Source of the DNA: a virus
Virus record (IMG/VR): IMGVR_UViG_3300010885_067899
Span: 1 to 33,904 of that record
Strand: one strand, 5' to 3'
Length of the DNA: 33,904 nucleotides
Positions 1 through 33,904 of the stretch are shown here, piece by piece (position 1 is the stretch's first letter; every line of letters starts with the position of its first letter). The position numbers and the translations under genes are program-made. Under the pieces are notes generated by a model, which saw nothing but the letters and a program-made list of their open reading frames with translations, was not told the origin of the DNA and searched no databases.

Positions 1-1385
1 AAAGGAAATGCTTGCAAATCACTATCGTAATTAAATTTCAATTGAGTTGGCTGATTTTTCTTAATTTCCTCAAGAAGTTTTTGAGCCTCATCCAATTTTT
101 TACTATCTAACAAGTCATCAATTTTTTGTCTATCTTCTTCAGATAAATCAGCCATCTTAGCTATAGTCTTACTTCCAATTCTCTTGTAGTTAAACGCCTC
201 GTGTTGTGGATACCAATAGTTTCCTTCTTGAGTCATTAAGTCTTGCATCATGTCCAATACACAATACGCATCTTCTGCGGGCTCTAAGTTTGGATTGTAA
301 CCATCGATGTATCTCTTAGAAGAATCATTGACAGCATCCAAGAACTTAGCCTCCAATTCATTGATTTTTTGTGTACCAAATGTATTCGCTTTTTCTGTGA
401 TGAAGTGAGCGTCACCCAAAGCTTTTAGAATTTCAGATACCATTCCATAATCAGACTTTCTGCTGAAAGCAAATAATGAAGCATACATTCCTTGAATCAT
501 TTCAGATTCAATTCTATTACTAAAGTATTCTTTTATGTATTCTAAATTATGAACATTGTAATTTCCAGCTTCAACAACAGAAGAATCTGTAAAGTAGAAA
601 ATGTTTGTGTCGCCACCTACATTGATTAGGATTTCATTGTTTTCGTTTGTTTTATACATAACAATGTCACCATCAACAATATTGAATACCATATCAAATT
701 GTGGAGAGTTTTCTAGCTCAATATAAGTTCTCTTACCTCTATTGTCGGAAGTAAATTGTTTTGTCAAATATGGTTCATAATCTTGGAAGTTTTGACTGAA
801 TGTGTGAACCCCTCCAATTTCTTGAGCCATTTGAGAAAGTAACTCTCTATTACAATACCATCCATATTCTACAATGGTTGCACTATTCAAATAATCACCC
901 AATTCACTTGTAGCCTTCAAGATTTCTTTTGTGGAAAACTGATTATCGTAACCATCAGTTAAGAAGAACATAGAATGAAGCATATGAGGCTTATTTTCTC
1001 TAACTCTCTCAATTACCGATTTAACTTCTTCTAACGGCTGTTTGAATGCTGTCAAGCACTGAGCTGTTAAATACTTGTTGATGATTTCTCTAACCTTCTC
1101 TAGTGCGATATTGCTATGCACAGTGTAATCTTCTAATATAACACCATATTCGTTTCTTCCAGAGAACCAAATAATAGTTACTGAGTCTGAAGGTTTTAAG
1201 ACTGTGGAAATCTTATTAAACAAATCCTTTCTAATTGTAGAAAGCTCTCCTGACATTGATCCTGAACAATCTATAACAAAAATATGCTGTGTAGATAATT
1301 CTACAATTTGCTCTTTTTGTTGTTCAGGCCTAACAACTTGCTGTGCTAAATACAAATTGTCTTTAATTTTTAAATATTTAATCAT
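1..1385 (-). CDS. von Willebrand factor A domain protein (3' end outside window)
   Basis: The minus-strand reading frame is open from the ATG at 1385-1383 to the left edge (461 complete codons, last complete codon at 3-5), so the gene is partial at its C-terminus. It carries a classic vWA MIDAS motif, DCSGSMS, at residues 39-45, and a downstream TDG motif in FFLTDGYDNQ, the usual second metal-site segment. vWA domains are metal-dependent protein-binding modules. After the vWA core come a beta-rich stretch and an acidic helical region. No signal peptide or membrane segment is visible. It is transcribed away from the virion genes and has a host-type TATATTTG box 25 nt before the start. The role in the phage is unknown; phage vWA proteins may act in host takeover or as chaperone partners. 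The domain call is firm, the function is not. Confidence 0.85.
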   Translation of the reverse strand, partial: MIKYLKIKDNLYLAQQVVRPEQQKEQIVELSTQHIFVIDCSGSMSGELSTIRKDLFNKISTVLKPSDSVTIIWFSGRNEYGVILEDYTVHSNIALEKVREIINKYLTAQCLTAFKQPLEEVKSVIERVRENKPHMLHSMFFLTDGYDNQFSTKEILKATSELGDYLNSATIVEYGWYCNRELLSQMAQEIGGVHTFSQNFQDYEPYLTKQFTSDNRGKRTYIELENSPQFDMVFNIVDGDIVMYKTNENNEILINVGGDTNIFYFTDSSVVEAGNYNVHNLEYIKEYFSNRIESEMIQGMYASLFAFSRKSDYGMVSEILKALGDAHFITEKANTFGTQKINELEAKFLDAVNDSSKRYIDGYNPNLEPAEDAYCVLDMMQDLMTQEGNYWYPQHEAFNYKRIGSKTIAKMADLSEEDRQKIDDLLDSKKLDEAQKLLEEIKKNQPTQLKFNYDSDLQAFP

Positions 1386-1410
1386 ATAATTTTGAATATT
1401 TTTGTGTTTG

Positions 1411-1418
1411 CAAATATA
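1411..1418 (-). promoter_or_regulatory. Bacteroidetes-type -7 box for the vWA gene
   Basis: Read on the minus strand this is TATATTTG, a perfect match to the Bacteroidetes primary-sigma -7 element TAnnTTTG. It lies 25 nt before the vWA start codon. No clear -33 TTG is visible at the expected distance. Confidence 0.5.
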
Positions 1419-1454
1419 TTATAAAAAAATAAACTTAAATACATTTTTTTGAAT

Positions 1455-1462
1455 TATTTATA
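1455..1462 (+). promoter_or_regulatory. late-promoter-like box TATTTATA
   Basis: TATTTATA ends 12 nt before the ATG at 1475 and is followed by an A/G-rich leader. It is one of a recurring set of boxes upstream of virion genes in this window. Confidence 0.5.
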
Positions 1463-1474
1463 GAGAAAAAAAAG

Positions 1475-2302
1475 ATGGCAGAAAATATATCTTTCAACTT
1501 CGGAGCAATAAGAGATACAATCACTAGATTATCTTCGGCAGAATTAATTAGAGAACATAAAAGTGTTACTCTTGATAAGTTTTTAAGTGAAATAAAAAAG
1601 AGTCCTGTTTTAACAAAGCAACAATTTGTTTTTAAGAACATTGAAACTGCGAAACCTTTTGCCAAGGAAAGATTGGCTGAGAGATTTATTGCTCAAAATA
1701 TGCAATTATTCAAAAATGAAAAATGGAATACCATTAAAACAGAAAATAAAAGAGTAAGAAAAGAACTGTTAGATGATATGCATATTGAATCAAGAGTAGA
1801 CAATAAACTAGCAGAAAGTATTAATACTTTGATTGAATTCAACTCTAACTCAATCCAATCGGATTTTGGAAAAGAAATAGAAAGAGAAATAGATGCTTAT
1901 GATTATGTTATAAAACATCTTACAAGATCAGTGAATGAGTCTGATTATTCAAAAGAAAAAGAAGACAATCCTAAATTAAATGAGTCTTGGAAGTTTATCA
2001 CAAAAGTTGCTGTAAACAATTTTAATGATAGATATGAGCATTTGAACGAAGATGAGAAAAAAGTGTTTTCTGTTTTAATTGCTGACGAAAAAACTAAAAT
2101 TTCTTACTTGAATGAAATTAAAGATCAGAACCTTAAAATAATTTCACAATTATTAGAAACAAAAGTTGATTTAGATTCAGATTCTAAAGAATTATTAGAG
2201 GGGTTTAAAGATAAATTGATGAATATGAAAAATGTTAATTTTGTTAATATTGATGAATACATCTTATCTAATTTAGAGCTACAATCTCACATTAGCGAAT
2301 AA
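1475..2302 (+). CDS. hypothetical protein upstream of the head module
   Basis: A 275-residue, charged, mostly helical protein without signal peptide, membrane segment or motif that I recognise. The start is supported by a purine-rich leader (GAGAAAAAAAAG) and a late-type box just upstream. A strong rho-independent terminator follows the stop codon. An LIRE sequence at about residues 24-27 resembles the (L/I)-x-E cleavage sites of T4 prohead proteases. Together with the late-type box and the position before the prohead genes, this makes a virion or prohead-core role possible, but that is inference. The gene is divergent from the vWA gene; the two start codons are 89 nt apart. Function unknown. 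Confidence 0.75.
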   Translation: MAENISFNFGAIRDTITRLSSAELIREHKSVTLDKFLSEIKKSPVLTKQQFVFKNIETAKPFAKERLAERFIAQNMQLFKNEKWNTIKTENKRVRKELLDDMHIESRVDNKLAESINTLIEFNSNSIQSDFGKEIEREIDAYDYVIKHLTRSVNESDYSKEKEDNPKLNESWKFITKVAVNNFNDRYEHLNEDEKKVFSVLIADEKTKISYLNEIKDQNLKIISQLLETKVDLDSDSKELLEGFKDKLMNMKNVNFVNIDEYILSNLELQSHISE

Positions 2303-2320
2303 ATAAAACAAACGATTTAA

Positions 2321-2350
2321 GTCCTCTCTTTTTAAGGGAGGATTTTTTTT
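2321..2350 (+). terminator. rho-independent terminator
   Basis: Stem TCCTCTCTT / AAGGGAGGA (2322-2330 with 2334-2342, one T-G wobble) with a three-base loop, followed by eight T. It ends transcription after the 275-residue gene. Confidence 0.85.
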
Positions 2351-2401
2351 GGAATAAAAGTTCTTTTTTATTATATTTTATCATCATAATCTTTTAATGA
2401 A

Positions 2402-2911
2402 ATGATTGAAAACAAAAGAACAGCAAGAGAAATAAAGATAGACGCAAATAAGCTATCAAATAAAAACATAAATATAAAAATAGGAACTGTTGAAAATAGA
2501 GAATCTCCAGAGACTATTTATATTTTTGCTAGCTTTTGGTTGGAGCCAACTCAAGAGTATGAAAATAAAGACCAAAAAACTTTAAAAGAAATTCTTGAGC
2601 GAGAACTTCATAAAATTTATTCTAATAATTTATCAAAGGAATTAAAGGGTAATATATACTTTCCATTGGAGAGTGAGAATATATTCATAAAAAACATTCC
2701 TGAAAATTTAAATTACAACGGAAAAAGAAATTACGTATCCATAGAATTGTATCTTCATACTCTAAATATAAAATCTGAAGAAAAACTTCCATTGAGTCAA
2801 AAAAAGAATACAGAGTTATTTGATGAATGTATGAGACTGAGTGACATTATTAGTAAATCAGACGTGCTTTCAAATTCAAAAGTTTTTACGATCTATAACA
2901 AGTCAATCTAA
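2402..2911 (+). CDS. hypothetical protein
   Basis: A 169-residue protein, alternating beta and helical, with no motif that I recognise and no membrane segment. It sits between a terminator and the next late-type box, so it is probably transcribed alone. A TATATTTT sequence upstream, in the stretch just before 2400, is close to, but not a match for, the host TAnnTTTG box. The start at 2402 is the first ATG in frame and gives an intact protein. Its codon use is as AT-rich as that of its neighbours. Function unknown. Confidence 0.65.
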   Translation: MIENKRTAREIKIDANKLSNKNINIKIGTVENRESPETIYIFASFWLEPTQEYENKDQKTLKEILERELHKIYSNNLSKELKGNIYFPLESENIFIKNIPENLNYNGKRNYVSIELYLHTLNIKSEEKLPLSQKKNTELFDECMRLSDIISKSDVLSNSKVFTIYNKSI

Positions 2912-2921
2912 TTTTTTTTTC

Positions 2922-2929
2922 TATTTATA
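2922..2929 (+). promoter_or_regulatory. late-promoter-like box TATTTATA
   Basis: CTATTTATA at 2921-2929 ends 11 nt before the ATG at 2941, followed by the A-rich leader GAAAAAAATT. Confidence 0.55.
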
Positions 2930-2940
2930 AGAAAAAAATT

Positions 2941-3804
2941 ATGGCTTCTAATAAAGTTTCCAAACAAAATCTTGTTTCTTATATTCAAGAACAAGTTACA
3001 AATCTTTACAAACTACAAGTTCTAAAAGAACAGAGAGAAAAAATAAATAAAGATTTAAAAATCCTAGGAGAAGGTGAAAATAAGAGTAAATACTCTAAAA
3101 AAGCCAAAGAATTTATTTCCAAAAAAATGGAAAAGATGGCTGGTGAAGATAAGCCTCAAAATCAAAAAGTGGCTATTGCTATGAATATGGCTAGAAAAAA
3201 AGGAATGAAAGTTCCTAAAGAAAAAATAAACGAAGGTTTTTCTGAAAAAGGAATTGCAACTATTCAGAGATGGATTGAAGAACTAGGCACAAGAAGCGCT
3301 GCTGTAAAATTGATAGATACTATATTAAATAAAATGGTTGGTTTGTCAAGTTCAGATTTAGCAGATACTTCTACTTTTTCTAATGGATTAGACGAAATAG
3401 AAGATGCACTTAATGACCAAGACTATAGTGGAGCTCTTGAGGTGGCAAAAGAAACCGCAAGAGAAATGTTAGAAGATGAAGGATTTGGAGATATGATGAA
3501 TGAAAGTATTTTATCTGAAGAAGTAAAAGTCGATAGAGACACTTTAATGGATATACTTAAAAGTGAATATCCAAAAGCTTGGTTTAAACCAGGCGAAGAC
3601 TTTAGCTCTGATTATAGTGAAAATACAATTTGGTCTGGCGAAGGAAGTTATGCAAATGATGGCATGAAATTATTTGACCCATATTCAGATAATTATGAGA
3701 ATTATGAATTAGAAGTCTATAAACCTTTTAATGATTTTATTGAATCTATGGGGTATTATGTAGAGTCATATGACGCTGGAACATTTTTTATTTTACCAGT
3801 ATAA
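2941..3804 (+). CDS. possible internal head protein (function unknown)
   Basis: A 287-residue protein in three visible parts: a basic, helical N-terminal region (1-105), a helical middle (about 105-190) and an acidic, aromatic-rich C-terminal domain (about 195-287). Residues 11-19 (LVSYIQEQV) resemble the N-termini of the genes at 10123 and 31736, and include I15-Q16-E17, a potential prohead-protease site. A second candidate site, LSE|E, lies just before the C-terminal domain. The PQNQKVAIAMNMARKKG segment is of a type often seen in phage structural proteins. It has a late-type box upstream and a terminator downstream, so it is probably a one-gene late unit. Packaging into the head and maturation by the gp21-like protease is a hypothesis. 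Confidence 0.75.
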   Translation: MASNKVSKQNLVSYIQEQVTNLYKLQVLKEQREKINKDLKILGEGENKSKYSKKAKEFISKKMEKMAGEDKPQNQKVAIAMNMARKKGMKVPKEKINEGFSEKGIATIQRWIEELGTRSAAVKLIDTILNKMVGLSSSDLADTSTFSNGLDEIEDALNDQDYSGALEVAKETAREMLEDEGFGDMMNESILSEEVKVDRDTLMDILKSEYPKAWFKPGEDFSSDYSENTIWSGEGSYANDGMKLFDPYSDNYENYELEVYKPFNDFIESMGYYVESYDAGTFFILPV

Positions 3805-3822
3805 TTAATTAAATATTTTTTT

Positions 3823-3852
3823 AAAAACCTCCAAATTTTTGGGGGCTTTTTT
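3823..3852 (+). terminator. rho-independent terminator
   Basis: CCTCCAA / TTGGGGG stem (3828-3834 with 3839-3845, with one T-G wobble), flanked by A-tract and T-tract. It separates the 287-residue gene from the protease gene. Confidence 0.85.
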
Positions 3853-3878
3853 ATTTAGTGAGAAAAAATAAAAAAACT

Positions 3879-3898
3879 AAATATTTATTAATAAATCT
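3879..3898 (+). promoter_or_regulatory. 20-bp shared late-promoter region, copy 1 (protease gene)
   Basis: Contains TATTTATT at 3882-3889, 22 nt before the ATG at 3912. The 20-base segment 3879-3898 recurs without mismatch at 4604-4623 before the scaffold gene, which suggests that protease and scaffold are matched in timing. Confidence 0.5.
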
Positions 3899-3911
3899 AA
3901 TTTTTTAAGAA

Positions 3912-4580
3912 ATGATTAATAGCGGTAAATGCATCATTACGGAGTTCTACGAATTTAAGGCTAGCCCTGAATTAATAAAAGAATCTGAGGAGAAAAACAA
4001 ACCTTTGGTTATGACGGGTATCCTTCAAAAAGCTGATACACTAAACAGAAATGGTAGAGTATATCCATATGAAATTCTTAAGAGAGAAGTTGATAAATAT
4101 ATGGAGCTTGTAGAAAGTGGGACTGCTGGTGGAGAATTAGATCACCCAGATTCTGCAGTTGTTTCTCTTGCAAATGTATCTCATAGAGTCACAGATATGT
4201 GGTGGCAAGGAAAAGACTTGTATGGTAAAGTTTTAATTGCTGAAGAAACAAAAGCTGGTAGCACTTTAAAAGGTTTATTAAAAGCAGGATTTATGCTAGG
4301 AATTTCTTCTAGAGGAGTAGGTTCTGTAAAAAGTGTAAGCGGAAAAGATTTAGTACAAGAAGATTTTGAATTAATCGCATTCGACTTCGTTTCATCTCCT
4401 TCTACACCTGGGGCTTATCTTTTCAAAGAAGGAAGAGATATGGCTAGAAAAGGTATGATTCCTTTAAAAGAAGAAAGCGGTAAAGTATTAAAGTTAGATA
4501 ACGAAAATCTTAAAGAGCAATACGATTATTATACAAAATTGCACAAGCTTTCTAATTCTGATTTTTGGAAAAATATTTAA
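3912..4580 (+). CDS. 21: prohead core protease (T4 gp21 family)
   Basis: A 222-residue serine protease that matures the prohead by cutting scaffold, capsid and internal proteins after (L/I)-x-E. Family features visible: LNRNGRVYP (44-52), GGELDHPD (73-80) with the probable catalytic His78, and GISSRG (130-135) with the catalytic serine at 132 or 133, followed by the FELIAFDFVSSPSTPGA segment typical of herpesvirus-fold prohead proteases. The length matches T4 gp21 (about 212 residues). Scaffold and capsid genes follow in the same order as T4 genes 21-22-23. It is transcribed from a late-type box in a 20-bp sequence shared with the scaffold gene. Nothing is missing or broken. Confidence 0.95.
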   Translation: MINSGKCIITEFYEFKASPELIKESEEKNKPLVMTGILQKADTLNRNGRVYPYEILKREVDKYMELVESGTAGGELDHPDSAVVSLANVSHRVTDMWWQGKDLYGKVLIAEETKAGSTLKGLLKAGFMLGISSRGVGSVKSVSGKDLVQEDFELIAFDFVSSPSTPGAYLFKEGRDMARKGMIPLKEESGKVLKLDNENLKEQYDYYTKLHKLSNSDFWKNI

Positions 4581-4603
4581 TAATTCGTTTTTTAGAAATT
4601 TTC

Positions 4604-4623
4604 AAATATTTATTAATAAATCT
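4604..4623 (+). promoter_or_regulatory. 20-bp shared late-promoter region, copy 2 (scaffold gene)
   Basis: TATTTATT at 4607-4614, 20 nt before the ATG at 4635, inside the second copy of the 20-base sequence also found at 3879-3898. Confidence 0.5.
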
Positions 4624-4634
4624 TTTCATACGAT

Positions 4635-6035
4635 ATGAGCAATAATGTTAGAAAGTCGTCGCTAGAGCAAGCTAAAGCTGATTTTGAAGAAATCAGAAAA
4701 TTTGCTCAGCAACAAATAGAATCTAAACTTCAAGAAGAAGTAGATAAGAAAATATTAGAAGTAATTAACGAAGAAGTTAATATTTCTATCGATGATGAAG
4801 GTAATGTAGATATTACAAAAGACGGAGAGGAAGTTGCCACTGTTAATACTTCTGACGAAGAAGAATTTGAAGGTGATGAAGAATTCGAAGTTTCTGATGA
4901 TGAAGAACCAATTGAGGTTTCTGATGAAGAACAAACAAATGAAAATATGTTAGAAATGAATAGAATGACTAATGAAGCAGAAGTTGCGGCTGCACCTGCT
5001 CCTGTAGCACCTGCTGCTGAACCAACTACTGCTCCTGCACCAGAAGCTCCAATGGCTGAAGAACCAATAGCTGAAGAGCCTGTGGCTGAAGAACCTGCTG
5101 CTGAAGAAGGTCAAATAGAAGATTTGATTTCTAAAATGGATACATTAATCAATGTATTGATGCAACAACAAGGTGTGTCTGCTGACCAACAAGGTGGTGA
5201 ACAAGAATTTGAAGTTGTTGATGATGAGGCTGATGTTGCGCCTGCACCAGAGGCTCCTGTTGCTCCTGCTCCAGAAGCACCAGTTCAAGAAGAAATGACT
5301 TTTGAAATTGAAGAATTTGAAGAAGGTCATGATCTTTTAGAAATTATTGATGAACTAGAAGGTGGTGAAGAAATTCCATCTAACCCAGAAAACTATACTA
5401 AACAACCTGGATATGTTCATGAAGACGATACAGAAACTATTGAAATAGTTGACGAAGATGAAATGCCTAATGAAGGTTGGGGAATGGAAGAAATGCACGG
5501 AGTTAGTCATACTCTTAAGCATTCTAGTAGATTAGGAAAAGAACCAAGACAAGGCGTTGATTACAGAAATGGATTAAACGAAAATAAAAAAATCAAAGCT
5601 CAATATGAGTCTAAATTAGGCGAGCTCGTACAGGAAAACAAAGGTTTACAAACCGAATTAAAGTCACTAAAACTTGTAACAAAAGAGTTTGAAACGGCTT
5701 TCGTTCAACTAAGAGAACAATTTGATGAAATGCAAACTTTCAACGGAAAGCTAGCGCTTGTAAACAAATTGTTGATGAATGGCGGACTATCATTTGATCA
5801 AAAACTTAATGTTTGCGAACAATTTGATGGAGCTGATACTATAGAAGAAGCAGAAAAAATTTACAAAAGTATTATTAAAGAAAATAATATTAAAGTAGGT
5901 GACGCTTCTAATAAAATCAAAGCATCTACCACTCATACAGCAAAGTTAAATACAGAGACAAAGCCTTTGTATGAAAGCGAAGAAGCTAAAAGAATGAAAG
6001 AGCTTGCAGGGATGAAAAAACGTCTCGAAGATTAA
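4635..6035 (+). CDS. 22: prohead core scaffolding protein (T4 gp22-like)
   Basis: A 466-residue, very acidic protein. The N-terminus is a charged helix. Residues about 70-225 are a low-complexity Glu/Asp, Ala and Pro tract with repeated PAPEAP and AEEPxAEEP units. The C-terminal third (about 310-430) is a predicted coiled coil with NGKLALVNKLLMNGGLS and a DTIEEAEKIYKSI segment, matching the NAKLLYxNK...TVEEAK region typical of T4 gp22 scaffolds. gp22 forms the prohead core and is degraded by gp21. Position between protease and capsid genes fits. Several LxE/IxE sites are present (LQE, INE), as expected for a protease substrate. It is longer than T4 gp22 (about 269 residues), mostly because of the acidic repeat tract. 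Confidence 0.88.
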   Translation: MSNNVRKSSLEQAKADFEEIRKFAQQQIESKLQEEVDKKILEVINEEVNISIDDEGNVDITKDGEEVATVNTSDEEEFEGDEEFEVSDDEEPIEVSDEEQTNENMLEMNRMTNEAEVAAAPAPVAPAAEPTTAPAPEAPMAEEPIAEEPVAEEPAAEEGQIEDLISKMDTLINVLMQQQGVSADQQGGEQEFEVVDDEADVAPAPEAPVAPAPEAPVQEEMTFEIEEFEEGHDLLEIIDELEGGEEIPSNPENYTKQPGYVHEDDTETIEIVDEDEMPNEGWGMEEMHGVSHTLKHSSRLGKEPRQGVDYRNGLNENKKIKAQYESKLGELVQENKGLQTELKSLKLVTKEFETAFVQLREQFDEMQTFNGKLALVNKLLMNGGLSFDQKLNVCEQFDGADTIEEAEKIYKSIIKENNIKVGDASNKIKASTTHTAKLNTETKPLYESEEAKRMKELAGMKKRLED

Positions 6036-6040
6036 AAAAT

Positions 6041-6074
6041 TTCACAAAAACTTGGAAAACAAAAAATTTGTGAA
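6041..6074 (+). repeat. inverted repeat in the capsid-gene leader
   Basis: TTCACAAA (6041-6048) and TTTGTGAA (6067-6074) are perfect 8-bp arms around an 18-base A-rich loop. No T-tract follows, so it is not a standard terminator. It could be an operator, an mRNA-end stabiliser for the scaffold message or part of a capsid leader. No TATTTATA box is visible before the capsid gene, whose leader is nearly pure A with a few C. Confidence 0.35.
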
Positions 6075-6120
6075 TAATTATTAAAACAATTTAAAAAAAC
6101 CTTAAAAAAAACAAAAAAAA

Positions 6121-7824
6121 ATGAGCGAACTTTTAAACAGTGGTAAGGTAGGTCTAACAGTATTTAGAAACCTTGCTGAACAAAGACAAGCCATCGTAAG
6201 AAACTGGGATGATTCAGGTCTTCTTGAGGGATTACGTGGTATGAGAAAAGCAAATACTGCACAGTTGATGGAAAACCAAGCGCAAGCTATGTTGAACGAG
6301 GTAACTCTTGATTCATCTGCAGGTAGATTCGACACAGTTGCTTTCCCTATCGTAAGAAGAGTATTCTCTAGATTATTAGCTAACGAGATTGTATCTGTAC
6401 AACCTTTGGCTTTGCCTTCTGGATTATTATTTTACATGGATGCTAGAGTATCTTTCAACGGAAGTGATACAACATTCAACAACCCAGTTACACCTAATTA
6501 CCAGTTTGGTGAAACTGGTACTGCATTAGCTGCCCCAGGTAGCAACCCATTCTATAGCAAAGTAGCTGCGGCTAATACTGCTAATGGTCAAGCTGGACCA
6601 AACTTTGCAGATACAACTGCTTACGAAAGATTCTATAACAATAGAGGTTTTGACCTTTCTTTCGGAACAGGATATACTGCTGTAGGTACAACTACAACTG
6701 CTAACGGAGCTGCTGGATTCTCAGCTAACTCTTTCTCAAATGGTATCTACGCTGGTACATTTGCACTTGGAGGTGGATGGAACGTTTCAACTTCTCAATC
6801 TTCTGCAACTTTAAGATTCTCTGCTACTACTAATATTTATTATTCAGGTGCAAACGGAAACACTCTTCTTGTTGCTGCTGGTGGTAGAATTCCTTTCTAC
6901 TCTCAAATTCAAAGTTATACAAGCGATTTGTTTGCGAATGGTCAAGCTAGAGTTATTCTTGATTTAAGACCTGCTGGTGTTTACGGTTCAGATTTCAACC
7001 CAGCGTTGTTGAACAATGGTTCTACAGCATTTGGTTCGACATTTGCTATCGTATTGACTCCTGCTTATGAAGTATTCAACGACCTTGAAGGTAAATCTGA
7101 AATGGGTGAGATTACTATTAGATTCTCGTCTGTTACAGTTAATACTGAAACAAGAAAATTGAGAGCACACTGGACTCCAGAATTAGCTCAAGATCTTGAG
7201 GCATACCACTCAATTGATGCTGAGGCTGAGTTGACAGCTCTTCTTTCTGAGCACATCGCTGCAGAAATCGATAGAGAAATCATCATCGACCTTATCAACG
7301 AAGCTCCATTTAGAGCAAGATGGGATTATAAAGGTCTTTCAAACAACGCTAACTTCTTCGGAACTCAAAAAGACTGGAATCAAACTCTTATCACAAGAGT
7401 AAACGAACTTTCGGCTCAAATCCACAAATCAACTCTTAGAGGTGGTGCTAACTGGATCGTATGTTCTGCTGAGGCTGGTGCTATCTTTGATGATTTAGAA
7501 TACTTCCACGTTGATGGATCAGCTCAGCCAGAGTCTGAAAAATACAACTTGGGTGTTGAGAAAATTGGTAATCTTGGTTCAAGATATATCGTTTACAAGG
7601 ATCCTTATCTACCTGCTCCAATTGTATTGTTGGGTCACAAAGGTAACACTTTCTTGGAAGCTGGTTATATCTACGCACCATACATTCCTCTTCAGTTGAC
7701 TCAAACTATTTACGATCCAAATGACTTTACTCCACGTAAAGGTATCATGACGAGATATGCTAAAAAGATGGTTAACAACAGATTCTACGGAGTTATCTAC
7801 ATTGATAATATCAATACTTACTAA
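6121..7824 (+). CDS. 23: major capsid protein (T4 gp23 family)
   Basis: A 567-residue precursor of the HK97-fold shell protein. The N-terminal delta-like region ends in MLNE|V at residues 57-61, a good (L/I)-x-E prohead-protease site, so the mature form would start at Val61 and have about 507 residues, close to T4 gp23. The segment FDTVAFPIVRRVFSRLLANEIVSVQPL (roughly 72-100) and the LLFYMDARVSF region that follows are hallmark gp23 sequences. The middle (about 130-270) is Gly/Ala/Ser/Thr-rich and probably holds surface insertions. The gene uses more C-ending codons than its neighbours (AAC, TTC, ATC), as expected for a very highly expressed gene, and its leader is a long A-tract, the usual strong initiation signal in Bacteroidetes. 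A terminator follows. Confidence 0.96.
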   Translation: MSELLNSGKVGLTVFRNLAEQRQAIVRNWDDSGLLEGLRGMRKANTAQLMENQAQAMLNEVTLDSSAGRFDTVAFPIVRRVFSRLLANEIVSVQPLALPSGLLFYMDARVSFNGSDTTFNNPVTPNYQFGETGTALAAPGSNPFYSKVAAANTANGQAGPNFADTTAYERFYNNRGFDLSFGTGYTAVGTTTTANGAAGFSANSFSNGIYAGTFALGGGWNVSTSQSSATLRFSATTNIYYSGANGNTLLVAAGGRIPFYSQIQSYTSDLFANGQARVILDLRPAGVYGSDFNPALLNNGSTAFGSTFAIVLTPAYEVFNDLEGKSEMGEITIRFSSVTVNTETRKLRAHWTPELAQDLEAYHSIDAEAELTALLSEHIAAEIDREIIIDLINEAPFRARWDYKGLSNNANFFGTQKDWNQTLITRVNELSAQIHKSTLRGGANWIVCSAEAGAIFDDLEYFHVDGSAQPESEKYNLGVEKIGNLGSRYIVYKDPYLPAPIVLLGHKGNTFLEAGYIYAPYIPLQLTQTIYDPNDFTPRKGIMTRYAKKMVNNRFYGVIYIDNINTY

Positions 7825-7844
7825 TTATAAATCAATTAGTTACG

Positions 7845-7876
7845 AAAGGGTGGGAATTTTTCTCACCCTTTTTTTT
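7845..7876 (+). terminator. rho-independent terminator after capsid gene
   Basis: AAAGGGTG ... CACCCTTT stem with a T-tract from 7868 on. It insulates the capsid message from the inserted nuclease-methyltransferase gene. Confidence 0.9.
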
Positions 7877-7886
7877 GTTTTAAAAA

Positions 7887-7921
7887 TGATTTTACGCCTA
7901 TAAAGTTGATTTTACGCCTAT
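7887..7921 (+). repeat. tandem 15-bp direct repeat, operator candidate
   Basis: TGATTTTACGCCTAT occurs at 7887-7901 and again at 7907-7921, a 20-bp period (about two helical turns, same DNA face). The second copy overlaps the -33 element and the spacer of the promoter for the gene at 7941. The product of that gene starts with a predicted helix-turn-helix, so autoregulation is plausible. Confidence 0.6.
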
Positions 7922-7936
7922 TTATTATTATATTTG
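7906..7936 (+). promoter_or_regulatory. Bacteroidetes-type promoter for the nuclease-methyltransferase gene
   Basis: TTG at 7906-7908, a 20-nt spacer, then TATATTTG at 7929-7936: a full match to the Bacteroidetes TTG / TAnnTTTG arrangement. The ATG lies only 4 nt after the box, so the message would be leaderless or nearly so. A late-type CTATTTATT (7918-7926) lies in the spacer. Confidence 0.65.
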
Positions 7937-7940
7937 TATT

Positions 7941-10049
7941 ATGAAAGAGATAAATTTAAATAAAGAAGATAGTGTTAGAATAATTAGTTTATTTAAAGAA
8001 GGTGAATCATTAAGAGGAATTTCCAGGTATACTAAATATTCTCAAACATTTATAACTAACTTTCTAAATAAAGAAGGTTTAATAAATAGTGGTTATGAGA
8101 AAATAAAAAATAGGTTTAAAGAAGATATTAACTATGAAGCTATTTGTAAAAAAACTAAAAAAACATATGATGATTATTTAAACTTATCAGGAAAGCTAAC
8201 AACGCATATAAAAGAAATATATCCTGATTTTGTTTTGGAAAGTAAATTTTTAAGAAAAAAGACAGAGTTAAAAATTGGAAAATTTTGGTATGAAGATTTT
8301 TTCGCAATAAAGGAAAAAATAGAAAAAAATGAACCTACATTAAATTGTTTAATTTGTGATTGGAGTTCTAATGATTTAAACAACCAAGCAGGGTCTTTAA
8401 CAAAACATATAGTAAATACTCACAATATTGATATAGATGAATACTTAAAAAAATTTAATGATCAAGGTTTTCTTTTTAAGACTCATTTATTAAAAAAAGA
8501 AGATAGATTAGAGGTGTTGTCTAAAGGTGAAAACCATATTATTTGTAAAATATGCAATGAACCGCTTAAAAGCATAACAAACACACATTTAAAAAAACAT
8601 GGCATTTCTATAAAAAAATACAAAAAAATTTTTGGAGAAACTATTAATTCAGAAAGTACAATAAATAAGTTAAAGCTAAATTCTGGTAATTTTAATAATT
8701 TTAAATTTAAAAACACAAAAATAGAAATACTTATTTCAAATAAATTAAGTGAATTAAAAATAGACTTTATACCCCAAAAACAATCAGACGGTTATGTTTA
8801 TGATTTTTTCATTCCAGAATATAGTTTATTCATAGAATGTGATGGTATTTTTTGGCATGGACATGATAGAGATTCAAATTGGCATTATTCTGTCTTTAAT
8901 AATGTGATTAATGATTATAGAAAAACCATAATAAAACCAAAAAATAAAATATATAGATTAATAGAAGATATTTCTATAAACGAAAACAATTTAAAAAATA
9001 TAAATTCTAAAGATGAGTTTTTTAATTTTTTAATTAAGGAAAATTTCAACATAGAAAATCATACTATTTTTAATTTAAAAGAAAATGTGTCTATTTTTGA
9101 CATAGATAGATGTATTAAGAATAGAGATTTAATTGATGATAAAAATAAAAATAATTTAATACAAAATATTGTTTTTTTGTGGAAAAATTTTTATAATCAT
9201 AATCAGTGTGAAAAATTTTTAGATTTAGACATTAGAAAGGCTGAGTTTAAATTAAAAGGTATATTTTTCAAAGAATTTTATATTGCAAAAAAAATAGGAA
9301 ATAAAAACATAGATGATTTTTTTAATAATGATAATGATGAAATATTAAAAAAAACTGTTGAATATAGATTGGGTTTTAATAATTCAAATGAGTATTTTGA
9401 TTTAAATATAAAAAATCTATATAGAGGCTTGGAAGTTAGAAGCATGTTTAATGTGGGTATATTTTACATAAAACAATCTAAAGAAATATATGAAAAGTAT
9501 ATAGAAAACGAAAATTCAAAAATATATGATCCATTTATAGGGTGGGGTTCTAGACTAACATCTTTAAAAGATTTAATAAAAAATAAAAACTGCAAATATA
9601 TTGGTAATGATATAAATAAAAATCTAAAAATAGGTTATAATAAGCTAATAGATTTAGAATTTGATTTGGAGTCTCATTCTAATATAGACATTAAGTTTAA
9701 AACATCTACTGAGTTAAATTTTGAATTAATTAATAGTATTGATTTTATTTTTACTTCTCCCCCTTTTTATAATGATGAAATTTATTCTTATGATTCATTG
9801 GTATATGAAGATTTAAAAGATTGGGAAGATAATTTATTAACCCCAGTTTTTAATAACTGTTTTTTATATTTAAAAACGAATAGTAGAATAGTTATTGATA
9901 TAAAGGAATTATATACAAATTCTATTTTAAATACATTAGAAAAATCAGGATTTAAAATTGTAGAAATAGAAAACTATAATGTAAGAAAGAGTCATTATAC
10001 AAAAAAAAATACAAAAAAACAGCTACTAATACATGCGGTGAAAATTTAA
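7941..10049 (+). CDS. HTH / zinc finger / Vsr-like nuclease / DNA methyltransferase fusion
   Basis: A 702-residue multidomain protein. Residues about 8-45 look like a helix-turn-helix. Two MucR/Ros-like C2H2 units follow: C136, C139, H156, H161 and C202, C205, H216, H220, each followed by a EYLKKF or KYKKIFG tail. Residues about 258-345 are a Vsr/DUF559-like PD-(D/E)XK nuclease with Y287-D288-F, E299-C-D301-G and W305-H-G-H308. A helical linker leads to a methyltransferase domain with motif I DPFIGWGSRL (530-539), YIGNDIN (553-559) and motif IV TSPPF (605-609), the N4-cytosine/N6-adenine type. All key residues are present. The gene is visibly more AT-rich than the capsid gene before it, has its own host-like promoter and operator repeat, and splits the head and neck genes: signs of acquisition. 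It could be a single-chain restriction-modification enzyme, a homing-type endonuclease with a protective methyltransferase, or a phage DNA-marking enzyme. The domain calls are good; the system-level role is inference. Confidence 0.85.
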   Translation: MKEINLNKEDSVRIISLFKEGESLRGISRYTKYSQTFITNFLNKEGLINSGYEKIKNRFKEDINYEAICKKTKKTYDDYLNLSGKLTTHIKEIYPDFVLESKFLRKKTELKIGKFWYEDFFAIKEKIEKNEPTLNCLICDWSSNDLNNQAGSLTKHIVNTHNIDIDEYLKKFNDQGFLFKTHLLKKEDRLEVLSKGENHIICKICNEPLKSITNTHLKKHGISIKKYKKIFGETINSESTINKLKLNSGNFNNFKFKNTKIEILISNKLSELKIDFIPQKQSDGYVYDFFIPEYSLFIECDGIFWHGHDRDSNWHYSVFNNVINDYRKTIIKPKNKIYRLIEDISINENNLKNINSKDEFFNFLIKENFNIENHTIFNLKENVSIFDIDRCIKNRDLIDDKNKNNLIQNIVFLWKNFYNHNQCEKFLDLDIRKAEFKLKGIFFKEFYIAKKIGNKNIDDFFNNDNDEILKKTVEYRLGFNNSNEYFDLNIKNLYRGLEVRSMFNVGIFYIKQSKEIYEKYIENENSKIYDPFIGWGSRLTSLKDLIKNKNCKYIGNDINKNLKIGYNKLIDLEFDLESHSNIDIKFKTSTELNFELINSIDFIFTSPPFYNDEIYSYDSLVYEDLKDWEDNLLTPVFNNCFLYLKTNSRIVIDIKELYTNSILNTLEKSGFKIVEIENYNVRKSHYTKKNTKKQLLIHAVKI

Positions 10050-10051
10050 TT

Positions 10052-10092
10052 TTGTTTTAAAAACCTATATTTTAGAGTAAAACAATCTTTTT
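10052..10092 (+). terminator. weak terminator candidate
   Basis: TTGTTTTA (10052-10059) and TAAAACAA (10078-10085) are perfect 8-bp arms with an 18-base loop, followed by TCTTTTTCC. The stem is A/T-rich, so it may be weak. Confidence 0.35.
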
Positions 10093-10098
10093 CCTCTC

Positions 10099-10106
10099 TA
10101 TTTATA
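10099..10106 (+). promoter_or_regulatory. late-promoter-like box TATTTATA
   Basis: CTATTTATA at 10098-10106, 16 nt before the ATG at 10123. A GGAG follows about 12 nt before the start, one of the few Shine-Dalgarno-like sequences in the window, although it is far from the start codon. Confidence 0.55.
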
Positions 10107-10122
10107 AGGAGAATGAATTGCT

Positions 10123-10782
10123 ATGAGTCTTAGAAAAATCATAAGAGAAAATATAGAAAATATTACAGGAACAGATCAATTGTTTGATATTGATGGTTTT
10201 GAATTTGTTAATAAAAAAACAGATAAAAACAATAATATTCTTTGGAAATATTCAAAATCAATAAAAAGTGGGTCCAGTAATAGAAAAGATAATGACTATA
10301 TTTTTAATGTTTTTATAGCAAAAACACCTAACGAAAATTGGTATTATAAATTTTTTGTCTATTGGAAAATACATACTTCTGATGCTACAAGCGGAAAAGG
10401 AAAAGATTTTGATTTACAATTTGGTCCATTTGATTCATTAGAGGCGATGGAAAAGGATTTAATGCATAATTTAAATCACAATACGTTATATTCTTTTAAT
10501 AACTATAAGGATAATAATAAGATTCAACTAGATAATGAAATTTTTACAATGGTTGAAAGGGCTAGAGAAGTGTATGATAAATTGAAGTCTTGTTCAGACT
10601 CCTATTTTGATGACTTGAAGAAAGAATTACCAAATTTATTTAAAGAAAAATCTGAAGTTCAATTATATATTGACGATTCTTACCCTGATGAAGATGATAA
10701 ACAGCAGTTATTGTTAATGCTTAGTAAGATAGGATCTTTAGATAACCTGAAAGAAATAGAGTCAATCAAATCAATATTTTAA
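10123..10782 (+). CDS. possible internal head protein (function unknown)
   Basis: A 219-residue protein with no family that I recognise. It starts MSLRKIIRENIENITG, closely matching the start of the 153-residue protein at 31736 (LRYIIREQVE), and has I7-R8-E9 as a potential prohead-protease site. The middle is aromatic and beta-rich (ENWYYKFFVYWKIH), the C-terminus helical and acidic. A late-type box precedes it, and it sits between capsid and neck genes once the inserted methyltransferase gene is ignored. The start at 10123 is preferred because the ATG at 10114 is in another frame and stops at once. By analogy with the short leaders of T4 internal proteins, it may be packaged in the head; this is a hypothesis. 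Confidence 0.75.
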   Translation: MSLRKIIRENIENITGTDQLFDIDGFEFVNKKTDKNNNILWKYSKSIKSGSSNRKDNDYIFNVFIAKTPNENWYYKFFVYWKIHTSDATSGKGKDFDLQFGPFDSLEAMEKDLMHNLNHNTLYSFNNYKDNNKIQLDNEIFTMVERAREVYDKLKSCSDSYFDDLKKELPNLFKEKSEVQLYIDDSYPDEDDKQQLLLMLSKIGSLDNLKEIESIKSIF

Positions 10783-10784
10783 AC

Positions 10785-10792
10785 TATTTATA
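10785..10792 (+). promoter_or_regulatory. late-promoter-like box TATTTATA
   Basis: CTATTTATA at 10784-10792, just after the previous stop codon and 10 nt before the ATG at 10803. It probably drives the 92-residue gene, gp13 and gp14 together. Confidence 0.6.
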
Positions 10793-10802
10793 ATAAAAAA
10801 AT

Positions 10803-11081
10803 ATGGCAACTTTTAATGCAAATTATGGTATTGTAAACCTTACATCTGGAACATACGGAGTTGATGTTTTAGGAAATAACCTAACAGCCACTACTGTTCA
10901 TGAAATTTATTGTCTAACAAGTGGTAGTATTACTATTTCAGCAACAGGTGGAGGTCAGGCTACAGTGCCAATGACTTCGGGACAATCAATAAACTGTATG
11001 GTTAGGGAAGTAACTGTGGTTAGTGGTACTTACATTGGTTTTAGATCAAAATTAGATAGTAGAGGTCCTTTATTTGGTTAA
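10803..11081 (+). CDS. small beta-rich virion protein
   Basis: A 92-residue protein of short Thr/Ser/Gly-rich strands (for example SGSITISATGG and EVTVVSGTYIGFRS) with no charged helices, typical of a small beta-barrel or jelly-roll decoration or spike protein. It is preceded by a late-type box and followed 11 nt later by the neck gene, so it belongs to the gp13-gp14 unit. I do not recognise the family. A head decoration or head-tail joining role fits the position but is inferred only from context and fold impression. Confidence 0.7.
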   Translation: MATFNANYGIVNLTSGTYGVDVLGNNLTATTVHEIYCLTSGSITISATGGGQATVPMTSGQSINCMVREVTVVSGTYIGFRSKLDSRGPLFG

Positions 11082-11092
11082 TAATTATTTTT

Positions 11093-12289
11093 ATGGGAGT
11101 ATTTTGTGATGAAGAGAGCTGTTTGGTAGGAATGCCAGACGCAGATAGAGCTAAGTTAATACGAAGAATTCGTAGATTCTTAGGTGAACCTGTTATGGGT
11201 GTTGAGCTTGACGACGAACAAGTCGAAGAGGCTATTTGTATAGCTATAGAAGAATATTCTACATTTATAAATAATTGGGTGATTAACAATAGGTTAGGTG
11301 AGATGTTAGGTCTCCCTTCTGAGTATGATTTTACCCTAAAATATGTTTCAAATAGTTTATATTTTGAAAAATCATTTGCAACTTCTTATGGTGAACAAGT
11401 AGGGTTGGGGGCTGATAGTGTAAGAGAATCTAAAATGGGTTCAATTGTTCTTACAGCTGGAACTCAAGATTATACTATACCACAAGACAGAGAAGTAAAT
11501 GAAGTTCTTTGGTTTACTCCTAGTTTTGTAAACTTGTTTGGTTTAGATCCATTTGCAAATACAAATATTGCATTTACAGAATTTGGTGCTTCTTTTGCGG
11601 GACACACATTATATCACGTAATGCCAGTTTTCGATACGATTTTAACAGCACAAGCTGCTGAATTAAGAAACAGAGTAAGAGGTTCTGAGTATTCATATAT
11701 TTTAAAGCCAGGGCCAAATGGGACAAAAAGATTAAGATTGCTTCCTATTCCATATCCTACAAACCCTTCTTCTGGTGCAAATATGGGGATTGGTGGTGGA
11801 TTTGGAACACCAGGAACTGTTTTTTATTATTACTACGATAAAGCAAACTACTACGGAAATCCTTTATATAGTGGAAATACAGCAAATCCAAACTTTTCAG
11901 GATACTCAGGTAGTTTATCGGGAAATCAAGGAAATGGATTGGTTTCTTCTCCCGCTGATGTTCAATTAAATTTTATCACCTGGAATCAATTAAACTCTGT
12001 AGCTCAGAGGTGGGTTAAGAGATACGCTCTAGCACTTTGTAAGGAAATACTAGGTTTGGGTATCAGAGGTAAGTTTAATGGTGCCCTACCTATACCTGGA
12101 GCTGAATTAACACTAAATAAAGATGACTTAATTTCTACTGGAAGGGAAGATCAGACAAAGCTTATAGATGAGCTTACTACTCAATTGGGTGAATTGTCTT
12201 ATGAGAAAATATTAGAGAAAAGAGCAATGATGCAAGAGTCAATTAATAAAACTTTAGGATTTGGCCCTATGGGAATATCAACTTTTTAA
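11093..12289 (+). CDS. 13: neck protein (T4 gp13-like)
   Basis: A 398-residue protein. The N-terminus (about 17-60) has the LIRRIRRFLGEPVMGVELDDEQVEEAICIAIEEYSTF pattern, a helix pair that resembles the start of T4-like gp13 neck proteins. The C-terminal part has RWVKRYALALCKEILG, an IPGAELTLNKDDLISTGREDQ segment and a long helix, also typical of that family in T4-like phages. A Gly/Asn/Tyr-rich loop (about 227-285) is an insertion compared with shorter relatives. gp13 joins the portal vertex to the tail. The gene is 11 nt after the small beta protein and 7 nt before the gp14-like gene, so the three are co-transcribed. The assignment rests on sequence pattern plus neighbours. Confidence 0.75.
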   Translation: MGVFCDEESCLVGMPDADRAKLIRRIRRFLGEPVMGVELDDEQVEEAICIAIEEYSTFINNWVINNRLGEMLGLPSEYDFTLKYVSNSLYFEKSFATSYGEQVGLGADSVRESKMGSIVLTAGTQDYTIPQDREVNEVLWFTPSFVNLFGLDPFANTNIAFTEFGASFAGHTLYHVMPVFDTILTAQAAELRNRVRGSEYSYILKPGPNGTKRLRLLPIPYPTNPSSGANMGIGGGFGTPGTVFYYYYDKANYYGNPLYSGNTANPNFSGYSGSLSGNQGNGLVSSPADVQLNFITWNQLNSVAQRWVKRYALALCKEILGLGIRGKFNGALPIPGAELTLNKDDLISTGREDQTKLIDELTTQLGELSYEKILEKRAMMQESINKTLGFGPMGISTF

Positions 12290-12296
12290 CAATTAG

Positions 12297-12866
12297 ATGT
12301 CAGATTTAACAGAAATAGGTAGAAATCCTGAGAATTTTAACTCTCACGAAGCAGTTCCAAAAGGAATTAAACTTTTTTTTGGAGAAAAAGAAGCAAATTT
12401 CTTTTCTGCTACAGGTAGAGAAATAACTGAAAGTGTTCTTCAGGAAAGTTTTCTATTGTATAGAATAGATCTTCAAAAGACAAAGACTCACAAATTATAT
12501 GGTGAGGCAAAAAGAAAAGTATGGCTTCCTGAGATTCAAGTGTTTGGTAGAATAAATTTAGAAACTCAAGACCCTACATATCAAGTTACTGGTGGTATTG
12601 AGAAGAAAGGTTTGGGTAATTTAACTGCACATATCTATATAGAACAACTTGAGGAATTAGGTTTGATTACAAAACAAGAAGGAACAAATGTTATAGTTTC
12701 TGGAATTAAGATGGGACACTTTATTGGTTATAAAGGTCAGTTCTATAAGATTGTTGATGACGGTTACTCTCAAATATCAAATGAATTCTCTTGGGCTGGT
12801 GATAGAAGATTCTTTTTTACTATAAAAGCTGTTGAGGTTGATGAGGATATTTTCCAAGGGAGATAA
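12297..12866 (+). CDS. 14: neck / head completion protein (T4 gp14-like)
   Basis: A 189-residue protein seven bases after gp13. It has HKLYGEAKRKVWLPEIQVFGRINLE in the middle (about 62-88) and a beta-rich C-terminal part ending FFFTIKAVEVDEDIFQGR, similar in layout to T4-like gp14 neck proteins, which have a YGE segment and a strand-rich C-terminus. It is shorter than T4 gp14 (about 256 residues). Gene order 13-14-15 is that of T4. A gene-free 366-base stretch follows directly. The gp14 label leans on context as much as on sequence. Confidence 0.62.
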   Translation: MSDLTEIGRNPENFNSHEAVPKGIKLFFGEKEANFFSATGREITESVLQESFLLYRIDLQKTKTHKLYGEAKRKVWLPEIQVFGRINLETQDPTYQVTGGIEKKGLGNLTAHIYIEQLEELGLITKQEGTNVIVSGIKMGHFIGYKGQFYKIVDDGYSQISNEFSWAGDRRFFFTIKAVEVDEDIFQGR

Positions 12867-13232
12867 TATAGTCTGAACAAAATTATTCTCTTTACTACTA
12901 GTAATATACTTTACTAGAAGTATGGTATTTTACTACCAGTTCTTTAGGTAAAAATTTAAAAACTTGAACGCCCCCCTTACCCCCCAATGGTTTGATAAAC
13001 CCTTGTTTGCCAAGCAAATATGACTATTTCTAGTCAATGAGATAAGAGAGGGTTAACTTTAAAAATTTCTCACCTGATATACTACCATATCCCCAGTGTA
13101 AAACCTCCATATACGAAATCAACGCCCCTAAGAAAAACGAGATATGAAGTAAAAATCCATGACAAATATAATACAAACATTTTTTTATTACAACTTTTTT
13201 GAAACTATTTATTTAAAATAACTACAGAAAGT
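12867..13232 (+). ncRNA. hairpin-rich gene-free region, candidate structured RNA
   Basis: This is the only long gap in the window. I see no convincing reading frame on either strand. It holds a run of short hairpins: 12892-12904 (TTACT/AGTAA), 12906-12923 (ATACTT/AAGTAT), 12923-12938 (TGGTA/TACCA), 12989-13001 (GGTTT/AAACC), 13004-13020 (TGTTTGC/GCAAATA, one wobble), 13021-13036 (TGACTA/TAGTCA, loop TTTC) and 13076-13091 (GATAT/ATATC). A long imperfect A/T helix (12952-12967 with 13053-13068) could enclose the middle group together with two C-runs (CCCCCC at 12971-12976 and 12980-12985). ACTACC recurs at 12931-12938 and 13080-13087. The C-rich content is unlike anything nearby. Transcription direction is not shown. 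It could be a phage ncRNA, a long processed leader or trailer, or a decayed gene. Confidence 0.4.
13206..13213 (+). promoter_or_regulatory. late-promoter-like box TATTTATT
   Basis: CTATTTATT at 13205-13213, 19 nt before the ATG at 13233. It would start a new transcript after the hairpin-rich gap. Confidence 0.5.
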
Positions 13233-13952
13233 ATGTCAATCCTTGATAACATAGGGAAAAATTTGGATAAAGATTTTGAAAATCACAATTATTTGCCTCA
13301 AGGTATTTTCCTAGAAGATATTGATATAGCTATTGTAGATTATATAAAAAATCTGAATTTAACCGTTGAGGATGAGACTGGAAATGAAAAAACAGTTCCT
13401 GTTATATTTTTAGCTCAAGAATTATGGGCTGAAAGAAAAATGAATTGGAAAGATTTTAGATTTGAATATGGAGAAGAGTTGTCAAGACCTTTTATTGCTA
13501 TCGCAAGAAAGACGGTAAAACCTGGAACATCGCCCTTAAAAAGAACAATTCCTATAAAAAGGCAGTTTAAATTTGTTAAAGTTCCAACATTTGACGGAAC
13601 ACTTAAAGGTTATTCTCTATATAAAATACCACAACCTACTTGGGTTGACGTGGAATACGATATGATTTTGGCCGCTTATTATATGGTTGACGTCAATGCT
13701 TACTATGAAAAAGTACTGCGTGACGGATATTCTAATGGTCAAGGATATTTAAATATAAACGGGCATCATATTGCTTCAAAAATATCAGATCCATCACAAA
13801 CATTGCAAGAAGAATTGGCTTCGGAAAAGTTATATCAAGTAATAATACCGATAACAGTTCACGGAAAACTATTAGATCCCTCAAGTTTTGAGAAAGTAAA
13901 CACAATCAATAAGATTTCAATTAAAATTTCTGAGCAAAAAAGTAGGAAATGA
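13233..13952 (+). CDS. 15: tail terminator / sheath stabiliser (T4 gp15-like)
   Basis: A 239-residue protein with no membrane segment. The central part, IPQPTWVDVEYDMILAAYYMVDVNAYYEKVL (about 131-161), resembles the strand-helix region of T4-like gp15, and the C-terminus is beta-rich. T4 gp15 (272 residues) caps the tail tube and sheath and meets the neck proteins gp13/gp14. The location directly after gp13/gp14 and before the tail sheath matches the T4 order 13-14-15-18. It has its own late-type box. The assignment is moderate: a different tail-completion protein is possible. Confidence 0.58.
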   Translation: MSILDNIGKNLDKDFENHNYLPQGIFLEDIDIAIVDYIKNLNLTVEDETGNEKTVPVIFLAQELWAERKMNWKDFRFEYGEELSRPFIAIARKTVKPGTSPLKRTIPIKRQFKFVKVPTFDGTLKGYSLYKIPQPTWVDVEYDMILAAYYMVDVNAYYEKVLRDGYSNGQGYLNINGHHIASKISDPSQTLQEELASEKLYQVIIPITVHGKLLDPSSFEKVNTINKISIKISEQKSRK

Positions 13953-13964
13953 TATTTTTTTTAA

Positions 13965-13976
13965 TATTTATAAATA
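13965..13976 (+). promoter_or_regulatory. late-promoter-like box, both orientations
   Basis: TATTTATA (13965-13972) overlaps a perfect T4-type late promoter TATAAATA (13969-13976). The ATG at 13990 follows 17 nt after the first. Probably drives the small gene and the tail sheath. Confidence 0.6.
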
Positions 13977-13989
13977 AAACTTTAAGTAG

Positions 13990-14256
13990 ATGAAAGTGAG
14001 GAACAGAAGAAATGGTACAAATACGATAGCATACAAGCTTGGGGGTGTTACCAAATCTGAAATAATTCCTGCAGGTTCAGTGGTGAATTTGACCGACTTA
14101 ACTGACTTTAATCAGGTTGTAAACAAACAAGATTTTAATAGAGGTTGGTTTGAATTTCTTGAAGAAAATAAAAAAGAAGAATTGATTTTTAATAGCGAAC
14201 TAGAAAAAGCGAAGAAAGAAGCCGAAAACTATTCGACAGAAACAATAAAAAAGTAA
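13990..14256 (+). CDS. small protein upstream of tail sheath
   Basis: An 88-residue protein. Residues about 1-58 look like a small beta domain (KVRNRRNGTNTIAYKLGG, then IPAGSVVNLTDLTDFNQV), followed by a charged C-terminal helix rich in Glu and Lys. It lies 21 nt before the sheath gene and behind a strong late-type box, so it is co-expressed with the sheath and is probably a tail or tail-assembly protein. I do not recognise the family. Confidence 0.7.
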   Translation: MKVRNRRNGTNTIAYKLGGVTKSEIIPAGSVVNLTDLTDFNQVVNKQDFNRGWFEFLEENKKEELIFNSELEKAKKEAENYSTETIKK

Positions 14257-14277
14257 AAACAAATAATAAATAGAAAT

Positions 14278-16953
14278 ATGAGTACAATATTCGTTTCACC
14301 AGGTGTATACACAAAAGAACAGGACTTTTCAGTTTTCGCTTCTAGGATTGGTATCACTAGATTAGGATTGGTTGGTAAAACCCTAAAGGGACCTGCATTT
14401 GAAAGCGTAAAAGTGACAAGTACAGATGAATTCCTTTTGAGATTTGGTGGTACCAGCGTAAAATATCCTATGCCTTATGTTGCTAACTCTTTCTTGTCAC
14501 AATCAAACGAATTGAATGTGGTAAGAATTTTGGGTACAACTGGTTTTCAAAATTCATCTGCTTGGATTATTGCTGCAGACAGATCTATAGAGTATGAAGG
14601 CTCTACTACTGCAACTGGTATTACTTTCAGCATTAACTCACTTGCAGCTCCTGCTACTTACAATATTTACCTTACAGCTGGAACGGGTTCTGGTGCTATT
14701 ACTGCAACAACAGTTGGGAATAATACTTATGTTGGATTCCAAGCACCTACAACTTCTTACCAATTGTTGACAGGTCTTACTGCTTATGCAGGATTCAATG
14801 CTTTGGGTATTAGTGCGACTGGTGGAAATACAACTGGAATTAGCGCATCTACTATTACATTGGCAGCTACAAATGTTGAACCTAGAGGCTCTGAGTCAGG
14901 TTCTACGCTGGCAATAATTAGAAGTAAGAAAAATCAAATTTCAGGAAACTTTTACTACACTGCTGAAAATCAAATTAAAATTGGAGCAATAACTTCAGCT
15001 TTAGCACCATTTGTTCTTTCAGCTTCAACAGGTCCATTATCTTTGATTACAAATAGTGGTTACACTGTATCTCTTGATGAAACACGTGACGATTATATCG
15101 TTAAGATTTTAGGAAAGAGCCCAGAAGTAACAACTGGAAATCCAGACTTCTATGTTGAAAGAATTTATCCTCACTTTGTAAGAGAGGCTACTGCTAGACA
15201 AGAAATTTCAGGAATTAATCCTCAAATAGTTTACTCTACAGAAGGAGCTTATGAAGATTTTGAAGATTCATACACGAACGCAATTACACCTTGGATTGTA
15301 TCTAGAGTTATTGGTGCAAACGTAAGAAGATTGTTTAGAGTACAAACTATTTCTGATGGTGACGCTTCTTCAAATGAAATAAAAATTTCGATTGCAAATA
15401 TTGATATTGTAAATTATACATTTGATTTAATTGTAAGAAATTATTTTGATACTGACGCAACTGCTTCTTCTACAGCTTTAGAAAGATGGTCAAACGTATC
15501 TTTGAATCCTGAGCAACCTAATTATATTGCAAAAATAATCGGTACAACTGATGAAACTTATCCAAGAAGATCAATGTTCATCACTGTTGACATGGAAGAA
15601 AATCACCCTGTAAACACTGTGCCTGCTGGATTTGAGGGTTATTCTTTGAGAAACTCTGGAATTAGTGGTATAACAGAAACAAATGTTTACTATAAGACTG
15701 ATTACTTCCCTACAGATTCTAAATTCAAAACTTATTTAGGTCTTTCTGAGCTTGGATATACAAGTTTAACTCAGAACCAAATTTCTGTGAAAAACTCAGT
15801 TAAATCTTTAGAGTTTGACTTGTTTGCTTATGATGGAGGCGTTTCTTCTGGAATGACTTCAATCAAAGGTTTCCATATGGAGAATACAGCAAACGCTACA
15901 GCTTTCATTAGTGGTAATAAAAATAGCTTAACGGGTTATACAAATGCGTCTGGAACTTTAATTGACAAAGCGCTTCTTAAGTTTACAGTTGCTCCTGCTG
16001 GAGGATTTGATGGATGGAATAAATACCAACAATATGACAACTTGTATGAAGAGTTTACAGATGCTTACGCTGATAATGTTAATTCTTTCAAAATGGGTAT
16101 TGATTTGATGGCTAGCCCTGAAGAAGTTGATATTAACTTATTCGCAACGCCAGGTATCGACTTCTCTAATAACGATTCAATTATCACATACGCTCTTGAA
16201 ATCATTGAGGATAGAGCAGACACTTTGTATATTATTGATGCGCCTAGATTAACTGTTGGGACAGAAAAAGGAACTGCAGAGGAAGTTACATCTATCCTTG
16301 AATCTACAGGAATTGATTCAAACTACGCTACAACTTATTGGCCTTGGGTTCAAATGCAAGATCCAACAAGCGGTAAATACACATACCAAGCTCCAACATT
16401 TATGGTTGTTAGAAGTATGGCTTATACTGACAATGTTGCAGCTCCTTGGATTGCACCCGCAGGTGAGCTTAGAGGTCTTGCTCCAGCGAATGTTGTAAGA
16501 GCCGATGTTAAGCTTAAGAAAACAGATAGAGATACATTGTACCAAGGTAGAGTAAATCCAATCGCAACTTCAATTCAAGTTGGTGTTAAAATTGATGGTC
16601 AAAAAACTCTTCAAGTTAGACAATCTGCTCTTGATAGAATCAACGTTAGAAGATTGTTGTTACAAGTAAGAAGATTGGTTGCAGCTGCGTCTCAAACTTT
16701 AGTGTTCGAACAAAACGACCAAACATTGAGAGATCAATTCTTGGCAAGAGTAGAGCCTATCTTGTTGCAAATACAAAACCAAAGAGGTTTAACAGCGTTC
16801 AAAGTGGTTATGGATGATTCAAACAACACTAATGAGACAATCGATAGAAATACATTAGTAGGTAAGATTCAGTTGAAACCAACAAGAACTGCAGAGTTTA
16901 TAGACTTGACATTCCAAGTCTTGCCAACTGGAGCAAACTTCGAAGATTTTTAA
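14278..16953 (+). CDS. 18: contractile tail sheath protein (T4 gp18 family)
   Basis: An 891-residue sheath subunit. The N-terminus MSTIFVSPGVYTKEQD is typical of the family. The C-terminal half has TLYIIDAP, the WPWVQMQDP...GKYTYQAPTFMVVRSMAYTD region, APWIAPAGELRG, and the ending QLKPTRTAEFIDLTFQV, all hallmarks of gp18 sheaths and contractile injection systems. Conserved domains at both ends build the inner sheath, while residues roughly 95-480 are Ser/Thr/Ala-rich and probably form outer domains. It is longer than T4 gp18 (659 residues), so the outer domains are expanded. Codon use is biased like that of the capsid gene, which suggests high expression. A terminator follows. Confidence 0.95.
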   Translation: MSTIFVSPGVYTKEQDFSVFASRIGITRLGLVGKTLKGPAFESVKVTSTDEFLLRFGGTSVKYPMPYVANSFLSQSNELNVVRILGTTGFQNSSAWIIAADRSIEYEGSTTATGITFSINSLAAPATYNIYLTAGTGSGAITATTVGNNTYVGFQAPTTSYQLLTGLTAYAGFNALGISATGGNTTGISASTITLAATNVEPRGSESGSTLAIIRSKKNQISGNFYYTAENQIKIGAITSALAPFVLSASTGPLSLITNSGYTVSLDETRDDYIVKILGKSPEVTTGNPDFYVERIYPHFVREATARQEISGINPQIVYSTEGAYEDFEDSYTNAITPWIVSRVIGANVRRLFRVQTISDGDASSNEIKISIANIDIVNYTFDLIVRNYFDTDATASSTALERWSNVSLNPEQPNYIAKIIGTTDETYPRRSMFITVDMEENHPVNTVPAGFEGYSLRNSGISGITETNVYYKTDYFPTDSKFKTYLGLSELGYTSLTQNQISVKNSVKSLEFDLFAYDGGVSSGMTSIKGFHMENTANATAFISGNKNSLTGYTNASGTLIDKALLKFTVAPAGGFDGWNKYQQYDNLYEEFTDAYADNVNSFKMGIDLMASPEEVDINLFATPGIDFSNNDSIITYALEIIEDRADTLYIIDAPRLTVGTEKGTAEEVTSILESTGIDSNYATTYWPWVQMQDPTSGKYTYQAPTFMVVRSMAYTDNVAAPWIAPAGELRGLAPANVVRADVKLKKTDRDTLYQGRVNPIATSIQVGVKIDGQKTLQVRQSALDRINVRRLLLQVRRLVAAASQTLVFEQNDQTLRDQFLARVEPILLQIQNQRGLTAFKVVMDDSNNTNETIDRNTLVGKIQLKPTRTAEFIDLTFQVLPTGANFEDF

Positions 16954-16980
16954 TCTTAGAAATAAATAATAAAAAGAATA

Positions 16981-17007
16981 GGGAGGTAATTATTATCTCC
17001 CTTTTTT
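16981..17007 (+). terminator. rho-independent terminator after tail sheath
   Basis: GGGAGGTAAT / ATTATCTCCC region (16981-17001), with GGGAG / CTCCC as its core, then six T (17002-17007). Confidence 0.88.
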
Positions 17008-17043
17008 GTTAACCAAAAGGAAGATAAAAAAGGTTTTTAATCC

Positions 17044-17051
17044 TATTTATA
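17044..17051 (+). promoter_or_regulatory. late-promoter-like box TATTTATA
   Basis: CTATTTATA at 17043-17051, 16 nt before the fibre gene start at 17068. Confidence 0.55.
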
Positions 17052-17067
17052 GAAAAGTTTTTAGTAT

Positions 17068-17985
17068 ATGTCAGGTAGTTATTTTCAGCCCATAAAGAGA
17101 GAGTTTTTAAATCTGAGCGGTGGTACCGTTACAGGCGAAACTGCTTTTACAAGTGGATTAACAATAATAAATGGTAATGTAGGTATCGGAACATCAACAC
17201 CAGAAACTACATTACAAGTTTTAGCGCCAACTGCTCTATTGGCAGAAGAAATATCTAGATTTGGCGTTTCAGGTGTCACTGGTAGTTCAGTAAGTGTTAT
17301 AAATGCAACTTCAATCTCTGGACAATTTACTCCTGCTTTACTGAGTATAAATAGCGAAACTAATAGAAACGCATTTTTATTTTATGGCGCTGGAGGTTTA
17401 GATACAGGAACGATTGCAATTAGTACTTTCGACTCTAGAATTGTAACATCAGGAAGTAGTTATCCAAATTATGGTTGGAGTGCAGCAACTACAAGACCGC
17501 TTTTCAGGTGGGCTAACAATGGATTAAGTCAAATGACAATGTCTGCAAACGGTAATTTAGGTATTGGAGCAGCAACACCAACAGCAAAGTTGCATATAAA
17601 TAATACAACAACAGGAACAACATTCTTGGCTGAAGATTCAACAAATCCAGATTCAACACCATTTATAATTGATGCGAGTGGTAATGTTGGTATTGGAATT
17701 GCCGTTCCGTCTGCAAATTTGCATATAAACAACACCACAACAGGAACAACATTCTTAGTTGAAGATTCATCAAATCCTGATTCAACACCATTTGTAATTG
17801 ATGCGAGTGGTAACGTTGGAATCGGTACAGCAACACCTAATCGACCACTTCATGTCAAAGATGTTATGCGTCTTGAGCCAAGAAGCACAAATCCTTCCAA
17901 TCCTGCTGAGGGAGATATTTATTTCGACTCAACACTCAAGAAACTACGAGTATTCGATGGTACAATATGGCAAAATTGCTGGTAA
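17068..17985 (+). CDS. tail fibre / appendage protein with GNVGIGT repeats
   Basis: A 305-residue fibre-like protein. It contains repeated GN(V/L)GIGT/A-x-x-P...LHI units: one near residue 36, one near 156, and two almost identical 43-residue units at 173-215 and 216-258. The C-terminus, GDIYFDSTLKKLRVFDGTIWQNCW, is a short cap often seen on phage tail fibre and collar proteins. Such repeats form trimeric beta-helical shafts. No enzymatic or chaperone domain is present. The location between sheath and baseplate-like genes fits a tail fibre or whisker. The last gene on this strand before a convergent minus-strand cassette, whose stop is only 13 nt away. Confidence 0.8.
   Translation: MSGSYFQPIKREFLNLSGGTVTGETAFTSGLTIINGNVGIGTSTPETTLQVLAPTALLAEEISRFGVSGVTGSSVSVINATSISGQFTPALLSINSETNRNAFLFYGAGGLDTGTIAISTFDSRIVTSGSSYPNYGWSAATTRPLFRWANNGLSQMTMSANGNLGIGAATPTAKLHINNTTTGTTFLAEDSTNPDSTPFIIDASGNVGIGIAVPSANLHINNTTTGTTFLVEDSSNPDSTPFVIDASGNVGIGTATPNRPLHVKDVMRLEPRSTNPSNPAEGDIYFDSTLKKLRVFDGTIWQNCW
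17584..17841 (+). repeat. two tandem 129-bp coding repeats in the fibre gene
   Basis: Units 17584-17712 and 17713-17841 encode 43-residue repeats starting AKLHINN and ANLHINN. Most differences are third-base changes, which shows selection on the protein and a fairly recent duplication. Confidence 0.85.
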
Positions 17986-17998
17986 CAAAATATTTGTA

Positions 17999-18358
17999 TC
18001 AATAAGGATTCACATCGTTTTCGATTTCTATTTTTATAGCACCTATTTGAGGAATAGACAGTCTATTTCCATTCGCATATATTAATTGAAATTCAGCATT
18101 AAATAATCCAGAATCACTAGTGTCTTCAGCTTCCCAATTATACTGAATAACGCCTCCACTATAAGAAATAATCTGTGCGTTTTTGGCCATAATTTTAATA
18201 TCACCACAAGAATTTTTCATCGTGAAAGTTGCGCTTGATACGCCAGTTAAATCAAAAGGAATTCTACTGCCCAAACAACTCCTGTCTATAAGTTGCATTT
18301 TAAGAACGGGTAATGTATCGTTTCTCTTAAGGTGAAATTCATTATTATTTCCTGCCAT
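17999..18358 (-). CDS. BppU-like baseplate / fibre N-terminal domain protein
   Basis: A 119-residue protein that is essentially one domain of the baseplate upper protein N-terminal (BppU_N) type: LKRNDTLPVLKMQLIDR, then IPFDLTGVSSATFTMKN, then a G(V/T)IQYNWEAEDT segment and SGLFNAEFQLIYANGNRLSIP. In lactococcal phages this domain anchors receptor-binding parts to the baseplate. Here it stands alone with no receptor-binding tail, so it may be a small adaptor. It lies downstream of the tail tube gene on the minus strand, with a late-type box 9 nt before its start. Confidence 0.75.
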   Translation of the reverse strand: MAGNNNEFHLKRNDTLPVLKMQLIDRSCLGSRIPFDLTGVSSATFTMKNSCGDIKIMAKNAQIISYSGGVIQYNWEAEDTSDSGLFNAEFQLIYANGNRLSIPQIGAIKIEIENDVNPY

Positions 18359-18367
18359 CTTTTTTAA

Positions 18368-18375
18368 TATAAATA
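18368..18375 (-). promoter_or_regulatory. late-promoter-like box, minus strand
   Basis: CTATTTATA read on the minus strand, 9 nt before the start of the BppU-like gene. The box has turned with the gene, which supports a strand-specific role. Confidence 0.6.
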
Positions 18376-18377
18376 GA

Positions 18378-18764
18378 TTATAATATCTCTATTTCTAGTG
18401 TGTTTGATAATATTTCTATAGAAATTTCACCAGAAGGCCCACTTTGATTGTTTAATCTAAACCTAGTTGTCAATTTCTTTTCAGGAGCACTATTTGTATA
18501 TTGAATATACCAAACCAAATCATAGGTTACATCTGTTGCATATAGTGTTGGGTTGAGATTTGTGTAATATATTCCAGTCTCTTCTTGCACAATAGGAGTA
18601 TTGCTTTCTATTAATGTTGCAGATTCATTTCCGTTCAATCCAGCGACATAAGAACTAGCAGCTATTGAAGTTGGGTTAAAAAGATTATATGACTGTGTTG
18701 TTCCATTCGGTGTTGCCGTAAGTGAAACATAATAAATCTTCCTATACAATCTTATTTCTCCCAT
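18378..18764 (-). CDS. small beta-rich virion protein
   Basis: A 128-residue protein of Thr/Ser/Asn-rich strands (for example YYVSLTATPNGTTQSYNLFNP, YDLVWYIQYT). No signal peptide, no membrane segment and no family that I recognise. It sits between the tail tube and the BppU-like protein on the same strand, with similar overall look to BppU-type and Ig-like tail proteins, so a baseplate or fibre component is likely. It lies behind a probable terminator, so it may be expressed at a lower level than the tail tube. Confidence 0.7.
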   Translation of the reverse strand: MGEIRLYRKIYYVSLTATPNGTTQSYNLFNPTSIAASSYVAGLNGNESATLIESNTPIVQEETGIYYTNLNPTLYATDVTYDLVWYIQYTNSAPEKKLTTRFRLNNQSGPSGEISIEILSNTLEIEIL

Positions 18765-18775
18765 ATTATTTTATA

Positions 18776-18822
18776 TAAAAAATCCTTGGAACATTATATT
18801 AAAAATACAACACCCCAAGGAT
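18776..18822 (-). terminator. terminator after tail tube gene
   Basis: Read on the minus strand: ATCCTTGG (18822-18815) and CCAAGGAT (18789-18782) are perfect arms with a 25-base loop, followed by TTTTTT. A T-run on the other side (plus strand, 18830-18839) could serve plus-strand transcripts too. Confidence 0.6.
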
Positions 18823-18843
18823 AAATATGTTTTTTTTTTGCTA

Positions 18844-19332
18844 TTAGGCGTTTAATAAGCAGATATCAGGCTGAAGAGTGATTGTTACCTCTGCAAGATC
18901 ATCAGCACTGTAATCGAAATCACCAAAAGCTGCATTTGTAATCATACACCCAATCAAAGTCCATTTTTCAACTTCAACACCTGTTGGGTCAAGAGCTTTA
19001 AGGACAAGATTTTTCTTATATCCTACAGCGTAACCCATTCTTCCTGTTGCAGATTCGAAATGAAGTCTTACCCATTCCATAATCTTTTGAGTTGTAGATG
19101 GTCCGATAACGTCAATAAACTTCACCTCGATTGTACCCCACTTAGAACGACCAGCAACCCAAGTACTAGTATTCATGTATGGGATTTCTGTACTTCCGAT
19201 TTCCAATGAAGGTTTTCCTGAGGTTTGAACTAGAAAAGACTCAATTCCCAACTCAGTTGGAAACTCAAGTACAAATCTATTTTTTCTTTTTGGTTCCTGT
19301 TCAATAGGAACTGGTCTAAACATATCAGCCAT
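18844..19332 (-). CDS. 19: tail tube protein (T4 gp19 family)
   Basis: A 162-residue tube monomer, matching T4 gp19 (163 residues). Visible family features: RKNRFVLEFPTELGIESFLVQTSGKPSLE near the N-terminus, WVAGRSKWGTIEVKFIDVIGPSTTQKIMEWVRLH in the middle, and WTLIGCMITNAAFGDFDYSADDLAEVTITLQPD at the C-terminus. The protein forms the inner tube within the gp18 sheath. Unlike in T4, the gene is on the strand opposite to the sheath gene, as the first of three minus-strand genes. Its upstream region contains a 13-bp inverted repeat with a late-type box on each strand. Intact. Confidence 0.95.
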   Translation of the reverse strand: MADMFRPVPIEQEPKRKNRFVLEFPTELGIESFLVQTSGKPSLEIGSTEIPYMNTSTWVAGRSKWGTIEVKFIDVIGPSTTQKIMEWVRLHFESATGRMGYAVGYKKNLVLKALDPTGVEVEKWTLIGCMITNAAFGDFDYSADDLAEVTITLQPDICLLNA

Positions 19333-19338
19333 AGCTAT

Positions 19339-19378
19339 AGTATTTATTTAAGTTTATTTTCCTTTTTAAATAAATACT
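19339..19378. repeat. 13-bp perfect inverted repeat in tail tube promoter region
   Basis: AGTATTTATTTAA (19339-19351) and TTAAATAAATACT (19366-19378) with a 14-base spacer. Each arm contains a TATTTATT box; the one at 19369-19376 faces the tail tube gene (36 nt from its start). The other faces the plus-strand genes but is over 200 nt away from the nearest one. Confidence 0.55.
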
Positions 19379-19499
19379 TAGAAAAAAATTTTTTTTATTT
19401 GGTATTTGCGTTAAAATAATTTCTATGTGATTAAAATTGGCACATACATCACAAATAGACATTAATTTGATTTTAAATCAAAAATATTTTATTAAAAAC

Positions 19500-19507
19500 T
19501 ATTTATT
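19500..19507 (+). promoter_or_regulatory. late-promoter-like box TATTTATT
   Basis: CTATTTATT at 19499-19507, followed by GTAGGAG, 50 nt before the ATG at 19558. It is the longest box-to-start distance in the set. Confidence 0.45.
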
Positions 19508-19557
19508 TGTAGGAGTTTCATAGCTTTATTTTTAACAAAATTCTATATAAAATAATT

Positions 19558-19857
19558 ATGGCAGACATAGGAGAGATAATATACAATCAAGTATTGTCAT
19601 TGGATGTGGATAATAACCCTATCACAGGAGCAACGTTTGATTACGTCCTTTATTTGGATAATACAATATATTCTGGAGGAAGCATTAGTTATGGTCTTAC
19701 TGATGATGTTAGGGGTATGTTTACGTTTTCTTGGTCTGCAGATACATATGGAAATTATCAGTTGTATACAAAAAATAATAACACAAATACAATTTATATA
19801 TCTGACACTGTTAACGTGACACCATCAATAGATACGAGTATATACATAGGTCTCTAA
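19558..19857 (+). CDS. small Ig-like virion protein
   Basis: A 99-residue protein with the layout of an immunoglobulin-like or BppU-type beta sandwich: VLSLDVDNNPITGATFDYVLYLDNTIYSGG, then RGMFTFSWSADTYGNYQLYTK. No signal peptide or membrane segment. It is probably a tail or baseplate accessory, like the two small minus-strand genes nearby. It lies upstream of the terminase but has a separate late-type box, and a second box precedes the terminase. Family not recognised. Confidence 0.65.
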   Translation: MADIGEIIYNQVLSLDVDNNPITGATFDYVLYLDNTIYSGGSISYGLTDDVRGMFTFSWSADTYGNYQLYTKNNNTNTIYISDTVNVTPSIDTSIYIGL

Positions 19858-19873
19858 TTAGAAAATAAATAAT

Positions 19874-19902
19874 TATAAGCTATTTATCAAAGAAAGCTTA
19901 TA
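19874..19902 (+). promoter_or_regulatory. inverted repeat around the terminase late box
   Basis: TATAAGCT (19874-19881) and AGCTTATA (19895-19902) are perfect 8-bp arms. The late-type box TATTTATC (19881-19888) lies between them, overlapping the first arm by one base, and the ATG is 4 nt after the second arm. It could be an operator or an mRNA hairpin close to the start. Confidence 0.5.
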
Positions 19903-19906
19903 GTCA

Positions 19907-22672
19907 ATGACTGCAGAATATATATTACAAGAGCGTATAAAGTGCGCAAAAAGCCCTGTCTATTATTTTAACAATTACGGCTACGTCTTTGACGCTATCG
20001 CAAAGAGTGTTAAAAAGATGAAGTGTTTTGAGTATCAAGAAAAGTGCGCTGATATTTTTCACAAAAATCAAAACTCAATAATACTTAAATCGAGACAATG
20101 CCTGCCTGGGGATACTTATGTAGATACACCAGATGGACCAAAGGCAATTAAGGATTTTAAATTTGGAGATGAAGTGTACTCTTATAATTTAATTTCTAAT
20201 GAAGTTGAGGTTGATACAGTTTATGACGCTTGGTGTAGTGGTGATAGACAGTGTGTAAAATTTAAACTCCAGGATACAAGAAATTTTGAGACTGGAGAGA
20301 ATCACCCATTTTATGTAAAAAACAAAGGTTGGGTTAAAGCTAAAGATCTTCAAAGAGGTGATGAGATTATTGATGCTAATTTTGGATTTGGTGATGTGAT
20401 TGCCAATGAAGATGAAATAAAGATACTTGCATACTTAATTACAGATGGAAGCACAGGTAAGCAAGTTAAGTTTACAAATAATAATATTAATTATTTAGGT
20501 GAATTTGAAGAATCAATAAATAATGTATTTCCAGAATTATCGGTAAGAAAGTCTATAAAATTGAACGGATATGATTATTTTCCACACCAAAAGCATGGGA
20601 CAAGCTTAAAGAATCCTATAATGGAGTGGTGTGAAACAAAAGAAATAGCAAATAAAAAAACTGAATTTAAACTTTTACCTAAAGAAGTTTTTAGTTGGAA
20701 TAAAAAATCTGTTTCAATTTTAATAAATAGACTTTTTGCTGGAGATGGATGGGTTAGTATTTATAAAAAGGGTGAAAATAGTAAAAGATTAGAATTAGGA
20801 ATAGCATCTCCAAGCGAAGAGTTCCTACATCAAGTTAAGTCTCTACTTAAAAAGTTTGATATTAAATGCAACATTTATGAAGTAAAAAATATGAAATTGC
20901 AAAAAAACAAATTTTTTAAACTTAGAATTACTCATTCGAAGAGCGCTACAAGATTTGTTAAAAACATAGGAATATTTGATAAGATAACACAAGAACATCA
21001 CGATATTTGTGATAGTTATAAGCACAATGTAAAAGACAATCCAATTATTAAAAAGATTGAAAAAACTGTAGTTAAAAAGTGTTACGACATTTCTGTAAGT
21101 AAAAATGAAAATTTCTTTATAGACGGATTACTTACTCATAATACTGGTTTATCTGTAATTACAGCAGGATATGTCGCTTGGAGATTAATGTTTAGATATG
21201 ATGAAAAGATATTAATTATTGCCAATGATGGAGCAGGAGCTAAACGATTTTTAGCGACTGTTAAACAATTTGTCGAGCACACTCCTTCGTGGCTCAAGCC
21301 CGAATCTATAGTGACAAACAATCAAACAAAATTAGAATTCTCTAACAAGTCTTGGGTTGAAGCAAAAGCAAGTAGTCCAAATGCAGGTCGTGGAGAATCT
21401 TTAACAATGCTTGTTCTTGATGAGACTGCTTTTATTAAAGATGCTGAAGCAATTTGGATGGCGGCAGGTATGGCACTTTCTGCCACAAAAGGTAAGTGTA
21501 TAATGATTTCAACTCCAAATGGTACGGGTAATTTATATCATAAAACTTGGGTGGGCACGACCAATAAGAAGAATGACTTTATTCCTTTAACAGTGCATTG
21601 GACACAAAACCCACAATCATCTGTAGGTTTGCAAATAAACACAAATATTAACGGAGAAGAGTTCCCTTGGAGTCCTTGGTATGAAGAGCAATGTAGACGA
21701 ATGAGTTATGATAGCGTTAAGATTGCACAAGAGCTTGACCTTTCATTCGAGGGTTCAAAATACCTTGTGATTGAACAGCAACTCATAGACAAGTACGAAA
21801 AGAGAGTAAGAGATCAAAAGCCAAACTTTTATATTAAATACGACTTTAATCTTAAAGATACACCTCAGTCTGGAAGTTTTATAATAGATGAAACCGCTTT
21901 CCAAGTTTGGAAAAGACCTGAAGAAGGAAAGAATTATATTATTGGGGCTGACGTTGCCCGTGGAGACGGAAAAGATTTCTCCACAATTCAAGTATTAGAT
22001 GCTGAAACATTAGAGCAAGTTGCTGAATATAGAGATAAGATTGGAGTGGATTTATTTCCATATTTAATTGATTGGGTAGGAAGAGCTTATAATAATGCAT
22101 ATTTAGTTGTCGAATGTAACTCTTTCGGTTTACACGTCGCCTTGACACTAAGGGATGCGCTCCAATATAAGAAAATGTTCTTTTCTAAAAATGTCCAAGA
22201 TATTCACGTTAGACCTTTCGATTATAAGATTAACGAAGGAACTGAAATTCCAGGATTTCAAACAACAATGAAAACAAGACCGCTTATTGTCGCCTCTATG
22301 ATACAGCACATGAGAGAAAACAATCTGATTTTACATTCCCCACGACTTACTGCTGAATTTTCAACATTTGTTATGATTAATAATAAGCCTCAACACGAGC
22401 CAGGATTTCACGATGACTTGATATTTGCATTAGGGCTGGCGCTATATGTAAGAGATAATGAATACAATAATATCATTGCAACAGATGGTCTTTATAAATC
22501 AATGCTTGGCGCTATATCGTTTAGCTCAAATAATATGATGGGTAAAATAGAGCATAATGGGCAAAGTGGTAGAAAAGATATTGAAGTGCCCGATGGCGGA
22601 AGTGGCTTGTTTATGGGCTCATCTTTCACGCAATCAGATGATGATGATTTAGATTGGCTTCTAAAACCTTAA
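19907..22672 (+). CDS. 17: terminase large subunit (T4 gp17) with intein
   Basis: A 921-residue precursor. Exteins 1-64 and 413-921 join to a 573-residue terminase. The ATPase P-loop is split: SRQ (62-64) before and TGLS (413-416) after the intein, giving SRQTGLS after splicing. Walker B with catalytic Glu is LTMLVLDETAF. The C-terminal RNase H-fold nuclease has GADVARGDGKD, VVECNSFG and HDDLIFAL with the acidic residues in place. The protein pumps DNA into the prohead through the portal (next gene) and cuts concatemers. The intein runs from C65 to N412. Splicing is needed for activity, because the P-loop is interrupted. No small terminase gene is seen in the window. A late-type box inside an inverted repeat lies directly upstream. 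Confidence 0.95.
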   Translation: MTAEYILQERIKCAKSPVYYFNNYGYVFDAIAKSVKKMKCFEYQEKCADIFHKNQNSIILKSRQCLPGDTYVDTPDGPKAIKDFKFGDEVYSYNLISNEVEVDTVYDAWCSGDRQCVKFKLQDTRNFETGENHPFYVKNKGWVKAKDLQRGDEIIDANFGFGDVIANEDEIKILAYLITDGSTGKQVKFTNNNINYLGEFEESINNVFPELSVRKSIKLNGYDYFPHQKHGTSLKNPIMEWCETKEIANKKTEFKLLPKEVFSWNKKSVSILINRLFAGDGWVSIYKKGENSKRLELGIASPSEEFLHQVKSLLKKFDIKCNIYEVKNMKLQKNKFFKLRITHSKSATRFVKNIGIFDKITQEHHDICDSYKHNVKDNPIIKKIEKTVVKKCYDISVSKNENFFIDGLLTHNTGLSVITAGYVAWRLMFRYDEKILIIANDGAGAKRFLATVKQFVEHTPSWLKPESIVTNNQTKLEFSNKSWVEAKASSPNAGRGESLTMLVLDETAFIKDAEAIWMAAGMALSATKGKCIMISTPNGTGNLYHKTWVGTTNKKNDFIPLTVHWTQNPQSSVGLQINTNINGEEFPWSPWYEEQCRRMSYDSVKIAQELDLSFEGSKYLVIEQQLIDKYEKRVRDQKPNFYIKYDFNLKDTPQSGSFIIDETAFQVWKRPEEGKNYIIGADVARGDGKDFSTIQVLDAETLEQVAEYRDKIGVDLFPYLIDWVGRAYNNAYLVVECNSFGLHVALTLRDALQYKKMFFSKNVQDIHVRPFDYKINEGTEIPGFQTTMKTRPLIVASMIQHMRENNLILHSPRLTAEFSTFVMINNKPQHEPGFHDDLIFALGLALYVRDNEYNNIIATDGLYKSMLGAISFSSNNMMGKIEHNGQSGRKDIEVPDGGSGLFMGSSFTQSDDDDLDWLLKP
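20099..21142 (+). mobile_element. intein with LAGLIDADG homing endonuclease in terminase
   Basis: 348 residues, from C65 (CLPGDTYVDTPDG, block N1) to N412 (FFIDGLLTHN, block C-terminal with penultimate His), followed by Thr413 as +1 nucleophile. Block N3 is GENHPF with H133. Two LAGLIDADG-type helices are visible: ILAYLITDG (173-181) and ILINRLFAGDG (271-281) with the acidic residues D180 and D280, so the endonuclease looks intact. Insertion is exactly in the Walker A motif, a highly conserved target that favours homing. Confidence 0.93.
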
Positions 22673-22721
22673 AAATTTGATTTTTACAACATAATTACTT
22701 ATATTTAAAAAAATAGATAAA

Positions 22722-25700
22722 ATGGCTGAAGATAAAAAACCACAGAGTATATTCCAAGGAGTTGTGGATGCGATAAACGGAGGGAAGAAGAAAACCCCTA
22801 CTGCACCTGCTTCTGCGCAATTTGCTCCAAATAAAGCAGATGGTTTAGTCAATAGTGAAAGTCCAATTGAAGAAATGCAACAGCAGTTTTTAGATTGGCA
22901 GGTTAATAAAATCGCACACAACCTTTACACGAGATCAATATATTTTGATACAGATAGAATTAGTGCATACCAAGATTTTAGGGCGATGGATATGTCTCCT
23001 GAAATTGCAGCGGCGCTTAACATCATTCGAGATGAGTGTCTTACGAGAAGTGAAAAAGGTAACATTCTTGAAATTTATTCAGAAAATTCTAGAGTAAAAG
23101 AAATTTTAAAAGATTTATTTGGGAACAGAATCAATGTCGATTACAATCTTAAGCTTTGGATTCGTGATTTAGTTAAATACGGAGATTATTTTGTATTCCT
23201 AGAAATTGATAAAACAGAAGGTATTTATAACTTTCTTTCATTACCAGTTGAAGAAATTCACAGAGAAGAAGCTTATGACGGAAATCCTGAAAGTGTAAGA
23301 TTCCGTTGGGAAACAATGGGTATGTATTTTGAAGATTGGCAAGTTGCTCACTTTAGAATGCTAGAAGACACAAAGAAATTACCTTATGGACGTTCTATTT
23401 TAGATCCTGCCAGAAAGCTTTGGAAACAATTGCAGTTGGCGGAAGATTCTATGTTGGTTTATCGTATCACAAGAGCGCCAGAAAGAAGAGTTTTTTATAT
23501 TGAGGTTGGTAACTTGGGTGATCAAGATGTACAAGGGTATATGATGAAAATCCAAAACCAAATCAAGAAACAACCTGTGGTCGATTCTAGAAATGGTCAA
23601 TATAACCTAAAGTATGACCCAATGAATATCACGGAAGATTACTTCATTCCTATTAGGGGTGATAAATCTTCAAAGATTGATACATTACCAGGCGCCTGTC
23701 TTGCATTAGATACTAAAATTGCATTATTAGATGGAAGAAATTTAGAATTAAGTGAAATTATTAAAGAATGGGATGGTGGAAATAGAAATTTATGGGTTTA
23801 TAGTTGTGATCCTAAGACTGGTGAATTTGCACCAGGAATGATAACGTGGGCAGGAATTACAAGAAAAAACACTGAAGTTTTAAAGCTTACTTTGGATAAT
23901 GGAGAAACAATAACTCTTACTCCTGATCATAAAATGTTAACTAAGTCAGGGAAAAAAGTTGAAGCTCAAAATTTAAAAATAGGAGATTCTTTAATGCCCT
24001 TTAATGTTAAAAAAGAAAATTTATACAAAGGAATTTCAGGATATGAAAAAGACTATGAAATGGTTTATGACAACTTAAAACAAGATTGGGTATGGACTCA
24101 TAGAGTTGTAGCTGATTATTTTAAGGGGAATTTGTGCAAAGAATATGTTTTTAAAGAAGATCAAAAACAAAAAAACGTGCGCCATCATAAAGATTTCAAT
24201 AGGTTTAATAATGCACCATCAAATATTTGTTTTATGGGCTTTTCTGATCATATGAAATTACACTCTGATATGATTCATTTAGCATCAGAAGCATTTTCTA
24301 AAAAATATAATGAAGATGAAAATTTTGCTATAAAAGTGAGAAAAAATCTAGAAATAGGAAATAAAATACATCATACACTTCGAAATAATAATCCTAAATA
24401 TAAAAAATTAGTTGATGAAAATCAAAAAATAGGGATGAAAAAATATTGGAGCAATATTTCAGAAGATGAAAAGATAAATAGAGACAATATAAATAAAATA
24501 AATTTTAAAAAAGGTTCTGATAAATTACAGGATTTATTAAAAGATGATGATTATAAAAAAACTTTTTATGAAAAAACAAGTAAGGCTCTAAAGATAGTAA
24601 AAAACACAAAAGAAAATAAAGAAAGACAATCAAAAATTACAAAAACACAATGGCTAAATGAAAATTTTAGAAATTCTGTTATAGAAAAACAAACAATAAA
24701 ATATTCAGATAATTTATTGAAATTTGTTGTAAATAGATTTAAAGAAGGAATGCCTTCTACGCAAATTTTAAAAGACATAAATGAAGAGGGTTCTGTATTT
24801 ATGTCAGAGTTTGATTCATTAAACGTTTTAAATAAGCAACTTCATAAAATGAAGAATGGATTTACTCACAACAATCTTTCTAAGATGATGATGCATTTTG
24901 GTTATAAAAATTGGAATGATTTTAAGAGTAAAGTAGAGTTTTTTAATCATAAAATAGTTTCTATTGAATGGCTAGAAGAGAAACAGGATACTGGAACAAT
25001 TACAGTTGATGGTAATGAATTATATCATGATTTTCACACATTTGCTCTTACAGCAGGTGTATACAATTTTAATTCTAATATGGGTGATATTCAGGATATT
25101 GAATATCTTCAAAATAAACTTTTTGCATCTCTTCAAGTTCCTAAGGCATATTTGAACTATGCAGAGAACTTACCAGGAGGATCAACTCTTTCTCAGGCAG
25201 ATTTGAGGTTCTCTAGAACAATAAACTCAATTCAAGAAGTTATTTTATTGGAGCTTAGAAGGATTGCAAATATTCACCTTTTCTTCTCAGGTCTTAAAGA
25301 TGAAGTTGATAACTTTACATTAACGCTTACAAATCCTTCCACTCAACAAGAGTTGTTGAAATTGGAAACAATGAAAGCTAGAATGGAAGTGTTTAAAGAA
25401 ATGTACTCTTCTGAATCAAATTCTCCTGTTTCATATACTTGGGCGATGGAAAATCTTCTTGGATTCTCTAAGGCTGAAATTAAGCTTATATTGAAACAGA
25501 AGAAAGTTGAGAAGAAAATATTTGCTGAAATTGATGCATCAGTTGAAACATACAAGAAAATTGGATTGTTTAAAGAACTTGATGATAGATACGAACTTCC
25601 AGGTGCGACTCCTGCTGGTGCAGCTACTACGGGAGAAGAAGGTGGAGCAGGCGGTGGCGGCGGCGGAGCTACAGGCGGTATGGGTAATATAGAGCTCGGA

Positions 25701-26273
25701 AGTCAACTTGGCGGAATGGATGCTGGAGGTGGTGCTGATTTGGGTGGCGCACCTGATGCGGGCGGTGCTGAAGAAGTTCCATTGGCAGAAAATAGAATTG
25801 TAAAGATAAAAAGAGTTTTAGCTGAATCAGATAGAAACGCTGATGATTTATTGCTAGATTTGCTTGGCAATACAGAAGATGCTCCGACCCTAGCTGAAAG
25901 AGAAGAAAATGAAAATAAACTTCTTCATAAAAATAAAAAATTGAATTACAAAATTCAAAAGATGATTGAGAATATTCAGACTAGCTTAGATGACACAAAG
26001 AAAGAGGAAAGAGACGAGAACGAGAAAAAATTCCAAGAGATTAAAACTAAAAATACTTTGTTTGAAAGAAGTGGAATGGTGATTGACAGAACCAATAGCA
26101 TGTTTAAGCACTTAGAAGAAATGATGAGTGGAAATAAAGTGTCTGGTTTTGATGTTGAAAAAGTTGATATTATAAACGAAGAATTTATAGAAGAAGTTGA
26201 ATTGAATGAAGAAATCATAGAAGATATAAATGAAATTCCAAACGAAGATTCAGAAGATAAAACAGAAGAGTAA
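22722..26273 (+). CDS. 20: portal vertex protein (T4 gp20) with intein
   Basis: A 1183-residue precursor; exteins 1-325 and 785-1183 give a 724-residue portal. Family features: QVNKIAHNLYTRSIYFDTDR, the MSPEIAAALNIIRDECLT segment, LPYGRSILDPARKLWKQLQLAEDSMLVYRITRAPERRVFYIEVGNL, and after the intein GDIQDIEYLQNKLFASLQVPKAYLNY. It forms the ring through which DNA is packaged by the terminase encoded just upstream. The C-terminal extension (about 960-1183) has a Gly-rich stretch, then charged coiled-coil sequence, and makes the spliced protein about 200 residues longer than T4 gp20 (524). The intein interrupts the highly conserved DTLPGA/SNMGDI motif. The stop codon overlaps the next start (TAATG). 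Confidence 0.95.
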   Translation: MAEDKKPQSIFQGVVDAINGGKKKTPTAPASAQFAPNKADGLVNSESPIEEMQQQFLDWQVNKIAHNLYTRSIYFDTDRISAYQDFRAMDMSPEIAAALNIIRDECLTRSEKGNILEIYSENSRVKEILKDLFGNRINVDYNLKLWIRDLVKYGDYFVFLEIDKTEGIYNFLSLPVEEIHREEAYDGNPESVRFRWETMGMYFEDWQVAHFRMLEDTKKLPYGRSILDPARKLWKQLQLAEDSMLVYRITRAPERRVFYIEVGNLGDQDVQGYMMKIQNQIKKQPVVDSRNGQYNLKYDPMNITEDYFIPIRGDKSSKIDTLPGACLALDTKIALLDGRNLELSEIIKEWDGGNRNLWVYSCDPKTGEFAPGMITWAGITRKNTEVLKLTLDNGETITLTPDHKMLTKSGKKVEAQNLKIGDSLMPFNVKKENLYKGISGYEKDYEMVYDNLKQDWVWTHRVVADYFKGNLCKEYVFKEDQKQKNVRHHKDFNRFNNAPSNICFMGFSDHMKLHSDMIHLASEAFSKKYNEDENFAIKVRKNLEIGNKIHHTLRNNNPKYKKLVDENQKIGMKKYWSNISEDEKINRDNINKINFKKGSDKLQDLLKDDDYKKTFYEKTSKALKIVKNTKENKERQSKITKTQWLNENFRNSVIEKQTIKYSDNLLKFVVNRFKEGMPSTQILKDINEEGSVFMSEFDSLNVLNKQLHKMKNGFTHNNLSKMMMHFGYKNWNDFKSKVEFFNHKIVSIEWLEEKQDTGTITVDGNELYHDFHTFALTAGVYNFNSNMGDIQDIEYLQNKLFASLQVPKAYLNYAENLPGGSTLSQADLRFSRTINSIQEVILLELRRIANIHLFFSGLKDEVDNFTLTLTNPSTQQELLKLETMKARMEVFKEMYSSESNSPVSYTWAMENLLGFSKAEIKLILKQKKVEKKIFAEIDASVETYKKIGLFKELDDRYELPGATPAGAATTGEEGGAGGGGGGATGGMGNIELGSQLGGMDAGGGADLGGAPDAGGAEEVPLAENRIVKIKRVLAESDRNADDLLLDLLGNTEDAPTLAEREENENKLLHKNKKLNYKIQKMIENIQTSLDDTKKEERDENEKKFQEIKTKNTLFERSGMVIDRTNSMFKHLEEMMSGNKVSGFDVEKVDIINEEFIEEVELNEEIIEDINEIPNEDSEDKTEE
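23697..25073 (+). mobile_element. intein with HNH-type homing endonuclease in portal
   Basis: 459 residues, from C326 (CLALDTKIALLDG) to N784 (GVYNFN), with Ser785 as the +1 residue. Block N3 is TPDHKML with H403. An HNH-like segment, VRHHKDFNRFNNAPSNI with H488/H489, and H510 and H514 in the following GFSDHMKLH, is inside. Later a FKEGMPSTQILKDIN helix-turn-helix-like stretch resembles DNA-binding modules of homing enzymes. The region is markedly more AT-rich than the exteins. The penultimate residue is Phe instead of the usual His. Boundaries were set by matching the joined exteins to the portal motif DTLPGx(S/Q)NxGDI. Confidence 0.88.
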
Positions 26274-26518
26274 TGGAAAAATATCCAGGTTGGCTAAATG
26301 TAAACGACACCCACAAAATAAAAAAAGATTTTGCTGAGTTGAAAGCTATTCTTGATGAAATAGAAAGTGATATAAATGCTTTCTTGGGTAATAGAAAAGT
26401 TAAATACAAAGGCAAGCGAGCAAGAAAAAAATTGGCCTTATTAAAGAATGAACTAATACCAAATATTTCTAGAAAAATCTTAAAAACAAAACAAGATTAT
26501 GAAAGTGACTACTCCTAG
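26273..26518 (+). CDS. histone H1-like small basic protein
   Basis: An 81-residue, Lys-rich helical protein. The stretch FAELKAILDEIESDINAFLGN followed by KGKRARKKLALLKNELIP resembles the Bacteroidetes histone H1-like (Hc1) family, which has a helix, then a GTRARK-type basic motif, then a second helix. Its ATG overlaps the stop codon of the portal gene, so translation is probably coupled, and the transcript ends in a terminator that contains its own stop codon. A DNA-binding or packaged nucleoid-like protein is possible. The family match is tentative; it may alternatively be a portal-associated factor. Confidence 0.65.
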   Translation: MEKYPGWLNVNDTHKIKKDFAELKAILDEIESDINAFLGNRKVKYKGKRARKKLALLKNELIPNISRKILKTKQDYESDYS

Positions 26519-26529
26519 TCACTTTTTTT
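26502..26529 (+). terminator. strong terminator containing the stop codon
   Basis: Perfect 10-bp stem AAAGTGACTA / TAGTCACTTT (26502-26511, 26516-26525) with a CTCC loop, then a T-tract. The TAG stop at 26516-26518 is part of the stem. It closes the terminase-portal unit. Confidence 0.95.
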
Positions 26530-26532
26530 TTG

Positions 26533-26540
26533 TATATTTG
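26533..26540 (+). promoter_or_regulatory. Bacteroidetes-type -7 box for the DNA polymerase gene
   Basis: TATATTTG directly after the terminator T-tract and only 5 nt before the ATG at 26546, which predicts a leaderless message. No TTG is visible about 20 nt upstream; the terminator stem occupies that position. Confidence 0.5.
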
Positions 26541-26545
26541 CCAGT

Positions 26546-29500
26546 ATGAGTGAAGTCTGTAATAGTAAAAACTGCAATTGCGGTAAGCAACACATATATA
26601 AAGATGACTTAACAGAGGTAGCTAAAGGCAACCTACATAAGGCTATGGATACTTTTGAAGAGCGAAAGTATGAACTTGGTAATGTGATTAAAGAAGAAGA
26701 CAGAAGAAAGAGACCGATGGTTCATCTTCATCTCCACACATTCCATTCTATATTGGATGGCTGTGGAAGTATCGATAATTATGTAAAGTTAGCCAAAGAA
26801 TATAATCACCCCGCAATTGCTGTAACTGATCACGGAACCTTGTCAGGTACTTATGAATTATTTAAGAAGTGTAAGGCAGGTGGTGTAAAATCCATTATGG
26901 GAATGGAAGCTTATGTGAATGATAAACAGGGTGAATTTGAAGAAAAGAAATACGAGGGTGGAAATTCACACCAATCTATATTTGTTATAAATCAAGAAGG
27001 TTTTGTCAATATCAATAGATTGGCATATCGTTCTTATGATGAGGGTTTTTACAAAAGAGGTAGGATTAAGACAGATTGGTTATTTGAACACAAACAGGGC
27101 TTGTTTCTTACGACTTCTTGCGCCGTTAGTCATATGTCTAAATTGGTATTAGAAGGCAAGGAGACAGAGGCTGAGGAGTACCTGAAAGGTCTTATGAGAG
27201 AGTTTGGTGATAACTTGGTTGCTGAATTACAATTCAATGAGTACGAAGGTCAAAAGTTTTACAATAGATGGCTTTTGAAAATGATTAAAAAGTATAGTCT
27301 TATGCCTATACTTACAAATGATGTTCACTATGCCTTTAAGGAAGATTCGGAACTTCAAGATACGCTCATTGCAATCAATCAAAAGTCAAAACTAGGAAAT
27401 TCATTTAAGCTTAGTACGAGAAATCTTTTTTATGCAAACGTAGATGATTTCCACACTTTCAATAAACAGTTTGGTTTTAACTATCCAGAGTCTTTTGTAG
27501 ATATGTGTTTGGATAATACTCTAAAGGTTGCCGAAAAGTTAAACTACGAATTTGATACAAAGACTGAAAAATTTCCAAGATATGAAGTAACCACCGATGT
27601 GTTGGATTATTTTAAAACTGATAGTACGGAGGAGATTATTACTAGACTTGCCTTTGGAAAGTTAAAACAAAAATTGACTAAGTATAAGGAAAATAAGATT
27701 GTTGAAATTACACCTGAGAAAGAAAAAGAATACCACGACAGATTAACATATGAGCTGGAAGTAATTAGAGAAAAAAATACTCTTGATTACTTTATGGTGT
27801 ATTGGGAGCTTATTAGGGATTATAGGAAGAAAGGGTATAATATTGGCCCATCCAGAGGTTCAGCAGGCGGTTGTCTGCTTTCTTGGTGTTTAGAGATTAC
27901 AGATATTGATCCTATACGATTTGATTTGTATTTTGAGAGATTCTTAAATCCAACTCGTAAAGGTCTCCCCGATATCGATGTTGACTTTATGAAAGGAACG
28001 GATGATGTGACAAATAATTTCTTATATGAGAAATATGGAAAGAATCGTGTTTTGAGTGTTTCCACATTTTCCACGTTTAACGAAAAGGGTTGTCTTAAAG
28101 ATGTTGTTAGAGCTCACTTTGGAGATGAAGAAACAGGTTTTGAATCAGATGTTCACGCAGTTACTAAAGAAATGCCAACCTTTGACAGGGTTGAGTATTC
28201 ATTGGCTGATTGGTTTGAAAAATGGCCTAATGACCCTGCGTGTTCAGATAGAGTAAGAAGATGGCTGACAGATAAAGATAATAGAAAAATACTAGACCAA
28301 ACATTAATGTTGCAAGGTCAAATTAGAGGTATTGGTCAGCACGCAGCAGGTATCGTAATTACACCTGGTCCTTGTTGGGAATATTTACCAACAAACATTA
28401 TCGCCTCAAATAAAAGTATTGTAACAGCATTTCAGGAAGCTGATAAGAGTGGTAAAGATTTGTCAGAGCTCAATATATTGAAGCTAGATAGATTAAAGCT
28501 TGAAACTCTTAACGTAGTTGAAGATACTATAAAAGTTGTAAAAGATAGATATGGAAATGACATTACAGACAAAGTTCGGAATGTAAATTTGAATGATGAA
28601 AATCTATTTATTGAGTTGCGACTTGGGTTAAATCATGGTATTTTTCAGTTTGAAAGCCCAGGAATGAATGCTTTGATTAGAGGTATGGCAACAGAAAGCT
28701 TCTCTGAACTTACGGCAGCCAATGCTTTGTATAGACCAGGACCTATGGGTATTGGTGCTCACGAAGAGTTTATTAAGAACAAATTTAATCCTGAAAACAT
28801 TAAGTATGTTCACCCTGCTCTTGAAACTATTTTGAGAGAAACAAACGGAGTATTAATTTATCAGGAGCAATTGATGTTCTTGGCAAATAAAGTCGGAGGA
28901 ATGAGTTTGGGTGAGGGTGATATGCTTCGTCGATATATGGACAAGGCCAGCTCTGCCATTATGAAAAAATCTTCAGGCGAAACGCTGAACAAAAAAGAGC
29001 AGGATAACTATGTGGAGTTTGAGAAGTATTGGAATAAATTTATTGATGGCGCTGTAAAGAATGGATATAAAGCAGACGAAGTTGATGTGATTAAAGATTG
29101 GGTAATCAAGTATTTGGGATATTCGTTCAACAAGTCGCATTCAACGGCATATGCCTATCTTGCAATGCAAACGCTCTATTTGAAACATTATCACCCAACT
29201 GAATTTTATACAGCACTTCTAAATCATCCTAAGACAAGTGGTGGAAAAGAAAAAGAACAATCTTGGCTTGCATCAGCGATTGCATCGGCAATGTCTAAAG
29301 GAATTGTAATACTACCACCATCTAGAAAATCAGGTTGGACATGGACAGTAACTGGTGAAAAAGAAATATCTATGGGATTCTCAGGGATTAATGGTTTAGG
29401 TGATATAGCCTACCAAGAGTTAATCGAATTGATGGCTAAAAAGAATAAAAATCTTCAGAGCATAAGTGTTTCCGAGTTTTATGACTTACCTTTCTCGAAA

Positions 29501-30079
29501 TTTAATAAGAAGGCTTTTGAGTCTTGTATTAAAGCTGGTGTCTTCGATGAATGGTCTGAGTCTAGAGAGTATTTAATAGCGTTGAGGGAAAAGAAAAAGA
29601 AGAAGGTTGTTGTGGCAAATCAAATCTCTCTTTTTGATATGAGCTCTAAGGAGTTTGATATTAAAACAGATGACATTGGACACCATTTAAAAACAACTGA
29701 AGTTCAGAAAAGAAATGAGTTTATCGAGGTTTGTAATTTTGATTTAGAGAAAATTAGATTTATGCTAAAAATTAAGACTACAATAAATTCAAAGGCCAAA
29801 AAACCATTAGATAACATTATAAACTTTGAAGACGAAGGGTGGTATTTCTTTGTTTTAGAAGAATTTAATACAATGATATCAAAAACAGGAAAGGAGTATT
29901 TGACACTTCGTGTTGGTGATGGAGTAAATAGCACAACATTGAGAGTTTTTGATCCGTTAGCTAAGAAAATAAAACCAGAGATGATGGCAAATGGTGTATA
30001 TGTAGCCAAATTTGAGAAGAATGATAGTGGATTTATTAACTTTGCTAGAAATACGCAATTTAAGAGAGTGGAAATATGA
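26546..30079 (+). CDS. dnaE: DNA polymerase III alpha subunit (DnaE-type replicase)
   Basis: A 1177-residue family C DNA polymerase. An N-terminal stretch with Cys5, Cys10 and Cys12 precedes the PHP domain, whose metal-site motifs are all present: HLHLHTFHS (60-68), TDHG (94-97), GMEAYV and LTNDVHY, so it may still be a proofreading nuclease. The polymerase core has GPSRGSAGG, PDIDVDF (475-481) with D476 and D478, and LKLDRLKLETL with D648, the three expected catalytic aspartates. A clamp-binding peptide QISLF lies at 1026-1030, followed by an OB-like C-terminal domain. It probably replicates the phage genome using a host or phage sliding clamp. It overlaps the RNase H gene by 4 nt. T4 itself uses a family B polymerase, so this is a different replication module. 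Confidence 0.95.
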   Translation: MSEVCNSKNCNCGKQHIYKDDLTEVAKGNLHKAMDTFEERKYELGNVIKEEDRRKRPMVHLHLHTFHSILDGCGSIDNYVKLAKEYNHPAIAVTDHGTLSGTYELFKKCKAGGVKSIMGMEAYVNDKQGEFEEKKYEGGNSHQSIFVINQEGFVNINRLAYRSYDEGFYKRGRIKTDWLFEHKQGLFLTTSCAVSHMSKLVLEGKETEAEEYLKGLMREFGDNLVAELQFNEYEGQKFYNRWLLKMIKKYSLMPILTNDVHYAFKEDSELQDTLIAINQKSKLGNSFKLSTRNLFYANVDDFHTFNKQFGFNYPESFVDMCLDNTLKVAEKLNYEFDTKTEKFPRYEVTTDVLDYFKTDSTEEIITRLAFGKLKQKLTKYKENKIVEITPEKEKEYHDRLTYELEVIREKNTLDYFMVYWELIRDYRKKGYNIGPSRGSAGGCLLSWCLEITDIDPIRFDLYFERFLNPTRKGLPDIDVDFMKGTDDVTNNFLYEKYGKNRVLSVSTFSTFNEKGCLKDVVRAHFGDEETGFESDVHAVTKEMPTFDRVEYSLADWFEKWPNDPACSDRVRRWLTDKDNRKILDQTLMLQGQIRGIGQHAAGIVITPGPCWEYLPTNIIASNKSIVTAFQEADKSGKDLSELNILKLDRLKLETLNVVEDTIKVVKDRYGNDITDKVRNVNLNDENLFIELRLGLNHGIFQFESPGMNALIRGMATESFSELTAANALYRPGPMGIGAHEEFIKNKFNPENIKYVHPALETILRETNGVLIYQEQLMFLANKVGGMSLGEGDMLRRYMDKASSAIMKKSSGETLNKKEQDNYVEFEKYWNKFIDGAVKNGYKADEVDVIKDWVIKYLGYSFNKSHSTAYAYLAMQTLYLKHYHPTEFYTALLNHPKTSGGKEKEQSWLASAIASAMSKGIVILPPSRKSGWTWTVTGEKEISMGFSGINGLGDIAYQELIELMAKKNKNLQSISVSEFYDLPFSKFNKKAFESCIKAGVFDEWSESREYLIALREKKKKKVVVANQISLFDMSSKEFDIKTDDIGHHLKTTEVQKRNEFIEVCNFDLEKIRFMLKIKTTINSKAKKPLDNIINFEDEGWYFFVLEEFNTMISKTGKEYLTLRVGDGVNSTTLRVFDPLAKKIKPEMMANGVYVAKFEKNDSGFINFARNTQFKRVEI

Positions 30080-30543
30080 TTTACAATGTATATACAGATG
30101 GGTCTTGCGACCAAGGCTCTGCATCTTCTGCCACAACGAATGGTGGGTGGGCATTTATAGTAACAGACGAACAGAATGTCATTCTCTTCACGGATTCTGC
30201 ATTTGAGCCAAACACAACAAATAACAGAACAGAAATGCTGGCTATAATAAATTCAGTAGATTCGATGTCTGAAAAAGGTTTCTTTAATGCTGAAGGTAAT
30301 TGCCTAACAATAAATTGTGATAGCGCTTACATTGTAAATGCTTTTGAAGATGGGTGGATTGACAAGTGGAAAAAGAATGGTTGGAAAAACTCAAAAGGAG
30401 AAGACGTTGTAAACCAAGACTATTGGAATGTACTAATTGAACAAAAATTAAAATACAACATTAAATTCAAAAAAGTAAAGCGTAGGTCAAATCCTTTTGC
30501 TAAAAAAGTTGATTCTTTGGCACGAGAAAAAATGAGAAATTAA
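30076..30543 (+). CDS. rnhA: ribonuclease HI
   Basis: A 155-residue RNase HI, the usual length. The four acidic catalytic residues are D8 (VYTDGS), E53 (NRTEML), D82 (INCDSAY) and D146 (KKVDSLAR). It removes RNA from RNA-DNA hybrids, so it probably clears primers made during replication. The start codon overlaps the DnaE stop (ATGA), which indicates coupled translation. The loop before the last Asp, VKRRSNPFAKK, lacks the His of the E. coli enzyme (His124) that helps product release. T4 uses an unrelated 5'-nuclease-type RNase H. The 3' end overlaps the end of the convergent minus-strand gene by 4 nt. Confidence 0.93.
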   Translation: MIYNVYTDGSCDQGSASSATTNGGWAFIVTDEQNVILFTDSAFEPNTTNNRTEMLAIINSVDSMSEKGFFNAEGNCLTINCDSAYIVNAFEDGWIDKWKKNGWKNSKGEDVVNQDYWNVLIEQKLKYNIKFKKVKRRSNPFAKKVDSLAREKMRN

Positions 30544-30941
30544 TAGAAAATTCTCATTACAGTCAATCCAGTCGCCAACAAGAAAGATAAAACACCAGCA
30601 ATAGCATATACTTTTGTTTTAAACTTTTTGTAGTCGTCTAATTGTTCTTCGTATTTTTTAAGAGTTTCTTTGATTGAGTCTATTGACTGCTGAACATCTT
30701 TGTGGTTTATATAAAAAGCTTTTAGGCTTTGCAGGTCATTAAGGTTTGTCGCTTCCTCAACACTTGTTTTCCAATCCTTAAGATCATTAATGGCATGCTT
30801 GATTCCAGAAATTTTAGTTAGCTCAACGTTTAGACCGTTAATTTCATCGGCTAAAGAATCACATATTTCACCAAGTTTTTCTAGTTCTTTTAATACGTAT
30901 TTGGACCATTCGTTCCATCCATTATTTTCTAATCCTGACAT
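30540..30941 (-). CDS. coiled-coil protein with C-terminal membrane anchor
   Basis: A 133-residue protein. Residues 10-105 are predicted helical and mostly coiled coil; the last 23 residues (111-133, VYAIAGVLSFLLATGLTVMRIFY) are one membrane segment, with the basic KKFKTK just before it. The layout, a cytoplasmic coiled coil plus a single tail anchor, resembles XhlA-type and related small phage membrane proteins that work with holins, but no holin or lysin gene is in view. The start overlaps the end of the small upstream minus-strand gene by 20 nt, so the two are co-expressed. The function is unproven. Confidence 0.8.
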   Translation of the reverse strand: MSGLENNGWNEWSKYVLKELEKLGEICDSLADEINGLNVELTKISGIKHAINDLKDWKTSVEEATNLNDLQSLKAFYINHKDVQQSIDSIKETLKKYEEQLDDYKKFKTKVYAIAGVLSFLLATGLTVMRIFY

Positions 30942-31110
30942 CTACTCTAATTTTTTGAAACATCTCTGTCTTTCTGTCTTCCTCAAGAATGATTTCAGCT
31001 TTCTTGAATTCATTTGCAATCTTGTGCAATTTGTGGCTAATACTTTCTAATTTATCCACAATTTCAATGCAGTTTTGATTTAGATAGAAATCTATAGGCT
31101 GTTCGTTCAT
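30922..31110 (-). CDS. small hypothetical protein
   Basis: A 62-residue, helical protein with heptad-like spacing (IVDKLESISHKLHKIANEFKKAE) and a basic C-terminus. It overlaps the membrane-anchored coiled-coil gene by 20 nt in the same direction, which supports it as a real, coupled gene. The two helical proteins may interact. A leader rich in A and T precedes the ATG; no clear promoter box is seen. Family not recognised. Confidence 0.6.
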   Translation of the reverse strand: MNEQPIDFYLNQNCIEIVDKLESISHKLHKIANEFKKAEIILEEDRKTEMFQKIRVDVRIRK

Positions 31111-31259
31111 AAAAAAATTTTTAAAAGTTTTTCATTTTATTGGTTTTTAAAAGACAAAAAGTAATCCAGTAGTTTCAAAAAATTCAATTCTGTTATTATA
31201 TATATTCTTAAAACTTTTTTATTCCCCATATTTGGAAAGAATTTTAGTAAAAATTTGAA

Positions 31260-31267
31260 TATTTATT
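31260..31267 (+). promoter_or_regulatory. late-promoter-like box TATTTATT
   Basis: TATTTATT, 16 nt before the ATG at 31284, followed by AGAAGAAG. Confidence 0.45.
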
Positions 31268-31283
31268 AGAAGAAGAATTTTAG

Positions 31284-31739
31284 ATGAAGAAGATAAATTT
31301 TAAGAAAGCAGCGGGTAGGGAATTAAGTAAGGCAAAGAAACATGCTAGAAGCCCTTTTGGGTCAAGCCAAGATTTGAAAAATAAAGCCTCTAAGATGTCA
31401 ACAAAAATGACAAAGCCTGAGAGGGAAATGAATCAAATCTTAACGGAATTAAATGTTGAGTTCGAACCACAGAAAGTTGTTGGATCTAAGATTTATGACT
31501 TTTATGTTCCTAAGGCAAACTTGCTCATCGAAGTTGATGGGGATTACTTTCATGCAAATCCTGATGTATATACAGAAGGAGATTTGAATTCGATGCAAAA
31601 AAGAAATGTAAAAAACGATGAGTTTAAAGATACTCTTGCCAACGGAAGAGGTTATATTTTAACTAGAGTTTGGGAAAGTGACTTGGCAAAAAAATACGAA
31701 GAAGTAAAAGAAAGCATAAAAAAACAAATTAGTTTATGA
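31284..31739 (+). CDS. Vsr/DUF559-like PD-(D/E)XK endonuclease
   Basis: A 151-residue protein. After a basic, Lys-rich N-terminal tail (1-40) comes a nuclease fold of the very-short-patch-repair type: KPEREMNQIL with E46/E48, then K-IYDFYVP with D72, then LLIEVDGDYFHANP with E83, D85 and H90, and ILTRVWESDL at the end. These match the E...D...E-x-D...H pattern of that superfamily. The gene has a late-type box and is coupled to the next gene (ATGA overlap), which may encode an internal head protein. A late, possibly injected or DNA-processing endonuclease is therefore plausible. The same type of nuclease core is present in the fusion protein at 7941. Confidence 0.8.
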   Translation: MKKINFKKAAGRELSKAKKHARSPFGSSQDLKNKASKMSTKMTKPEREMNQILTELNVEFEPQKVVGSKIYDFYVPKANLLIEVDGDYFHANPDVYTEGDLNSMQKRNVKNDEFKDTLANGRGYILTRVWESDLAKKYEEVKESIKKQISL

Positions 31740-32197
31740 AAAAAAGTTTAAGATATATTATAAGAGAGCAAGTAGAGAGATTATTTGAAGCTGATATGGC
31801 TAATCCCGCTGGTGACGCTATAAATGATATGCAGACTCAAGTTGCAGATACATTAGATTATTTGACAAATCTAGAAGATGAAACAGAGTCTGATGTAAAA
31901 ACTGGAAATAAACTTTTAAATGTAAAAAAACAAGCTAGAAGTAGTTCTCCAACATCAATAAAGGTAGATGGTAAATCATATATAAATCCAGAAAGAGCAG
32001 CTAAAAATGCTGAAGTTCCTGCGGAAGATAAGATTTTGGGCGCCAAAGAAAAAAGCTTAGAAAAGATAAAAAAGACTAGGAAGGATTACGAACAAATGGC
32101 AAAAGAGCTTGAGAAAAAAGAATTGGAAATGATGAAGACGCAAAAAGGCGGAGAATCAAAATCATCAGTGCTTCCATCTTTAGGTTCTGCAATCTAA
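31736..32197 (+). CDS. possible internal head protein (function unknown)
   Basis: A 153-residue protein with N-terminus MKKSLRYIIREQVERLFEADMANP. It closely matches the start of the protein at 10123 and contains I9-R10-E11|Q and L16-F17-E18|A, both of the (L/I)-x-E type cut by T4-like prohead proteases. The LFE|A site resembles the leaders of T4 internal proteins. The remainder is charged, with a Lys/Glu-rich helix (about 100-138) and no motif. It overlaps the Vsr-like nuclease gene (ATGA), so the two are translated together. A packaged protein is the suggested role, from inference only. Confidence 0.7.
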   Translation: MKKSLRYIIREQVERLFEADMANPAGDAINDMQTQVADTLDYLTNLEDETESDVKTGNKLLNVKKQARSSSPTSIKVDGKSYINPERAAKNAEVPAEDKILGAKEKSLEKIKKTRKDYEQMAKELEKKELEMMKTQKGGESKSSVLPSLGSAI

Positions 32198-32230
32198 ATT
32201 TTCTATTTACATTATTTTTTTTTAGTTCTA

Positions 32231-32238
32231 TATTTATC
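32231..32238 (+). promoter_or_regulatory. late-promoter-like box TATTTATC
   Basis: TATTTATC, 21 nt before the ATG at 32260. Likely promoter of the two tandem baseplate genes. Confidence 0.45.
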
Positions 32239-32259
32239 TAAAAATTAAAATAGATATCT

Positions 32260-33117
32260 ATGGAAGAAAATGAAAAAATCACCGTTGGCAATAACGCTAG
32301 TAGAAATACAGCAGCAGATGATAAAAAGACGGTTGCGCAAGGATATGGTATTCCTGAAGAATTCGTTAACAATGATGAGTTTATTATTCCCACAGAAACA
32401 ATTGACCTTCCTTCTAAGGGGTTGTTTTATCCAAACAAAAAATCTACAGTAGAAATTAAGTATATGACTGCTGAGGAAGATAACATCCTTTTCTCTTCAG
32501 ATTTAATCAAGAGCGGAAAAGTTCTTGATGTTCTATTGGAGGCTGTAATTAAAGACAAGGATTTGAGACCTGATGATATGTTGTCAGGAGATAGAAACTA
32601 CGTTCTTATTGAAGCTAGAAGAACAGGTCTTGGAGACGATTATAAGCCAGGTAAGGTTAGATGTGAGTCTTGTGCAAACGATTTTGAACCAACTGTGGAT
32701 TTGAGCTTATTAAAATCTAGAGAGATTACTGAAATTCCAGATTCTGAAGGATTCTATTCAGTGATTCTTCCTGTAACAAAAATCAACATCAAATTCAGAC
32801 TTCTAAGAGGGTCTGATGAGAAAAGATTGAGCAAGGCTATGGAAAGAAAATCAGGGAACTCTAGAGTGAGCAGATTGATTACTGAAAGATATTTGCTTCA
32901 AATTATGGAAGTAAATGGAAACAGAGACAAAACTTATATTAATAAGTTTATTTCTGCTATGCCAACAAAAGATTCTTTATTCTTTAGAGAATATAATAGA
33001 CAGCTTGAGCCAGGTATTGACTTGAATTATGAATTTGAATGTGAACATTGTGGACAAATTCAAGAGCGTGATGTTCCAATTACAAGCAAATTGTTTTACC
33101 CTGATGCAGATGTTTAA
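32260..33117 (+). CDS. baseplate hub assembly protein (T4 gp26/gp51-like), copy 1
   Basis: A 285-residue protein of the T4 baseplate family. Features: IDLPSKGLFYPNKKSTVEIKYMTAEEDNIL, then DDMLSGDRNYVLIEARRTGLGDDY, the hallmark order in this family. Cys pairs C135/C138 and C261/C264 (CESC, CEHC) could bind one zinc ion as a ribbon. The first 40 residues are a charged extension. The stop codon overlaps the start of a related gene (TAATG), so the two are translated together. The role is in building the baseplate hub. Which T4 gene it matches is uncertain, because gp26 and gp51 are both candidates. Confidence 0.82.
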   Translation: MEENEKITVGNNASRNTAADDKKTVAQGYGIPEEFVNNDEFIIPTETIDLPSKGLFYPNKKSTVEIKYMTAEEDNILFSSDLIKSGKVLDVLLEAVIKDKDLRPDDMLSGDRNYVLIEARRTGLGDDYKPGKVRCESCANDFEPTVDLSLLKSREITEIPDSEGFYSVILPVTKINIKFRLLRGSDEKRLSKAMERKSGNSRVSRLITERYLLQIMEVNGNRDKTYINKFISAMPTKDSLFFREYNRQLEPGIDLNYEFECEHCGQIQERDVPITSKLFYPDADV

Positions 33118-33904
33118 TGTCTGAAGAAAACAAAGATATAGAATTAAGAAAAAATATAAGTGAGTTAAAAGAAGAGTTTGATGTTTTTAAGGGTGAACAT
33201 AGACACCTATTGGAAAACATAGAACAATTTACCGAAAAACTTAAAAAAGAGAATAAAAAACTAGAAAAGCCTTTTGAGATGTTAAACCTTCCTTCAAAAG
33301 GCTTTTTTTATGAAAATAAAAACAAATACATTCTCATCGGATATCTTACTTATGTTGAAGAAAACTTGCTCACAAGTGAGATGCTTGTCGAGAATGGTAT
33401 TGCCTATGAAATTGCTTTTGAAAACTTGATATGCAATACTGACATTACCATAAATGAATTGCTGACAGGAGACGTGCAGGCAATGGCCTTAGCACTTAGA
33501 TCTTTTTCTTATGGAAATAATATAGAGCTTGACTTAAAGTGTGAGCATTGCGAAAAGGTTGATAAAGCCACAATACCCCTTACGAGCTTTAAGATGAAGA
33601 CAGTTGATAGCGGTGTAGATGATAATGGTGAAATTCCAGTTGATATAGCCAACGGTAAGATATCAATTAAAGTAAAGCCAATAACATTTAAGCAAGAAAT
33701 AGAGCTAAACAATAAAAAGGATAAAAAACCTTTAGAGGAATTGTCTATTTATATTAAAGAATTTAACGGGGAAAGAAATCAAAATAAAATTCTAAATGCT
33801 ATAAGAATGTTAAGGTTGTTAGAATCAAGAGAGCTGAGGGCGGCAATAAAAGATAATGTTCCAGGTGTTGATACCAAATACTATTATGAGTGTGATTATT
33901 GCGA
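33117..33904 (+). CDS. baseplate hub assembly protein (gp26/gp51-like), copy 2, partial
   Basis: The frame is open from the ATG at 33117, overlapping the previous stop, to the right edge (262 complete codons). It is a paralogue of the gene before it: MLNLPSKGFFYENKNKYILIGYLTYVEENLL, then ELLTGDVQAMALALRSFSYGNN, with Cys pairs C142/C145 (CEHC) and C259/C262 (CDYC) at the end of the window. In place of the first copy's N-terminal extension it has a coiled coil (1-50). The C-terminus lies outside the window. It may be the second member of a heteromeric hub assembly complex. Confidence 0.85.
   Translation, partial: MSEENKDIELRKNISELKEEFDVFKGEHRHLLENIEQFTEKLKKENKKLEKPFEMLNLPSKGFFYENKNKYILIGYLTYVEENLLTSEMLVENGIAYEIAFENLICNTDITINELLTGDVQAMALALRSFSYGNNIELDLKCEHCEKVDKATIPLTSFKMKTVDSGVDDNGEIPVDIANGKISIKVKPITFKQEIELNNKKDKKPLEELSIYIKEFNGERNQNKILNAIRMLRLLESRELRAAIKDNVPGVDTKYYYECDYC

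Follow-up and report, generated by a model that had tools for sequence, protein, structure and literature searches.

What is a protein that appears to join DNA-binding modules, a nuclease and a methyltransferase in one chain doing among the head genes of a phage? In the window analysed here, a viral stretch of 33,904 nucleotides, a single ORF (ATG start, 702 aa, reading frame unbroken) lies between the major capsid gene gp23 and the neck-gene cluster, so that it splits capsid from neck genes as a first-pass annotation had observed. That annotation left two readings, a self-contained restriction-modification unit or a homing gene that shields its own site through methylation. From the domains of the protein, its relatives and its genomic position we suggest that it is probably a homing gene with an added methyltransferase.

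Domains and conservation of the 702-residue protein

The ORF has a gap-free 702-aa ortholog with 90% identity in locus L001 (related loci are numbered from L001), and a partial one in L002 (258 aa, corresponding to residues 445-702, 96% identity), both within the same gene order. The dN/dS against L001 is 0.108 overall, and 0.111 for the C-terminal part of gp23. Divided by part it is 0.156 for the finger arm, 0.06 for the nuclease, 0.042 for the linking region and 0.141 for the methyltransferase; purifying selection therefore acts on every domain (0.04-0.16), and the low values of the nuclease and the methyltransferase imply that both enzymatic parts are maintained. A chance ORF is ruled out by the frameshift-free orthologs and the overall dN/dS. 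With 20.9% GC the ORF lies below gp23 (39.6%), in agreement with the AT-richness reported earlier. PHROGs and PADLOC searches returned endonuclease and methyltransferase matches, and the domains follow in the order helix-turn-helix, degenerate finger, two C2H2 fingers, EDxHD/Vsr-fold nuclease and a complete N4/N6 methyltransferase of the phage type (Table 1).

Table 1. Positions of the 702-aa ORF, its parts and its flanking elements in the window.
Feature	Position	Strand	Support or remark
gp23 major capsid gene, landmark of the slot	6121..7824	+	Pfam Gp23 1.4e-72
gp23 intrinsic terminator, just upstream of the insertion	7844..7872	+	conserved in L001 and other capsid loci
Two copies of TGATTTTACGCCT (7887-7899 and 7907-7919, 20 bp spacing)	7887..7919	+	possible operator/promoter element
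Promoter-like TTG-N20-TATATTTG (Bacteroidetes-like)	7906..7936	+	conserved in L001
702-aa ORF, probable free-standing homing-endonuclease gene fused to a methyltransferase	7941..10049	+	dN/dS 0.108 vs L001
Helix-turn-helix-like N-terminus, residues 1-48	7941..8084	+	AlphaFold helices 8-19, 24-31, 35-44
Degenerate first zinc finger, residues 69-94, C69 and H89 kept	8145..8222	+	alignment with L010 and L005
C2H2 finger 1 (C136, C139, H156, H161)	8346..8423	+	invariant in alignment
C2H2 finger 2, MucR/Ros type (C202, C205, H216, H220)	8544..8600	+	Pfam ROS_MUCR; invariant
Predicted EDxHD/Vsr-fold nuclease, residues 255-342 (catalytic E262, D288, D301, H306, D325)	8703..8966	+	HMM, PDB profile, Foldseek, VIA
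Counterpart of the N-terminal region of free-standing phage methyltransferases, residues 351-505	8991..9455	+	lowest dN/dS (0.042)
Methyltransferase domain, residues 506-702	9456..10046	+	PADLOC MTase_II 2e-7; alignment; Foldseek; PDB profile
219-aa gene; missing in empty-site L038 and L041; 3' of the fusion in L001 and L002	10123..10782	+	
92-aa gene; counterpart directly after gp23 in empty-site L038 and L041	10803..11081	+	

The N-terminal part, described earlier as helix-turn-helix-like, is without a Pfam match and was modelled by AlphaFold as three helices (block pLDDT about 65-83). The two C2H2 units of the first-pass annotation hold up, each of their eight Cys and His residues being the same in all of five divergent sequences. 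They are preceded by a degenerate third finger that had been overlooked; L010 and L005 have CxxC...H at its position. Pfam ROS_MUCR matches residues 197-232 (27.6 bits against a cut-off of 25.4), and this is a match to the finger domain only, the protein being no MucR regulator. A long and rare target is suggested by the number of fingers in the arm.

For the nuclease, a core of D288, E299 and D301 had been proposed. All three residues are present, but the set that is invariant in 16 of 16 diverse family members is E262, D288, D301, G302, H306 and D325, and E299 is replaced by D in one of the 16. An HMM built from small homing-type and intein nucleases, with methyltransferase-containing proteins excluded, matched residues 255-341 (E = 6e-18), and it also matched the Hef-type proteins described below. 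In the PDB profile search the best match was 3r3p (I-Bth0305I, 4.6e-12), followed by 3hrl and Vsr (2e-6). Because the Foldseek matches listed for the whole model were all methyltransferases, the nuclease domain was modelled separately (pLDDT 69.5); the best Foldseek match of this model was again I-Bth0305I (3r3p, 9.7e-4), and VIA gave Z scores of 8.3 to 3r3p and 9.2 to Vsr (1vsr; rmsd 2.6 over 94 residues). Mitoribosomal chains received structural scores nearly equal to these, so the fold match backs the sequence evidence and does not replace it. A nuclease fold at residues 258-345, on which the earlier proposal depended, was thus found in the model, and the predicted nuclease groups with I-Bth0305I and intein endonucleases. 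Assignment as a true Vsr repair enzyme was rejected (Pfam 25.2 bits against a cut-off of 27; NCBIfam 24.4 against 97.85). The EDxHD nuclease also sits within intein-like insertions of phage proteins in L016, L017, L019 and L030, and the window encodes a second family member, a 151-aa ORF at 31284-31739 (DUF559/EDxHD, with phrog homing/HNH endonuclease matches), which is near a T4 baseplate gene and carries no recognised DNA-binding arm.

In the C-terminal part, the two motifs that had been read as those of a methyltransferase, DPFIGWG (motif I, 530-536) and TSPPF (motif IV, 605-609), align with the motifs of free-standing phage methyltransferases and have the FxGxG-type motif I and S/D/N-PP-Y/F motif IV of phage N4/N6 enzymes; the preceding residues 351-505 have pLDDT mostly below 50. 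PDB profile matches of the methyltransferase are mostly DNA methylases, and among named viral structures the best matches are modification methylases, several of them labelled N4-cytosine-specific, so that DNA is the likely substrate on sequence and model comparison. The nearest solved folds of the whole model in Foldseek are tRNA m2G enzymes (TrmN/Trm11), which leaves room for an RNA substrate. Searches with Pfam, PHROGs, NCBIfam and PADLOC models recognised no target-recognition domain after the methyltransferase, and the ORF ends 93 residues past motif IV.

Occupancy of the site downstream of gp23

Upstream of the ORF, the two exact copies of TGATTTTACGCCT are conserved in L001 and occur nowhere else in the window; as a genome-wide site the element was rejected, matches with ≤3 mismatches being not above chance. 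In Hef-type genes of the same slot, a CCTAAATTTGG-like element, nearly palindromic, stands at the position that matches these repeats. The TTG-N20-TATATTTG arrangement, which we take to agree with the Bacteroidetes promoter consensus, is kept in L001, and a sigma-70 scan did not rise above shuffled sequence (24 against 28); the host-like promoter claimed earlier is therefore suggestive only.

In two close relatives (L038 and L041) gp23 and its terminator are followed directly by the 92-aa gene with nothing between them, i.e. the slot is empty. L040 and L046 carry a Hef-type gene exactly where L038 and L041 have none, and L036 and L042 carry one at the same position 3' of the gp23 terminator; the gp23 proteins of these four Hef-bearing loci are 71-92% identical to that of the window. 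Close relatives are thus polymorphic for presence and absence of a gene at a fixed site, the pattern of a homing endonuclease. The finger arm of the window protein is 38-48% identical to those of the four Hef-type proteins over 164-187 residues, and no similarity was detected between the C-terminal part of the window protein and those of these closest relatives' proteins, which together point to a module swap on a common arm.

Fusions of nuclease and methyltransferase occupy the slot in the window, L001, L005, L117, L131, L159 and L192/L196. In L005 (LR756508), a distant jumbo phage, a Hef-type gene and a fusion gene stand in tandem after gp23; a single-protein query with the LR756508 gene found no close homologue in viral contigs. 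The slot fusions of L131, L117, L159 and L192/L196, which are likewise distant jumbo phages, have other arms, either three fingers with a NUMOD3-like motif or DUF7487, and the NUMOD3-like motifs in L005 and L131 score slightly under the Pfam cut-off. Of the 85 gp23 loci that extend for at least 900 bases 3' of the gene, 21 have a homing-type slot gene, 8 of the 21 with a methyltransferase, in a set that mixes several searches and so gives no frequency estimate; among the gp23-anchored loci, 9 of 80 have such a gene without a methyltransferase. When the scan was run without gp23 as its anchor, the loci that combine the finger arm with the nuclease (L001, L009, L010/L011) adjoined gp23, as did L028, whose finger arm differs. 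The Hef-type genes of L010, L011 and L028 are oriented opposite to gp23, which fits mobile insertions and not operon members. A bacterial source was considered and rejected: a genome-contig scan with alignment A1 confirmed no relative, and a plasmid search gave a single weak match to the methyltransferase part only (E 8e-3). A scan with alignment A3, whose patterns were poor, recovered the known locus alone.

The fusion gene of LR756508 is followed (L005 13483-19362) by a run of similar genes whose products start with M(R/K)(L/F)K..L and contain the motifs YRG/RGT and S.S; they may be internal head proteins resembling ADP-ribosyltransferases. The start of the 219-aa gene product in the window (10123-10782) resembles those of this run.

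Modification-type domains joined to homing nucleases

In a tree of the methyltransferase family, the gp23-slot members form a single branch (94/90) that includes L122, in which the methyltransferase is fused to NUMOD4 and HNH_3; the methyltransferases of L034 and L129/L156 fall outside it. The L034 gene (LR745208, 988-4677) lies directly 3' of a major head protein gene (phrog_2522, 6e-40) and encodes a 1229-aa protein with LAGLIDADG_2 (1.7e-38), a helix-turn-helix, the same methyltransferase family and a CGNR zinc finger. On this sequence evidence, fusions of the methyltransferase to homing nucleases arose, tentatively, three or more times, the count being tentative because the branches are long. 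Most family members that we found lack a homing-nuclease fusion, and among the loci examined no unfused member adjoins gp23. Two further proteins, L129 2369-4579 and L156 2237-4588, which are not beside gp23, combine a finger, a possible nuclease (motif IVEAHGDQH) and the methyltransferase; as EDxHD nucleases they gave no significant match (E 0.2-0.4) and were not counted.

Motif IV is SPPY/F in nearly all family members. The exceptions are L132 (CPPF) and a group with SIPY (L005 11326-13260, L117, L131, L159 and L192), which is confined to the gp23 slot, where all fusions other than those of the window, L001 and L002 have SIPY and not SPPY. The activity of the SIPY-bearing fusions may differ, judging from this motif. 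Erm/KsgA enzymes work with NIPY or NLPY, and SIPY is therefore not necessarily inactive.

The Hef-type proteins end in another domain (L020 6352-6918, L022 6223-6786, L040 8718-9311, L205 1304-3034), which gave no match in the window ORF, where the methyltransferase forms the C-terminus. Pfam Mom matches it in L020 with 34.3 bits (2.5e-8; cut-off 27.1) and more weakly, below the cut-off, in L022, L040 and the annotated RaK2 hef, and some Hef members are without a match. Comparison by hhalign of the Hef C-terminal profile with Mu Mom relatives gave a probability of 96.2 (E 2.2e-9), and 15 Hef and 8 Mom sequences have conserved H, E, R, D and Y positions in common. We therefore assign it to the Mom family of GNAT-like DNA modification domains, with a predicted modification function; by tblastn it matches 328 phage records. 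With a Mom-family domain in the Hef-type proteins and a methyltransferase in the fusions, the pairing of a nuclease with a modifier recurs in the slot, suggesting that cutting is combined with marking there as a matter of routine.

Proposed homing with self-marking and its alternatives

Since the slot is empty, holds a Hef-type gene or holds a fusion across relatives, we favour a homing gene with a methyltransferase over a classical restriction-modification system. On balance we think it probable that the ORF is a free-standing (intronless) homing gene that has acquired a methyltransferase, cuts the unoccupied allele and marks its own genome as self. The helix-turn-helix and zinc-finger arm would locate a long target in or beside gp23, and the EDxHD nuclease would break this target in a co-infecting relative that lacks the element. 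Repair from the occupied genome would then copy the gene and flanking capsid DNA into the cut relative. The methyltransferase would mark the carrier genome at the target or close by, protecting it from the nuclease, and the mark may also spare freshly converted copies. Free-standing homing genes must spare the genome that carries them and usually do so by target disruption or divergence; donors of ordinary elements, protected by the insertion or by sequence divergence, need no methyltransferase. Self-marking is the least certain step. Of the earlier idea of a homing gene protecting its own site, it is the homing part that the slot polymorphism and the kinship with I-Bth0305I and intein endonucleases bear out.

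A one-polypeptide restriction-modification enzyme, which would methylate its own genome and cut the DNA of competing phages or of the host at any of many short sites that lack the methyl mark, would equally join a conserved nuclease and a conserved methyltransferase in a single chain. We consider it unlikely: the kin and the location of the gene are typical of homing genes, and the multi-finger arm suggests a rare target and not a short one. The domain content of the self-contained unit envisaged earlier stands, but the gene is unlike that of a type IIG enzyme, having no recognised specificity domain past the methyltransferase. A methyltransferase without a part in homing, carried along as a passenger or directed at RNA or at other places in the genome, is in our view quite unlikely. 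The tRNA methyltransferases among the nearest solved folds and the predominance of unfused family members fit this reading, and they are outweighed by apparently separate fusions to different nuclease classes, by the modification methylases, several called N4-cytosine-specific, among the viral structural matches, and by the DNA methylases in the PDB profile search. Very unlikely is an immunity gene of homing descent that by now mainly methylates a gp23-linked target and so bars sister Hef-type endonucleases with a related arm. The Hef-type genes of sister phages do share the finger arm and the slot, but the nuclease keeps its full catalytic set and its dN/dS (0.06) is below that of the methyltransferase (0.14), so it is not decaying.

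The combination differs from the systems that it resembles. Like I-Bth0305I, an EDxHD enzyme (family reviewed in PMC3943268), the protein has the predicted nuclease fold, the E-D-x-H-D residues and an extended DNA-binding arm on the nuclease; I-Bth0305I is intron-encoded, however, whereas the window protein comes from a free-standing gene and has C2H2 fingers and a methyltransferase in addition. Hef-type endonucleases (phrog_3339; annotated hef in RaK2 and others) share the gp23 slot, a related arm and a related nuclease but have ExN in place of ExD in the nuclease core, a Mom-family C-terminus and no methyltransferase. Homing genes near capsid genes have been described (PMC10448857), and T4 SegF, SegG, MobE and segD, the last between genes 23 and 24 (PMC2988022), are likewise intergenic homing genes beside essential genes, but with GIY-YIG or HNH nucleases and no known modification domain. 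Free-standing phage N4/N6 methyltransferases (Vibrio phage 2.058.O, Staphylococcus Alsa, Bacteroides DAC phages) have the same catalytic motifs, and that of 2.058.O also matches in its N-terminal region, but they have neither nuclease nor finger arm and lie away from gp23 in the loci examined. Type IIG restriction-modification enzymes also place nuclease and methyltransferase in one chain; the window protein differs in its nuclease family, its genomic setting and its lack of a recognised C-terminal target-recognition domain. In the ShiLan domain a homing nuclease is associated with a phage methylase, but there an HNH element interrupts the methylase gene out of frame (PMC11855218), whereas the window protein is one in-frame chain with the nuclease first. 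In the open-access literature, to which our search was confined, we found no description of a nuclease-methyltransferase homing fusion or of the link between Hef and Mom.

One protein could both cut rival copies and shield its own. If this is true, the fused modification enzyme would let the element retain an intact target and yet be spared, and homing and restriction-modification would be joined in a single protein, which would also be a natural zinc-finger nuclease-methyltransferase scaffold. More tentatively, and at somewhat less than even odds in our judgement, nuclease-methyltransferase or nuclease-Mom-like proteins may be common among phage homing endonucleases and form a self-marking class between selfish homing genes and restriction-modification.

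What the first reader, a model, noticed from the sequence alone, without database searches (positions are those of the whole stretch)
12867..13232. Hairpin-rich 366-base gap, candidate novel structured RNA
Seven small perfect or nearly perfect hairpins occur in about 200 bases, two of them directly abutting (13004-13020, 13021-13036), and a long imperfect helix (12952-12967 with 13053-13068) could enclose the C-rich middle group. The region has no reading frame and lies in an otherwise tightly packed virion gene cluster between gp14 and gp15. C-runs are unlike the rest of the window. T4-like phages have no known RNA at this place that I am aware of.
Basis: partly seen in the sequence, partly recalled or inferred. 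Interest (0 to 1): 0.72.

Follow-up and report, generated by a model that had tools for sequence, protein, structure and literature searches.

The report
Hidden RNA gene in phage cluster
Between two neck and tail genes of an uncultivated T4-like phage lies an undescribed RNA gene, read from the opposite strand, whose folded shape has been preserved by paired mutations in dozens of related phages although no known RNA family matches it and its job is unknown.

Summary
All 44 relatives with both flanking genes (gp15 45-97% identical) have a gap of at least 301 bases here. Most carry the same RNA; a few have a protein gene instead. The RNA is on the MINUS strand (265-nt core z = -4.0; full gap z = -3.4 minus, -1.0 plus). 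It has a Bacteroidota-type promoter motif (TTG-N20-TATATTTG). Its helices are supported by covariation: in one subgroup 24 of 43 pairs changed on both sides with 95.5% of cells paired, which none of 500 shuffles reached. It is single-copy, tied to this locus, without conserved reading frame, and without Rfam match. It has two modules, each with a G-run tag (GGGGCGUUG) and a second tag (UGGUAGU). The two copies of each tag change together between lineages, so both probably bind one partner. Preferred mechanism, inferred: an early, bivalent, trans-acting RNA that binds a protein. A base-pairing or primer/R-loop role is not excluded. Expression and 3' end are untested. It is a new RNA family of a known general kind (phage structured ncRNA of unknown function), with an unusual twin-tag design.

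The parts
12893..13158 (-). Predicted RNA gene: 5' end about 13155-13160, 3' end about 12893-12910 (both ends inferred)
   Evidence: Minus-strand fold z = -4.0; covariation; single copy at this locus in relatives; no conserved frame
13163..13170 (-). -7 promoter element TATATTTG (TAnnTTTG, Bacteroidota type)
   Evidence: Present in nearly all relatives; consensus as quoted in PMC7366714
13191..13193 (-). -33 element TTG, 20 nt upstream of the -7 element
   Evidence: Conserved with similar spacing
13142..13149 (-). P1 hairpin, 5' arm CUUCAUAU
   Evidence: 8 of 8 pairs with changes on both sides over 22 sequences
13105..13112 (-). P1 hairpin, 3' arm AUAUGGAG
13120..13128 (-). Tag 1, copy 1: GGGGCGUUG in the P1 loop
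   Evidence: Nearly invariant in close relatives; varies together with copy 2 between lineages
13094..13098 (-). Conserved CACUG after P1
13081..13087 (-). Tag 2, copy 1: UGGUAGU
   Evidence: varies together with copy 2
13039..13052 (-). Helix P2, 5' arm CCCUCUCUUAUCUC
   Evidence: Paired in the minus-strand fold and consensus
12971..12985 (-). Helix P2, 3' arm: two G-runs GGGGGGUAAGGGGGG
   Evidence: Pair kept by C-G to U-G changes in group A; 8 of 12 P2 pairs with changes on both sides in group B
13053..13068 (-).
12952..12967 (-).
13021..13036 (-). Central hairpin inside P2, UGACUA/UAGUCA
13004..13020 (-). Central hairpin inside P2, UAUUUGC/GCAAACA
12985..13005 (-). Third central hairpin inside P2, CAAGGGUUU/AAACCAUUG
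12966..12974 (-). Tag 1, copy 2: GGGGCGUUC
   Evidence: Direct repeat D5; varies together with copy 1
12932..12938 (-). Tag 2, copy 2: UGGUAGU
12893..12922 (.). AT-rich hairpin between gp14 and the RNA; possible two-way terminator
   Evidence: dG -8.7, z = -2.1; the consensus terminator scan does not call it, so this is weak
13205..13212 (+). CTATTTAT element upstream of gp15 (flanking feature, not part of the RNA)
   Evidence: Same motif 12-30 nt upstream of many structural genes

Best explanation
The gap is an independent gene for a roughly 260-300 nt structured non-coding RNA on the minus strand. Shown: conserved position, conserved Bacteroidota-type promoter motif, conserved helices with compensatory changes, single copy, no conserved reading frame. 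Inferred: the host RNA polymerase transcribes it early in infection, because its promoter motif is the host type while structural genes, including gp15 next door, carry a different motif (CTATTTAT). Inferred: the RNA has two similar modules. Module 1 presents a G-run tag in a hairpin loop; module 2 presents the same tag at the foot of helix P2; each is followed by a second tag, UGGUAGU. Both copies bind the same partner, most likely a protein acting as a dimer, so that the RNA works as a bivalent trans-acting scaffold or decoy. The partner is unknown. I put the existence of the RNA gene at about 0.93 and this mechanism at about 0.4.
For: Minus-strand folding. P1 covariation over 22 sequences: 84.1% paired against 65.3% in shuffles, slid controls at most 49%. 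Whole RNA in group B: 24 of 43 pairs changed on both sides, 95.5% paired, 0 of 500 shuffles, slid controls at most 47%. Strand fixed by C-G to U-G exchanges and by consensus energy -38.9 minus against -14.3 plus. Promoter motif in nearly all relatives. Gap of at least 301 bases in all 44 relatives with both genes. One strong model hit per record in the window and 11 relatives. Tags co-vary between modules, and the module 1 model weakly finds module 2 in two genomes.
Against: No expression data. No consistent intrinsic terminator, so the 3' end is uncertain. No partner protein identified. The tag windows for one search were chosen by eye, so its p-values are optimistic. The promoter motif is not clearly enriched upstream of other phage genes (10 ORFs against 5 in the control), so early timing rests on analogy with the host consensus. 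The model scores distant members only weakly (E 0.02-0.4); there the case rests on position, promoter and visible elements.
Confidence: 0.4

Rival explanations
1. Base-pairing or guide RNA: the tags pair with one complementary sequence in a DNA or RNA target, so that two copies of the target are held, or an enzyme is directed to it, in the manner of the two bipartite loops of bridge RNAs.
For: Two copies of a two-part tag, one in an exposed loop, that vary together between lineages, as guides to one target would.
Against: In 11 related records GGGGCGTTG occurs in the RNA gene and only once clearly elsewhere (one extra site in G004); in the window AACGCCC occurs only in the RNA gene. No IS110 recombinase or TnpB-like nuclease in 22 records. 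Host targets were not tested and the records are fragments.
Confidence: 0.22
2. Primer or R-loop RNA at a replication origin: the G-rich transcript stays on its C-rich template strand and is extended by the DNA polymerase, as in mitochondrial CSB II or plasmid ColE1 RNA II. The tags vary together because the RNA of one copy pairs with the template of the other.
For: Two G-runs on the transcript in most members; the G residues are kept although U or C opposite them would also allow A; host-type promoter upstream; fixed genomic place.
Against: No turn of GC skew at the locus in five long records; skew follows coding direction. The G-runs sit in a covarying RNA helix. Some relatives have a protein gene there instead.
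Confidence: 0.13
3. RNA polymerase decoy (6S-like): the RNA binds host polymerase and helps to shut off host transcription.
For: Host-type promoter suggests early expression; 6S RNA exists in Bacteroidota (PMC7366714).
Against: Not a single long hairpin with a central bubble but a two-module RNA with a branched central domain; no Rfam match to 6S.
Confidence: 0.06
4. Virion or packaging RNA, in the manner of phi29 pRNA, encoded beside the neck genes.
For: Lies among virion genes in all relatives.
Against: Host-type promoter rather than the motif of the structural genes; no match to phage pRNA in Rfam.
Confidence: 0.06
5. Cis element only: a terminator and insulation region, or the decayed remains of an intron or mobile element.
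For: An AT-rich hairpin follows gp14 and gp15 has its own promoter-like motif; some relatives carry extra genes at this place.
Against: Seven helices, five of them with several pairs changed on both sides, conserved loops and a conserved promoter are far more than insulation needs; no intron family match; decay would not preserve pairing.
Confidence: 0.06

Closest known systems
GOLLD and ROOL RNAs
   Same: Structured non-coding RNAs encoded by phages and prophages, function unknown (PMC12286853).
   Different: Those are over 600-800 nt and often near tRNA islands; this one is about 260-300 nt, inside the virion gene cluster, with no tRNA in the window and no Rfam match.
Stable RNAs C and D of phage T4 (from memory)
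   Same: Small RNAs of a T4-type phage with unknown function.
   Different: Those lie in the tRNA region of T4; this one lies between gp14 and gp15 on the opposite strand. Not compared by sequence here.
Bridge RNAs of IS110 elements
   Same: Two loops or modules, each with a two-part recognition sequence (PMC11208160, found).
   Different: Here both modules carry nearly the same tags; no IS110 recombinase in 22 related records.
CSB II / ColE1 RNA II type primer RNAs
   Same: Paired G-runs in a transcript over a C-rich template strand.
   Different: The G-runs form a covarying RNA helix; no skew turn at the locus.
6S RNA
   Same: Small structured RNA, expressed in Bacteroidota hosts (PMC7366714).
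   Different: Architecture differs; no Rfam match.

Membership tests
Independent structured ncRNA gene | Conserved secondary structure with compensatory changes | tested here: met
Independent structured ncRNA gene | Own promoter | tested here: met
   TTG-N20-TATATTTG motif conserved across relatives; motif only, activity not measured
Independent structured ncRNA gene | No conserved reading frame | tested here: met
Independent structured ncRNA gene | Transcript of defined length is made | not testable with these tools
   No expression data; no consistent terminator
Any Rfam 15 family | Match at or above the gathering score | tested here: not met
   Window and 15 relatives: none; relaxed scans only chance-level or sub-threshold hits
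Bridge RNA (IS110) | Encoded with an IS110 (DEDD) recombinase | tested here: not met
   0 of 22 records, which are mostly fragments
TnpB/IscB-type guide RNA or retron/DGR RNA | Encoded with a TnpB-like nuclease or a reverse transcriptase | tested here: not met
   TnpB-like zinc-ribbon domain and reverse transcriptase 0 of 22 records; IscB not searched
Y RNA (Ro60 partner) | Encoded with a TROVE/Ro60 protein | tested here: not met
   1 of 22 records only
Replication primer / R-loop RNA | Replication starts at the locus | tested here: inconclusive
   No GC-skew turn at the locus, which does not decide it
6S RNA | Binds RNA polymerase | not testable with these tools
   No sequence match
phi29-type packaging RNA | Present on proheads | not testable with these tools
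   No Rfam match

The most novel reading that the evidence does not exclude
A new class of bivalent phage RNA: two modules carry the same two-part tag, the tags evolve in step with one partner (protein or nucleic-acid target), and the RNA is made from a host promoter at the start of infection and kept at one genomic place throughout a lineage of T4-like phages that probably infect Bacteroidota.
Probability: 0.4. Interest if true: 0.8.

Novelty: new variant of a known kind. Interest (0 to 1): 0.62.

Why it matters
A conserved, non-coding, strongly structured gene inside the virion gene cluster of T4-like phages is unexpected; as far as I know T4 has none there, and the two cultured relatives examined lack it. 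It implies an RNA function important enough to be kept while the flanking protein diverged to 45-50% identity. The co-varying twin tags give a direct handle for finding the partner, and the alignment makes the family searchable. The host-type promoter points to an early role that can be tested.

Tried and rejected
Nucleotide search for the gap in INPHARED phages: nothing convincing. tRNA/tmRNA search: none. ATAAATAG on the minus strand next to gp15 as a late promoter of the RNA: rejected, because CTATTTAT lies 12-30 nt upstream of many structural genes in coding orientation, so it belongs to gp15. Flavobacterium phage immuto as a cultured carrier: rejected, an unannotated gp14-like frame fills the apparent gap. 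Microcystis phage Mel-JY01: no gap. The single GTDB hit to the loop pattern (Pseudoalteromonas) looks like chance in coding sequence. A second, more general loop pattern gave no new context. A cobalamin-riboswitch-like string in group B has no Rfam support. TROVE, reverse transcriptase, TnpB-like and IS110 partners: not general. Origin by GC skew: no support. A canonical terminator at the 3' end: not found in the window and not consistent among relatives. A literature search for a phage RNA of this description found none in the open-access papers held.

Full report
OBSERVATION. The gap 12867-13232 separates a gp14-like ORF (12297-12866 +) from a gp15-like ORF (13233-13952 +). These names are by position: upstream lies a protein with a head-tail adaptor match (phrog_211), downstream a tail sheath; the two flanking proteins themselves match no PHROG or Pfam family. 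The doubled C-run occurs once in 33.9 kb, expected 0.00. The full gap folds no better than shuffled sequence on the plus strand (z = -1.00) but clearly better on the minus strand (z = -3.36). The 265-nt core is at z = -4.0 on minus and -2.55 on plus, the central junction at z = -4.5.

RELATIVES. INPHARED holds no nucleotide relative. IMG/VR gave relatives by gp14 and gp15 and by a gp15 profile (50 loci). In the 44 loci where both genes were found the gap is never shorter than 301 bases, even at 45-50% gp15 identity. Some longer gaps hold extra genes. In L080, L082, L085, L086, L087 and L088 a minus-strand protein gene stands there instead of the RNA. Two cultured relatives lack the gap: Flavobacterium phage immuto, where an unannotated gp14-like frame fills it, and Microcystis phage Mel-JY01.

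STRAND AND PROMOTER. The RNA strand is minus. In the window's close group (A) the consensus fold scores -38.9 on minus and -14.3 on plus, and P2 is kept through C-G to U-G exchanges, which would break the helix on the other strand. On the minus strand upstream lies TTG-N20-TATATTTG, which fits the Bacteroidota -33/-7 consensus quoted in PMC7366714; the motif is present in nearly all members. CTATTTAT stands upstream of 61 ORFs against 9 in a control stretch, mostly 12-30 nt before structural genes, gp15 included; host-type TTG-N-TAnnTTTG stands upstream of only 10 of 381 ORFs (5 in the control). I infer that the host polymerase makes the RNA early and that gp15 is expressed from its own element. 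That the hosts are Bacteroidota is inferred from the promoter type and from the nearest cultured capsid relatives, among them Flavobacterium phages.

STRUCTURE. P1 (arms 13142-13149 and 13105-13112): over 22 sequences all eight pairs show changes on both sides, 84.1% paired against 65.3% in shuffles, covariation score 0.626 against 0.308, slid controls 0.12-0.20. Group B, whole RNA, nine sequences: seven helices, 43 pairs, 24 with changes on both sides, 95.5% paired, 0 of 500 shuffles as good, slid controls at most 47% paired. The shuffles do not keep relatedness, but the slid controls do, and the margin is large. The group B structure was partly named from one member, which favours it somewhat on cells paired. 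No reading frame is conserved.

FAMILY STATUS. Rfam 15: no match for the window or for 15 relatives at gathering score; relaxed scans gave only chance-level hits and one sub-threshold hit in a divergent member, L007. A pattern from the P1 loop hits 18 IMG/VR stretches; those not already known were checked and lie in this same gap; the one GTDB hit looks like chance. A covariance model of module 1 gives one strong hit in the window and in each of 11 relatives, always at this locus, and only weak ones elsewhere.

TWIN TAGS. The RNA reads as two similar modules. Module 1: the P1 loop with GGGGCGUUG, then CACUGG and UGGUAGU. Module 2: two G-runs with GGGGCGUU, then CCUAA and UGGUAGU. In other lineages both copies differ from the window but match each other: GGGGGCTTGG and GGGGGGCTTGG in L095; GGGTGTTG and GGGGGGTGTTG in L077; TGCAA and TGCAA in L029 (sequences). 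Matched pairs score higher than mismatched pairs for both tags (6.7 against 4.7; 0 of 20000 permutations over 18 lineages; 5 and 11 of 5040 over seven representatives). The windows were chosen by eye, so these p-values are optimistic. The module 1 model also finds module 2 weakly in two genomes. Joint change of both copies argues for one common partner; gene conversion is a less likely alternative, because the stems around the tags differ.

MECHANISM. Preferred: an early, trans-acting, bivalent RNA that binds one, probably dimeric, protein. Shown: gene-like conservation, structure, strand, promoter motif. Inferred: timing, bivalence, protein partner. Rivals: base-pairing or guide RNA (tag 1 is nearly absent elsewhere in the phage records); primer or R-loop RNA (the G-runs fit, but there is no GC-skew turn at the locus); 6S-like decoy; packaging RNA; cis element. 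No general partner gene was found (TROVE in one record only; none for reverse transcriptase, TnpB-like domain or IS110), but most records are fragments.

VERDICT. A real RNA gene (about 0.93), not described in the collections and open-access papers searched; a description elsewhere is not excluded. The general kind, phage structured ncRNA of unknown function, is known (GOLLD and ROOL, PMC12286853). The twin-tag design and the locus are, to my knowledge, new. The mechanism is open.

Noticed in passing
2921-2929, 10098-10106, 10784-10792, 13205-13212, 17043-17051 and others: CTATTTAT(A), the reverse complement of T4's late promoter core TATAAATA, lies 12-30 nt upstream of many structural genes in coding orientation (61 ORFs against 9 in the control stretch over five records): a late-promoter-like or translation-related motif.
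   Followed up: partly
7941-10049 +: 702-aa ORF just after the major head protein with Vsr-like endonuclease, ROS/MUCR zinc finger and methyltransferase-like matches; looks like a free-standing mobile endonuclease.
   Followed up: no
19907-22672 + and 22722-26273 +: Terminase-like and portal-like ORFs appear to carry intein-like insertions (CLPGDTYVDT...HN and CLALDTKIAL...HN); read by eye only.
   Followed up: no
26546-30079 +: Bacterial-type DNA polymerase III alpha subunit (phrog_405) in a T4-like virion gene context.
   Followed up: no
L086 2135-2908 - (similar in L080, L082, L085, L087, L088): A 257-aa minus-strand ORF with a helix-turn-helix look stands where the RNA gene lies in other relatives.
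   Followed up: partly
G017:C1:83831-84688 -: The 372-kb relative encodes a TROVE/Ro60 protein; only one of 22 records does.
   Followed up: no
L007 2684-2786 -: The 591-base gap of this divergent member has a sub-threshold match to the Betaproteobacteria-1 RNA (RF02932), E = 0.0066.
   Followed up: no
MW353176.1 133210-133640 (L140 18323-18753): Flavobacterium phage immuto is annotated with two tiny minus-strand genes where a gp14-like plus-strand frame appears to have been missed.
   Followed up: partly
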